From Ureaplasma canigenitalium ATCC 51252 (GTDB lineage: Bacteria; Bacillota_I; Bacilli_A; Mycoplasmatales; Mycoplasmoidaceae): a DNA stretch of 64,000 bases. The stretch covers positions 124,001 to 188,000 of the forward strand of contig NZ_KL544010.1 in assembly GCF_000712165.1 (NCBI RefSeq), given 5' to 3'. Position 1 is the stretch's first letter. Each line of letters starts with the position of its first letter. Both the position numbers and the translations under genes were made by a program. The notes beneath the pieces are model-generated. The model was not told the origin of the DNA and did not search any database. It worked only from the letters and a program-made list of their open reading frames with translations. Positions 1 to 64,000 of this stretch are shown here, one piece after another.

Positions 1-417
1 TTGAGCAAAAATAATATAGAAATAAAAGATGTTCTAATTTGAAAAAAGAAAAATCCGATGCCACGTAATACAACTCGTAGATATGTTCAAGATATGGAAT
101 TTGCGATATGAGCGGTTAAACCTGGAAAGAAATGAATCTTTAATAAAGATAAAAGTAAACCTTATATGCGTTCAGTTTTTGAAACACCAACTGTTCAAGG
201 TAATGAACGTACTATACACCCCACTCAAAAGAGTCTTAGTCTTATGAAATCGATAATTGAAACACATACTAACAAAAACGATTTAATCCTTGATCCGTTC
301 ATGGGGAGCGGATCAACAGGGGTTGCCGCTCTTTTGCTAGATAGAAAATTTATCGGTATAGAAAAAGATAATAAATTTTTTAAAATAGCCGTTGACAGAT
401 GTGAAGGGAGAAAATAA
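1..417 (+). CDS. Beta-class DNA methyltransferase, C-terminal part (5' end outside window)
   Basis: The frame is open from the window edge to a TAA at 415-417, about 138 residues, with UGA used as Trp at three places. The visible part reads IWKKKNPMPRN, typical of adenine/N4-cytosine DNA methyltransferases. It then has a HPTQKS element and DPFMGSGSTGVAA, the SAM-binding motif I (FxGxG). Motif I near the C-terminus, after the expected place of the catalytic DPPY, is the beta-class order. DPPY itself would lie outside the window. The next gene starts directly after the stop codon and encodes an HNH nuclease, so this is probably the modification half of a type II restriction-modification system. 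Sure of the family; the target base and site cannot be read from the sequence. Confidence 0.88.
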
Positions 418-885
418 ATGAGTGTTTTATTAAGTGAACTACTTAAGAATAAAATTAACCCTTTAATTCACGGGGTACTTTTTAGTTTAATTGTAGACTC
501 AACCAAAATTAAACGAATATCTATTTTGGTTGAAATTGTGCATCAATTAAAACCTAATTTATGTTCAGGTTGTAATGATCAATATAACTTGGAAGAAAGG
601 ACTTTTATCAGTCGTAAAACTAATGATTATTATCTTGAAGTTCATCACAATATTTCATTAGCTAATGGGAATGAATTAGATGATGTAAATAATATGGTTA
701 AACTTTGTCCAGTTTGTCATGCTTGTTTAAAAAGAAACAGAGGCCTTAAAGAAGTTCAGAAGAATATTATTAAAAGTATTTTAAGAAATAATATCGATAC
801 CCTTCAGTATAGTGCTCGTTTTTTCGATCTTCCATTAAGCAATACTGAACAAATAGTTGACGAAATTTATAATCATTTAGCATAA
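418..885 (+). CDS. HNH endonuclease, probable restriction partner of the upstream methyltransferase
   Basis: This 155-residue protein begins with ATG immediately after the methyltransferase stop, so the two are translationally linked. It carries a zinc-binding CSGC pair near residue 48, then EVHHN, and later N-x-V-x-LCPVCHACL. Together these make the Cys-flanked HNH (beta-beta-alpha metal) nuclease fold. The C-terminal third is helical and not recognised. HNH proteins next to a methyltransferase are commonly the restriction half of a type II system. That pairing is inferred from adjacency only. A protein of this size may be complete, but an N-terminal recognition domain is not obvious. Confidence 0.72.
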   Translation: MSVLLSELLKNKINPLIHGVLFSLIVDSTKIKRISILVEIVHQLKPNLCSGCNDQYNLEERTFISRKTNDYYLEVHHNISLANGNELDDVNNMVKLCPVCHACLKRNRGLKEVQKNIIKSILRNNIDTLQYSARFFDLPLSNTEQIVDEIYNHLA

Positions 886-887
886 CT

Positions 888-924
888 CTAAAATAGTAAA
901 TAGCTTTCCTATTTACTATTTTAG
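888..924. terminator. Bidirectional intrinsic terminator
   Basis: A perfect 16-bp inverted repeat (888-903 and 909-924) has a 5-nt loop, CTTTC. It has A/T-rich arms that supply a T-run in both directions. It lies between the HNH gene (plus) and def (minus), which converge here. Confidence 0.85.
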
Positions 925-942
925 TTGCTGAAGAAAGTTCAC

Positions 943-1542
943 CTATCTTTTGATTTCTTCTCACAAAGCTTCTTTCTTGAATTTATCATCCTTATTAATT
1001 CGATGATAATAAAGACGACCATCAAGGTGGTCAAGTTCATGTTGGACACACATCGCAATAAAACCGGTAAAGGTTTTCTCTATATATGATTCACTAACTA
1101 AATTATACCCTTGAACAGTGATCTCTTGATCTCTTATCACATAACCAGGTTGGTCAGGATGAACAGACAAACACCCTTCTCCGGTCGAAAGAAAGGCTTT
1201 ATTCATAGATCGATGAGTAATCTTCGGATTGATTAATAAATATTGATGTTCGATTTGATTACTATCCTTAAAGTGGATATATGTTGCTCTCTTGTTTCAT
1301 CCCACCTGGTTAGCCGCTATCGCGACCCCTGGTCGGATGTTATATTTTTTTGCTTTATCAAGGAAACTAATTTCAATATAGTTAACCATTCGCTTTAAGT
1401 AATAAATATCCTCCTTGGAAAATTCATTACCAATTATTTCTTCGCACGGATTTAACATTACCGGATGATGATCCATAAAAATCCAACTTTTATTTGGATT
1501 TGAGTTCTTCTTTATTAAATCGGTAAATTTGATGTTATACAT
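943..1542 (-). CDS. def: Peptide deformylase
   Basis: Removes the formyl group from the N-terminal methionine of new proteins. All three signature motifs are present: GVAIAANQVGW (motif I, with Val where the first Gly usually is), EGCLSV (motif II, metal-binding Cys) and QHELDHLDG (motif III, HExxH metal site). One UGA Trp codon lies right after motif I. The frame stays open upstream to 1623, but I chose the ATG at 1542 (MYNIKFTDL). It is preceded by an AAGGAAG ribosome-binding site and gives a normal length of 199 residues. It works with fmt, which lies 0.8 kb away on the other strand. Confidence 0.93.
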
Positions 1543-1650
1543 AACTTCCTTCTTCATTGCTGCTATGTCGTTAGAATTAGTTTTAATATTGTTATAATTA
1601 TAAGTTAAGAAGTAGCAAAGCAAAATTTAAATTCAAGAATAGGATACATT

Positions 1651-2334
1651 ATGGGTGGACAAGGAAGTAATTCAAGTTTACTAACAATCTTAATTGTTAT
1701 TATCCCGATAGCAATTATTATTTGATTCATATATAAAAAACGAAAAAAGTCACAGGAAGCTAACTCACCGAGTAACCAAGGAAATAAGTCTGAGACAAAC
1801 GAAGTCTGATCTACAATTAAGAAACATCTTAAAGAAATCGAAGATTATGGTAAAGAGGTCATTGATTCTTATGTCGTAAGACGTGCTGATCCCCACAACA
1901 CTTCACAAATGACGAAAGAACAACGGATTGCTTATCGTGATGAGATGAAAAAATTGAAGGAACTGAAAGTCAGTGATCCAATTGAGTACAAGAAAGCAAT
2001 GGAGCAAATCAAGAAGGAAAAAAGAGCAAAACCACGTGAAATTTATGTTGTGCTTTTTACCACTCGGAATGCGAAAACACATATTGTAGATGCCCCACGT
2101 GCTATTGAATGTGAAGTTAAAATGGTTCAAATTAATAAAAAAGAACAACGAAGAGAAATCAATGTTCTTCGTAAGCTTAACTACGATGAGGAAATGGTTT
2201 GAATTAAACCAATCAAAGATAAGGATGATGCTGCATACGAGAAAAAGTTAGCAATGGATAAAAAACGTCAAGAAAAAGATCTTGAACGACGGAAAATGAA
2301 AGACGCCAAAAAACAAAAAGAAGGAACGAAATAG
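1651..2334 (+). CDS. Single-pass membrane protein with basic cytoplasmic tail, function unknown
   Basis: A 227-residue product with two UGA Trp codons in its N-terminal half and one near residue 184. Residues 10-26 form one hydrophobic segment (LLTILIVIIPIAIIIWF), followed by KKRKK, so the long, charged remainder is predicted to be cytoplasmic. The C-terminal 35 residues are almost all Lys/Glu/Arg and likely coiled coil. It ends 9 nt before fmt and is the first plus-strand gene after the divergent def, with a TATAAT at 1593-1598 as a possible -10. It probably leads the fmt-obg-nadE transcript. I do not recognise the family; such proteins are common and uncharacterised in mycoplasmas. Confidence 0.75.
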
Positions 2335-2343
2335 GGAAAAAAT

Positions 2344-3276
2344 ATGCGTGTAATTTTTTTTGGAACTCCCCTTTTTGCGAAAATTGTCCTTGAAAAGTTG
2401 ATGACACACAAAGATGTTCAACTCATCACTGTTGTAGCTCAACCAGATAAGGAATTGAACCGTAAGGGTATTCCGGTTTTCCAGGAAGTTAAAAAATTTT
2501 GTCTTGAAAATAATCTATCTCTTCTGCAACCAAATAAAATTAGTGAGATATATGACACTTTAGTTGATCTAAAACCTGACATTATTATTACCGCCGCATA
2601 CGGTCAATTTATTCCAACAAAAATTATTAATATCCCTAAATATAAAATAGTTAATGTCCACGGAAGCCTTCTCCCCAAACTCCGTGGTGGGGCTCCAATC
2701 CACCGTGCGATTATGGAAGGTGAAAGTGAAACGGGAATTACTTTAATGCACACCATTAAAGAAATGGATAAAGGGAACATTCTTTTTCAAGCAAAGATGA
2801 AGATTCTTGATACAACCACTTACCATAGTCTTAACATTGATTTAGCTCATCTTGGTGCTAATCTTCTTTTTGACCATTTTAATGAGTTATGTGACGAAAA
2901 TTTACTTGGGACTGTTCAAAATGAAAGTGAAGTCACATTCGGATACAATATTAAAAAAGAAGAAACGGTCATTAATTTCAACCAAAAAAGTTGAAATATC
3001 CTTCGTTTTGTTAATGGTTTATATGATAAACCAATGGCTATTTTTTCTTTTAATGACTATCAAATCAAGGTACATCAAGTTAATTTAACAACGATTAAAT
3101 CGAACTTAAATCCCGGTCAAATTTATGTTAAGAATAAGAGATTATTTGTCGCAACAGCTGATTATGACATTGAACTTTCAGTCATTCAACTACCTAATAA
3201 AAAAGCATTACCTGTTAAAGATATATTAAATGGTTCTAGAATTTTTAATGACTATCTAGTAAAGGATGAAAAATAG
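2344..3276 (+). CDS. fmt: Methionyl-tRNA formyltransferase
   Basis: Transfers a formyl group from 10-formyl-THF to Met-tRNA for initiation. The 310-residue length is normal. The N-terminus MRVIFFGTPLFA is the usual start. NVHGSLLPKLRGGAPIHRAI contains the conserved His and SLLP...RG..PI loop of the folate-binding transferase domain, followed by TGIT. The C-terminal OB-like domain is present and less conserved. One UGA Trp at about residue 217 interrupts the standard-code frame. Its stop (TAG 3274-3276) overlaps the next gene's GTG start by one base. Confidence 0.95.
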
Positions 3277-4082
3277 TGAAAACAAACATTGATCAACACG
3301 AAGGTTTTAAGGGTTTATTTAGAACTAAAGGGTTCCAATCTCCGCTCCTTTTACGTGTGCTTTATACACTCTTTCTCGTTTTTATTCCGATGCTTGTTAT
3401 TTTCATCTTATTTGGTGAAGCGAACCTGCTTGGAACTAATTCAATCATTGGCCAACTTGGAAGATATTACGGAAATGGTTTTATTGTTAAGAACAATCAG
3501 ATTGAACTTTTTGATACACCTGGTTTTTTTAAGTACAAAGAAATTGATCAGGAACTCCTAAAAAAACTTGACCCAACTTCCTTGATAAGAGCAACTGGTA
3601 TTTTATCTGAATTTCGTCTTAAATATGGTTTTGAATACGGAACAACACCCCTTACGAACTATCATGTTTGAGCATCTGTTTTTCCTGTCATCGTAATTAA
3701 TATCATTATTGCTATCATCCTTGTTAAAACTGTTAAAAAAGTACGATATGACATCTTAAATGGAATTGTGACGACTTGATTTGGAATGTTTATGTTAATC
3801 GTTACAGGTTATGTTAATGCTGAACTTTGAGGTTATTTTGTTCGCTTCTTAATCCTTGTCATATCCTTCATTCTACCTGTCATTATCATGGTGAAAATTA
3901 CGAACCGGTTGATTGCTTATAGCAAGGATTTTCAAGATCATACGATTGATATGTATAATGAACTTCGCGACAGTCAAGTATACTACCAAAGAACGGCTAA
4001 AGCACGAGAAGAATTGAAGAAACGTCGTAAGGAAAAAACAACCTATAAAGTTGAGTTAAAAAAGGATAAAGGTAAGAAATAA
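3276..4082 (+). CDS. Multi-pass membrane protein, function unknown
   Basis: A 268-residue protein starting with GTG that shares one base with the fmt stop; AAGGATG 10-15 nt upstream is the ribosome-binding site. It has a hydrophobic helix at about residues 27-48, an extracytoplasmic stretch, then three hydrophobic segments between about residues 131 and 205, and a strongly basic cytoplasmic tail (KKRRKEKTTYK). UGA encodes Trp in three places. The stop overlaps the obg start by one base, so fmt, this gene and obg are one transcript. No motif I recognise; it could be an RDD-like or other small mycoplasmal membrane protein. Confidence 0.75.
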
Positions 4083-5389
4083 TGGCTTTTAGTGATAAGT
4101 GTTACATTAAATTAGTCGCTGGTAACGGTGGTGATGGTATGCTAGCTTGACGCCGTGAAGCTCATGTTCCGATGGGAGGACCCGCTGGTGGAAATGGAGG
4201 GAATGGTGGTTCAATTTACTTTGTTGGTGACCACAATGAAACAAGTCTTGAAACCTTAAAGTATCAAAAAATCATCAGAGCTCCACATGGTGAAAAAGGG
4301 GATATAAAGAACCAACACGGAAAAAATGCACTTGATGTTTATGTTAAAGTTCCACTAGGTACAGTGGTCATTGATGCATCGACTTTTGAAACAATTACCG
4401 AAGTCCTTATTGATAAAGCAAAATACCTTATTACCCGTGGTGGTCAAGGTGGTCACGGAAATATGCATTTTAAGTCAGCTTTCAACAAAGCTCCTAACTT
4501 ATATGAACGGGGTGAAAAAGGTGAAATGAAAGATCTATTTCTTAATCTTAAAACGATTGCTGATATCGGAATTGTTGGTCTTCCTAATGCTGGTAAATCA
4601 ACCCTAATTAGTACTTTTACTAATGCAAAACCAAAAACGGCCGCTTATCAATTTACTACCTTAAATCCTGTTCTTGGAACAATTTACCATCATGATCAAA
4701 GAATTATTTTTGCCGATATTCCTGGATTAATAAAGGGTGCTCATAAAGGAACTGGACTTGGTTTTGATTTTTTAAAACACATCGAACGATGTTTTCTCTT
4801 AATGCACATCATTTCCCTTGATGATAATGATCACGAAGTTTCTATTATTGATTCCTTTGATACTATTATGAATGAAATGAAGGAATATAGTTCTTTACTT
4901 CAAAGCAAACCAATGATTGTTGTAGCCAATAAAATCGACGCATTAAATAGTGTTAAGAACCTTGAAATCCTTTCTCAACACATTAACAATCGCTATCCCT
5001 TAATTTCCGTTTCAGCATTAGAATACACTAACATCAAAGAAATGCTTGACCTTGTTGTTGATTACTTCAATCAGTCAAAAGAAAAAATGATGAAGGAAAA
5101 TACTAGTGGAATTGACGAATTAATTACCTATCATAAAAAAGAACGAAATGTGTCGAAAAGCCTCGACCAAACAATCGTTATTACCAGAACCGGTGACCAT
5201 AGTTTTTCCATTACTGGTGAATATCTTGAATATTGAGTCAATCGCATCCCGCTTACTACACAAGATAATTTAATCCGACTTAACCAGAAACTTGATACCA
5301 TTAACTTTAAACAACAATTAAAGGACTTTGGGGTAGAACAAAACGACACTTTAAATATTTATGACATCACCCTTAATTATGAAGAATAA
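4082..5389 (+). CDS. obg: GTPase Obg (ribosome assembly, stress)
   Basis: The true start is the ATG at 4082, which overlaps the previous stop. It restores the N-terminal Obg fold (MAFSDKCYIKLVAGNGG...) with its glycine-rich turns such as GGPAGGNGGNGGS. The GTPase domain follows at about residues 160-330: G1 GLPNAGKST, G3 DIPGL, G4 NKID and G5 SAL. After UGA-encoded Trp at residue 385 comes an Obg C-terminal (OCT) domain, so this is full-length Obg (435 residues) and not a short YchF type. Obg helps large-subunit maturation and couples growth to nucleotide levels. Confidence 0.95.
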
Positions 5390-5396
5390 ATGATTA

Positions 5397-6176
5397 ATGA
5401 ATTTAATGACTAATGATTCAACCAAAACAAGTCTAGGAGCGGTTCTTAACCATCTTGATGAAGTTTTATATACCCTTGAAAACTACCTTAAAAAAAACAA
5501 TTTAAAAACGGTTGTTTTTGGTGTCTCAGGTGGGGTGGATAGTGCTGTTCTTCTTAGCATTCTTGACCAATGAATGAAAAGTACATCTATCCGTCTTCTT
5601 CCGGTATTTATTGATATTGACACCGATGATTACATCAAGGAAAATATCAATCTGTTAAAGAAAGATTATCCATACATCAAAGAAGTCAATCTAACCCAAC
5701 TTTTTCTTCATTACCTAAATGTTTTTCAACTTGATAAAGACCATTTTCAAATGATTAACATTAAGCCAAAAATTCGAGCTAATTATCTTTCGACCATCGC
5801 TGGTCTTAATTCCGGACTTGTCGTAAGTCCTCTTAATTATGACGAGTACATTACTGGTTTTTTTACTAAATTTGGTGATGGAATCGCAGATTATTTTCTT
5901 TTTATAAATCTTCTTAAAAGAGATATTTATATGCTTGCTACGCTCTTTCGTGTTAATAAGACCATTATTAATCAAAAACCAACCCCTGGTAATTCGGTAA
6001 ATGAACCCAATGATGAGGAACAACTTGGATTTACCTACCATGAACTTGATGACTATCTACTACATCTTTCCGTTGACAAAGAAGTTGAAGAAAGGATTGT
6101 AAGACGAATTCAGTCATTTAAACATAAGCATTTTGAAAAAAGCAAATATATCGCTTTTCGTTCATATAAAATATAA
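5397..6176 (+). CDS. nadE: NH3-dependent NAD+ synthetase
   Basis: Makes NAD from deamido-NAD, ATP and ammonia. The ATP-pyrophosphatase P-loop is seen as GVSGGVDSAVL near residue 47. The later block GFFTKFGDGIADYFLFINLLK matches the conserved G-x-FTK-x-GDG-x-AD region that binds substrate. The usual GTGNKSE is replaced by SPLNYDE, a divergence seen from sequence. There is no glutaminase domain, as usual in mycoplasmas. I start at ATG 5397, 8 nt after obg; ATG 5406 in the same frame is an alternative. 259 residues is a normal length. Confidence 0.9.
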
Positions 6177-6199
6177 TAATAATCTAGTGGAAAAAGTCG

Positions 6200-6961
6200 A
6201 TGGAAAATAGTTCGAATAGTACGATTAAAAAAATCAATAATTTTTCAATAAGAACGATTAAGCAAGCCTGAATCTTTACTGGAATTGGTTTTGCTTTCAT
6301 TTTAATTGCTCTAGTTCTCATCATTTATAGCGGAATAAACTTAAATCATTACATTCAAATAAGCAAAACAGTCGCACGAAGTATTGATCCAGTTCCGATT
6401 AATTTAAACTATGATAAAGAGATGATTTTCACACACGGTTCCGTTGTTGGTGTTTCCATTTTTGTGCTAATTATGATCATCATTAACCTTGGTACTTTTT
6501 GGTCATATTCAAATGTCTATATCCCTGAATTAAAAGAAACTATTCTTCTTAAAAATTGGTATAAGTTAACTAAGAAAAATGAGAACGACAAGAGAAAAAA
6601 AGCGAATCGAAAAAATAAAGAACTTGCTCTCGTTCCAAACACACTATCACCACCTATTGAAATGACAAGTGATGGTGTACCGAATGAAAAAAGTGACACT
6701 CTTAACCTACAAACTAATCTTTTAAAACATCCTTCGACTGATAAGTTGAAGGAAGACATTGTTGAGGAAACCTTAAAGTTAAAAGAAAACTATACGAAAA
6801 CACTTGCTCTTAATATTAACCAACTCTCAACGAAGACAAAAACCATTGCTTGAACGATGAGTAAAAAAGATTTTGTTGAAGAATCGTTAAAAAATACGAA
6901 TATATTAGAAGAACAAGTGGATGAAAAAAAGAAGAATCAAGGTAAGAAGGGTAAAAAGTAA
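6200..6961 (+). CDS. Two-helix membrane protein with charged tail, function unknown
   Basis: A 253-residue protein with hydrophobic segments at about residues 24-44 (WIFTGIGFAFILIALVLIIYSG) and 78-100 (GSVVGVSIFVLIMIIINLGTFW), separated by about 35 residues. A long polar Lys/Glu-rich C-terminal region ends KKKNQGKKGKK. The stop codon overlaps the pheS ATG by one base, so it is co-transcribed with pheST. The architecture resembles other mycoplasmal membrane-anchored proteins in this operon (1651 and 3276), but I see no family motif. Confidence 0.72.
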
Positions 6962-7959
6962 TGAACGATTTAAATAGCTATATTAGTGAACTAAAAAAAA
7001 TATTGGATGATGCTGATTCAAAAGCACGGGTAATTGAAAAGAAAAACATCTTTGTTAAAGAGCGGGTAAAACCACTATACGAAGAATTGAAAACAGCTAG
7101 TGATAAGAAGAGTTATGGTCTTTTTTTAAATGATTTGAAAAAAGCAATTGAAGAGACAACGAATCAATATATTATTTCTTTCACTGAAGACGAGGCTCCT
7201 GATATCCCTTCGATGCTTTTTGCTAGTGAGCAAGATAATTTCCTACCTAATGGTCATTTTCACATTTTAAATAAAGTACTTGATGACATCCTTGCTTTTT
7301 TTGCTAAACTTTCGTTTAATGTCGTTTCATTTAATGAAGTCGTTAATCCACTTTATAACTTTGATGTCCTTAACATCAAGGAAGATCACCCAGCACGAGT
7401 TAATGATGATTCCTTCTACATTTCAGCTTCTAAAATGCTTCGAACTCATTGCACTTCAACCACGGCTCATTTCTTAATGAATAACGAGGATGAAGATATT
7501 CGTTTGCTTTCGTATGGTAATGTTTACCGAAAAGATGACGATGATGCAACCCACAGTCATCAGTTTATGCAGATGGATCTTGTTTGAGTTAGGGACAACT
7601 TAACTGTTTCTAATTTAAAATGGTTAATTGATGAATTAATTAAATACATTTTTAAAGAAAATCTTACAACTCGTTATCGTCTTAGTTACTTCCCTTTTAC
7701 CGAACCTAGTTTTGAAGTTGATGTATCGTGCTTTAAGTGTGATAAAAAAGGATGTGCTTTGTGTAAACAAACAGGATGAATTGAAATTCTTGGTTCAGGA
7801 ATGCTCCATCCTGCTGTCCTTGAAAATGCTGGAATTACGAAAAAAAGAAGTGCGATTGCCTTTGGGATTGGTATTGACCGAATTGCAATGCTTAAATACA
7901 ATGTTGATGACATCCGTTATTTATACACTAATAATAAGAAGTTTAACGATCAAATCTAG
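6961..7959 (+). CDS. pheS: Phenylalanyl-tRNA synthetase alpha subunit
   Basis: Catalytic class II subunit that charges tRNA-Phe. It has an N-terminal coiled-coil arm, then the catalytic core with [16 protein letters not shown], motif 2 [14 protein letters not shown] (arginine and His contacts for ATP/tRNA), [10 protein letters not shown], and motif 3 [12 protein letters not shown] near the end. A four-Cys insertion (CFKC...GCALC) and [10 protein letters not shown] are typical of bacterial PheS. Two UGA Trp codons are used. The 332-residue length is normal. Its stop lies within the ribosome-binding site of pheT, which starts 8 nt later. Confidence 0.96.
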
Positions 7960-7967
7960 GAGTTTTT

Positions 7968-10283
7968 ATGCTTTTAAGTCTTAATTTACTAAAAACAATG
8001 TGTCCTAAATTAAAACACATCAGTTATGCATCCCTTGAGTCTGGATTAATGAATATCGGATGCGAAATTGAACAAGTCATAAACCATACTCCTTCAGTTG
8101 ATCTTGCTTATGTAAAAGTTATTAGTAAGGAAAAAATCGACAACACTTTTTTAAATCATGTTGTCATTGACTATCAAGGTCAACAGAAGAAAGTGGTTAC
8201 AAAAGCTGATAACTTTCAAGTGGGTGACATAGTTGTCTATGCACCACCGAACAGTGTTGTACACCACCTACTTATTACCTTGAAGGAAATTTATGGTCAG
8301 CCTTCTGATGGGATGCTTGTTGGTTATACTGATTTAAGTCCGTTCAATGTTCATTTCCTATCATCTAGCATGCAGGAAGAAATCATTGTGATGAACACAG
8401 ATGAAGACCTTGAAGAAAGTATTAATAAACACTTTAATCTAGATGACACTGTTCTTGAACTGAGTTTACCAAGTAACCGAAACGACCTTAATGGTTATCT
8501 TTGATTAACCAAAGAACTATGTGCTTATTTTGGTCTTGACTACTACATTAATCTTGAACATTGTTTTGATAGTAAAAATAACACTCGTCAAGTCACTATT
8601 CTAAGTGACCTTGTTTATTCTTACAACCTCGTTGAAATTAGTCGGATTGACCAAATGCATATCGAATGATTTCACCGCACTATTTTAATTAATAATCAAA
8701 TTAAACTATCTAATACTTTCGCTGATGTTGGAAATTATCTTACATTAAAAACCGCTAATCCGCTTCATACTTTTGATGCATCTAAAGTTGTTGGAGCAAT
8801 TACAGTAAGACATGCTGAGCAAGATGAAGTAATGGTCGGACTTGACGGAAAAACATATGAAATTAAACCTGGTGACATCATTATTAAAGATGAAGAGAAA
8901 ACGATTGCTCTCGCTGGTATCATTGGTTCAAAAGATACGATGGTCGATAGTAATACAACCAAAGTACTAATGGAAATCGCAAATTTTAATAATAAGTTGA
9001 TAAGAATGACAGCGAACCGGTTAAAAATGCATACAAAAGCATCAATGCTTTTCTCAAAACCACTCTCTTCTTCTATTACAACAAGTACCGTTTCACTAGT
9101 TCTTAAATCATTTCAGAGTCATGCTAAACTCGTTTTCCATTACCAAATGCCCCATGACACCTTACCTTTAGCTAATGAACTTGCTTCATTTCCAAAATTC
9201 GTAGGTGCTGCTGTTAATGAAGAAAAAATGTTGAGATTCCTTAATCATCTTGGTTATCACATTGACAGTGAAACAATAATTCCCCCGATTCACCGGTATG
9301 ATGTATTAACAATCAACGATGTTTTTGAAGATGTGCTTAAGAAATTTTCGATTAACAATCTACCTAAAACACCGATTAAAGCAAGTCTTCTCGAGACCCC
9401 TCTTAACAAAGTTTATTTAAATAAGTTAAAGCTAAGAACAATGCTGGTTAACCTTGGAATTAATGAGGCTCACACCTATAATTTAGGAACAATTGAAGAA
9501 GCGAATAGTTTTAACTTTTATTTTAATGAAGGAAGTGTCATTGAAATTGCTAATCCACTTTCTAAGAGAAGAGCTTATCTTAAGTTAAACAACCTGCAAA
9601 ATTTACTTGAAGTTCTTTCGTATAATGCTAGTTTAAAAAACGAACCTGGTAATTGATTTGAAATTTCACAGGTAAATATCAAGGATTGTGAATATTTTGA
9701 AGAAGTTTTATCAGTTGTCCTTGGAACTGATTTAATTAACTCAACATTAACTCCAAATAAAATTGATCGAAGCTTCCAGACAGTAAGAAGTCTACTTGAT
9801 AAAATTCTTTCCATTTTTAACCTAAACTATAGCCTTCGTCCAATTCTAAATGGTGATGTGAACCACGCTGTTGGTGTTTATGATATTTTTAACAACCTAC
9901 ACGGGATTGTTGGCCGTTTTAAGCGAACAGATCTAAGTAAACATAATATCCCTGGAGATGTTTGATTTATCAACCTAAAACTAACGAGTTTGTTAAATCT
10001 ATTTGAGCAAGATATCATTGTTGGAAAACCATATACCCTTCATGACATCGATAAAGACTTTACCGCTGTTATTAACGAAACAATTTCACATCAAGACATC
10101 TTAAGCGAATTAAGGACTGTTAAAAATGTAACTAATGCTAAAATTATTGATAAGCATCATAAAAACGGAGTTTGAAATTATACCTATCGAGTTTCTTTGA
10201 ATGCCCTTTACCAACTAACTACCGAAGATATTCAGGAATCTGAAAACGACATTAAAGCTATTTTAGCTAAATATAGTATTTAG
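7968..10283 (+). CDS. pheT: Phenylalanyl-tRNA synthetase beta subunit
   Basis: Partner of PheS in the alpha2beta2 enzyme; recognises tRNA and carries the editing domain. 771 residues, near the usual 780-800. It starts at ATG 7968 after AGGAG. The N-terminal tRNA-binding (EMAP-like) domain is at about residues 40-150, the SLPSNRNDL signature at about 164-172, the B3/B4 editing region at about 200-330, the B5 domain at about 400-470, and a C-terminal anticodon-binding (ferredoxin-like) domain in the last 90 residues. The Trp codons I checked are all UGA, typical for the core genes here. Confidence 0.95.
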
Positions 10284-10321
10284 CAATTTAAACTAAATAA
10301 TTATTCAAGAAGGAGACAATT

Positions 10322-10525
10322 ATGGAAGATAAAAACAAAAATAGTATCTTTGAAAGATCGAAGGTCAAAGAAACATCAGTCTTTGATTTAAATGACATTG
10401 AAGACGACCGTCCCCTTGAAGAATATACGATAGAAGAACTTGAATACTCACTTGAATATGAAGATCTAGATAAGAAAAAAAGAGATAAGATTAAACGTAT
10501 TATTAAAGAAAAAAACAGACAATAA
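10322..10525 (+). CDS. Small acidic protein, function unknown
   Basis: A 67-residue product preceded by a strong AAGGAG site (10309-10314). It is highly charged, with an Asp/Glu-rich middle and a Lys/Arg-rich end (KKRDKIKRIIKEKNRQ), no membrane segment and no Cys. Only one base separates its stop from dnaE, so it is translated with the replication genes that follow. Its position suggests a small accessory protein of the dnaE/exonuclease operon, but nothing in the sequence proves it. Confidence 0.7.
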   Translation: MEDKNKNSIFERSKVKETSVFDLNDIEDDRPLEEYTIEELEYSLEYEDLDKKKRDKIKRIIKEKNRQ

Positions 10526-10526
10526 T

Positions 10527-13475
10527 ATGTTTGTTAACCTAAACAATAGATCTTATTATTCATTACTTAAATCTAGTCTACGACTTGATCAAATCATCTC
10601 TTTTAGTCTACAAGAACAATCAACATATGCTTCATTGATCGATCTTAATACGATGTATGGGACGATTGAATTCTATGATCTATGTATCAAAAACAAATTA
10701 CGACCTATCATTGGTCTTAATTTAGTTTATCGTGGTTTTGATGTCCTTCTTATCGCTCTTAATGAAGATGGATATAAAACTCTAATTTATCTTTCGAGTT
10801 TAGTTAACACTAACAAAGAACTTGATTTTTCAAAGATTATGATGAACAATGTTGCGATTATTTACCAAAATAATCAACATTTTTCTTCTAATGCTCCTTT
10901 GGTTTACCAAAACTATAATGATGAGTTGGATGATTATCTACCAAGTAAACTAAATGTTTCATTCGATTCCTTTAGTGATGCTCTATACGATGTTGTAAAT
11001 GCTCTTAGAACTGAAACAAAACTGGAATTGAACAGCGAGTATCATGACACTGTCAATAATCGAATGCTGACAGAGACCGAAGCATTAAAACTTTACCGAC
11101 CCTTACACCTAAAGAATCTTGACGAACTCCTTAACCACATTAATCTCGTTATTAGTAACCAAGAACCAAACCTTCCTGTTTACCAGGATAATATTCCTAA
11201 TAACTCCCAGTTACTAAAGGAAATTACTACCAGTAATTTAAAAAAATATTTAACAAATAGGTATGGCAACCGCCTTACAAAAGAAGTTGTCGATACTTAT
11301 AAACAACGATTAAAAAAAGAACTTGCGGTTATAGAAGAAAAGGAATTCGTTGATTATTTTTTTGTTGTTTATGATTTCATTCAATATGCTATCAAGAGTG
11401 ATATTATGGTCGGACCTGGTCGGGGTTCAGCTTGTGGTTCTTTAATTTCCTTTTTACTTGAAATTACCAAACTTGATCCCATTGAATATGATCTTATTTT
11501 TGAACGTTTTCTTAATAAATCAAGAAAAGGGATGCCGGATATCGATATTGATATCGCTGATGAACAGCGACCTTTGTTAATTGATTACATTTTTAATAAA
11601 TATGGTTTTGATAAAGTTTGTTTTATCTGCACCTTTATTAAAATGAAATTGAAAATGGCCATTCGTGACCTTGGGCGAGTGCTTAATATCGATTTAAAAG
11701 ATATTAACGAACTTACTAAATTAATTAACGATGATAAAATTGAAACTCTAGATGACTTTGATAATTTCGTAAGTAAGAATCGTAACAAGATTCTTAGTCA
11801 AAGAGTATCCGATTTTAAGAATTTTAAATATCGTGGTTTTGATTTTTTTCAGCTTGTTTTTGGTTTAATCAACTTTCCAAGATCAATTGGAACCCATGCG
11901 GCTGGTATCGTTATTTCTAACCTTGATATAAAAACCGTTATTCCAATTCAAAACGGTATTGATGATTATCCCCTTACCCAGTATCCCCTTGAATATCTTG
12001 AACGTTTCGGGCTGATTAAATTTGACCTTCTTTCTTTAAAGAATTTATCGATTGTGCGGGATACAGTTAATTTAATTAGAATTGTTAATGAAGAGAGTGT
12101 CGATATTAATAACATCAACCTTCACGATGATCAAGTTTTTGAGCAACTAAGAAAAGGGGAAACAACCGGTATTTTTCAACTTGAATCACCAGGTATGGTC
12201 AATTTAATTAAAAAAATCAAACCTCGAAATATTGCTGATATCGCTCTTGTTTCAGCTCTTTTCCGTCCTGGGCCATCCCAAAATAGTGACCGTCTTGTAA
12301 AACGACGTGACGGTCTTGAACAAATAGTTTATTGAAATAACGAATGTAAGAAAGTGCTCGAAGAAACTGTTGGTATTATTGTTTACCAAGAACAAGTCAT
12401 TAAACTAGTTAACACGATTGCTGGTTTCGATGAAGTTGAATCTGACAACTTCCGGCGAGCGATTAGTAAAAAAGACCACCACTTGATTGATAAATACAAG
12501 GATGAGTTTATTAAAAGAGCTATACAGCGTGATTATAATCACAAATTAATTCTTGAAATTTTTGATTACATTAAATCTTTTGCTGACTATGGATTTAATA
12601 AATCACATGCCCTAGCTTATGCTCTACTTAGTTACCAACTAGCTTACCTTAAATTTCATTATCCAATTTGTTTTATTTGTAACCTTCTTAACACCACCGA
12701 TGGGAAGGAAAAAACTTACTTTAAGTTAGCAATCAAAAATAATATTAAAATTATTCCACCATCGATTAAATATCACAATAGCGATTACCAAATTGATCGT
12801 AATTTAAATGCGATTATTATTGGTTTTAAACGAATTAAAGGGGTTGGTAATGAAATACTAAATAAGTTAAATTTAATAGCCGACGACGACATTAATGATT
12901 GTTTTAAGTGTATTAAAGCCTGCATTTTTAAATATAAGTTAACCATCAATAATTTAATTACCTTTATTAAGATTGGTGCTTTTGATTGTTATGGATATAA
13001 TCGTAAATTCCTTATCGAACACATTAATGACATTCTTAAATTTGATGTTGAAACTTTTGAAGAATGTTATGTAAAAAACTCAGATGCTTTTAACTCGACA
13101 TTTAATAATGAATACTTAAAAGATGAAGAAGAATTACTTGGTTTTTGTTTAAAATCACTTCTTTTAAGTGACAATGATACTATTTATACAAAGTATCGTG
13201 ACTACCAAATCGTAGGTGTTAATGAATTAACTGATGAGCCTCAATTTGTGATTGCTAAGGTTATTAAGAAAACCGAAACCTTTACGAGAACGACTAATAA
13301 AAAAATCTTTTTCATTGACGTACTGGTCAACGAAAAGCAATATCAATTTACCATTTTTCATAAAGGATACGAATTATATCAAATGATCAAGGAAGATCAA
13401 ATTTACCTTTTTACGATGCGTAAATTTAACCGTTTTAATGTTATTGAAAACATAAAAGAAATAGGAGAGAAGTAG
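10527..13475 (+). CDS. dnaE: DNA polymerase III alpha subunit, DnaE type
   Basis: C-family replicative polymerase, 982 residues. Recognisable blocks: GPGRGSACGSLISF, then PDIDIDIADEQR containing two catalytic aspartates, GTHAAGIVIS, GIFQLESPGM and FRPGPSQN, followed by the helix-hairpin-helix and OB regions. The N-terminal PHP domain begins FVNLNNRSYYSLL, where active relatives have FVHLHVH-x-EYSLL. All three metal-binding histidines are replaced, so the PHP site should be inactive. One UGA Trp (12333-12335) divides the standard-code frame. Mycoplasmas usually also have PolC elsewhere; DnaE then serves lagging-strand or repair synthesis. It is followed one base later by the exonuclease gene. 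Confidence 0.95.
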
Positions 13476-13476
13476 T

Positions 13477-14349
13477 ATGAAAAAAGCAATTGTCATCGAC
13501 GGATATGCCATTATCTACCGGTCTTTTTATGCGACATATAACCAACTTGCTTACTTTCACGACCACGATACCCTTCCGACTAATGCGATTAGAACGGTAA
13601 TGATGACAGTGCTTAATATCCTTTCAACCTTTGATGCATCATACATGCTCATCGCACTTGATTCAAAAGAAAAAACAAAACGCAAAGAACAGTATGATGA
13701 ATATAAAGGTACACGAAGTCCAATGCCAGATGACTTGATTAGACAATTACCTTACATTGAACAATTTTTTAACTTACTCAATGTGAAGGTAATGAGAATA
13801 CCTGGATATGAAGCTGATGATTTAATTGGAAGTTTTACTACCTTAATGAGTAAGAACAATATCAATTCTACTATCTTTAGTGGGGATAATGACTTAATGC
13901 AACTAATTGATGTGAACACTAACATGAGTCTTCTTTCTTCGTCTAGCAAAGGAAATAATAACCTTATTAACCTCCAAAATTTTGATCAATATTTTCACAA
14001 CCTTAGACCAAAACAAATCGTAGATTTTAAAGCTCTCGTAGGAGATACTAGTGATAATTATCCTGGAGTTAAGGGAATTGGACCTAAAACGGCCGTTAAT
14101 TTAATTCGAAAATATGGTTCTCTTGATGAAATTTACCTACATCTTGATGAACTCTCTCTCGGGGTTAAAACGAAGCTCTCTAATGATAAAAATAGTGCTT
14201 ATTTTTGCTATGGTCTCGCACTCATTGAAACTTCTCTTTTTAACGATAAAGAACCTGATGAATTCATTAAAAAGGAACTTGATAAAGAAGGGATTAAAAA
14301 GCTCGCTGATTCACTATACATTAATTTAAATCACCAATTATTGAAATAA
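13477..14349 (+). CDS. Stand-alone 5'-3' exonuclease (PolA N-terminal domain homolog)
   Basis: A 290-residue FEN-family nuclease equivalent to the N-terminal domain of DNA polymerase I; the polymerase part is absent, as in other mycoplasmas. It shows KAIVIDGYAIIYRSFYA (metal-binding Asp), the RSPMPDDL loop, PGYEADDLIGS and FSGDNDLMQL (acidic metal ligands), and the helix-3-turn-helix VGDTSDNYPGVKGIGPKTA. It removes RNA primers and flaps. The gene starts one base after dnaE and 14 nt before mutM, giving a small replication/repair cluster. Confidence 0.93.
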   Translation: MKKAIVIDGYAIIYRSFYATYNQLAYFHDHDTLPTNAIRTVMMTVLNILSTFDASYMLIALDSKEKTKRKEQYDEYKGTRSPMPDDLIRQLPYIEQFFNLLNVKVMRIPGYEADDLIGSFTTLMSKNNINSTIFSGDNDLMQLIDVNTNMSLLSSSSKGNNNLINLQNFDQYFHNLRPKQIVDFKALVGDTSDNYPGVKGIGPKTAVNLIRKYGSLDEIYLHLDELSLGVKTKLSNDKNSAYFCYGLALIETSLFNDKEPDEFIKKELDKEGIKKLADSLYINLNHQLLK

Positions 14350-14363
14350 AAAGGGGTAGCAAA

Positions 14364-15203
14364 ATGCCTGAATTCCCAGAGGTTTATACCATCATTGAAC
14401 ATTTAAAGGATAATGTTTTAAATCAAACTATTAGTCATGCCGAAGTCCGTTTAAATAAACTTATTAAAAACAAGGAATCAAGTTCCTTTGTTAAGATGAT
14501 GATAGGTTTGTCTTTCAGAAAAATTACTCAAAAAGGAAAATATCTTATTTTTCATCTCTCAAATGAAAACTTTTTAGTTGTTCACCTAAGAATGGAAGGT
14601 AAGTTTTTTTATTATCCTTCCTGCAATGCTTATGTTGAAAATAAGCATAATCATATTCGTTTTTATTTTGAAAATGGCAGTATTTTAGTATATAACGACA
14701 CGCGACAATTTGGTACCTTTCATCTTTTTACATCAAATGAGTTTAATCAATCTCCGATGCTAAAGAAGATTGCTCCAGACCCTTTTGATTCTAAATTTAC
14801 CCCTAGTTATTTGAAAGACCAACTAAAACATAAAAAAGGTAAAATTAAAAATATTTTACTCGACCAGAGTATCGTCTCAGGTCTTGGGAATATTTATGTT
14901 GATGAAGTGCTTTTTTATTCGAAGATTCACCCAAATAGTATCGCATCTAAATTAACTGATGATGATTTAAAAAAGATAGTTAAGTATAGTAAGGAAATTT
15001 TAAATGCTAGTATTTTAAACAAGGGAACTACGATTCACAGTTATATGTTTAATACAACCGATACAGGAGGTTTTCAAAACTTTTTAAAAGTTCACACTAA
15101 AAAAGATCATGATTGTCCTAACTGTGGATATAAAATCATCAAAATCAAGGTTAATAATCGTGGAACTTATTTATGTCCTAAGTGTCAAAAAGAAATTATT
15201 TAG
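14364..15203 (+). CDS. mutM: Formamidopyrimidine-DNA glycosylase (MutM/Fpg)
   Basis: Base-excision repair glycosylase/AP lyase for oxidised purines. It begins MPEFPEV, where Pro2 is the catalytic nucleophile and the Glu next to it is conserved. The helix-two-turn-helix motif contains LDQSIVSGLGNIYVDEVLF. The C-terminal zinc finger is CPNCGYKI...CPKCQ. It has 279 residues, normal for the family. AAGGGG ahead of the ATG is the ribosome-binding site. The stop codon (15201-15203) overlaps the -35 of the tRNA promoter that follows. Confidence 0.95.
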   Translation: MPEFPEVYTIIEHLKDNVLNQTISHAEVRLNKLIKNKESSSFVKMMIGLSFRKITQKGKYLIFHLSNENFLVVHLRMEGKFFYYPSCNAYVENKHNHIRFYFENGSILVYNDTRQFGTFHLFTSNEFNQSPMLKKIAPDPFDSKFTPSYLKDQLKHKKGKIKNILLDQSIVSGLGNIYVDEVLFYSKIHPNSIASKLTDDDLKKIVKYSKEILNASILNKGTTIHSYMFNTTDTGGFQNFLKVHTKKDHDCPNCGYKIIKIKVNNRGTYLCPKCQKEII

Positions 15204-15229
15204 ACAAATATCTATTAATTAATTATAAT
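15201..15229 (+). promoter_or_regulatory. Promoter of tRNA-Leu
   Basis: TAGACA (15201-15206), a 17-nt spacer and TATAAT (15224-15229) form a near-consensus sigma-70 promoter. It ends 11 nt before the tRNA and overlaps the mutM stop codon. Confidence 0.65.
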
Positions 15230-15240
15230 TATATAATAAA

Positions 15241-15322
15241 GCTCAAATGGCGGAATGGCAGACGCAGTTGACTCAAAATCAACCGAGAAATCATAAGGGT
15301 TCAAGTCCCTTTTTGAGCACCA
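15241..15322 (+). tRNA. tRNA-Leu (anticodon CAA)
   Basis: An 82-nt gene. The 7-bp acceptor stem (GCTCAAA with TTTGAGC) is followed by discriminator A and encoded CCA (15320-15322). The anticodon stem GTTGA/TCAAC encloses loop CTCAAAA, anticodon CAA, which reads UUG. The T arm has GGG-TTCAAGT-CCC, and a long variable region precedes it, as expected for leucine tRNAs. Confidence 0.95.
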
Positions 15323-15338
15323 TTAATTAATTATCTTT

Positions 15339-15372
15339 AAATGTGCTTAGCAATACTAAGTGCATTTTTTTT
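15339..15372 (+). terminator. Intrinsic terminator after tRNA-Leu
   Basis: The stem is 15341-15350 with 15356-15365 (ten pairs, two of them G-U) and the loop is CAATA. A run of T (15366-15372) follows. It closes the tRNA transcript. Confidence 0.8.
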
Positions 15373-15458
15373 ATTCTTTTGTCTTTTTTCTTCATTCAAG
15401 GTAGACAGATACGGAGATTTTCCTTAATCTTCTTATAATTTAAAAAAGGGGTAATACA

Positions 15459-16076
15459 ATGAGAGAAGATTACAAGAAACAAAGATATGATCATCCTTCA
15501 AATAATGAAGTCGGTAGGGAAATGCTTCTTCGTATGAATGTTGGTCACAAACACATTAGTGACTTTTTCTTTGAAAATGTCACTATAACAAAAGATGATC
15601 TTGTGCTTGAAATAGGATGTGGTGGGGGATATAATGCTTCTGAACTTGCGAAGCGAGCAAAAAGAGTAATTGCTATTGATATTAGTGCGAAAGCAGTAGA
15701 AGTAACTAGGGAATTTAACGATCAATTAAATATGACAAACCTAGATGTAAAAAACATCAGTATCGAAGATAGTAACTTCATGAATGATTCTTTCGACATT
15801 ATTACGGCTTTTAGCACTATCTACTTTTGGTCTGATTTAAGTCTTTCGCTTCAAAAAATCTACCAATATCTAAAGATAGGTGGACGGTTTTACATCATGA
15901 TTGCAACAAGCAAGGATGATTGACAAAAACAATGAAAGGATGTTCCTAACTTTAAAGAGATAAATGAGTTTTGGTTAATTAAACAATTAAATGATGTTGG
16001 ATTTGATGAAATTTCTATCAAATACCAACCAAATACAAAACGTCTTATGATTATGGGGAAGAAAAATGGCAACTAA
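15459..16076 (+). CDS. Class I SAM-dependent methyltransferase (copy 1 of 3)
   Basis: A 205-residue methyltransferase with motif I LEIGCGGGYNASELA, a post-motif acidic residue in VIAIDISAKAVEV, and the FDIITAFSTIYFW block typical of Methyltransf_11-type enzymes. The N-terminal region has HPSNNEVGREMLLRMNVGH, a pattern shared with the next two genes. AAAAGGGG at about 15445-15450 is the ribosome-binding site. Trp codons are mixed TGG and TGA, unlike the core genes checked nearby. The last 11 nt overlap copy 2. The substrate is unknown; a small molecule is more likely than nucleic acid, but this is inference. Confidence 0.85.
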
Positions 16077-16689
16077 AAAAATAGATGAAACAAAAGAAGT
16101 TAACGAATCTTTTGGTTGTCCTACTTATGATAATGCTGGACGCAACATTCTTTATAATATGAACAACCAGCACGAAGAAGGAATGAAATGAATTTTTCAG
16201 TTTATAAATCTTGAAAAATCATTTAATGTTCTTGAAGTCGGCTGTGGTGGTGGGGTTAACATCAAACGAATGGTTGGAAAGGTCAACCATATTACTGGAA
16301 TTGATATTTCAAAGATGTCATGCACAGTTTCAAGCGAAATCAATGAAGAGTCTATTAAGAAGAATCTTGTAAAAATCGAACAAGGAAACATTGAAAATTA
16401 TCAAGGTAAAGACGATTCCTTTGATATCATTACAGCCTTCAGTACTGTCTTTTTTTGGACAGACCGACCCACTTCTTTCAAGAATGTTTTTCGAATGTTA
16501 AAAAAAGGTGGTTCTTTCTATCTTGGTTTTGGGACAAAAGAGAGTTTACTCCAATGGAAGCATGTTCCAGGATTAATTGTTACTGATGAATACGAAATAA
16601 TGAAAGAATTAACCGATGCCGGTTTTGATGATCAAACTCTTTTCTTATGACGTGAAACAGGTTGACTTCTCTTAAAAGCAACAAAATAA
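16066..16689 (+). CDS. Class I SAM-dependent methyltransferase (copy 2 of 3)
   Basis: A 207-residue paralog of the flanking genes. It shares NESFGCP..DNAGRNILYNMNNQHE at the N-terminus, the SAM site LEVGCGGGVNIKRM, ITGIDISKMSC, FDIITAFSTVFFW and the C-terminal block PGLIVTDEYEIMKEL..AGF. It starts inside the end of copy 1 (11-nt overlap), so the two are translationally coupled. Trp is encoded by both TGG and TGA. The sequence is closer to copy 3 than to copy 1. Confidence 0.85.
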
Positions 16690-16855
16690 ATTGTTAGACA
16701 AAGAACAAGCTCATCAATATTGACCAATCAAGCTTCATTACTTTATTAATCCGTCAATAAACCGATAGATAATTATGATGTAAGTATCATATTTGGTATA
16801 TAAATTAATTTATATTAGAGTTACTGATAAAGAAATATAAAAGAAAGAAAATAAT

Positions 16856-17497
16856 ATGGCAAAAGAAACAAAAAGAATCCACGATGAGGAAGGACCTACT
16901 AACGAAAGTTATGGATGTCCATCTAACGATGAACTTGGTCGAAATTTAACCATTGGAATGAATAAAGGTCATAAAGATATGGGTGACTTCGGTTTAAGCG
17001 TCATCCGTCTTAAAGAAGATGACACCGTCCTTGACATCGGATGTGGTGGGGGCATTAATTTAAAACGAATGGCCGAAAAAGCAAAACACATAACAGGGAT
17101 TGACATCTCTGATATGGCTTGTCAAGTTTCAAAAGAAGTTAACGAAGAAGAGGTTAAAAGCAATAAGGTAGAAGTCTTAAAAGCAGATGTTAGCAACTAT
17201 GATGTTGCATCTGAAACTTACACTGTTATTACCTCATTTAGTTCAGTTTATTTTTGAAAAGACCGACCAACATCTTTCAAGAATATCTTCCGTATTCTAA
17301 AAAAAGGTGGTTCTTTCTATCTTGTTGTTTCAATGAAGGAAAAACTAATTCCGTATACGAACATTCCAGGATTAATTGCTACTGACGAATATGTCATGAT
17401 GAAGGAATTAAACGAAGCTGGGTTTGATCGAATCGTGTTTAATTTTAAACGAGAAAAGGGATGAATTGTAATTGAGGCAATCAAAAATAATAATTAA
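16856..17497 (+). CDS. Class I SAM-dependent methyltransferase (copy 3 of 3)
   Basis: A 213-residue protein with NESYGCPSNDELGRNLTIGMNKGH at the N-terminus, LDIGCGGGINLKRMAEKAKHITGIDIS for SAM binding, and KDRPTSFKNIFRILKKGGSFYL shared almost word for word with copy 2. Copy 3 sits 166 nt downstream of copy 2, with AAAGAAAG before the ATG; the gap is A/T rich and may hold its own promoter. A clear terminator follows. The three genes look like tandem duplications that have diverged. Confidence 0.85.
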
Positions 17498-17537
17498 GCA
17501 TTTCAATTCACACCGGATTTAAAATCCTTAACTCTTG

Positions 17538-17570
17538 CCAAGATAAGATGGAGCTTATCTTGGTTTTTTT
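17538..17570 (+). terminator. Intrinsic terminator after methyltransferase copy 3
   Basis: A perfect 10-bp stem (17538-17547 with 17554-17563) has loop ATGGAG and is followed by seven T residues. Confidence 0.92.
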
Positions 17571-18079
17571 ATTTCGGTTAACAAAAACCCATATATTAAC
17601 TTTTTATGAAGAAAAAATATCAAGAAAAAACAAGGAAATCAAAGGAGTTTTTTAATCGACTAAGGATCACTCCAGTAGTATATTCGTTAAAAAAATGGAT
17701 TTTTAGAACAAAACCAATTTTTTTCAATCATCTTTTTTTGGTCATTCTGGACGAAAAAAGAGCAAGATTTCTTTGTGCAACTTAATCATCTAGGGTGATT
17801 TTGCAATTTTTATCTATCATCTTTGTTATTTTTAAAAAAAATTTGAAAATTAATCTATAAAATATTATGACTATATGCGCATATATGATAAAAAAAATCA
17901 TTTTGTTAATTATGCACTCTAATTAAATTTGCTGCACTTAATTTATCTTTAAGTTCTATTGTTTAATAAAAATCTTAATAGGTAAATTAATATGACTAAA
18001 TTTTTTATTTAACATAGATGTTTAAAAAAACTTAATAAAAATAACAAGTTCGTAAGAAGAATGAACCATAGAGGTGGAT
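17571..18079. other. Intergenic region ahead of the large surface protein
   Basis: About 500 nt without a convincing gene. A 59-codon frame beginning at 17607 has no plausible product. The region holds a 14-bp perfect palindrome TATATGCGCATATA (17872-17885), with A/T-rich DNA on both sides. The promoter of the 18080 gene should lie here, but I cannot pick a single -35/-10 pair. Confidence 0.5.
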
Positions 18080-20857
18080 ATGAAATCAATTTTAAAACTC
18101 TTAGTAAACTCTGTTTTAATAGCCGGTGCTCCAACGAGTGTTAGTTTACAAGCTGGTGAAACTAGAAATCCAGTTCAAACAGGAGTTGAAACAAATAGAG
18201 TTACAAAAATTGTTGATGCCAATCGTCCAAAAAAACCTGTACGTGGTGAAGATATAGATAATGTTGAAGATTTTGATTTATATTTCAGGGGTGAAGCATT
18301 AAGAATCCAATATTACCTAAAACATGCTTATGAAGTTTTAAAGCGAATTTTAAAAACTAATGAAAGAAAAATAGTTTCCATTCCATATCAGAAATTTTTA
18401 AATGAAATAGATATTTTTAAAGATCCGAAGCACAGGGCTGATTTAGAGAATATTAAAGCTAATTTTCAAGAACTAGAATATTACAATACCGATTTTGTTC
18501 GTTTATGAGAACAAGAAGATTTTGACTATGAAAAGTACTTACTTAATAGTTTGAAAAAAGTAGCTGTAGACAACGATGATAAGTTGGATAAAGAGTTTAA
18601 ATCTAATCGTATTTATAGTACATATTTTGACTCAAAGTTTGAAGAAGTTTCGTTTGTAAGACTTCTTATAATTCAATTTGTTGCTTTGCAAATTTTAAAA
18701 AAACATAAGGATAATATAACTTTAAAAAAAGAAGTATTAGACTTGTTAAAAACTGAAGAAGGAATAAGTGCGGGGTCTTCTGATTTTAGAAGAACGATTG
18801 AAGTACTTAAACCGAAATTTGATAAAATATTAAAAATTAGCGGCGATAATACCATTAACCAAATTGCGAAACAAGTTGATGACGAAAACATCAATGATAA
18901 AAGGAGACTTGAAGCTTTTCTTGCAGTAAGAAAAACAAGAGGATCAGAACAGTATGATGAAAATTTTAAAAAGAGAATTAAAGCAATTACAAAAGACACT
19001 TCATTAACTGAGTTGACTACGCTAAGAGACGATGCTGAAGCTTTGTTTAATGTTGAATATGTCAAGTTAACTAATAAATTCAAGACACTTAAAAATAAAG
19101 ATGATAAGGTGGAAGAAAAACTTAAAAAATCTAAAAACATCGGTGTTTTAAAAAAAATTGAAAAAGAAATTGATATTTTATTACTTGCTGAATTTAGAAA
19201 AGAAGTTGAAGCCTCTGTTGCTAAAGCTGAAGGTTCTGATATGTACGATGAGTTTGTTGAAAAGTTAAAAATTCAACAACTTACTCATGAACAATTATCT
19301 GCAATTAAGCAAGAAGCTGACAATGAGTTCATAAATGAAAAGAAATCAGCTCTAGAAGCGGTTAATATGATTCTTGATGAGATGACTCGTAATGCTCAAA
19401 CTCAAGCAGTTAACGATGCTCCTAATGTTAAAACACTTAAATCTATTGCTGCTGATTCAATAAAAATTCGTGGTAATGAAAATCTAATTAATGCTCGTGC
19501 AGAAGCGGAAGATTTACTTAAAAAAACCGAGGGTTCAAAGAAACACGAAGAATATAATCGAAGAAATTCTTCATCTCAAAACCAAACTGACCTACTTCTT
19601 GCTCTTGTAAAGGAAATGAAGGAAGAATACGATAATATCCACAAGGAAACAATGGATAATTTAACCGCTCTTGATGATAAGAAGGATTTTCAAAAAAAGT
19701 TTGATGAAGCAAAAAACATTGGTGATCTTTCTAAATTAAATGAAGAAATTAAAGTTGAAAAGCAAAAGCAAGAAATTGACAAAGCAAAAAAACATGCTTC
19801 AATGGCTGTTGAAAAAACAAAAGGTTCAACACAATATAATCAACTAAAACAAGAATTAAGTTCAGCTGGGGATGATGTTTCAAAATTAAACTCGCTAACT
19901 GAAAAAGCTGATAATCTATATACTGCTGCGAAAAATAAGGCACTTCAAGCTTTCCAGTTGTTACTCGATAAGAAAGATTATCAAAATAAAATTGATAAAG
20001 CGGCCGATGTAGGTACTCTAAATTCCTTAACAACCGAAATCACAAAAGTAGCTAAAGAACAGTCTTTAGCTCAAGCGAGAAAACTTGCTTCTATTGCGGT
20101 GGAAAAAACAAAAGGTTCAAATCAATACCAAACATTGAAGTCATCATTAACAAACGATAATGATGATGAGATGAAGTTAAATAATCTTACATTGAAAGCA
20201 AATGAACTCTTTAATAGTGTGAAAAATAAAACACTGAGTCTTTTCAATCAATTACTGGATAAGAAAGACTATCAAAGTAAGATCGATAGTGCTCCTAATA
20301 TTGAATCCTTAATGAAACTAGATGAAGAACTAAGCAGAGTAAAAAAAGAACAAGAAGAAGCAAAAATTAAGCAAGATGCTAAAGACGCAATCAATAAAAT
20401 TGAAGGTTCCGACCAAAGTGATCAATTAAAAAAAGATCTTTCAATGAATAAAGACAATCTTGAAAAATTAAAGGAATTAACTAAGAAAGTAGAAGAGGAA
20501 TTTAACAAAGAACTTAGTTTAGTAATGCTTGAACTAAATAAACTAGACGATGGTAATCCAAGAAAAAATGAATTACAAGATAAAGTCAAGAATGCAAAGA
20601 GTATTAATGAACTAAGAGCACTTAAAACAGAAATCCAAAGTGCTGTTGTTGAGCAACAAAACCAATCGAAAGAGAAACCAAAAACCCCAGATTCTCCAAA
20701 AATCCCAGACCTTCCTGATGTCATGGAGAAAAAAACTAAATCAAAAACTAATATTGCAGCAGCTGTTGCAACTCCGCTTGTTCTAATTCCAGCTGGTATT
20801 GGTATCGGTGTTGGTACCTGATACTATTTAAAACGAAAAAAGAAACAAGAAAAATAG
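18080..20857 (+). CDS. Large repeat-containing surface protein with C-terminal membrane anchor
   Basis: 925 residues with an N-terminal signal-like segment (MKSILKLLVNSVLIAGAPTS) and a C-terminal anchor: AAAVATPLVLIPAGIGIGVG, then WYYLKRKKKQEK. The start is ATG 18080 with GAGGTGG just upstream; an in-frame GTG lies 6 nt earlier. From about residue 274 to 855 the protein is built of six helical repeats of about 95 residues, each with a (K/E)GS-x-x-Y/H turn and a LDDKKDFQKKFD-like second half. The lack of a lipobox and the topology suggest a protein exposed outside, anchored by its C-terminus. The three-helix repeat rhythm recalls GA/FIVAR-type modules of Gram-positive adhesins; that is a hypothesis. 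No enzyme motif is seen. Confidence 0.8.
18902..20645 (+). repeat. Six tandem protein repeats of about 95 codons within the surface protein
   Basis: Unit starts are near 18902, 19172, 19466, 19751, 20042 and 20336. Units 4 and 5 are the most alike: VEKTKGS-x-QY, then LLDKKDYQ-x-KID and a short LTTEI/LDEEL ending. Outer units are more diverged, so expansion is probably recent in the centre. Confidence 0.7.
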
Positions 20858-20876
20858 GATAAATAGGATTTATTCA

Positions 20877-20905
20877 ATTCAAGTGTAATTTACTTACATT
20901 TGAAT
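20877..20905. terminator. Bidirectional intrinsic terminator
   Basis: A 12-bp stem (20877-20888 with 20894-20905) contains one G-U pair and has loop TTTAC. It lies between the converging surface-protein gene and the DNA methyltransferase gene. Confidence 0.78.
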
Positions 20906-20909
20906 TTAT

Positions 20910-22873
<1,964 letters not shown>

Positions 22874-22990
22874 TTGTATTGCTATTATATAAACTATTAA
22901 TATATTATAGCTTATACTTAGGAAATACCTTATATAGATAGTTGCTATTGATATGTGTTAGTTTTCATTTTTTTTGTCAATAATATACCC

Positions 22991-23007
22991 CTAACCTATG
23001 GTTAGGT
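22991..23007. other. Perfect hairpin in intergenic DNA
   Basis: CCTAACC-TAT-GGTTAGG gives 7 bp with a 3-nt loop. It lies in the gap upstream of the restriction pseudogene. No T-run follows immediately on the plus strand; on the minus strand the context is not clearly a terminator either. It could be an operator. Confidence 0.35.
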
Positions 23008-23048
23008 AAAAATGGCATTTTAATTTAGTAACCATTGATGAATTAAAT

Positions 23049-23207
23049 GTAATTTGAACATAATGAAAAGAAGGATATTAAAAATTTTCCAGAAAAACTA
23101 AAACAGAATATTAATGGTCGATTAATTAGAAATCTCTTTTTTAGTGTTTATTTTAACCATTATTACATTAGTAAACAAGGGAAGTGGAATACTCCTTGAA
23201 TGGATTA
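23049..23207 (+). pseudogene. Possible gene fragment, unrecognised
   Basis: An open stretch of 52 codons without a start codon reads FEHNEKKDIKNFPEKL and later FNHYYISKQGKWNTPW. Its composition is protein-like rather than random A/T DNA, and a stop codon precedes it directly. It may be the remnant of a small protein such as a toxin-antitoxin component. I do not recognise it with confidence. Confidence 0.25.
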
Positions 23208-23209
23208 AA

Positions 23210-23245
23210 AAAACACCGCTTTGAATGATTGCTAAGTGGTGTTTT
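23210..23245 (-). terminator. Intrinsic terminator of the surface-protein gene
   Basis: A 12-bp stem (23234-23245 with 23210-23221, one G-U pair) is followed on the minus strand by a T-run. It lies 14 nt past the stop codon at 23259. Confidence 0.85.
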
Positions 23246-23258
23246 GAGATAGTTGTTA

Positions 23259-25175
23259 TTAGTTACCTAAACCGTAATTTTTAATCAATTCAGCTAATTT
23301 TTTAGCATCAGGTAATTTAATTTCAAAATTATCATTAGGATTTGAAGAAACTACTGGTGGTTGTGTCTTAGGTACGGTTATTTTACCATCAGTACTTGCA
23401 CCACTAGGATTCTGCTTGTTGAATTCAATTGTAATATCTTGATCTTTTCCAGCATTGTGACGAGCAAGAGTGAATAAGTAAGTATAAATTCGATCCTGTT
23501 TCTTAATTGATAGTTTGAATAAACGAACAGCTGTATATTTCTTATCAATTTTCTCAAATGATATTTCAAGAATTTGACCAGAACTAGAACCACCTTTTCT
23601 TGAGACAATTTTTTCTTCGTAATTTTTGTCAGATAAGAAATCACTAGGTGGTGGGAATGGGAAAGGAAGTTGACCACCGTTTTCAGCGAAAGTGAAACTT
23701 TCATTGAAAGCAAGTCCTTCTATTGATTGATCAAATTCAATATACATTTTATTGTCTTTTTTAATTACATCTTTAATCTTAGGTGGTTGGAAGTCAAGTT
23801 GCGTATTTGATTCTAATTCACTGCCTAAACTTAGTGTTTCAGCAGTAGACTTGTTATCTTTATTTTTAATTTCAATCATCTTAACTTTATAGTTCTTTAA
23901 AGGAATTTCTTTTTTGTTAGCTTCATCGAATGCTGAACCAGGAAGTGGGAAATATCCACTTAAAGTTAAGGTCTTATCATCAACAGAATATAGTGCTCTA
24001 ATTTTAATAGGGAAAGGTGAAGAGACTTCTTTTTTTGTATGTTTTTCATCATCTAATTCAACTTCAAAAGTAAAGCTAGCTAATACATCTTGATTTTTGT
24101 CATTATTATCTATTCAGCTTGGCTTACTTTCTTTATTTTCTACCGTATATTCGAATTCTCTCGCAACACTTCCCGTAGTTAAGAATGCATCTTTAGGTTC
24201 TCTCGCATTTGGAATTTCAACACTAATAACCGTTGTTTTAACATTATGTTTCTTAAAGTCAGACTTTTTACCATCACCATACATAAAAGTGATTGTATAG
24301 TCCTTTGAAGGTTTTAAATTTTCGAAGACGAAGTCAAGATCTTTTGATGTACCAAGTTTAACTTCTTTTGTTTCTTCATGTGAATTAGTATCAGTAATCT
24401 TTTTATCTTTTTCAGTTAACTTAGCTTTGATTACCACATCGCTTTTTGCTTTAAGAGCATCGAAAGCTTCTTGGTCGAGTTTAAGAGTAACAGCAATTTT
24501 ATTTTGAGTAACTTCCTTGTTTTCAACAACTGATTTAGAAAGTTTATCAGCTATCTCATCTTCGTTTAATTTTGGTTTGTCAGATGGTGGAGGGACTGGT
24601 GTTGGAGCAGGAGGAGTTGGTTCAGGTTGCTTTGGTACTTCTGGTGCTTCAGGCTTTTTATTTCCATCGTTCTTTCCGTCTTCAGGTTGCTTTGGTACTT
24701 CTGGTGCCTCAGGCTTTTTATTTCCATCTTCAGGTTGCTTCGGAGTTGTGTCCTTCTTACTTTCTGTTTTAAAGTGTCTTGTAAGAATAACATTATTACC
24801 AGAAATGACTTCAAGGACATAATCAGTATCGGGAGTTAAGGAGTTATTGTTGTCTTGTCCAAAGTTAAGAGTAATTTGATCACTCTTTACTATAAACTTC
24901 TTTGTAAATGCTTTACTCTTGTAATTCTTGGGATAAACTCTTACTAAAATTTCTTTATTTAAGTTGTTTTTAACATCTAATTTGTTAAGAACAAAAGAAG
25001 CCTTATCACTATCGATTTTAGAAACAGTAATTGATAGCGATCTTGGATTAACAAGAGCACTATTGTTTCTAGTAAAATGTATTGGAAGACCAATGGTAAC
25101 TCCAACTGCTGCAATACCGAATAGCGAACCAAGAACGATCCCGGCGGTGCGTCTTCGTTTTTTTGGATTTTTCAA
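23259..25175 (-). CDS. Surface protein with proline-rich stalk, paralog of the next lipoprotein
   Basis: About 638 residues as read from TTG 25175. An N-terminal hydrophobic anchor (GIVLGSLFGIAAVGVTIGL) has no lipobox Cys. A repeated PEAPEVPKQPEDG stalk (about residues 135-190) is followed by two or three beta-rich domains that run to the C-terminus. The latter half is homologous to the lipoprotein encoded at 25674-27413 (SKPSW, LDFQPPK-x-KDVIKK, YIEFDQSIEGL, KNY-x-x-GN end). A better start codon, ATG 25194 with AAAGG upstream, is out of frame by one base; an A7 run (25158-25164) lies between it and the protein frame. The gene may therefore be phase-variable and off, or use TTG. A terminator follows at 23210-23245. 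Confidence 0.78.
24621..24740 (-). repeat. Tandem repeat encoding the proline-rich stalk
   Basis: A 48-nt unit at 24621-24668 recurs at 24681-24728 with a single base change (period 60 nt). It starts again at 24729-24740. It encodes DGNKKPEAPEVPKQPE. Such near-identical in-frame repeats allow length change by slippage or recombination. Confidence 0.85.
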
Positions 25176-25194
25176 CTTCGTTAATTTCGTTCAT

Positions 25195-25598
25195 TATTTA
25201 TACCTTTCAGCTTATTGAATTAATATATATGATTTCAATGTGGTTATTATTCATTTTATAATATAGTTTTTTCTTAAAAAATGATGATTTTATGAAGAAA
25301 TAAACGATATTTTCCTTGCTTTTAGTTTTGAAAAACTTATTTTCATTTTTTTCGCTTCCTTTTTTTGTCGATTCTGGAATTGCATTATTCGATGGTAAAC
25401 TAATTTCTTAATCAAGGTTATATTCTTGTGGAGAAAATTTAGGATACAATTTTCATCTATTCTTTTGTTCTTCTTCTTTGGTCTATCAAATGAAAATTTA
25501 TTTTTTTAATATGTGCTTGGTTTTCATGAAACCCTGGTTATTGTATGGTTTCAATGTGTACGGGTGGTAATAAACATTGTACTTTATTAAAATAAAAA
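25195..25598. other. Intergenic region upstream of the surface-protein gene
   Basis: About 400 nt, very A/T rich, with no open frame worth naming. It must hold the promoter for the minus-strand gene that begins at 25194 or 25175; several TATAAT-like strings occur on the minus strand near 25240-25270 and none can be preferred. Confidence 0.4.
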
Positions 25599-25620
25599 CC
25601 CAAATGCAGATGCACTTGAG
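25591..25620 (-). terminator. Intrinsic terminator of the lipoprotein gene
   Basis: On the minus strand a stem (25611-25620 with 25599-25608, including G-U pairs) is followed by GGGTTTTTATTTT. It lies about 55 nt past the stop codon of the 25674 gene. Confidence 0.72.
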
Positions 25621-25673
25621 TTTCAAATATTGAATGAGAAATGGAAAGATGATGAATTAAAGACTTTAGGTTA

Positions 25674-27413
25674 TTAATTACCAAAATTGTAATTTTTTAA
25701 AAATTCGGTTAGTTTTTTACTGTCTGGTACATTTATGATTACATTATCTTTATCATCCGATGCAATTACAGGTGGTTTCGATGGTGTGACAGTGGATGAA
25801 CTTGGCGAACTAGTCTTAGGATTAGTAGTGTTTGTTCCAGATGGACTTGATTCCTTGAAATTAATAGTAATATCATTGTCTTTTCCACTATTGTGTCTTA
25901 TTGGTAAAAATAAGTGGGTATAGATTCTGTCTTGTTTTTTAATTAGTAATTTAAATAATTTAACTGAAGTGTATTTTTTATCAATATTAGTAAATGAAAT
26001 TTCAAGAATTCGACCAGGACCTTTTTCGTCTTTTCTTGAAACAACTTTATGTTCAAAATTGTTTATAGGAAGGAAAACTTGTCCAGGAATTAATGGTATT
26101 TGAGCAGCGTTTTCCGCGAATAAGAAGTCTTCGCTAAAGCTTAATCCCTCAATTGACTGGTCAAATTCAATGTAAAGTTTTTTGTCTTTTTTGATAACAT
26201 CTTTAACTTTTGGAGGTTGGAAGTCAAGTTTAGGGTCGGAAATGATTTCATTAGTTAGGTTAAAAGTTTCTAAAGTAGTATTCTTATTATTTTGATCCCT
26301 GATTTCTATCTTTTTAACTTTGTATGATTTCAATGGAATTTCTTTATTATTTTTTGTGTCATAAGCACTACTTGGAATTTGGAAGAAACCGTTTAACGAA
26401 AGGGTTTTGTCATCAGCTAAATATAAAGATTGAACACTTATAGGAAATTGGCTTGATGTTTCTTGTTTAGTATTTTTACCATCATCTAACTCAACTTCAA
26501 AAACGAAGTTAGCTAAAACATTTTGTTTCTTTTCAGCTTCGGTTATTCAACTCGGTTTACTATCTTTATCTAGTGATAATTCAAATTCTCTTATAGTATT
26601 TCCAGTTGTTAAGAAAGCATCCTTAGGTTCTCTTGCTTTTTCGATATCAACTACAGGTACAGCAGTCTTAATTTCATGTTTCTTGAAATTAGCATTTTTA
26701 CCATCACCAAATGTGAAGGTGATTATATAGTCCGTTGATGGATTTAAATTTGTGAAAGTAAATTCAAGAATTTTAGTGTCAGAAATTTGAACAGTTTTTT
26801 CTTCTTCGTGTTTGTTAGTTTCAGTAGGTTTTTTATTTTTTTCAGTTAACTTAGCCTTAATTAGAGCACCATTTTTAGCATTAAGAGCAGAATGTGTTTC
26901 TTCACTAAGCTTAAGAGTAACAACAACCTTATTTTGAGAGATTTCTTTATTTTCAATAGTTGATGAAGTTAATTTTTTAAGAAGTTCATCGTCTGAAAGT
27001 TGTGGTTTATCAGTTGGAGGAGGGACTGGTGTTGGAGTAGGGGGAGTTGGTTTATTAGGTGATGGTTTCTTTTCCGGTTCCTTAGGCATCTCTGGTTTCT
27101 TAGGATTCTCTGGTTTCTTGTCTTTTCCAGCTTCTGGTTTCTTTTCATCCTTACCTTTTTCTGGTGTCTTCTTTCCGTCTTCAGGTTTTGTCTCTGGAGT
27201 TTTTTTACCATCTTCAGGTTTATTTGGTTTTTCTGGGGTTTTCGGTCCCTTTGGTTCCTGAGGATTCTTTGGTTTTTCTGGGGTTTTAGGTTTTTTACTT
27301 TGATTCCCCTTTCCCGTTTCAGGTCGACAAGCGACCGCGACTGCAGCGATTGAAGCTGAGATAGCAAAAGTTCCTAGAAAACTAAATAATATATTTTGTT
27401 TTTTCTTTGTCAT
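25674..27413 (-). CDS. Surface lipoprotein with Lys/Pro-rich stalk
   Basis: 579 residues. The signal peptide MTKKKQNILFSFLGTFAISASIAAVAVAC ends in a mycoplasmal lipobox (AVAC), so Cys29 should be lipidated and the protein held on the outer face. Residues about 35-135 are a low-complexity stalk of PEKPK, PEDGKKTPE and KKPE units; this is followed by PTPTPVPPP and then beta-rich domains homologous to those of the 23259-25175 protein. UGA Trp occurs in the shared SKPSW motif. The pair are tandem duplicates with different anchors. Function is unknown; host contact or antigen variation is an inference from architecture. Confidence 0.85.
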
Positions 27414-27882
27414 TATAAAGATTGATCCTTATCGAAATATTGATATACTACATTAAATCCTTACCAAGTCGAAAAATGCTTGGAGCGGATTAATTATTCT
27501 TAGATTACGGTATGCGTTTGTAGTTGTATCTTTTTTCTATATGCTCTAGCACTAACTAATTGGAGATTGATGTACTATAAAGTGAATATGAAAAATCACA
27601 ACGATACGAACTCTTTTTTATATTGTCTATTTTGCTAATTTCTTTTTTTACACCTTTCCATATCTAATTTAAAGCTAACCATAGTAGGTTTTCTTTTTCA
27701 AAAGTTTATATTTTTTTCTTTTTTATTGATGAAGAATATATAAAAAGATGTCCATTTTTGCTTAAAAAAGGTAGCAATAATGTGCTATCTTGTTCGTTTT
27801 TTAGCGATTTTATCTTAATTCTTCTTTGCAGTTTTAGTTGATAAAAAAAACTATGCAAAGTTAGTTATTTCTCAACAATGCT
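27414..27882. other. Intergenic region between lipoprotein and C5-methyltransferase genes
   Basis: About 470 nt. It contains the terminator of the methyltransferase operon (27770-27789 core) and, closer to 27414, the promoter region of the lipoprotein gene. A second hairpin, CTTTGCA...TGCAAAG (27832-27860), lies directly after the methyltransferase stop. No gene seen. Confidence 0.5.
27763..27791 (-). terminator. Intrinsic terminator after the C5-methyltransferase operon
   Basis: On the minus strand GATAGCA pairs with TGCTACC (27783-27789 with 27770-27776, one G-U pair, 6-nt loop), followed by TTTTTT. Confidence 0.75.
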
Positions 27883-28869
27883 TTAAAGGGAAATATGAAG
27901 ATTAGTTTTTTCAGGAATTTCATCATCTTTTTCAAGTAAAGAAAGGAAAGACATAAAAATTTCTTTAAGAAGGAGATGAGGAATGGCACTAGCTGGACCT
28001 GCTTCGGAGAGTTGTTCATTAACCATTTTATTTTTTTGATTAATTGTCTTTCCTGAACGCATAACAAAGTCCATTGCACCCATCCCGGATTTAGCATTGC
28101 GCGCTTTAATCATCTTTTTTAAAGAAGCAAGACCAAGCATACGACTATCTAGGGAACACTCTAGTTTAGCCGATGGATCATCTTTTAGGACATAATACTT
28201 TTTGTCATTAATAACTTCTATCGTATAAGGTGGTGGGATTTTTCCCTTTTCTAAATTAAGAAAGATATTTGATAAGAAAATGGTTGGTTTTGTTGTTAAA
28301 AAACCATATTTACCTAACGATGCCTCATTTAAGTGAAAATGTTTTTTATAAAAGTCGCTCCTGTTGTATTTAATATACTTTCACATTAAGGAATGCTTTG
28401 GATTTTCAATGTATCAATATTTTGGTTGAAAATGATTAATTAATTTAATGGTATTATTAATACATTTTTCACCAAGCCGCTTAATGAAAAGTTGAACATC
28501 TGCCTTTAGGTTCTTTGTAAAACCACCTTTTAGTTGTTCAAATTCAACGATAGAGCGTTCTATGATTTTTGTTTTGGATGAGTCTTCGTACTTTCAGAAA
28601 CAAGTTCCACCACCCTTCATGTTTAACACACAAGAAAAAGATTGACAGAGGGGAGATGAGACTATGATGTCTGGTTTTGGATACTCTCTCATTACTTCAA
28701 TGATGTCATCACGAGCAAGATCAACTTTCAAATGTAGATGCCGTGTTGGTTCGGTTACATCAAAAGTGTAAATTTCAAAATAATCTTCAAGATGGTGTTC
28801 CTTAATTGTTCGGTATACACTGTTTTGCCCACCACCAAAGAGGTCTCACACGACATATTTTTTTGACAT
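27883..28869 (-). CDS. DNA C5-cytosine methyltransferase
   Basis: 328 residues read through UGA Trp codons. Motif I is VVWDLFGGGQNSVYR. The catalytic motif IV reads SPLCQSFS, with Leu in place of the usual second Pro before the Cys. Motif VI is YWYIENP. The C-terminal part is less conserved and holds the target-recognition region; it carries a GMGAMDFVMRSG stretch. AAGGAAAGGT precedes ATG 28869. The gene follows an HNH nuclease gene by 13 nt, so they form a probable type II restriction-modification operon transcribed nuclease first. Confidence 0.85.
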
Positions 28870-28882
28870 ACCTTTCCTTTCT

Positions 28883-29881
28883 TTAATTCATATATTCATT
28901 TAATAATTCGTCAATATATTTAATAACTAGAGAATTTTTTAAAAAATGTAAAAAACTAGTTCATCCCCCATTTTCAATAAGAGCATTTTTGATTAACTGA
29001 AAAGTTGTTAAAACTAGTTCTTTGTTTTGATTATGAATACTTTGATGACATATTTGACATAAGGGAATTAAATTATCAGTTGAGTGAATAATTGACCAAT
29101 CTAAATTTTCTACTTTTTGATTAATTCAAGCTTTCTTAAATACCGATCTTGGAATAAAATGGTGAATGTCAATTGGAACATTTAAATTAGTTCCTTCAAC
29201 CGCTTTTTTGGTCGCTTCTCAATCGATTTTCGTACGACAACTATTTTTATCATAACGATGAATGAGACATCCATAATTAGATTTTTTTAAAACAAAAGAT
29301 TTATTTTCGTTTGGTATTTTAGGATCATTTAATAAATGTTTAACTGATAAATAATTAAACCCCAAATCAATATTGTTAGACAAATTGTGATATTCAAGCA
29401 ATTTATCAAAAGTAAATTCTTGATCTTTAATAATCAAGAAAATAAATTTAGTAATATCTTTTCTAATTTTTTTATATTGGTATCCAGGATTGTTTTTAAA
29501 AACTAGTAAATCTTGAAAGGAAAAATTAATAAAACTATTCGAAACATTACAATGTTTAACATAATTTTCAAACCATTTCGAAGATAAAACATAATGGTAT
29601 ATTTCACCATCATTAAACTTGAAAGAAGCAATTAAAAAAACATTTTCCTTATTATGAGCCGAGCAAAGAAATAAATCGCTTCTTATTCTTATTCGGTCGG
29701 GATCATTATCGAGACACATAGATGTAACATTAGCATGTATCAGTTTTTTTGATCAATCAATAACATCCTTATTTTCGTTGATTATTTTTCAAAACCGACA
29801 CTTTTTAAATTCTTCTTTTGACAAATTCATTGACTTTAATTTTTGACTAATTAAAGAGTAATTTTTAGGCTCATTTTTCAT
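28883..29881 (-). CDS. HNH endonuclease, probable restriction enzyme
   Basis: 332 residues. The C-terminal third has DIHHFIPRSVF, then STDNLIPLCQICHQSIHNQ, the HNH nuclease core with a CxxC-type knuckle. The first two thirds are unrecognised and could hold target recognition. Start: ATG 29881 with TATAAT at 29891-29896 directly upstream, which would give an almost leaderless mRNA. UGA Trp is used at least four times, so the gene has been in this genome for long. It pairs with the C5-methyltransferase 13 nt downstream. Confidence 0.8.
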
Positions 29882-29890
29882 ATATGTTAT

Positions 29891-29896
29891 ATTATA
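29891..29896 (-). promoter_or_regulatory. -10 element of the HNH/C5-methyltransferase operon
   Basis: TATAAT on the minus strand, 9 nt before the ATG of the HNH gene. No good -35 is seen. Confidence 0.45.
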
Positions 29897-30046
29897 AAAA
29901 GAACCAATGAAATAATATTAAAAATACTTTCTTAGCAATATTAAAAAACCTACCATTGCTCCTAAGGATAAAGAAATTAACTAACTAATCGATAAATATA
30001 TTAGTAAAAGAAGTTGGATGATATAAACGAACAGAAAATTTTAATT

Positions 30047-33000
30047 CTAAGGATTAAGTATTTTTTTGATTTGTTGTTCCCGACCAAGGTAAAAATCAAG
30101 CGGATTAATAATAAATACCTGATATTTTAAATCACTCAAGTGGTTATACATATCATAAACTTCGTTCAAATAGTTTTTGTTCTTATATTGAAGATTGTAA
30201 TCAAAGAACACGATGAGAAGACGGAATGTTTTATCTTCCTTGTTATAAATCCCAAAATCAATTAGGTAGTTACCGATATAAAACTGGTGGACTATGATTT
30301 CATTTTCCTCTAGTTTTGATAGAAGAATTTGATAAAGAGAGAATGAAGGATAGGATAAGACTTTTTCGTTTTCATAATGAACTTGATGAGCTAAATAAGA
30401 ATCGGTTAGTGCCTCTGCTTTTTTTAAATCAAGGAAAGAAATAAAATCAAAAAACACCTTTAAATCCTTGTTTGTTGTATTGACCTTAAGGTCGGTTTGA
30501 CGAATTGATTTAACAACAATCATTTTGCTAACCGCACGAGTGATTGCGACATTTAACCGATTCATCCCGTTTTTCTGCATTAGTGGACCAAATTTATTAT
30601 TAAGAATTCCGTTACTATTATAAGCATAACTAACGGAAAGGATGACAAGGTCAGCTTCATTTCCTTGCACATTCTCAAGATTTGTTACTTGAATTAAATC
30701 AGCTTCCATCTTCTTCGTAATGATGTGGTCATAATTATATGAGGAGTAAAGAAGGGAAGAAATATAGTCGCTCTGTTTATTATTAAAAGTGATGATTAGA
30801 ATTTTCTCATATTGCTTAGCATTTTTTTCAAGTTGTTTAAGAACAACTTCAGCCTCGCGAGTATTAATTCCGTCAAACACCCCGTCTTCGACATCAATAA
30901 CCATTAAAGGAACATCGTTTTTGATGTTCTGTGAAGCAAAATGGAGATTATTGTTGTAGATATATTGGTTACTAAAAGTAATTAAATCACTACTTTTTGA
31001 TCGATAATGGTTTCTTAGAATATACGAAGACCAAAGTGATACCTTTGCACGGTCAAGTAGGGAAATAGCGGTGTCAAGATCATCAATGTCGTATTCTTCA
31101 ATCTCCTGAGTAGTTTTACTATTAAAAAACGAAGTTGGACGGAGCTGCATTTCATCTCCGGCAACAATTTTAATTTTCGTTCGATAAAGAATAGGATATG
31201 ATTTTTCAAGAAACATTTGTGATGCTTCATCATAAATTCCGTAGTCAAAAATATTCCGACAAAGGGGAAGAAGTTCACAAACATCGTTTGGTTTTGCGAT
31301 TCAGATTGGGAAAATGATGCGAAGCACTTTGTAATATTGCAAAATAAACTGTGCGATGTCAGGTTTATTATTTCGGTGTAAAACCTGAATCATACTTTTT
31401 ATTTCCTCTTGCAAGCTTGGTGAAAGAAAACATACTTTCTTCTTTAAAAGTTCAATGTACTTTTGAAAGAAAAGGGGAGCAATGTTTTTTGCTAAAGTAA
31501 TCTCAGCTTGTCGGTAGTTGTTTAAATCATTAAATAAGTTCATCGATGACATTTGACTGTAATCAATTAAAACTTCCTTCTCGAACTGATATATGTCGTT
31601 CAATGTCGTATAGTCTTCAATTGTTAGTTGATTTTCAATAAAAAGTTTAAGGATTTCATAAGAAATACTGTCGTCAAAACTCTTGTTATATAACGACTGT
31701 ACATAAGTATTGCTGTATATATGGTTAAAAACATGAAGGAGAAAAACATTTTTAGAGAGGATGTTATTATCAATATCGAGAAAAGCAACGATTCGTGAAA
31801 AACCGATTGCGATAAGATCTAGATTAGAGTAATAATCCTTTAATAAAGAGACAATGTCAAGGTATTTTTTGTTTGGTGACACCTTTTTTAATAATGGTTT
31901 TTTCGTAACAATTACCCTATTTACCAGGTACTGTTCAGCGATATAAGGTTGATCCTTCTGTGTTGAGTTTTCATATTGACGAAGAAATTGCTTATGAGTG
32001 TTTTCGTTGTTAAGAAGGAAAGAGTAAACCTCAGGTTCAGTAAGAAGATGACGATATTTTTCACAAAATGCTTTAGCAATCCTAAATGATTCAATTAGTT
32101 GATCATGTTTGACAGTGTTTTTTACAATATCAAATAAATTACTTTTAACTAAGAAATCATTTAAGATGGAAACCTTTAAATCAAAATTCTTTTTATCCTT
32201 TAGATATGTTGATGTAAGATTATACTTTAATTCGAGTTCAATCATACTTCTAAGATGTTTATGAATGGTTTCGTAGTTTGTTTCGTTAAAAGCGATACTG
32301 TGGTTCAAAAAAAAGTTAAAAGTTGTTTCGATTCGGTTTTTAAACGATACAAAATCAATTCCTAATTTACTTAGTTCATCCCGAATAGTTCGATAGATTT
32401 GGGTATGATTCTTTAAGATATTAGGGCGATTTTTGAATTGGTCTAAAAGACTAAAATAATCCAGAATATGATGATTATTGCTATCTTTTGATGATACTAA
32501 ATTATTGAAAATAGAGATATTAGTTTTTTGGACATCATGGAAATGGACGACATTTTTATAATCCTTATTTTTATTGAGGTATTTAATGATTTCAAACTCA
32601 TCGTAAACAGGTGGTTTACTTGACAATCAAAATCGATCTAGCAAATCAAGGACACTTTTTATTTTGTTATAAAATTCTTCTTTATCACTAATTTTATAAA
32701 GGTACAGTGCAAGACCGTTAACTTCACTAAGACGCTCTTCAAGGACATCGAGGGCAGCCTGTTTGTCAGATACCACAAGGATGTTGTTATTCTTTAGAAT
32801 GCAATTAAAAATAATGTTTGAAATAACTTGACTTTTTCCAGTTCCAGGTGGACCGTAGATTAAGGTATTACGAGCTAATGAAGAATATGTTGCATACTTT
32901 TGATATAAGTTCATCGGTCGATTAATCTGCATTAGCGGTGGTTCGTTATTAAAAGCAAAGAAATGATAGTTGCGGTCATTAACTGACTGATTAAAGGACG

Positions 33001-33940
33001 ATCCTTCATCAACAAAGGGATCGATACCTTCGTCGATAATTTGGATAAGATCATTTTTTATTGCTCCACCTTGTGGTTCGAAAAGGCCAATCATCGGAGC
33101 TTGATAGTGATTAACCTTGTTTAAATAAAGTTCATTTATTTCCTGAGTTTTTAAATTTTGAAAGCCAGATGTACTTAATTCGTTAATTCCATCTTTATTC
33201 ATTATTATTGAGACAAGAGATGTAGCATCTTCTAGTGTCTTAATTGATCTTAGGTCAATTGACTGTTTGTATCCATAATCTCTTTTTAGTAATTGGATTA
33301 ACTTTTCATTAACAACTCATTGACTATCTTTTCTTTTAATAATAATCTGGTTATTAATCGGTTTTATTTCAATTGAAATAAGGAGTAAAGGAGCATTAAA
33401 ACAAGAAGGTTTACTCGTTGTCCCAAGACAAAAATCATACACTAAATATAGACTTCATGTACCTGTTTGATTATAAATTTGCTTTGCTAGTTTGTTTAAG
33501 TTGAGAATGCGATTTTTTTCCCCATCAATGCTTTTAATGGTAGAAAAAATACAATCTTGGACATTGTCAACAAAGTTTTCTTCTAAGTTATTTAGTTTGC
33601 GTGTGCTAAGGTAATTATTCACATCAAGGTCAAAACTTTCAAATACATCAAGGAAACTTCGGTAGTCATAAGATTCCTGTAAAGCGATTTCAATTTCTTC
33701 TTTGTTTACTGAGTTTTTGACATTAATGATATTGCTCTCATTTTTAAGAAAAAGATTCATTTCAGTAAGATCAACAAGGTTCTTTAAGTTTAGAACATTC
33801 TTGTTAATGCGAGTCATAATACATAAATCACGACTATCAAAACTAAGTAAGTTCATAATCTTATCATTGATTGCTGACTTACTTTCGTTTGGTTCGATGG
33901 AATCACCAAATAATTTAACATCGATGTCGTTATGATTCAT
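30047..33940 (-). CDS. Large superfamily 1 helicase (DUF4011/UPF1-like) with C-terminal nuclease-like domain
   Basis: 1297 residues in one frame, with UGA Trp codons separating the standard-code pieces. Walker A is IYGPPGTGKSQVISN (about residue 355-370). Motif II is DYGIYDEASQMF and motif III AGDEMQLRPTSFF. The final motifs include NGMNRLNVAITRA. This is the UPF1-like SF1 helicase set split by a long helical insertion of about 450 residues between motifs I and II. The last 110 residues (NYLIDFGIY...FRLLIVFFDYN) resemble the Vsr/DUF559-like nuclease fold placed at the end of such helicases. AAGGAAG precedes ATG 33940. Role unknown; DNA repair or defence are both possible. Confidence 0.8.
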
Positions 33941-33986
33941 AATTTCTTCCTTAAAAATAAGACAATAATGCTTATTTAATTTTAGT

Positions 33987-34014
33987 AAAAAAAGACTAGT
34001 GAGAACTAGTCTTT
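33987..34014 (-). terminator. Intrinsic terminator between the 34031 gene and the helicase
   Basis: A perfect 10-bp stem (34005-34014 with 33991-34000), loop of four, followed on the minus strand by seven T. It ends the mraZ-rsmH transcript before the helicase gene. Confidence 0.88.
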
Positions 34015-34030
34015 ACATTCATTCCCTATA

Positions 34031-35155
34031 TTAATGATTGCCTTGATTATTAAGATCAAAGACATTAGGAATTAATTTAAGATTTTTATTTGCTTTATTG
34101 TTAAATAAATCTCTTTTGCATTCATCAAGAACATCGAGCAGGAAGCTATCGAAAATATTAATTGCTGGTTGAATATAAACATTAGCTAGATGTTCATAGT
34201 TCAAGAAGAAATTAGTTAAGTTCGTGCGCAACCCGTTCATATCGGTCTTGATTGAAAGATATTCATTATTTTTTAGCACAGACTGAATTGGTTCTTGGAG
34301 AAACAAATTCTTTAAAAATGAATTAATATAATCGTTAAGTATGCCACTGCTTACCGAAAGATATTGGAATAAATTGGTTTGGTTTGATGTGTAGTATTTA
34401 ATAATGTCGGTTTTCCCAGTTGACAAGGATAAATATTGAAAGGTGTTTTCAACGGGAATTTTGGTATTCGTCATTATGCTTTGAAGAAGCATCTGTACAT
34501 TATTTGGGAATCGGTCGTTAGTGAATTCTAATTTATCCGATAACACATTGTCAATGTAACTATATAGTAAACAAGAGTTAAAGTTGATCCTAAGGAGATA
34601 ACTTCTTGGCTTTGGTTCTTCAATGGATTCGTCAGGTATTGTAAATCAACTATCAAAAATAGTTATTTGACTAATTTTTAAATTGAATTCACTAATACAC
34701 TTCTTAATCGCCTGAAAAACATCAGCATTGATGTAATAAGCAATAATCTTAATGAGTTTATTGCTAATCTCCTGTGCATTGTAATCAACAAGAATACTTT
34801 TATCACTCTTAAATTCATCACTAATCAAAAGTTTATCGTTAAAGTATAAACTTTGGTTAAATGGGGTGTTAAACTCATCGGGATTAACATAGTAAGATAT
34901 GGTTTCAAAGCAATATAGTCCAAATGTTAACTCAATGTTATTAGTTTTTAGTGTCCCATACTGACTAATATATAGATTTAAAAGTTCTTTGATATTTTCA
35001 TTAATTAAAGCAATGTTAAGTTCATCAGTAAGTTCTTGTTTAATTAATTTTGCTCTTTCAAAAAGAATGACTTTATTTCCATCGTCATTAACTTTAATAC
35101 TAAATAAACAAACAGCACGATTTAAAATGAAAAGGATTAGTTTCGTGTTTTCCAT
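34031..35155 (-). CDS. Unrecognised protein in the FtsA-like position of the mraZ-rsmH cluster
   Basis: 374 residues in one code-4 frame. N-terminus MENTKLILFILNRAVCLFSI is followed by alternating strands and helices. No clear ATP-binding signature, Cys cluster or membrane helix. In several mycoplasmas the order is mraZ, rsmH, an FtsA-related gene, ftsZ, and this gene occupies the third place, 19 nt after rsmH. Here a terminator and a helicase follow instead of ftsZ. I call it FtsA-like by position only; structure comparison would decide. UGA Trp is used. Confidence 0.6.
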
Positions 35156-35174
35156 CTAACCTCTCCATTCCAAT

Positions 35175-36101
35175 TTATTTATTTTTTATTATAGCTCTTA
35201 ATATTGAAGATCTAGAACGATAATTAATTTCCTTTTCATAATCACTCGGATATAGTTTATGAATATGATATGAAAAAAGTGGGGTGTTATTAATTATTGG
35301 AACTTCTTTAGGGATTTTTGGTTTTACTAGATTATGTAGGGCTTTTTTTACATAATAATCTTCCAAACTATGAAATGAGATGACCACAAGGGTACCAGAT
35401 TTTACGAGAAAGGATGTTGCATCATTAAATGTTTGATTGAGAATTTCGAGTTCGTTATTAACGGCTATCCGCAATGCCTGAAAGTAAAGTCGTGCGGGGT
35501 GCTTATCCTGATAAAGCAATTTAATAGGGGTATTTTCTTTAATTAGGTCAACGAACATCGTTGTTGTATTAATAGGAGTTTGACTACGTTTTTCGATGAT
35601 ACTATTAATCACTCGAATGGGATTTTTAATTTCCCCGTAGTTTCTAAAAATATACAAAAGATCTTTAAAGGAATAATTGTTTATGATATATGACGCGGTG
35701 AGTTGGTCATCCTTGTTCATTCTCATATCAAGTAAGGCTTCTTTATGATAACTAAAGCCCCGGTCGGGATCATCAAGTTGGGGACTTGAGACACCGAGAT
35801 CAAAGAGAAAACCATTGACTTCTTTAATTTTAAGTTCAGTTAATTTCTGTTTTAGATTTTTAAAATTACTATGAACAATAAATACATTTGGTTGATCATT
35901 AAACATTGCTTTCGCACATAAAATTGCTTCTTTGTCTTGATCAAAAATGATTAATTTTCCCTTTTTACTCAATTTTTGATAAATCGCCTGGCTATGCCCA
36001 CCACGGCCGAAAGTACAATCTACATAAACACCATCGGGTATGATGTTAAGAGCTTCGATACTTTCATTTAGAAGCACAGGAATATGCTTAGAATAGTTCA
36101 T
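35175..36101 (-). CDS. rsmH: 16S rRNA (cytosine-1402 N4)-methyltransferase
   Basis: 308 residues. N-terminus KHIPVLLNESIEAL, SAM-binding YVDCTFGRGGHSQAI, then GFLFDLGVSSPQLDDPDRGFSY and LDMRMN, ALRIAVNNE and VISFHSLED, all hallmark blocks of RsmH (MraW). It methylates C1402 of 16S rRNA in the decoding centre. The start overlaps the end of mraZ by 14 nt, as in the classic division cluster. Confidence 0.97.
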   Translation of the reverse strand: MNYSKHIPVLLNESIEALNIIPDGVYVDCTFGRGGHSQAIYQKLSKKGKLIIFDQDKEAILCAKAMFNDQPNVFIVHSNFKNLKQKLTELKIKEVNGFLFDLGVSSPQLDDPDRGFSYHKEALLDMRMNKDDQLTASYIINNYSFKDLLYIFRNYGEIKNPIRVINSIIEKRSQTPINTTTMFVDLIKENTPIKLLYQDKHPARLYFQALRIAVNNELEILNQTFNDATSFLVKSGTLVVISFHSLEDYYVKKALHNLVKPKIPKEVPIINNTPLFSYHIHKLYPSDYEKEINYRSRSSILRAIIKNK

Positions 36102-36525
36102 TTGATAAACCTTCTGCTAAGTTTGATAGTGAATTTTCACCACCATCTAAATATTCATCGTACATTTCTTTTGCTCAAATTTCAAATTTACTATCATTAC
36201 CGATTAGGTACAAATCCTTAGTTAATTTAGCTTTATCAACTAGAATTTGCGGTACTAGTATACGGTTGTTATTGTCAATGTCAACTTTAAACGAATTCGC
36301 AAGTATAGTTCTTACAAAACGTCGTGCATTAGCATTAGCAATTGAAAGTTCTTTGAATTTAGCAATGTAATTTTGGAAGTCTTCAACTAGAAACAAATCG
36401 ATGTTACCATCGATACCAAGTGAGAGATAGACAGTAGAAGAATTGAACAAAGTTCTAACTTTGCTTGGAACACTGATTCGGTTTTTATTATCGATAACCA
36501 ATTGATATGTTCCACTGAATATCAT
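36088..36525 (-). CDS. mraZ: Transcriptional regulator MraZ
   Basis: 145 residues. It begins MIFSGTYQLVIDNKNRISVPSKV, the first of two AbrB-like MraZ domains; the second holds KVDIDNNNRILVPQIL. The frame is open upstream to a GTG at 36549, but ATG 36525 matches the family start. The C-terminal tail continues through UGA Trp to TAA 36088, 14 nt into rsmH. MraZ regulates the division cluster by binding repeats near its own promoter. In the roughly 80 nt upstream of the gene I see at most GTGGG and GTG fragments, not a firm set of sites. Confidence 0.93.
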
Positions 36526-36604
36526 CCACTTTAACCCACTTTCTTTCACTTGGTACCTTTATTCTATACAAAAAAACCATTTTTAACAATTATTTTCACT
36601 CTTT

Positions 36605-37747
36605 TTAATAATTTAAGGGAGCAAAATGATTTGTTATCCTTTTTTTGTTCCAAATATTGTAGATAAAGCAACCATTATACAAAAAGAAAAAATATAGGAA
36701 TGAACCAATCCATGACAAACCCTTAAGGTTAATGGTCGCTTTTAGTCCCTTTAATACCGATATTACTTTTACGACAGCGATATACATTTGTTGGAGAAAG
36801 AGTTCGATTCCTGGTATAAGAAAAAGTCAAAAAAAGAACCCATAAAGAATGAGAATCGGGATAGTAAGAAGATACCCGAAGAGAAGTCCTATAAAATTTA
36901 TTTTATAGGACAAATTAACACTAATTCCGATACTAAAAAAAGTAATTAAAATCGAGACTAGAACACCTTTAACAATCTTGTTGTTGATAGGTAAACCACC
37001 AACAAAATAAATGGCAAAAAGGGCTGAAAAAATGAAGAAAAAAGAAAAACTGCTAAGTTGATAAATTCCGAATAAACCAATTAAGAATCCATTAATAGAA
37101 AGACGATCCATTGGTTCCTTAAACGCTCATTTTTTGAAAGCTAGTAGTTTATCAAAAATAATCCGCATAATTCCAAGAGTAAATCCAATTAGATATCCAT
37201 AAAGAAGGATTAAGAATCATTGTAATGAAAGTTTTAATTTTTTCAGTTTATCCTTAAAAATGAAATCAATCGCCTTTAATCACAAAGAAATGTGTATCCC
37301 AGAAATAATAAAAAGATGAGCGATGTGTAGTTCATACAATGAACTTACTAAAGAATCGTTTTTAGCTTTTACATTCAGGGTAATTAGTTTCACAAAACGA
37401 ACCAGTTCCTTGTTCTTGTAACTATTGTTAATATGATATAGAATGACCTTTCTCAAAGAATAAGGGTTAATGTCATCGATTTTCCTAATCACATTGAATA
37501 AACTATAATTTTTATCCATTAAAAAACAAAATAGGATTGTCAATGAACATGCTGTGAAAAAGATAAGAAGGGTTAACCATAAATGTTTTCTTTTCTTTTT
37601 TATCCAGTAAAAAAGTAGAAAAACATTTAATAATAGTAGGAAGAAATTGTTGTCTCTAAAACTTGTGACAATAGTCACAAGTGGGAAAAGGATAAAAACA
37701 AGTTCACCTTGAAGACTAAAACCATTCAAAATAATTTTCTTTTTCAC
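36605..37747 (-). CDS. ComEC/Rec2-like competence membrane protein (transmembrane domain only)
   Basis: 380 residues, almost all hydrophobic. The diagnostic HLFIISGIHISLW matches the ComEC signature HL(L/F)-x-SG-x-H. About eight or nine helices can be counted. Neither the N-terminal OB-like part nor the C-terminal metallo-beta-lactamase domain of full ComEC fits in this length. Start: GTG 37747; no ATG lies in frame before a stop, and I see no convincing ribosome-binding site. ComEC forms the DNA-uptake channel in competent bacteria; such shortened versions are known in mycoplasmas, and their role is unproven. Confidence 0.75.
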
Positions 37748-37811
37748 ATAAGGATATTCGCTAAGAATTGCATTTTTTAGAAAATTACTTTAAATAACTT
37801 TAAAACTTAGT

Positions 37812-37820
37812 TGGTATAAT
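37812..37820 (+). promoter_or_regulatory. Extended -10 promoter of der
   Basis: TGGTATAAT: TATAAT at 37815-37820 with the extended TG motif. It lies 21 nt before the der start; no clear -35. Confidence 0.6.
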
Positions 37821-37841
37821 CTCATATTAAGGATGGTAGCA

Positions 37842-39176
37842 ATGAAAACAGTAGCAATAGTTGGAAAACCGAATGTCGGAAAATCTTCCCTTTTTAATCG
37901 GATGATTAAAATAAGAAAGTCAATTGTGGATGATTCCCCTGGGGTTACACGTGACCGAATTTACGGTACGGTACAATGGTTATTACGTCAGTTTGACCTT
38001 ATTGACACAGGTGGGATTTTAAATGTCAATGATAGCTACCAAACCAATATTAATCACCAGGTCGATGTAGCGATTAATGAAGCTTCGACAATTATTTTTC
38101 TTCTTTCCCTGAAGGATGGGATTAATGGTGATGACATGTATATCGCGAAACTTTTAAAGAAGTTTCAAAAGGAAAAAGAAATCATTTTGGTCGTTAACAA
38201 AGTTGATGGAAAAAATAACATCAACGAAAATGATTTATATGCATTTGGTTTTGGGAAACCACTTTACATTTCAGCTGAACACGGAATTGGGATTGGTGAT
38301 TTACTTGATTATCTAATTAAGGATATCCCTCCAAAAGATGATGAAATGAACAATGACAGTTTTAAATTCTGCATCATTGGTCGCCCGAATGTTGGAAAAT
38401 CAAGTTTTGTTAACGCTATCCTAAATGAAGACCGGGTTATTGTTAACAGCGAAGCTGGGTCGACACGAGATAGCATTGATGTTGATTTTAAGTACCATGA
38501 TGCGAAGTATACTATTATTGATACCGCAGGAGTCAGACGGAAGGGAAAAATTGAGGCATCAATTGAGAAATATGCTTATCTAAGAACAGAAAAAGCAATT
38601 AGACGAAGTGACTTAATTGTTTTGATGCTTGATGGTCAAGATGGTTTTAAGGAACAGGATGAAGTTATTGGTGGACTAGCATCAAGTGCGAATATTCCAA
38701 CAGTCATCATTGTTAATAAAATTGATTTATTTGAACAAAAAAGCGACCGATTTTATAATCAGAAGACAGCAGAAATAAGAAGTCTCTTTAAGCATCTTTC
38801 CTATGCTCCTATCCTTTTTGTTAGTGCGAAAGACAAGAAAAACATCCACCGTCTTTTTGAAAAAATTGAACTAATTAAGGAACAAAAAAGTAAAAAAGTA
38901 ATGACATCAATCTTAAATGATGTCGTACTTAAAGCGAATGCTTTTCACGAACCCCCACCATATAAAGGGGGGCGTATTGCAATTTCTTATGTTGTCCAAG
39001 TAAAAAGTCAAATTCCGACTTTTGTAATTAAGTGTAACAACCCGAAGTACCTTCACTTTTCTTATGCTCGATTTATCGAAAATACAATTAGGAAAGCATT
39101 TGGTTTTTCTGATGTGCCAATCACACTTTATTGGCAAGATAAAAACCAAAGACAAAGAGGTGGGAATAATGAGTAA
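37842..39176 (+). CDS. der: GTPase Der (EngA), ribosome assembly
   Basis: 444 residues with two tandem GTPase domains: first G1 GKPNVGKSSLF, DTGGIL and NKVD; second GRPNVGKSSF, DTAGVRRKG and NKID. A C-terminal KH-like domain follows (PPYKGGRIAISYVVQV). ATG 37842 is preferred over the in-frame ATG 37833, since it stands 8 nt after AAGGATGG and gives the usual MKTVAIVGKPN start. Acts in 50S subunit maturation. Its end overlaps gpsA by 8 nt. Confidence 0.96.
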   Translation: MKTVAIVGKPNVGKSSLFNRMIKIRKSIVDDSPGVTRDRIYGTVQWLLRQFDLIDTGGILNVNDSYQTNINHQVDVAINEASTIIFLLSLKDGINGDDMYIAKLLKKFQKEKEIILVVNKVDGKNNINENDLYAFGFGKPLYISAEHGIGIGDLLDYLIKDIPPKDDEMNNDSFKFCIIGRPNVGKSSFVNAILNEDRVIVNSEAGSTRDSIDVDFKYHDAKYTIIDTAGVRRKGKIEASIEKYAYLRTEKAIRRSDLIVLMLDGQDGFKEQDEVIGGLASSANIPTVIIVNKIDLFEQKSDRFYNQKTAEIRSLFKHLSYAPILFVSAKDKKNIHRLFEKIELIKEQKSKKVMTSILNDVVLKANAFHEPPPYKGGRIAISYVVQVKSQIPTFVIKCNNPKYLHFSYARFIENTIRKAFGFSDVPITLYWQDKNQRQRGGNNE

Positions 39177-40158
39177 ACAAGTTTTAGTAATTGGTTCAGG
39201 TGCTTTTGGTTCAGCTCTCACCCAAGTACTTGTCAGTAACCATCATATAGTTGATGTCCTTGGTAAGGATGAATATGAACTCCTTTCATTAAAAGAAACG
39301 GGCATGAATGCTAAATTTTTTGGTGAGATGAAGTTAGTTCATCCTATCAGAAACACTTTTACAAATCTTAATTCTTCTCTATCTACATACCATTACGACT
39401 ATATTTTTATTGTAATTCCAGGGGTTGCGGTTAAAGATGTTGTAGGCCAACTTTTACAATACGATTTAAGTCAAACAGTTATTATTAATGCATGCAAGGG
39501 AATTGATGAAGAAACGGATAGTTCGTATCTAATGTATTTGAAAAAACATCTTGATAAAACTCGGGGAGTTGTTTCTGTCATCGGTCCTTCTTTTGCTTAC
39601 GATACTTTCTTTCTTAAACCAACGGTGATTAATGTTGTAGGTGATGATAAGATTGTTTGTATGGAAGTTAAATCCTTAATGGAAAATGATTGATTTAAAT
39701 TGATTTATAACGACGAATATAATGTTGCTGGTCTAATTAGTTGTTTTAAGAATGCTCTTGCTATTATCATGGGATATGTTTCTATGAAGTATCATTCTAA
39801 TAATACTTCATCCGCTATCCTTGTTTATGGAATTAATGAAATTAAAACCGTTCTTTCTATGAAATTGAACCAGGAAATAGATATGCTTAACTACTATAGT
39901 CTTGGGGACATTCTACTTACTTGTACAGACTGTAAAAGTCGTAATTTTAGTTTCGGAAAAAGTATTGCTCAATTTGGTGTCGACGAAGCTCTTAAAAACA
40001 ATAAAGTGACCATCGAAGGCTATAATAACTTAGCTGTTGTCGCATCATGGATATCATCACTCCTTTTAACTGATAAATCACTTTTTTATTATTTCTACCA
40101 ACTCATTTTTAACGGACAAAAACTACCTGATTTGTTTAGTTATCTTTATCAAAATTAA
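39169..40158 (+). CDS. gpsA: NAD(P)-dependent glycerol-3-phosphate dehydrogenase
   Basis: 329 residues. The N-terminus MSKQVLVIGSGAFGSAL is a Rossmann nucleotide-binding fold. NACKGI, SVIGPSFA, GLISCFKNALAI (catalytic Lys) and GDILLTCTDCKSRNFSFG follow, the last binding the phosphate. It makes sn-glycerol-3-phosphate for phospholipid synthesis; PlsY, also in this window, uses the product. One UGA Trp lies at about residue 175. The uvrC gene starts two bases later. Confidence 0.94.
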
Positions 40159-40160
40159 TT

Positions 40161-41948
40161 ATGGCTAAGTTTAATGAACAACTTAATCGGAAGGTTAAAA
40201 ACTTACCGAAAACATACGGTGTGTATGTTTATCTTGACCAGTTCAACAATGTCCTTTATGTTGGAAAAGCGGTTAATCTTTTTAACCGTGTTTCATCTTA
40301 CAATAAGGATCATCACGATTTTAAGACAGATCAATTAACGAAGCAAATCGTCGATCTTCAGTATTATGTTGTAAACAACGAAAACGAAGCATTGATTCTG
40401 GAAAATAACTTAATTAAAAAATACCAACCAAAGTTTAATATTGTCTTAAAAAGCGATAACCAGTATCCTTATTTTTTACTGAAGAAACCAGTTAAGAATG
40501 ATGAATATCCGTCGTTAGTCTACACACATCGATACAATCCAAAACTTGGTACTTATTATGGACCAATTGCGAAAAAAGGCATCTATAAGTACGATTTATA
40601 CAACCTTCTTCTTTCCATCCTCCCTTTTAAGCGTAAAGACTGGTTATCTAATGCGAAAGTCGATGAATCCCTTTTAACCTATAAAGTGTCCATATACAAT
40701 GAAAATGAAATTTCATCTTATCTCGATTTTAAACGGGTACTTGATGAAATTTTTAAAGGAAATTTCAAGGATATTATTCGTCTGTTAACCTTGAAAGAGA
40801 AGAATGCTGCCGCGAAACTTGATTTTGAAAATGCTTTCCTTTTTCAAAAACAAAAAAAAGCTTTAACTGGTTTTTTCACATCTTCTTCAGTGCAACTTGA
40901 TACTAATAAATCATTCGACATTGTCGTTTTTTTGAACAAAGAAGAAGCTCTTCTCATGATTATTTTTAACTATGTAAAAGGAAAACTGCTTGGCAAACAA
41001 GTCTCATTTCAGTTTGATGTTTCATCCATCGACCTTCCTGAATACCAAGTCTCTTTTATCCTTCAATATTATTTGAATAATAAAAAACCTAAGACTCTTT
41101 TTCTCTACATCGATGAAGAACATCGCTCCTTCCTTGAGCGACAATTAGGAATCAAAGTCAATATTCCGACTACTTATAAACAAAAAAAGATTATGGAAAA
41201 CGGAATTAATGAAGCTTCGTTAATTTACATTGAAAAACTAAAAACAATGAAAATTAAGGAAACAATGATGACCAAAGGTTATCAAGAATTGAAGGATATT
41301 CTTCACTTTAATGAGTTAAAAAACATCGAAGTGTATGACAATAGTAACCTTAACTTAATCAATAATGTTTGTTGTGTAATCTGCTATACCAACGGAATTT
41401 TTACAAGGGAGAACACTAGATTCTATAACCTTCTTAACTATGCCGGTGCTTATGACGGTTCTTTCTTTTATGATGTAGTAAAGAAACGATTTAAGTTCCT
41501 TACAAGGAAAGACATTGAAGATACACTTATCATTCTTGACGGCGGGATGCCTCAAATTAGTTGTGTACTAAAGGCTTTTAGTGAACTAGACTTAAAAGCA
41601 AGAGTAATTGGTCTTGTCAAAGACGAAAAACATACTACCGACCGATTGATGTTTGATGACGGAAGAGATATTATCCTTGACCGAAAAAGTAATCTTTATA
41701 AGTTTCTTTGTGGAATGCAGGAAAAAGTTCATAATCTTGCTCTTGCCAGATTTAATAAGAAGGTAAGTAAGAACCTTAAAACATACCTTGACGGAATACC
41801 TGGAATTGGTCGAAAGACTATTGATAAACTACTCAAGGTTTATCCAAGCAAAGAGAGTTTTCTTAATGCTGAGATCAATGAAGTTCTTCAACTAATTAGA
41901 AAAAATCAATACTTTTCAATTAAGGAACATTTAAGTAATCAAATATAA
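40161..41948 (+). CDS. uvrC: Excinuclease ABC subunit C
   Basis: 595 residues with no UGA Trp codons. The GIY-YIG nuclease is at the N-terminus (YGVYVYLDQFNNVLYVGKA, RVSSY). A UVR motif (AAKLDFENAFLFQKQKKAL) lies near residue 220. The RNase H-like domain follows (EVYDNSNL, LDGGMPQI), and a helix-hairpin-helix is at the end (LDGIPGIGRKTIDKLL). It makes both incisions in nucleotide excision repair with UvrAB. It follows gpsA by 2 nt. Confidence 0.96.
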   Translation: MAKFNEQLNRKVKNLPKTYGVYVYLDQFNNVLYVGKAVNLFNRVSSYNKDHHDFKTDQLTKQIVDLQYYVVNNENEALILENNLIKKYQPKFNIVLKSDNQYPYFLLKKPVKNDEYPSLVYTHRYNPKLGTYYGPIAKKGIYKYDLYNLLLSILPFKRKDWLSNAKVDESLLTYKVSIYNENEISSYLDFKRVLDEIFKGNFKDIIRLLTLKEKNAAAKLDFENAFLFQKQKKALTGFFTSSSVQLDTNKSFDIVVFLNKEEALLMIIFNYVKGKLLGKQVSFQFDVSSIDLPEYQVSFILQYYLNNKKPKTLFLYIDEEHRSFLERQLGIKVNIPTTYKQKKIMENGINEASLIYIEKLKTMKIKETMMTKGYQELKDILHFNELKNIEVYDNSNLNLINNVCCVICYTNGIFTRENTRFYNLLNYAGAYDGSFFYDVVKKRFKFLTRKDIEDTLIILDGGMPQISCVLKAFSELDLKARVIGLVKDEKHTTDRLMFDDGRDIILDRKSNLYKFLCGMQEKVHNLALARFNKKVSKNLKTYLDGIPGIGRKTIDKLLKVYPSKESFLNAEINEVLQLIRKNQYFSIKEHLSNQI

Positions 41949-41965
41949 TATATCAAGGTGAATTT

Positions 41966-42469
41966 ATGAAAAAAACTTTATTAATTTATAGTCGAGTTTG
42001 TCCAACTGAAAGCTTGCATACTATCAAAATTTTTGAACACTTAAAGAAGGAACTTGATATTGATACATTAGTCATTGATGGAACAAAAGCATTTGATGTA
42101 AAAGAAGAACAAAAGAAAGTTAATAGTTATCATAATTTAATTTTTCTTTTTACGATGAACTGGTACAACATTCCGTGAAATTTATCACGATACTTCATCG
42201 AAGTCTTCAGAACTTTTCCTTTTACCCTTGAAGGACAGAATATTTATCGAATTGTAACGACAGGTAATAACATCGCTCATTATACAAAGGATGAAAAGAC
42301 TGGTCTTGGTACAACTGCACTTGAATATTTAAATAATAATGATGGAATGCTAAAAAAACTTAGAGCAACCATTAAGGACACATACTTCTATCATGATTGT
42401 GTTAATTATGATGAACAACGACTTAATGAATTTATTAAAACACTGACGAGCGAATTAAAAAAGATTTAA
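41966..42469 (+). CDS. Flavodoxin-fold NAD(P)H oxidoreductase
   Basis: 167 residues. The fold is that of flavodoxin_2 proteins: MKKTLLIYSRVCPTES at the N-terminus, a central LIFLFTMNWYNIPWNLSRYF block typical of the FMN loop, and VTTGNNIAHY. AAGGTGAA stands before the ATG. Likely an FMN-dependent NAD(P)H:quinone or related reductase; substrate unknown. It ends one base before the kinase-like gene. Confidence 0.72.
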
Positions 42470-42470
42470 T

Positions 42471-43322
42471 ATGATTAAACTCCTTCCTTTCTATCAAACT
42501 TTGATTGATCATCTTGATCAGCATTTACTAAAATACGACGATCAAACGTTTTCCATTAAAAAAGTAAAAAGTGCTTGAAGTAATGATGTTTATCAAATAA
42601 GTGGAACTAATGAAACCACTTATTTTTTAAAAATTAAAAGAAAAAAAGAAACATTACTTGAAAAAGCAATATTTACTAAATTTTACCTGGGAAATTACTT
42701 TCGATGTGACTCTACTGGTAATACCTTAATGAAGTCACTACCGCAACATTATCAAATTAACAAATGGTATTTAAAATCCTTATTTTTATTCATTAATCAG
42801 TTAACAAATTACACTCCAGATGTGGAACAAATTGATTTTAAATACGATGAATACATTAAGGATGAACCGATGTTTCATCCATACTATAGGTCAGCGGAAA
42901 TAAGTAAGTATCTTTCTTTCTACCATACTTTATACTGCATATTAAGGAATGAAAATAAGTTGGTGTTAAGTCACAACGATCTTTCTGTTTGAAATATTCT
43001 CGATGATGAAAAAAAGGGGATTTTTCAGGTGATTGATTTTGAGTATGCTGCTTATAACATTCCGTATTGAGATATCTTCAACTTCCTTCGCGACCTAACT
43101 GGTGAAGATTTTCAATTGACATTTAATCTAATAAAAGAAACTTACCATCTTGATTTATCCTTTATGTACCAAATGCTGTTCCTTACTTCTTTTTATGCTT
43201 ATACCTGAGCTGTTTTCATGTATCTAAAAGAGGGATGGAACGAACTTAAAGAGTATTTGCTTAAACAACAAAAAAACTTTATCCTTTTTTACGATAAAGT
43301 TTTTCATTCGAGCAAATTTTAG
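42471..43322 (+). CDS. Choline/aminoglycoside kinase-family protein (LicA-like)
   Basis: 283 residues. The catalytic loop is LSHNDLSVWNIL (HxDxxxxN, Trp by UGA) and the metal-binding motif IDFEYAAYNIPYWDIFNF, both typical of the APH/choline kinase fold, with IDFEYA favouring choline/ethanolamine kinases over drug kinases. The nucleotide loop is weak. It probably phosphorylates a small alcohol for membrane lipid synthesis. It follows the flavodoxin-like gene by one base. A hairpin overlaps its last codons, and foreign DNA begins right after its stop. Confidence 0.82.
43272..43304 (+). terminator. Terminator-like hairpin inside the 3' end of the kinase gene
   Basis: A perfect 11-bp inverted repeat (43272-43282 with 43294-43304) has an 11-nt loop and ends in a T-run. 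It lies just before the stop codon at 43320. Confidence 0.5.
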
Positions 43323-43388
43323 AAAAGCAATTAGTATCGACAGGAGCAATATTATTGGAAATAAGATAATTTTCAATGCCCATCTCAT
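43323..43388 (-). pseudogene. Truncated small hydrophobic ORF downstream of the KilA-N gene
   Basis: From ATG 43388, with AGAGAGG before it, the minus strand reads MRWALKIILFPIILLLSI and a few more hydrophobic residues. It then runs into the end of the host kinase gene. Trp is TGG. It follows the KilA-N stop by 11 nt and appears cut at the insertion border. Short hydrophobic proteins of this kind are common in integrative elements of Firmicutes; that link is recalled, not tested. Confidence 0.45.
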
Positions 43389-43399
43389 AACAGACCTCT

Positions 43400-44248
43400 C
43401 TATTTCTTTGACTTATCTTCTAAGCTCTTAACTCCTGTATTGTTCAACTTTTCAATTGACATCAGTTGTGTTCTGGCAAGCTTTCTAAGTTCTATCATTC
43501 TTTCTTTTTGATCCATGCCTTTTCCGATAAGAATTGCATTATAGCTTTCCATATTTGCTAGTACCAATAACTCATTCAGACTTACATAGTCTCTCATATT
43601 TCCCTTTAAGTCAGGATTTTCTTCATGCCACTGTTTTGCTCTTTTATTAAATAAGGCAACATTGAGCATATCTGCTTCACTTGCGTATTTATAAGATAAC
43701 TGTTCGTTGGTAAGATTCTTTAAAAGATATTCTTTGATTGCATCTGTATGAATTTTGTAGTTAATCTTAGAAATTTCTCTATTCAGATTCCATCCTAATG
43801 ATAGTTTAGAATTTTCATCTGACTTAAGTCTTTTGTAATCCTGAATTACATACATCTTAAATTCAGCAGAAATCCATGAAGCAAATTCAAAGGCAATATC
43901 TGTATGTGCAAATGCACCACCATATCTTCCACCTTTTGAGATAATTCCGATTGCTCCAGTTTTCTCTACCCATTTCTTAGGGGACAGTGTAAAGGAATTA
44001 TATCCAGCTTCCGATTTAATTCGGTCGAATTCGACCGAATTGAAATTCATGTTGTTTAAGCTTTCCCATAAACCAAGAAATGCAATTGTATCTTTTTTTC
44101 TCATCCAATTTTTAATTACATCACTTGGTTCATCGCTTTTATATCTAGCAATATCTGTTAGACTTATATAGTCGTTTTTAAAGTCTTCAGTATAAATTTG
44201 AATAGCAAAACCTTTTGCTTCAATCGTGTCTTTTTTTGCATTAGACAT
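43400..44248 (-). CDS. KilA-N domain protein, recently acquired
   Basis: 282 residues in one uninterrupted frame. The N-terminal KilA-N DNA-binding domain shows ISLTDIARYK, VIKNWMRKKDTIAFLGLWE, WVEKTGAIGI, GRYGGAFAHTDIAFEFASWISAEFKMYV. The C-terminal part is helical, with EADMLNVALFNKRAKQW. All six Trp codons are TGG and none TGA. A strong AAAGGAGG site lies 8 nt before ATG 44248. Both are unlike most genes here and fit recent arrival from a standard-code Firmicute. KilA-N proteins come from phages and integrative elements; the function is probably DNA binding. Confidence 0.9.
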   Translation of the reverse strand: MSNAKKDTIEAKGFAIQIYTEDFKNDYISLTDIARYKSDEPSDVIKNWMRKKDTIAFLGLWESLNNMNFNSVEFDRIKSEAGYNSFTLSPKKWVEKTGAIGIISKGGRYGGAFAHTDIAFEFASWISAEFKMYVIQDYKRLKSDENSKLSLGWNLNREISKINYKIHTDAIKEYLLKNLTNEQLSYKYASEADMLNVALFNKRAKQWHEENPDLKGNMRDYVSLNELLVLANMESYNAILIGKGMDQKERMIELRKLARTQLMSIEKLNNTGVKSLEDKSKK

Positions 44249-44392
44249 GTGAGTTCCTCCTTTATGCTGATATACTGTTTACAACATTTATTTTCGTAAT
44301 AACTGCTCTAAACAGCACACCAACTATTCATTTTTTGATTTTAAACTTTGGCAGAAGCTCTAAAACCCTTGTATTTACTTGACTATTTACCT

Positions 44393-44410
44393 GTGTCATT
44401 ATTATGACAC
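44393..44410. promoter_or_regulatory. Palindrome upstream of the KilA-N gene
   Basis: GTGTCAT-TATT-ATGACAC, a perfect 7-bp inverted repeat 145 nt before the gene. It stands exactly at the border with the duplicated hsdM DNA. It could be an operator or a scar of the insertion. Confidence 0.45.
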
Positions 44411-44893
44411 GAAACCCACAAGTAGGGTCTAATACATTTGAATTTGAAGAAATCTCGGTTATATCGCACATAAAATCTGTCATATGCGTTGGTGTGTATG
44501 CTTGATTTTTATCTGCCTTACCTACATATTTATTAAATGTTGTAAAAAATAAATTAAGTAGGTCTTCTCCTGTAGGTGTTTTGTTATTAATGTACGGAAC
44601 TAAATCGTTCTGTATTTTTTCAACTATTTTGATTAATGATTCAACTTTTAATTCTTTGATTTCTTGTTTGTCTAGGATATTTACTAATAAATCTATTTTA
44701 ATTTGATAATTGAAATCTAATGTCTAATTTTTCATATTTCCTTTTTTCTTTTATATTTAGAGACCTGTAAATTTTTTTAATAGTTTCACTAAAATCTAAA
44801 TTATTCTTTTTGTATTCTTGTGGATAACTAAATTCATCATTTTCAATATTAGATACTAAATACTTTCCACCAATTTGATTTACTATTTAACTT
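44411..44893 (-). pseudogene. Deleted partial copy of hsdM
   Basis: The stretch repeats the N-terminal half of the intact hsdM (48051-48348 and about 48817-48996) with few changes. About 470 nt are missing in the middle, joined at TTGATAATT/GAAATC. A codon near its start has become TAA (GAA in the intact gene). It lacks the SAM and NPPF motifs and cannot make an active enzyme. It abuts the palindrome and the KilA-N insert on one side and IS debris on the other. Confidence 0.85.
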
Positions 44894-45131
44894 CTCTCAA
44901 TTTTTAAAGTTAATTGATTATTTACAGCATCTTCATTTTGCAATGAATTAAAGAAATCGCCGCTTCATTGGCATTAATTTTTTTTCTATTACATAGGAAA
45001 CCGCATACAATTTTTTATCGATTAAATGTTGTGATTTTCAATATTTAATAGGGGCAAATAAAATATAATTATCTGTCTTTTGTCTTAAATATCAGTAAAA
45101 TCCTGAAAAAATAAAGGTATTAGCTATGTCG
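44894..45131. other. Degenerate DNA between hsdM copy and transposase remnant
   Basis: On the minus strand, short frames read SGFYWYLRQKTDNYILFAPI and, in another frame, GDFFNSLQNEDAVNNQLTL. These look like decayed protein-coding DNA with shifts, but I do not recognise the source. Confidence 0.35.
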
Positions 45132-45262
45132 TTAATTATGAGAAAGTTCATTAAAAGTAAGATTTTTACAAGTTTGATAAAAATTTGGAAAAATTTCTGA
45201 TTTAAGAATTGAAAAGAAGTGTTCTATTTCTCTATTATCTAGACTATTACCAATCTAGACAT
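45132..45262 (-). mobile_element. IS3-family transposase remnant
   Basis: One frame reads IGNSLDNREIEHFFSILKSE and then IFPNFYQTCKNLTFNELSHN. This is the DDE catalytic end of IS3/IS150-type transposases, where the E of the triad is in (I/M)E-x-FF-x-LK. It is preceded by a one-base shift after MS and ended by a stop where the usual YNN-x-RIQ should follow. Only about 40 codons remain; no inverted repeats are seen. Confidence 0.6.
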
Positions 45263-45698
45263 ATTGACATATTTTTATAATAATTAAAATTCTTGAGTTT
45301 CGGAGCAATAACTAAAAAAACGAAATTTGAGTCATTTTATATGCAAATTTTGCTTTTTTCAATTTCTTACATACAATTTTTGATAATTGTGTTTATTTCT
45401 TTAAATTTTTCAATGTTTGATATAAATAGATTTATTTCTACAAATTTTTTAGTAGTAGTTTTATTGTTAATATTTTGAGTGCATTCAAAAACACGAATTT
45501 AATAATGTTATCAATGATTCATTTGTATATTTATCTATAACTCCATTGTTAATATAAAAATTGTTTACAGCATATATTGTATATTTGAGAACAACAAGAG
45601 AAATGAAATTTAATATGAAATAAACAGGAAAAAATCGGATTTTATCCGAATATTTTTTCACACTTTAGAATATTTAGCGGTGGTTTTTTGAAGTAAAA
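45263..45698. other. Non-coding, decayed region with a terminator-like hairpin
   Basis: About 435 nt of very A/T-rich DNA without a credible gene. At 45631-45658 a hairpin (TCGGAT-TTT-ATCCGA) is followed by a T-run, a possible plus-strand terminator of a lost gene. Confidence 0.45.
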
Positions 45699-45929
45699 AT
45701 GATGAGTAGGGAGATAAATTATTTAATTTGTGCTGGTGTGTTTTTGGTAGTGATTGGCATATTAGGTATTGTGAGTTTAGTTAAGGATTATAGGGAGTGT
45801 TTTAGTCGTGATAAGGGTGTGAAGCGTGCGACAAGATTGAAGAGTCCGGAGTGAAAAATTGTTTTATCTAGTGTGGTTTTAAGTCTTTTTGGAGTTTGAG
45901 TAATTATAAGTTTTTGATTAGTTAATTAG
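45699..45929 (+). CDS. Small two-helix membrane protein of mobile-element type
   Basis: 76 residues: helix one LICAGVFLVVIGILGIVSL, a short charged loop (RECFSRDKGVKR), helix two IVLSSVVLSLFGVWVIISFW. Three UGA Trp codons. Base use is odd: the sense strand is rich in G and T (GGTGTG, GTGAGT, GGGAGT) against A-rich neighbours. An AGGAG site follows for the ssb remnant, which starts 8 nt later. It may be a leftover conjugative-element gene. Confidence 0.55.
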
Positions 45930-45937
45930 GAGTAAAT

Positions 45938-46075
45938 ATGAATAGAGTATTACTTAGCTGTCGCGTTTTGAGCGAAAAAATAAGGGAATTTAGAAATGAT
46001 AAAAGTTTATGTGTGTAGTTTAATATAGCTGCTATTTGTGATAGTAAAAAGGGGGATAGAATTTATTGATATTAG
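45938..46075 (+). pseudogene. ssb: ssb (single-strand DNA-binding protein) pseudogene
   Basis: After TTAGGAG the frame reads MNRVLLSCRVLSEKIREFRN, then DKSLCV, an in-frame TAG (46016-46018), FNIAAICDSKKGDRIYWY and another TAG. MNRVLL(S/V)-x-R and FNIA...GDR-x-YW are the first strands of the SSB OB fold. The rest of the domain and the acidic tail are missing. Ssb next to a small membrane protein suggests the remains of a plasmid or integrative element, not the chromosomal ssb. Confidence 0.68.
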
Positions 46076-46209
46076 TATATTCAATAAATTGCTGACAACT
46101 TTTTGAAATATTGTAAGAATGAGATCTGATTGAGGTTGAATCCAAAATTAAAAATGCTGATTATTCATTCTTTTAAACAATGAAACAATATTCAAATTAA
46201 ATTCTTATC

Positions 46210-47215
46210 TTATAAATATTTTGAAAAAGGAAGCGATTTTATATAGTTTTCCATAAAATCTCAGTCAGGAACGTTATTTTTTGTCGGTAGTAAAATTTTT
46301 GTATTTCTTATATTTTTTTGATTTCATTTTCTACCGTATCCATATCTAAACTGTTCTAATTTTAAAATCGAAACTACATAAAGATAGTGATATTTATTAA
46401 GATGTTTATTCTTAAACCTTATTATTTCAACATGGTCACTGGCCAAAAAAGGAACTTCTTGATAAAACACAGCTCCAATAGTCGCTGAGTCTATGGTTAT
46501 ACAATTCCCAGGTTCGGTATAGTAATTTACTTTACATTCAACACCATTATTGCTATTTTTTGTTGTAATGTAATTATAAATTCCACCCTTATCAAAATTT
46601 TCTTTGTTTGTTGTTTTGCTTCCATATACATCAAAATATTCATTAACTTGAAACAATGCCATTTCAGACATTGACCATGAAAGTTTTAACCTTAACAAGG
46701 ATTGAGAAATTTCATAACTCTCTTTCTCTCTCTCTCTCTCTCAATTCTCTTATGTATTTGTCCATATAATCTCAATCAGGAATTATATTACCTTCACGAA
46801 TCAACGCTGGTAACTTTATTTTAGTTTTCTTAATAAAATCTTGATTAAATGGACGATTGTATGAATACCTAAATTTTTCTAGTCTTAACACTGAAACAAT
46901 AAATAAAGCTATGTTTTCATTTAAATGAATATTGTAAAGTTTTGTTATATTATTACCAGTTATAAAATCAATTGGTTGATAAAAAATTTGTGCTCCCTCA
47001 CCACCAATTGTTATACAATTACCTTTTTCCAATGGAAATTCACCGTCATCGCTTATAAAAAAGTTTGTTCCATTATCATTTTCAGTTCTAGTTATATAAG
47101 GAATGGTATAGCCAATGAAGTCTTTAGCGTCTTCAATAGTAACATTTTTACTTCTTTCAATTGTAAAAAGTTCTTTTAATTCAAAAAAACGCCAATTATT
47201 ATTTATTTCTATCAT
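46210..47215 (-). CDS. hsdS: Type I restriction specificity subunit HsdS, split by a GA-repeat frameshift
   Basis: Start ATG 47215 overlaps the hsdM end. The first half (MIEINNNWRFFELKELFTIE ... NCITIGGEGAQIFYQ ... VLRLEKFRYSYNRPF) is a full target-recognition domain, ending WDYMDKYIRELRERE. The second half carries VNEYFDVYG, NCITIDSATIGAVFYQ and LKLEQFRYGYGRK. It ends WDFMENYIKSLPFSKYL* at 46210, a second recognition domain. The helical linker is encoded by a (GA) tract (46726-46742). As it stands the first frame stops at 46643, giving a half-subunit of 190 residues. One extra GA, or two fewer, would join both halves. HsdS sets the sequence methylated by HsdM. Confidence 0.88.
46726..46742 (-). 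repeat. (GA)8 simple repeat within hsdS
   Basis: The plus strand reads CT eight times plus C, 17 nt. It encodes RERERE in the linker between the two recognition domains and sits exactly where the reading frame is lost. Confidence 0.95.
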
Positions 47216-47356
47216 TCAATTCTCCATATTTAACTTTAAATGCAATATACTCTCTAATAGTTCTAACAAAATTATCCTCATTCAATATTGAATAATCAGT
47301 ATCCATATAACCTTCGGGTAACCATTCATCAGCACTGTCTACATGTTTCATAATGC

Positions 47357-49018
47357 TTAAACCAGGTATCTCTTGTTTTTTTCAAATGCTTCGAATCATT
47401 TCTTTTTAGTCGTGTCTCAATCTGTTTTTTCAACCCTACCTTTGTTTTTTCTTTTGATGAACCCATCATCTTTGAAATAGCCAAAAAATGTTTTTTGATT
47501 ATCAGAATGTGGTTTACCAGTTTCAAAAAGCATAATACAAGAATTAATGCTGGCACCAGGATAAAATAGTTCATCAGGTAATGAAAAAACAGCAAGCAAA
47601 CTATTATTTTCAAGCATCAGTCTTTTATATTTTGCTATATTCTTATCGTTACCTATTGCACATTGAAGAGGTAAAATAGTTGCCAACTTTGCGCCTTTTC
47701 TCAAACTTTTTGATATTTCATACACAAAATATAAACCTTTTGTAGCATCAACTTTTGTTGTATCTTTAACCGGACAATCATTAGGCATATTTTGACCATT
47801 AAATGGTGGATTCATTAAAACTATATCAATATTTTTTTGTTTAATTCATTCAAGTTTATCAAAACATGAAGCTTTTATAATATTTGTTTTACCATCTTCA
47901 TGAATCAACATATTAGTTGTAGCTAATCCAAAAGCCTTGTCCTCTCGTTCAATCCCAAATAATTGATTTGCTTTTATGTTTTTGATTCTTTTTTCATCAT
48001 TTTTGGCTAACTTTATCATTTTCGACATTGCTTGAACCAAAAAAGAACCTGAACCACAAGTAGGGTCTAATACATTTGAATTTCAAGAAATCTCGGTTAT
48101 ATCGCACATAAAATCTGTTATATGCGTAGGTGTGTATGCTTGATTTTTATCTGCCTTACCTACATATTTATTAAATGTTGTAAAAAATAAATTAAGTAGG
48201 TCTTCTCCTGTAGGTGTTTTGTTATTAATATACGGAACTAAATCGTTCTGTATTTTTTCAACTATTTTGATTAATGATTCAACTTTTAATTCTTTGATTT
48301 CTTGTTTGTCTAGGATATTTACTAATAAATCTATTTTAATTTGATAATTATCGTCATTAGATGATTTAATTTTTTCTCTTAATTTTTCTTTTATACGATC
48401 TAAAATAGTTATTGTTCCTACTTCTGCATCCACAACTAAATTATTGTTTAAAGCTACCAAAATACTTCCAACAAATTGTGATCGTAAAGACTCTCTTATT
48501 CCTACACTATGTAGCAGGTTATTCAATTCATTTGTAGTTTCAATTACTTTATTTTTATCATTGGTTTTATTATTAAATAAATTTTCATAATATTCCATAG
48601 AATTTATAGTTGTTTCATCACTATTAAGTACCCCATTTATATAAACTCTAATAGCTTTAGTGTTCATATTCACTAATATAGAAACAATATTTCTATAATT
48701 ATTTGTCAATTCTTTTTCTAAAAAATAATATGTCATTAGTTGGTCTCTCTCGGACTTGCTAAATTCATATTTATCATTTTTTTTAGTTTCAATTTGTATT
48801 ATTGTATTTTCTTTTTGAAATCTAATGTCTAATTTTTCATATTTCCTTTTTTCATTTATTTTTAGAGACTTGTAAATTCCTTCAATAGTTTGACTAAAAT
48901 TTAAATTATTCTTTTTGTATTCTTTTGGATAACTAAATTCATCATTTTCAATATTACTTTCTAAATACTTTCCACCAATTTGATTTACTATTTCACTTCT
49001 TGTATTCATTTTAATCAC
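47357..49018 (-). CDS. hsdM: Type I DNA methyltransferase HsdM, 3' end frameshifted
   Basis: 553 residues as read. The N-terminal part carries a REase-like region (IIQIETKKND). The N6-adenine methylase core shows YTPTHITDFMCDI, LDPTCGSGSFLVQAM (motif I), DIVLMNPPFNG (motif IV) and LYFVYEISKSLRKGAKLATILP. GTG 49018 with AAGGA 5 nt ahead is favoured; ATG 49009 is possible. At an A7 run (47376-47382) the frame shifts. With one more A it would continue QEIPGLSIMKHVDSADEWLP ... to TAA 47199, overlapping hsdS. Those lost residues are the usual C-terminus. No hsdR is in the window. Confidence 0.9.
47376..47382 (-). repeat. A7 homopolymer at the hsdM frameshift
   Basis: Seven T on the plus strand (A on the coding strand). 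Adding one A restores about 55 C-terminal residues of HsdM and the overlap with hsdS. Confidence 0.85.
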
Positions 49019-49647
49019 CCGATTCCTTTGAATAATATTTCTTATTATCTTGCAGTATAGTTATTAAATGCTTCTTTATTTTCACTTTTATATATAGAAT
49101 TAAGTTTTATAAAAGTATTCATATTTTCCTTCAATCAATTTACAATCAATTTTTAATTATATTAGAAAAATATATAAGAAAAACCGTCGATTAATATAGT
49201 AAATATGTGCTGACTGTATAAGTAATTTTTAACAGTAGTGGATAATTTTAAAATTTTAAGGTTTTTATTAATTTTAATTTTTTAAAATTTCATTAATTTA
49301 CTAATAACTAAATATTAAATTAAACTTAAAGGAAATGAAGACAAAGCATTTATATATTCCAAACAACTTAAAAAAATTAGTTTATTAATGTTGTTTACAT
49401 ATAACTTAAAAATTAAATTAAAATACAGTACTAATCTAGTTTTAGCTATTTATCAAATAATAAAAATATATGAATATTTTGATTTTATAAAGAACAATGT
49501 ATTACTTCAATGCGCATTAAGTCATAAAACAATTAAAAGCATATAAATAATGCGTAGTTTCGATGCATGACTATTTAAAATTTTGAAAATTTTTATAAAT
49601 AATTTGAAAACTCTAACAAGGATAAAAAAATTGCAAGAGATTAACCC
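49019..49647. other. A/T-rich intergenic region upstream of hsdM and downstream of plsY
   Basis: About 630 nt, among the most A/T-rich of the window, with no frame that looks coding. The hsdM promoter should lie at 49020-49120 on the minus strand; I see A/T strings but no consensus pair. No clear terminator for plsY is seen. Confidence 0.45.
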
Positions 49648-50418
49648 TTAATTAATAACACTCTTTTGTTCAAATTTCACCTTATCTTTATTTGAGAAAA
49701 AGAAATTAGTTTCATTTTTATCAACAAGTCTTTTAATGTTTGTTCGATGTTGCACTACAAGGATAATCAAAGTAAAAATAAGGAAGGTAAAAACAATTGC
49801 GATATGCTTATAACTACTATTTAAATCAAGGAAGTAATCTGGTAGATGTTCATGATAGAATGGAACATAGAAAAATCCAGGAATAAGAAGTAAAAAAACA
49901 GCGATTAAACTAGTTATCATGCTACCAAGCGATATGTGTCTAGTAAACTTAACAATGATGTACATAATCAAGACTGAAACAAGAAGGATGATCGGACAAG
50001 AGACAAGGAGAATACCAGTCATACAACTAACTCCTTTTCCGCCGTTAAAATTGAAATAAATCGGGAAGCAGTGACCAAGGATAATGAAAATCGCACTAAA
50101 AAAAGTTAATGGACTTAGTTTAATTCCACTTTTTAAATCAATCGGTTCATGTAGAGCATACTTATAAACTAAATAAGTAATCGATAAAGCAATGATTGCT
50201 TTAATCACATCAAGGAACATTACAACTATCCCGAGTTTCATTCCATGAACTCGTGACATATTAGTCGCACCAGCATTTTTGCTATGGAAGTTACGGATAT
50301 CTTCTTTTTTCATAATCAAAGCAACGATGATTGAAAAGTTTAAGGCCCCGATTAAATAAGAGTAAATGGGAGCAAAAACAAAAAAAAGAAGGTAGCTATA
50401 AAGAATTTCCGTAACCAT
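49648..50418 (-). CDS. plsY: Acyl-phosphate:glycerol-3-phosphate acyltransferase
   Basis: 256 residues. Conserved loops: NFHSKNAGATNMSRV (GATN), FPIYFNFNGGKGVSCMTG (glycine-rich acyl-phosphate loop) and LVVQHRTNIKRL at the end, with at least six membrane helices between. First step of phospholipid synthesis, using the glycerol-3-phosphate made by GpsA. The frame is open to TTG 50442; I chose ATG 50418, although no strong ribosome-binding site is visible for either. The gene diverges from 50504 with TATAAT-rich DNA between. Confidence 0.93.
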   Translation of the reverse strand: MVTEILYSYLLFFVFAPIYSYLIGALNFSIIVALIMKKEDIRNFHSKNAGATNMSRVHGMKLGIVVMFLDVIKAIIALSITYLVYKYALHEPIDLKSGIKLSPLTFFSAIFIILGHCFPIYFNFNGGKGVSCMTGILLVSCPIILLVSVLIMYIIVKFTRHISLGSMITSLIAVFLLLIPGFFYVPFYHEHLPDYFLDLNSSYKHIAIVFTFLIFTLIILVVQHRTNIKRLVDKNETNFFFSNKDKVKFEQKSVIN

Positions 50419-50503
50419 AAAATATTTATTTAAAATTTCCAATTATTTATAATATTATAATAAGCATAATATAAAATTATGTATATGTGTATGGGAATTT
50501 AGA

Positions 50504-51709
50504 ATGTTCAATAATAAACAGTATGTTGACAAGAATTTTCAGCGACAAAAAGAACTGTTTTTCATCAATAATATGCATCTTATTGCGCCTAAATTATTGA
50601 ATCAGTTCATCCTTTCTAGTGTTTTTCTTGTAGTTACCATTATTTGTTTATCCATTTTTCTTGATCCATCGTCTACTTTTGAACGCAAAGATATTCTTTA
50701 TACTGTTAAAACATATTCCTATCATATAAAGCAGACGGCAGGCGGAATTGGTCTTTATGCTGTAATTTGATACACGGCCGTTAACATCTTTGTTTTTTTT
50801 AATATTTCAACAAGAATCAAAACCAGTAAACGACTTTTCTTCATTCTATTAACCGGCCTTATCCTTAATTTTTATGCTCATCATTACATAAGAAAGAACA
50901 TCGTTAGTAAGAGGGATTATTTAACGATTACTTTTTATTGAATTCTTTCTGATCGGAACTTAATTGAATTCAATATTCGTGATAAAAAAAGCATTTTTGC
51001 TCTAATTTGTCTTTTTATTTTTATCCCCTTTATGGTTTTCTCTTCAATTGAGAATCGACCTGTCGATACGAATATTATTATTCCAAATAAAAACACGATT
51101 ACTGAAATCGTTTATGCAAGAGAAATTTGATTTAGCAACCTTCATTACTTTACAACCGAAGGAAACTGGATGTGTATCTTAACACTTTTCTTCGTGTTCC
51201 TTAATCACCGAGCACGGTTTCTTAAACACAATGTTGTTATTCTCTCTGTTTTAAGCTATATTATGATTGTTGGTCTAGTTTGACTCTGCATCTTATATCC
51301 AGTATTTTCAAGTAATGAAACTTGAATTTGGTTTAATTCAATGACCGGGTTCTACGACCATGTTGTCACACCATTGACTTTTCTCGCTTTCAGTATTTTT
51401 ATTTTTGTCACTAACCCCCATCTAAAGAAAATTGGCTACGCTAATTCCCTAAAAGTATTTATCTTCTATTTGTGTATTTACAACTGTTATGTCACCTTCC
51501 TACCGGTTGTCGCTAATGTTTCGGTTTATGGAATGTTTACCAATATTTGGCCGATGGTTAATGGTAATGCATGGTTTACCTTTGTGCAAATTGGTGCTTT
51601 TGGCCTAATGATTTTCATTCATTATCTTTTTTATTTAATTGCTAACAGTATTATTAAGCGAAATATCAAGAAATTTTCGTTAAATATTACTGCAGCTCAA
51701 ACAATTTAA
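50504..51709 (+). CDS. Multi-pass membrane protein, function unknown (DUF1600-like)
   Basis: 401 residues with about eight to ten hydrophobic helices (for example LLNQFILSSVFLVVTIICLSIFL at the start and FVQIGAFGLMIFIHYLFYLI at the end). It has charged ends and UGA as well as TGG Trp codons. The pattern, size and Trp/aromatic-rich loops (WIWFNSMTGFYDHVVTP) recall the mycoplasma-specific DUF1600 membrane proteins; I hold this loosely. Transcribed divergently from plsY and closed by a terminator. Confidence 0.7.
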
Positions 51710-51714
51710 AAAGG

Positions 51715-51737
51715 AACAACACTCAGTGTTGTTTTTA
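51715..51737 (+). terminator. Intrinsic terminator after the membrane protein gene
   Basis: AACAACAC-TCA-GTGTTGTT (51715-51722 with 51726-51733) followed by TTTATTTT. Confidence 0.85.
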
Positions 51738-51741
51738 TTTT

Positions 51742-51749
51742 GCTATAAT
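51742..51749 (+). promoter_or_regulatory. Extended -10 promoter of the lipoprotein gene
   Basis: GCTATAAT with TG before it (TGCTATAAT, TATAAT at 51744-51749), 40 nt ahead of the start codon and right after the preceding terminator. Confidence 0.6.
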
Positions 51750-51788
51750 TAAAAATTGTAAGTTCTTAATTTGATTTAAAGGATTTCT

Positions 51789-52226
51789 ATGAATAGAAAC
51801 AAAAAAAGAGTCTTCGTTTTTTCAATCTTAGGTGTGTCAGTGATATCTGCTGTCGCAATTAGTGCTTCGGCATGTCGACAAATTGATCCATCAACAGCGA
51901 AAATCATCAAGGTTTCTACCCTGGCTACCAGTCCGTACAGGGTAACAGTGACCCTTCAGTTTGATGTCAAAATTCCAATTGGAACAAAAATGGTTCTTAC
52001 CCTAAACAATAATGTTAGTGTTGAATCAGTGGTCATCGACGACTCTTATGCAATGCCTTTTATTTTTCAAGAATTAACACCAAATACAACTTACCAAATT
52101 ACATCATTGAGTGTTAACAACAAACAAGTAAGTCTCCCTCAAGGAGATGTCAACACTTCTTTTTTAACAATGAAAAAAGAAGAAAAAATTGATAAGACAG
52201 ATGAAGAAGATATTGATAGTTTATAG
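51789..52226 (+). CDS. Small lipoprotein with a fibronectin-like domain
   Basis: 145 residues. The signal peptide ends SASAC (lipobox, Cys29), so the protein is lipid-anchored outside. About residues 38-125 form beta strands with KIIKVSTLATSPYRVTVTLQF and ELTPNTTYQITSLSV. The last resembles the P-x-T-x-Y-x-I strand end of fibronectin III-like domains. The same kind of motif, LNPSTDYIITF, occurs in the lipoprotein at 25674-27413. Acidic tail. AAAGGA precedes the ATG. Function unknown. Confidence 0.8.
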   Translation: MNRNKKRVFVFSILGVSVISAVAISASACRQIDPSTAKIIKVSTLATSPYRVTVTLQFDVKIPIGTKMVLTLNNNVSVESVVIDDSYAMPFIFQELTPNTTYQITSLSVNNKQVSLPQGDVNTSFLTMKKEEKIDKTDEEDIDSL

Positions 52227-52271
52227 GTATAGAGTCAATGTCGTATTCAATATTAAATTTCAATAGTTTCA

Positions 52272-52293
52272 ATATATATATATATATATATAT
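52272..52293. repeat. (AT)11 simple repeat upstream of the C5-methyltransferase gene
   Basis: Eleven perfect AT units, about 75 nt before the start codon at 52367. Length change of such a tract in a promoter region alters spacing or supercoiling and can switch transcription. Confidence 0.9.
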
Positions 52294-52335
52294 GAGCAAA
52301 TAAACCTTCCAATCCTTCCAAGTCATTAATTCCTA

Positions 52336-52356
52336 ACCACAATATTGTGGTATTTT
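52336..52356 (+). terminator. Palindrome plus T-run ahead of the C5-methyltransferase gene
   Basis: ACCACAATATTGTGGT (52336-52351), a perfect 16-nt palindrome, followed by ATTTTT. It may end the lipoprotein transcript or act as an attenuator, since the next start codon is 11 nt further. Confidence 0.6.
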
Positions 52357-52366
52357 TCCTATCCCT

Positions 52367-53578
52367 ATGAAAAAGATCAACATATTAGAGACTTTTTCTG
52401 GGATTGGAGCACAAAAGAAAGCAATCGATATCCTCGAAAAGGATAATGCGGATAAACTTTTTAACATCGTAGCAACTGTCGAATGAGATGCCCGTGCGAA
52501 CATTTCATATGCAGCGATTCATCATAATTTACTTGGAAAATATCGTGAAATCATTAAAGAATGTAGTTTAAGTGATGAGCGAAACCTTAATCAATTCCTC
52601 TCGCAATATACATTCTCCTTGAACTCGAAAAATTATTCAAAACTGCAAGGTAAGTCAATTTACTTTAAGGAACTACTTGCCGCTTCCTTAATCCTTTCTA
52701 ATAACAAGGTTGATATTAATCAAGTGAACGGTTCTTTAATTGATCAACTTAAAGTTAACCTAGTTACCTACTCCTTCCCGTGTCAAGGACTTTCCATTGC
52801 TAATATGGGACGTGCTCAAGGTATTGAAAATACTGATTCAACATCTTCCCTTATTTGACAAATCGAACGTATTTTAAATGAATGTCAAAACAAACCGAAA
52901 TACTTGTTAATGGAAAATGTCCCAAACCTTCTTTCAGCTAAATTCATTAATCAATATGAAAAGTGAAAAGAAGTCTTGAACCAACTTGGTTATGATACAT
53001 ATACCACCATTATTAACGGAATCGATGCTGGTTCTATCCAGAAGAGAAGGAGAGTGTTTGCTCTTTCTATCAGGAAAGGAACTAAATTACCGTTTTGTGA
53101 TGATGTAACATTCGATCAATATTTAAGAGCAATTTACGAGCCAAATAAACTTGATGAAAAAGGACGAAGAATTGCTTTTAACGATATTTTTCATTTTAAA
53201 AAAACGTCATACAACGACCAGTTTATCATTAATAAAACACCATCGCGACAAAGGATGGTGGTTGAGTCAAAAAACATTACCGAATCAACTAATTACATTG
53301 TTAGCACCTTAACAACAAAACAAGATCGAATACCAAATAGTGGAATTATTAATTATCAAAATAATTTCATCGATAAACTCAACTACCGTTTTATTTCCCC
53401 GCGTGAAGCATTTCAGTTAATGGGGTTTACCAGACTCGATTTCGAACCATTAAACAAATTAATTAAGAGGAAAATCCTAACCCTTGAGTCGGTCTATCGT
53501 CAAGCTGGAAATTCGATTGTAGTTGAAAGTATTATTAATATCTTTCGGTTAATCAAAAAAATAGAAAGAAAAAAATAA
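52367..53578 (+). CDS. DNA C5-cytosine methyltransferase (Dcm type)
   Basis: 403 residues. Motif I is NILETFSGIGAQKKA. Motif IV is TYSFPCQGLSIAN (catalytic Cys in PCQ). Motif VI is LLMENVPNL, motif VIII QKRRRVFALS, and motif X YRQAGNSIVV. The target-recognition region lies between VIII and about residue 340 (LTTKQDRIPNSG). UGA Trp is used several times. The gene product is canonical and looks active. It is followed 11 nt later by a DUF262/DUF1524 nuclease-like gene with AGAGGAA between, so both are made from one transcript. Confidence 0.94.
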
Positions 53579-53589
53579 GAGGAATTAAT

Positions 53590-56484
53590 ATGATAAAAAA
53601 TAACACGCTTGAGTATTGAAAAATTGCAACTGATGTTAATATGTACCTCAAAGAAACAATTTGTCTTTGAGTAAAATCAGGAATTTTTAAATCGCTATTA
53701 AACGATGAAATCGTTTTTCAACGAAATAATAAGAAAGAAAAAGCTTACTTTAGAAACAATGAAAAGAAAATTTATTTCTATTGTAATGACAAGAAAGACC
53801 GAGATAAAGTAGGCCAGAGCGATGTTACCTATCGTCAAATTATCCAAACTCTAAAGTATCTTGAAGTCATTGAATTCATTAAAGAAGATGGTGATGATGA
53901 AATTTATCTCATTAATGATGATTTTAAAAAAGTAGCTAGGCTATCTAGTGATAAAGCAAAAATAAAAAATATAGATGAAATAATTTGCAAAAAATTAATA
54001 AAGAACCTTGAAAAGCACATTTTTCCCCTGGTCTTTAAAAAAGATTGCACTGATGATGAGTTGGATGAAGAACAACCAAACATTAATTCTGACAAAAGCC
54101 AATATAATTTCCTTTATTCTATCCTACTTATTTATGACCGCGAATTTCTTAATAGTGAAATTGCAGAGAAACTTCTTAAAATAAAGATTGATGATAAGGA
54201 TACATACAATAATTTTGTTGAAAAACTTAATGAGTATCATTATGAACTAAAAAACCAAATTAAAAAATTAATTAAAAAAACTTTGGGCAAATATGACGAT
54301 TGATACTTTACAGCAAAACTCACGGAGATTGAAGCAAAACTAGATAATCCAGTTGAATCCAAAAGTGATTTCCAATTGGATATCGAAGACTACTCTGAAC
54401 GTAAAGGAGTTTTAAATCCAAAACGATGTACTGTCGCTGAATACCTTGGATGAAAGAAAGAAATTACCATTCCCATTTTTCAACGAAACTATATTTGACC
54501 AAGTATTAACGCATCTAACCTAGTAGCATCAATGATTGAAAAACACATGAAAAATAAAAGTGATAATCAAAAAGATTGTTATTATTTAAATAATATTTCA
54601 CTTTCTGTTGACAATAACGGGTTTAAAATACTTGATGGTCAACAACGAACTACAACTTTATTTTTAATTGTAATCGCGTTTTACCGCTACCTTTATCATT
54701 TAATGAATAGTGCGGAAGGAATGAAGGATAAAGGTTTATCTATCCTTAATCATTTAAACAACAAAATTCCTCTTAAATTAATTCTAGAAAAAGGTCAATC
54801 TTTTAGTGAAAATAATGATGACTATAATCATTTTCTTACAATCTATAAAGAAAATAATCGTTCATTTAATGATCGAGATAAAAAAATTCTTTTCCTTAAA
54901 TCTCAATTTCATTCCAACTATGAAACAATTTGCAAGGAGTTGCAGGAAAGAATTTCAACAATCAATGATCTTGAGTCGTTTATTGATTACTTTCTTAATG
55001 ATTCTGACATAATCATCGCTCCTTGTTCTGTAAGTAATGAGTCTGATGCAACTGATATTTACATTCGAATGAACCAGTGTGCACAACCATTAAGTGCTAT
55101 TGATTTATTAAAAAGTCGAATCGACCAGATTAATCAAGAGAATAAGATTAGTAGTCAAGAAAGAACGAATCAGCTTATTGTTTACAATAAGATTTTTAAT
55201 CGTTACTTCACAAAGAAATCAAGTAAAAATGAAATTGATATCGATTTACTTAATAAATTTATTGAAACATTCCTTGTTTATGATGAAGAGAAAAATATAA
55301 GAGCGAAAATTTCAACTGGATCAACATATCAAGGGTTAAATATTTTAATTGAGCAATTTAGTAGGAAAGATAAAAACCGTATTATGCACCAATTATACGA
55401 GAAGACAATCATTTTTGACTTCTTACTAAATGGTAATTTTAAACTTTTTAAAAAGTTAAATGATCAAGTTGAAAAAACAAAAACGATGGGACAAATATTC
55501 GCAGATTATAGAGGTTTATTTGATCAATACGAAAATAAGGAAGTTGCAAAAATACAACTTATTTGTCACCAGATTGTCGACATCACTAATTGGGGTAAGA
55601 AGCATGTCTACCTTGTCATCATTAACCGATTAATGGAACTACTTGATATTTGAAACGGTGAATTCTCTCACCTAGAATTATTTAGTCGATACTTATTAAT
55701 ACTTGAACAATTCCAAAATAAATGAAATTACCTTTATTTTGAAGGACAGTCATTGACACAAAAATTATTAAAACTAGCAAATGAGATGCCGAACGAAGGC
55801 AACCCTAAACAAAATTACTTAAAACTAAAAGAATACTTACCTGAATTCAAGACAAAGTTAAACAGCATTTTAGAATGTAAAGATGATGATGAAACCAAAT
55901 CGAAATTTAAAGAAGAACTTAATAGACTTTATGGTGCAATGAACAATGATGAAAATCCGAATAGAACCTCTAATCTAAATAAGAAAATGATTCTTTCGCG
56001 AGTTTGTGTTTACCTTCATAATAACAATAAATTTTGCTATACGAAATTAACTAGTGAACGAAATAATGAGTTTCTCGACTACAAAGACTATGATCTCGAA
56101 CATATCCTGCCGATTAAGAAGGATACCAAACAAGATTTTCTAGGTCACATTGATGATAAGGACTACTATAAATATGTTAACCAAATTGGTAACTGTGGTT
56201 TACTTGAACCAACAACAAATAAGTCTGTTCGGAATAATCTTCATCAAAAGATTGTTAAAGCGGTTGAAGATGTTTCAATTAACAACTTCTCGATTAAAGG
56301 GAAGGAAGGTAGTTTAGAGAAAACTTACCCTTGCATTAAAACTAGTGAATATAAAAATGAACATTACCAGTTTATACAAAACGATTGAGAAGAGTGAAAA
56401 CAAAATATCGAAAAACGTACTGAACAGATTCTAGATATATTTACTGAAATTATGTTTAGTGACATCGATGATGACAACAATTAA
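53590..56484 (+). CDS. DUF262/DUF1524 (GmrSD-like) nuclease with an extra N-terminal region
   Basis: 964 residues read through UGA Trp codons. Residues 1-280 are unrecognised; part (DVTYRQIIQTLKYLEVIEFI) looks like a winged helix. The DUF262 (GmrS-like, ParB-related NTP-binding) domain has IPIFQRNYIWP near residue 293 and the key ILDGQQRTTTLFL near 350, with DATDIYIRMNQCAQPLS later. The C-terminal DUF1524 domain (GmrD-like HNH nuclease) shows DYDLEHILPIKK near residue 834 and NQIGNCGLLEPTTNKSVRN. Known GmrSD enzymes cut glucosylated-hydroxymethylated DNA without a methyltransferase partner. Here the partner is a C5-methyltransferase, 11 nt upstream. Either the protein is a restriction half, or it forms a distinct defence unit. 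Confidence 0.88.
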
Positions 56485-56629
56485 AGAAGGATTCTACCTT
56501 TTAAGAAATAGCGATGGTATTCCTAGGAATACCACAGAAATAGCTATGGCGATTAAGACATATTCACCAATTGTGGTTGTAGTCGATATTAGAAGAGAAT
56601 TCCTGGAAAGCTTTTTTTGTCACTTTTAA
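56468..56629 (+). CDS. Small ORF overlapping the DUF262 gene end
   Basis: 53 codons from ATG 56468 to TAA: MMTTIKEGFYLLRNSDGIPR and then a hydrophobic VVVV stretch. It overlaps the end of the large gene and the end of the convergent hsdS relic. No good ribosome-binding site. It may be the start of a truncated gene. Confidence 0.3.
   Translation: MMTTIKEGFYLLRNSDGIPRNTTEIAMAIKTYSPIVVVVDIRREFLESFFCHF
56515..56534. other. 20-nt perfect palindrome
   Basis: TGGTATTCCTAGGAATACCA. There is no T-run, so it is not a typical terminator; an operator or a recombination remnant are alternatives. Confidence 0.6.
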
Positions 56630-57262
56630 CTTTCTGTAAAATTGGTTAAAATTTTCCCGATTAATCTGATGTCAACGGCTATAAATCAAGGAATTATCCC
56701 ATTAGTCCAATTATCAGTATCGTTCTTTGAAGGAGTATAACTCCCATAAATATCAAATAGCTTATGGAGAGACTTAAAATTAATTTTATTATTAGTCTCT
56801 TCTACATTTTTCTCTTCCAGTAAATACTTTAAAATCCGGTCTAAAAGATCAGTATTATTATCAAAACCAAGGATTTTGTTTAAGTAGTAACTATGCTCTT
56901 TATCATGTAGTTCAAGTTCCGTAAATTTATCCAAAATTTCTACTATTTTATTTCGAATGGAAAGGGAGCTTGAATGTTTACGACTACATTATTCATTAAT
57001 TTAAAATTGCTATTTGATTTATTAACAAATTTAGGAAAATTAATTTTTGCAATATAAGACAAATACTCCACATTTAAGTTTGAATTGTCCTTATTCTTTA
57101 GTATCCCGTAAACATTTGTAGCTAAAAACTTGTCATTCCTAAAGAACACAGTTCCAGCATAACCATCGGTCGTTCAAGTAACATATTCACCATCAAAGTC
57201 ATAAGTGATAATCACCAAAAACTCCATCATTTAATGCTTGTGATGGAAAGACAGACTAAACC
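56626..57262 (-). pseudogene. hsdS relic (type I specificity subunit fragment)
   Basis: Three frames join into half an HsdS. First VFPSQALNDGVFG; next VIITYDFDGEYVTWTTDGYA with GTVFFRNDKFLATNVYGILK; then, after another one-base shift near 56945, IVEILDKFTELELHDKEHSY. The (Y/F)P-x-x-SQ-x-LNDG, WTTDG-x-AGTVF-R and IV-x-ILDKF blocks are typical of HsdS recognition domain and linker. There is no N-terminal domain and no hsdM beside it, so it is a remnant or a silent cassette. Confidence 0.75.
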
Positions 57263-57298
57263 CCTTTTAACTGCTAGTTATAGTAATGATATTAGATT

Positions 57299-58033
57299 TT
57301 ATTTTTCACCAATATATTTACTTTCACCTAATTTAAGATTTCCGTTTTCATCGAAATAAAAGTGTTGTGAGAAGAGTTCTGGAGTTAAGATGTTTTCCTT
57401 GTTTGGAAGAGTTAGAATAATGTGGATTGCGATGATGATGTCTAATTTGCTAAAGTCTACAAAATTCTTAAAATTTTGGATGTTAGCACTAACCTCTTTG
57501 GAGATTTGATCAAAGTACTTATCAGCTTCTTTTCTTGTTTTTTCGATTTGCTTAGTATATTGTTTATCAATAATTACTTTTCCATCTTTATCTACATTAA
57601 ATTGATAAACTTCTAAGTTGGGAGCATTATTAACCTTGCTTTGAACTACCCCATTAATGATTTGTTGGAAAAGTGGACTTCCCATTACGGTTGGTTTAGC
57701 AAAAAACTTACCTTCTACCTTAGTTTTTTCTAATTCTTCAGGTTTAATTTGTTCTTTTAAATTTAAATCAATCTTTAAAGTTCCAACTTTATCTTCATTG
57801 TCTTTATCATCCTTAATGACTTCAACAATTTTATTATCATTAGGAAGTTCCTTTGCGATTTCGACTTGCGGAACTTTTTCTGAGATACCAAGTTGTTTAA
57901 GAGCAATTGCTGAGAAAACACTATTAATAATTTGCTCTGGTTCATTTAATGAACAACTCGCGACAATAGCAATAGTCGGGATTACTAATCAAGGAGATAG
58001 TAGTCCTATTAATAATTTTCATCTCTTCTTCAT
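57299..58033 (-). CDS. Lipoprotein, function unknown
   Basis: 244 residues from ATG 58033. Signal peptide MKKRWKLLIGLLSPWLVIPTIAIVASC ends in a lipobox (VASC), so Cys27 is likely lipidated. The mature part is Lys/Glu-rich with FFAKPTVMGSPLFQQIINGVV in the middle and no known domain. A possible extended -10 TGCTATACT lies about 35 nt upstream on the minus strand. The promoter lies just beyond the poly-A17/T17 tract that ends the rpsD transcript. Confidence 0.82.
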
Positions 58034-58066
58034 ACTTCAACCTAATCTTAAAGTAAATGTTATTTA

Positions 58067-58072
58067 AGTATA
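58067..58072 (-). promoter_or_regulatory. -10 element of the lipoprotein gene
   Basis: TATACT with TGC before it on the minus strand, about 33 nt before the start codon. No consensus -35; a T17 run lies about 45 nt further upstream. Confidence 0.45.
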
Positions 58073-58114
58073 GCAAAATGAGTACTACGCGGATATTTTT
58101 TCTTAGAGAAAATG

Positions 58115-58153
58115 AAAAAAAAAAAAAAAAATACCAAGGTTGTCCCCTGGTAT
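58115..58153 (-). terminator. rpsD terminator with a 17-base T-run
   Basis: On the minus strand ATACCAGGG pairs with CCTTGGTAT (58145-58153 with 58131-58139, one G-U pair), loop GACAA, followed by 17 T (58115-58131). A strong intrinsic terminator and a very long homopolymer. Confidence 0.9.
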
Positions 58154-58164
58154 TTCATAATCAA

Positions 58165-58773
58165 TTACATCAATCGGTTGTATCATTCAACAACGTAAGC
58201 TTCGTTAATGTCCTTGCTTAATTCGTCACGTTCTGGTAAACGGGTAAACTTCGCAATTTTCTTTGTTTTATCAACAACTTCAATAAAGTCAGCAGGTTTG
58301 TTATTAGTATTCTTCACTAATGTTGAAAGAAGGATCGGTTCTTTTAGTGAAATCGTTGAACCAACTTCAACAAGAGCACTTGGAATGTTTGATTTCTTAC
58401 CATTAACAAGGACATGGTTGTGGTTTACAAGTTGACGGGCAGCTCGTCTTGTTGGAGCAAATCCAGCACGGAATACTAATGAGTCAACACGTGATTCAAG
58501 AACTTGTAGTAAGTTAAGAGTAAGAACTCCACTACGTGACATCGCAACACGGTATAAACGACGGAATTGACGGTCGTTTAATCCATATAGGTACATTAAT
58601 TTTTGTTTTTCTAGTAATTGTTGACCATAGTTTGACAACTTAACACGTTTATTCCCGTGTTGTCCAGGACCATAAGTTCTTTTCTTTCCTGTATTAAATT
58701 CTTTCCCGTTTTCAAGTAAACTAAAACCAAGATGACGAGATTTTTTAAAAACACTTCCTAAATATCTAGACAT
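58165..58773 (-). CDS. rpsD: 30S ribosomal protein S4
   Basis: 202 residues. N-terminus MSRYLGSVFKKSRHLGFSL, then KRTYGPGQHG and the S4 RNA-binding domain with VLESRVDSLVFRAGFAPTRRAARQLVNHNHVLVNGKK. The C-terminus INEAYVVEWYNRLM continues past a UGA Trp, which the standard code would read as a stop. S4 nucleates 30S assembly and controls its own synthesis in many bacteria. A hairpin in the leader (58830-58851) may serve this. Confidence 0.98.
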
Positions 58774-58829
58774 AATTTCCTTTCAAAATAATCAAAAAAA
58801 TAGTTAAAACACCACATTGATTTTCAGTT

Positions 58830-58851
58830 AAAAAACACGGATTCCGTGTTT
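58830..58851 (-). promoter_or_regulatory. Leader hairpin with T-run upstream of rpsD (possible attenuator)
   Basis: On the minus strand AAACACGG-AAT-CCGTGTTT (58851-58830 side) is followed by TTTTTT, a complete intrinsic terminator about 60 nt before the rpsD start. No minus-strand gene lies upstream (the next gene diverges), so it stands inside the rpsD leader. This fits feedback control by S4 or another attenuation. Confidence 0.65.
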
Positions 58852-58963
58852 CAAAGACAGCATTGCTTTGCTTACTCTTTCATCCTCAAGGAATAAAAAT
58901 ACTACTTGATTTAGGGTTTACCTATTTTTATTGCTGTTAAAAATTAGATTTATTAACTTAAAG

Positions 58964-58969
58964 ATTATA
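58964..58969 (-). promoter_or_regulatory. Probable -10 of rpsD
   Basis: TATAAT on the minus strand, about 190 nt before the start codon and upstream of the leader hairpin. Confidence 0.5.
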
Positions 58970-58982
58970 CTTTAAAAAACCT

Positions 58983-58988
58983 TATAAT
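58983..58988 (+). promoter_or_regulatory. Probable -10 of the EzrA-like gene
   Basis: TATAAT, 31 nt before ATG 59020. Confidence 0.5.
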
Positions 58989-59019
58989 TAATAGAAATTA
59001 CATAATCCGTCTTTTTTCT

Positions 59020-60732
59020 ATGAATTGGTACTTTACACTCGTCTTTATTCCCATTTTAATTGCTTTTTTTGGTTACCTTACGATTTATTTTAAAATGCGA
59101 AAAGCAATTAAACTTTTCCATTTTTACCGTCAAAATTACATTATTTATTATGGAAGAGTGAATAGTGTTTTTAATATGCACTATAAGGATAATAAAAGTT
59201 ATTTCTTTACCTTAAATCATGTCTGTGGTAAAGAAATAAACAAGGTTCTTGGTGTAGTAAAAATCAATCTTGATGAGATGCATACATTATTAAAGAATAT
59301 GCGCAGTCTTGCGAATTCCTATGCTGTCATTGCTTTCAAGAAGATTTTGAAAGAAACGATGAAACTTGACCAAATATTACGTGATCAAACTAAAATTCTT
59401 GATGAACTACTTTACCAATTTTGAAACGACTTCTATCGACTTGACCAAATTGAATATCGTCTTATTGCATTTAATAATGAAATCAACAACCTAAATAATA
59501 AGGTTAAAACTAAGTTTAATTACGAGTGTAAACGATGAATGACAAATGAACTTTGAATCATCGATCTTTTTGAGACAATGATGAAGGCAAAGATTAAAAT
59601 GAACGGTAGTTTATATAGTGAACAAGTTTACCAAATTGCCCACCGAATTAGTAATAAGTGTTGAATCATTAATAACTTTAGTAATGTATTTAACCAAGTA
59701 TTTAAGATTACAAACGCGAACAAAGAAAACATCAAGAACATTAACCAACAAACTTTCTTAACAGAAGAAGAGAAGAATGAAATTGTGAAATTCAATATTT
59801 CTTTTGAAAAGTATTTAAACGACACCTTAAACAACCTACTACAGATGACTAAATTCAAAACTATTAACAGCGACCTGTCGATGTTTATGAATCAATCGAT
59901 CAGTTACTATAACATCTCAAGTAGTAACTACAAAGGGGCGTTACTTTACGAAAAATATCTTTATAAGTTTAAGGACGACTTTGAAGCTTTTCCATACCGG
60001 TTAGGGGAAATTAGATCAATCATTGTGAAGATTGACGAGGAGTTAAAATACTACTCATTTAATGACCTAAATGATATGATTCTTGGAGTCATTAAAAATG
60101 CTGATTTACTTGAAAAAAAGTTCATTAGTAAAGACTTGATTGGAAAAAATATGGACTTCATTAACCAATCCAAAATTTTTTATGAGCAATTTCTTAATTT
60201 CCTAAATGAAATTCACTCATTTATCGCAATATTAAAAAAATACAACAGTGATTATGGAAATCTTGTGCATGAGATTGTCGAACTCTTAAACTTAAAAAAT
60301 CACCTCTTTAACTATCTTGAATCAATCAATCCAGGTCAAAATCGTGATTTACTTAACTCGAATTGACTCGAGGATGATAAAAAAGAAATCGATGAATATT
60401 TTCTCCGTTCAAAAAGTTTTGATTCAGAATTTGATGTTTCTTATATTACCGATTCAAAACACCATCTCCGATATGTAAAAACAATTCGTGAACGTTTAAG
60501 TTACATTATTAATTACCTTTTTAATAAAGATAGTCGGGTAAAAAGACTGTATAAGGAATTAATGAAGTTACTTGATTTTTATCAAGCCTCAAACGAAGAA
60601 TATATGTTATATGAAATTAATTCATTTACAAATAGGGATGAAGTTTTAAGTAAGATGAAACAATTAATCAATTTTATTATCACAAAGCAAAATATGTACC
60701 TTAACAGTAAGAATACAACTAGCGGGCAATAG
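59020..60732 (+). CDS. EzrA-like membrane-anchored coiled-coil protein
   Basis: 570 residues. One N-terminal helix (WYFTLVFIPILIAFFGYLTIYF) is followed by a basic stretch. The rest is about 540 residues of predicted coiled coil without membrane segments, rich in KI, NL and NN heptads. The outside-in topology, the length (EzrA is about 560-570) and the position next to rpsD, as in Bacillus, fit EzrA, the regulator of FtsZ ring formation. The sequence alone is not decisive. No ftsZ is found at its usual place in this window. UGA Trp at several sites. Confidence 0.6.
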
Positions 60733-60736
60733 TGTG

Positions 60737-60763
60737 AAAAAGAAGGAAAAACTCCTTCTTTTT
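60737..60763. terminator. Bidirectional intrinsic terminator
   Basis: An 11-bp stem (60737-60747 with 60753-60763) of AAAAAGAAGGA type with loop AAAAC has A and T runs on both sides. It serves the convergent EzrA-like gene and the methyltransferase gene, whose stop touches it. Confidence 0.85.
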
Positions 60764-61680
60764 TAAAACCATTTCTCTTTTTCTTGCTCATAGAATTTCA
60801 AAATTCTATTAATATGCATCTGATACAATTCGTTAATTAAATCGGTGTTGGAAAAACCCCTTACCGATGTATTACTTTCTGATAACTTTGTAAAGTCAAC
60901 CTGATTGATCAAATCAAGCAAATACTGGTTCTCTGTTTTAATAAACAGGTACTGACGGTTCGGAACTAAATCGTTGGGATTCCTGATTTTTTTTGAATAA
61001 TCATAGTATCCTTGACGTACAACTGCGAAATTTCAACGGTACTTATCCTTATCAAAAAACTTCATTGTTTCCTTCGTGTTATTATGGGTATAAAGGGTAA
61101 GTCCGGGAAGGGTTTGAAAGTTATTGTTTCTTAAGCGATGATCGGTTAACCAGGTTTTAATATTCTTATTGGTTCAAATTTGAAAAACACATTTTACATT
61201 ATATTCACGATCATTAACAATAAATGAATTAAAAGGTAACGATTCACTATAAATTAACTTAGCATCATGCTTAATTTGCTTCTGGGTTAAATACCGATTA
61301 AAGGTATTTGGCAAAATCATACAAACGATGTCAGCTAGCATAAGTGACTTATTTAAAAATTGAACCGCAAGGTGACATCTCTTACCAAATGGGGGATTAG
61401 TAATGACGATGTTCTTATTCTTATTAAAAAGAGAAAGATCAACACTAAGAAAATCAGCTTTTTTAATGAGTTTTTGACCTTTTGGTTCAAGATCAAAAGC
61501 AACACATTGTCGAGTAATATCAATTCCTCTTTTTTCAAAAGCACGAATGAAATTGCCTGTTCCGGCCGCTGGTTCAAAAATGGTAAATTGTTCTAGTTGA
61601 AACATTTCATCAATTTTTTTAACAAGATAATCAGCGATTCTAGGATTGGTGTAAAATTGATCTAAATTATTCTTCTTCAT
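60763..61680 (-). CDS. DNA adenine-N6 methyltransferase of a type II R-M system
   Basis: 305 residues. N-terminus MKKNNLDQFYTNPRIADYLV (typical TP-x-x-A-x-Y-x-V start), motif I FEPAAGTGNFIRA, motif IV IVITNPPFGKRCHLA. NPPF with motif I first indicates an N6-adenine, gamma-like class methyltransferase. The C-terminal half, read through UGA, holds target recognition and ends YEQEKEKWF. The start overlaps the nuclease gene stop by 14 nt, so translation is coupled. Confidence 0.87.
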
Positions 61681-62455
61681 GCATCGCTAAATCCCTGAGA
61701 AATTGAAAGACATTCTCCCTCCATTCCATTTTTTCGGCGAAATCAAAAATACTTAATTTTTCATCATTACCAAATACGAATTCATTCTTACAGATAAAAT
61801 CAGTTCTAATTTTAGGATATAAACCAAATGGGTTATAAGAAGACGGATCATTCTTCAATTCTTCATTTAAATTAGCTACTGCTAAATCTTCATTAAAGAA
61901 ATCAAAATAACTATTTAAAAATTTTCTTGTTCCCCTTCCTATATAATCGCTACCTAGAAAAATAATGGGGTTGTGTTTTTCTGTGTTAGCATAAAGATAA
62001 ATTGTGTTTTCTTTTGGGATATTACTGTTTCCCTTAGGTAAGGTAGCACTTTTTCTTTTTGTTGAAAACTTAATTTCGATAGGAAATATAAATTGACTAG
62101 TAAAAATTAAAAGATCTGGAAAATTTTGTTTACCATAAGGTTCGTATACATATCAGTTTAAATCACCGATATAATGACCAAAAGGATTTCGTATAACCTG
62201 GATGTTGTTTTTATCAAGCACCTGGTTATTCATTTTATTTATTAGTGATTCAAACACACTTTGGTCAATTTTTAATAAATTATTTAGGTAATCAATAGAT
62301 TCTTCTTTTTTAAGACTCACCTTAGTAAAGGAGCCACCATCTAATTTTTTTAGAATAAAATGCTCAAACTCATCACCTGTATTACCGTTTTGTTTAGAAT
62401 CTACAACCTTTTCTAGGAAATCAATAAAATTAGCCATACTTTTATCGCTAGACAT
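61667..62455 (-). CDS. Type II restriction endonuclease
   Basis: 262 residues from ATG 62455; the frame is open to TTG 62470. The catalytic PD-(D/E)xK core reads FPDLLIFTSQFIFPIEIKFS. Upstream is NPFGHYIGDLNWYVYEPYG, downstream GSDYIGRGTRKFL. Two UGA-free stretches are joined by a UGA Trp codon. Paired with the overlapping methyltransferase it is a classical type II system transcribed nuclease first. Recognition site unknown. Confidence 0.8.
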
Positions 62456-62470
62456 ACGAGCACCAACCAA

Positions 62471-62763
62471 TAAACAATTTAATTAATGTATCATAGTTAT
62501 ATAAATAAACTTGTTTATTTATTAACAAGATAATTTATATTTTAATATCCTTAAACCTAAACAATGAGAAAAGCAACTGCAATCAAAAAAACAGTTCTTA
62601 TGATTATCTAAGAATTTAAGTTTTACCCTAATTAATGAATAAATAAAATAATCCTTTGTCATCCAGGATAAAAAACTCAAGCTTTCTAATAGTTATAATA
62701 TACTAAGGAACCATTATTAGAATACTAATTTATATTAAAATAACTGAATTTGATAATTAAAAA
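62471..62763. other. Intergenic region upstream of the R-M pair
   Basis: About 290 nt, A/T rich, no gene seen. It should contain the promoter of the restriction gene on the minus strand; a TATAAA-like string lies near 62530. Confidence 0.4.
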
Positions 62764-62802
62764 AATCTTACTTTCCTTCCTGAAAGGAATTTGTAAGATT
62801 TC
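62764..62802 (-). terminator. Terminator of the 62809 gene
   Basis: AAATCTTAC pairs with GTAAGATTT around an inner hairpin (TTTCC...GGAAT). The minus strand ends in a T-run. Confidence 0.65.
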
Positions 62803-62808
62803 ATAATG

Positions 62809-63306
62809 CTAATTTTCTTTAAAACTAAGATCCTTCTTAATTAAGTGAAATTGCTCCCTTAGAATATCGTTAATTGATTTAAGAACAAGGTGACGATCAT
62901 CGTGCATCTTTAGATATAAGTCTAATTTACCATCAAGAATGATACTACCTTCTTCATCAATTCATCCACTATTTATTGCTTCATTAAATAGTTGCTCGAC
63001 ATAAAAAGGAAAAACATAGTCAAGTAAAGTTCAGATTAGGATACTTAATAGGATAATACCGGAAACAAAACCGATGGAACTATAAATAAGTTTATGCTTT
63101 TTAATTTTTCGTTCAAGACCATATTTCGTTAACAGAGCAACTCCGACAAAGACATAAATAGCAAGAATACTACCAAGAACATATCCGGTTACCTTAGCAC
63201 CGACAGCATAACATCGAAGAGCGGTAAGAAAAAATCCTACATCCATATATTCTCCTTCGACAATGGTATAGTGAAACAGGGATGAATCAATTGTGGTGGT
63301 AATCAT
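62809..63306 (-). CDS. Small membrane protein, function unknown
   Basis: 165 residues. Two hydrophobic segments (VTGYVLGSILAIYVFVGVALL, about residues 39-59, and LIYSSIGFVSGIILLSILIW, about 73-92) are joined by the basic loop KYGLERKIKKHK. A C-terminal polar domain (WIDEEGSIILDGKLDLYLKM) follows. AAAAGGAAAT stands before ATG 63306. UGA Trp at two places. I do not recognise it. Confidence 0.7.
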
Positions 63307-63681
63307 TGATATTATTTCCTTTTATTATTAATAATCATTTATAAACTATTTCATAATGAGTATATTCGTCATTATTAGAGTTTTAAAGTGTTGGAGTTGT
63401 TAGACAAGATGTGATTAATCATCTCTAAGCTATTTTTTTCACATAAATAGATATGTCTACTAAGATAAATCCTTAATCAAAATTTAGTTTATATTTTATC
63501 GAAGATTAGCGAAGATGTTTAAGATTTTTTTACCATCTAAATATTTTCTAGTTTATTCCTTTTTTTCTTTATCCTATGGAAATAAAGTAGTTTAAATAAG
63601 AAATAAAGATTATTAATTAAGATGGTAGATTAAAGACGGAATTTTGCTATGAATAAACTATAAAAGGACTAAATAGTAAGA
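63307..63681. other. Intergenic region, no gene seen
   Basis: About 375 nt of A/T-rich DNA with no convincing frame on either strand. It holds the promoter of the 62809 gene near 63310-63360, where TATTATTTCC and similar strings occur. Confidence 0.45.
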
Positions 63682-63707
63682 AAAAAGCTCACCACTAGTA
63701 AGCTTTT
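63682..63707 (-). terminator. Terminator of the Ser/Pro-rich protein gene
   Basis: AAAAAGCT-x-AC and GT-x-AGCTTTTT pair around ACTA with one mismatch; the minus strand continues into TTTTTTC. It lies 24 nt past the stop at 63731. Confidence 0.75.
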
Positions 63708-63730
63708 TCTTAATTTAGTAAATTAACAAT

Positions 63731-64000
63731 TTACTTAGTTGTTGGGGGAGTTTGTTGTGCTGGAGCTGGCTTAGCTGGAGCTGGTGATGAACCTGATGGA
63801 GTAGGTTGAGCAGAACTTTGCGACATACCAGAAGCGGTGTTATTACTGCTATTTGATGAAGCACCGGCGCTTGAAGAAGAACTTGTACTTGGAGCACTTG
63901 GAGTTGTTGGAACAGTAGGTGTTGGAGCTGGAGCTGGTTCTTTATCTTTAATAAAGAAACCAAATGCCGCAACCTTACCTGCATTATCACCTGTAAAGTC
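63731..64000 (-). CDS. Surface-type protein with Ser/Pro-rich tail, C-terminal part (5' end outside window)
   Basis: 89 residues visible before TAA 63731. The first part reads DFTGDNAGKVAAFGFFIKDK. The rest is low complexity: PAPAPTPTVPTTPSAPSTSS, SSNSSNN and APAKPAPAQQTPP. Such tails are typical of mycoplasmal surface lipoproteins and adhesin-like proteins, but no anchor or signal is seen here because the beginning is missing. A terminator follows. Confidence 0.7.
   Translation of the reverse strand, partial: DFTGDNAGKVAAFGFFIKDKEPAPAPTPTVPTTPSAPSTSSSSSAGASSNSSNNTASGMSQSSAQPTPSGSSPAPAKPAPAQQTPPTTK

Follow-up and report, generated by a model that had tools for sequence, protein, structure and literature searches.

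Does a dinucleotide repeat inside the specificity (S) gene of a Ureaplasma canigenitalium restriction-modification (R-M) locus merely break the gene, or does it choose between two products? We analyzed this locus in a 64,000-nucleotide stretch, hereafter the window, which corresponds to C1:124001-188000 of the 835-kb genome. The host uses genetic code 4 (TGA = Trp), and all features of the locus described below are on the (-) strand.

Reading frames of the S gene

As assembled, the first half of the S gene, containing target recognition domain 1 (TRD1), is located at 46643..47215 (-) and encodes 190 aa plus stop, from the ATG at 47215 to the TAA at 46643-46645. It matches Methylase_S (E 1.5e-14) and the PADLOC model Specificity_II (E 5e-15). 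The TRD2 half, at 46210..46749 (-), is in another frame, open from 46749 to 46213 for 179 codons plus stop, and matches Methylase_S of Pfam as well (E 1.8e-21). The 190-residue half and the two intact recognition domains in different frames, both noted in the initial annotation, are thus confirmed by the frames and by the Methylase_S match of each half.

A GA simple sequence repeat of 18 nt, the proposed switch, lies between the two TRDs at 46725..46742 (-), within the helix that follows TRD1, and encodes ...L-RERERE. In a local AlphaFold model (blocks with pLDDT of 88, 83 and 65), the RE repeat of the linker is placed in a predicted helix of residues 148-165. The tract can be read as (GA)9 or as (AG)8 after TTG. 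The initial annotation placed it correctly at the linker, and its count of eight GA units holds only in the (AG) register, the number being nine when the G of TTG is counted.

When the repeat number alone was changed in a script, three series of products were obtained. With n = 7, 10 and 13 the two halves were joined in S proteins of 333, 335 and 337 aa carrying two Methylase_S domains; with n = 6, 9 and 12 the product was 188, 190 and 192 aa, the assembled n = 9 giving 190 aa; and with n = 5, 8 and 11 it was 171, 173 and 175 aa. The expectation that one GA unit more, or two fewer, would restore the full gene is therefore exact (n = 10 or n = 7). TRD1 is retained in every state. We also considered that TRD2 might be translated separately, from a start of its own inside the gene; no clear ribosome site was seen.

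Length of the tract and constraint on TRD2

According to a first-order Markov estimate, approximately 1e-5 tracts of such length are expected per genome. The tract is thus longer than chance would give, and changes of its unit number alter the frame of S. The 835-kb genome contains just two GA tracts of at least seven units, both of them inside R-M genes. The second one is a (GA)12 at C1:208918-208941 (L066:1501-1524), out of frame in a type III mod-like gene, and it is reminiscent of mod genes with AG repeats in other mycoplasmas (PMC3498834).

The probability that the TRD2 frame stays open by chance across 179 codons is approximately 1.3e-5. TRD2 of the window is 58-60 percent identical to the TRD2 of a relative, G029, where this domain is in frame. 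The differences between the two genomes at the first, second and third codon positions are 29/25/48 percent for TRD2, compared with 29/23/47 percent for TRD1 and 30/20/49 percent for the R-M gene. Because the codon-position divergence of TRD2 resembles that of TRD1 and R-M, selection appears to have acted on TRD2 at the protein level, which would fit a domain that some cells translate or, until not long ago, did translate.

The tract in relatives

Relatives were searched with the R-M protein and an alignment of five relatives (A1), covering 95 genomes of the family, 320 of the order and a phylum sample of 392. A close full-family R-M relative (>690 bits) was found in nine mollicute genomes, including that of the window, and in five of the nine, again including the window, an AG/GA tract directly follows the codons for the end of TRD1 (Y-I-x-x-L or close). 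The tract is kept at the homologous site at differing lengths. It is (AG)9 and in frame in G029, giving a single intact S of 334 aa, and out of frame as (AG)9 in G090, (AG)11 in G157 and (AG)7 in G226, the last with a neighboring R-M gene that is broken near its N-terminus. In G029, in G157 and, judging from the match count, in G090, it is the sole tract of at least seven AG units. Such tracts in several species at one codon position are natural replicates of differing repeat number.

The remaining close relatives show other arrangements. The linker of G047 has (AT)5, with the TRD halves in different frames; that of G072 is without a tract and in frame; G208 has only a half S, beside the R-M gene; and in G115 one TRD is fused to R-M. 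A more distant locus of G120 carries (AG)13 and (AG)15 between two TRDs, out of frame; AG tracts are abundant in G120 and G047, and the linker tract is less informative there. A search of genome contigs for named relatives with the half S as query returned one distant locus alone, in a Tissierellia MAG. Outside the order, the linker of the non-mollicute genomes G343 and G359 contains a short (AG)6, which is in frame and encodes ERES; the longer tract may have grown from such a precursor.

Repeats were also observed upstream of two of the R-M genes. A (TA)10 in G047 (L058:3477-3496), approximately 50 bp before the R-M start, is a second possible expression switch, and a (GTTG)54 in G115 (L100:1044-1259) is located approximately 0.8 kb upstream of the related R-M gene.

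A proposed switch between half and full S

The reading that we consider likely is that the S gene of this BcgI-like (type IIB) system, the type of which is discussed below, is a contingency locus where the GA tract switches between half and full S. The initial annotation had likewise proposed a phase-variable specificity gene with its switch at the inter-TRD linker, and this proposal is supported by the recurrence of the tract at the corresponding codon of other species, by the constraint on TRD2 and by the precedent of NgoAV. Slipped-strand mispairing within the population would alter the repeat number. One residue class modulo 3 would then yield the full two-TRD S, and the other two classes a single-TRD half, in which TRD1 is followed by the first part of the conserved helix. 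If active, such halves might pair and recognize a palindromic target. With nuclease and methylase predicted to reside in one R-M subunit, a change of S would shift the methylated and cleaved sites together. From one in-frame state to the next, the linker helix gains or loses one RE pair, and the spacer might be tuned in this way, by analogy with the TAEL repeats of EcoR124.

Several parts of this scheme have precedents. NgoAV of Neisseria gonorrhoeae is a type I system where a polyG tract in S selects either a half S, which recognizes the palindromic GCAN8TGC, or a fused S with another specificity (PMC9577141). A repeat tract decides between half and full S there as in the window, although the tract is polyG and not GA, HsdR is a separate subunit, and both states of NgoAV have been tested experimentally. 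In EcoR124I and EcoR124II, TAEL repeats in the inter-TRD helix set the gap length (PMC3874165). The repeat is in the helix between the TRDs in both cases, but the EcoR124 unit is 12 bp and always in frame, whereas in the window it is steps of two residues that may matter. The CR1 helix of BsaXI is at the place that matches the RE repeat helix of the window (PMC11997821).

With regard to the type of system, the locus resembles the BcgI-like type IIB systems of Helicobacter pylori (HP1471/HP1472 and JHP1364/JHP1365), whose S is phase-variable via polyG(13/14) (PMC3936762). They share with the window a fused R-M subunit, predicted in the window from sequence, and a separate S prone to phase variation at a simple repeat, and they differ in the polyG(13/14) repeat and in that half-S activity is not reported for them. 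With regard to the repeat, Atack et al. (2020), cited in PMC9465063, described AG[n] tracts within hsdS genes from other mycoplasmas. As presented in that citation, these are, like the tract of the window, AG/GA dinucleotide tracts in a mycoplasma S gene and are proposed to vary expression or specificity; the genes may be type I or BcgI-like, and may or may not include those of this species. An AG tract in an R-M gene is also found in the type III mod of MmyCI in M. mycoides subsp. capri, where clones differ in repeat number and activity (PMC3498834), but there it turns a type III methylase ON or OFF and leaves the specificity unchanged. Half/full switching by an S tract, polyG in a BcgI-like S and AG[n] in mycoplasma hsdS are thus already reported, and the literature searched gave no account of a type IIB lineage whose tract keeps one position in the linker helix.

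The strongest competitor, to which we give somewhat less than an even chance, is plain ON/OFF switching, where the half S has no activity and the enzyme works only when the repeat number is in frame. In the BcgI-like system of H. pylori, polyG in the off-frame state is reported to keep S from being translated in full, and of the lone TRDs of H. pylori JHP1422/1423 one is active as a homodimer on a palindrome and another is not (PMC3936762). On the other hand, the halves of NgoAV are active, and those of EcoR124I and EcoDXXI work as homodimers (PMC3874165). Half-S genes without a second TRD adjoin the R-M gene in G219 as well as in G208, which keeps the idea of a palindromic target alive, and relatives often have a single TRD fused to R-M. 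If the half S is active, slippage in one step would give the cell another methylome together with another restriction target, which raises the question of how a cell would survive a combined methylase-nuclease suddenly reading a new site.

A wider form of the half/full switch is offered tentatively. It would be a type IIB switch throughout the mollicute lineage, with a GA tract grown from the ERES-coding (AG)6, which would choose among a bipartite target, a palindromic target read by a pair of TRD1 halves, and variants whose spacer changes by two residues at a time, with methylation and cleavage altered together.

State of the R-M partner

The upstream gene encodes a putative fused R-M subunit at 47357..49009 (-), with an N-terminal nuclease-like domain and an N6-adenine methyltransferase. 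It is 550 aa as assembled and lacks the last ~60 residues. The frame is lost at a run of seven A residues (A7) at 47376..47382 (-), and the C-terminal ~60 residues are encoded in the -1 frame at 47199..47399 (-), overlapping the start of S by 17 nt; this part is present in the intact relatives. The initial annotation, correct on the frames of S, had left out this frameshift, the nuclease-like domain and the use of TGA as Trp. With the R-M subunit frameshifted ~60 codons short of its C-terminus, the assembled copy may lack activity instead of having a new target, and this assembly lends no support to the view that a palindrome is now being methylated in the cell. We considered programmed -1 frameshifting at the A7 run (GAA AAA AAC in the 0 frame, with the heptamer in register) and rejected it as a leading idea, as the aligned relatives have no frame break there.

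The methyltransferase core matches N6_Mtase of Pfam (E 2.4e-34). The N-terminal ~130 residues are extra, and D61, E74-T-K76 and Q90xxxY94 are invariant in 10 relatives; we take this D-(12)-ETK-QxxxY arrangement to resemble a PD-(D/E)XK nuclease with the QxxxY motif. A search with an N-terminal profile of the R-M subunit matched nothing, and a weak HSDR_N_2 match of this region (E 0.011, in 2 of the 10 relatives) is the sole profile support. The AlphaFold model of the subunit was poor (pLDDT 50), with an unusable N-terminal fold, and a search of solved structures returned the methyltransferase core alone for R-M and no match for S.

With both R-M and S frameshifted, the locus might be regarded as a decaying pseudogene with no function left. 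The loss of the R-M frame at the A7 run agrees with this, and so does a decayed partial second copy of R-M at 44416..44895 (-), where 44416-44711 corresponds to 48054-48349 (99%) and 44701-44895 to 48806-49000 (91%). Nevertheless, beyond the two shifts there is no stop in the 550 codons of R-M, 190 of TRD1 and 179 of TRD2, and the codon-position divergence indicates constraint on all three. Both lesions fall in repeats, and decay would not be expected to leave several species with a GA tract at the homologous site. We consider decay unlikely. For annotators, mollicute R-M genes broken at such tracts are likely to be switch states rather than pseudogenes. As a separate observation, the direct repeats (99 and 91 percent) between the broken copy and the R-M gene are such that recombination could delete S.

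Type of the system

The initial annotation took the system for type I, and this assignment fared less well. The classical type I reading with a phase-variable hsdS can rely on the Methylase_S and N6_Mtase matches of Pfam, and one hsdR elsewhere in the genome could in principle act in trans. However, no hsdR was found near the S/R-M locus, where a type I system would have hsdR with M and S, and the only HSDR_N match in the whole genome (C1:6646-7206) is inside another hsd locus (C1:2292-9642), which has its own hsdM and hsdS. In addition, the partner in the window has the extra N-terminal domain with its invariant nuclease-like motif, and fused IIG subunits score best. The best PADLOC model for R-M was REase_MTase_IIG, which the protein of the window matched at E 9.7e-45 and its G029 counterpart at 4.6e-67, and the best for S was Specificity_II, which covered 1-326 of 341 in G029. 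A separate two-TRD S subunit next to the R-M gene is present, and in G029 both TRDs are in one ORF. A BcgI-like type IIB system is favored because of the N-terminal nuclease-like motif, the IIG and type II ranking by PADLOC and the placement of the sole HSDR_N gene in another locus. The system is thus probably BcgI-like, which is likely but not proved at the level of sequence comparison, and a type I system is quite improbable.

Finally, a sequencing or assembly error at the GA tract or the A7 run, with a true repeat number that is in frame and invariant, is conceivable since a single assembly is at hand, both repeats are error-prone and a type I hsdM elsewhere in the genome is likewise broken, at a C6 run, but it is very improbable given that the window has 56 A7 and 48 T7 runs without a similar break in housekeeping ORFs (by inspection), and that the tract is also present in the relatives, where it has 7 to 11 units and in most cases is not in frame.

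Other repeats and genes in the window and genome

The locus at C1:2292-9642 (L010) is a classical type I locus, where hsdM loses its frame at the C6 run in the NPPY motif. Two tandem two-TRD hsdS genes follow, joined by a G12 tract (L010:5196-5207), with hsdR behind them. Further S copies also contain polyG/C, a tract of 12 on C5 (L011:210-221) and one of 10 on C3 (L012:6169-6178). An ELEK-like four-residue linker repeat, reminiscent of the TAEL of EcoR124, differs in copy number between hsdS1 of L010 and the S copy of L011.

Inspection of C2 revealed a urease-like operon, which points to a Ureaplasma-like mollicute. In the window, an (AT)11 at 52272-52293, separated by 73 bp from the start codon (ATG, 52367) of a gene for a C5-cytosine methylase, is a possible promoter repeat; a GmrSD-like gene (53590-56484) follows the methylase gene. 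Close matches to a KilA-N gene at 43400-44248 were not found among the mollicute relatives searched. This gene shows 94.3 percent identity over 1105 bp to a conjugative plasmid of Streptococcus agalactiae (CP138365.1), which suggests that it was recently transferred.
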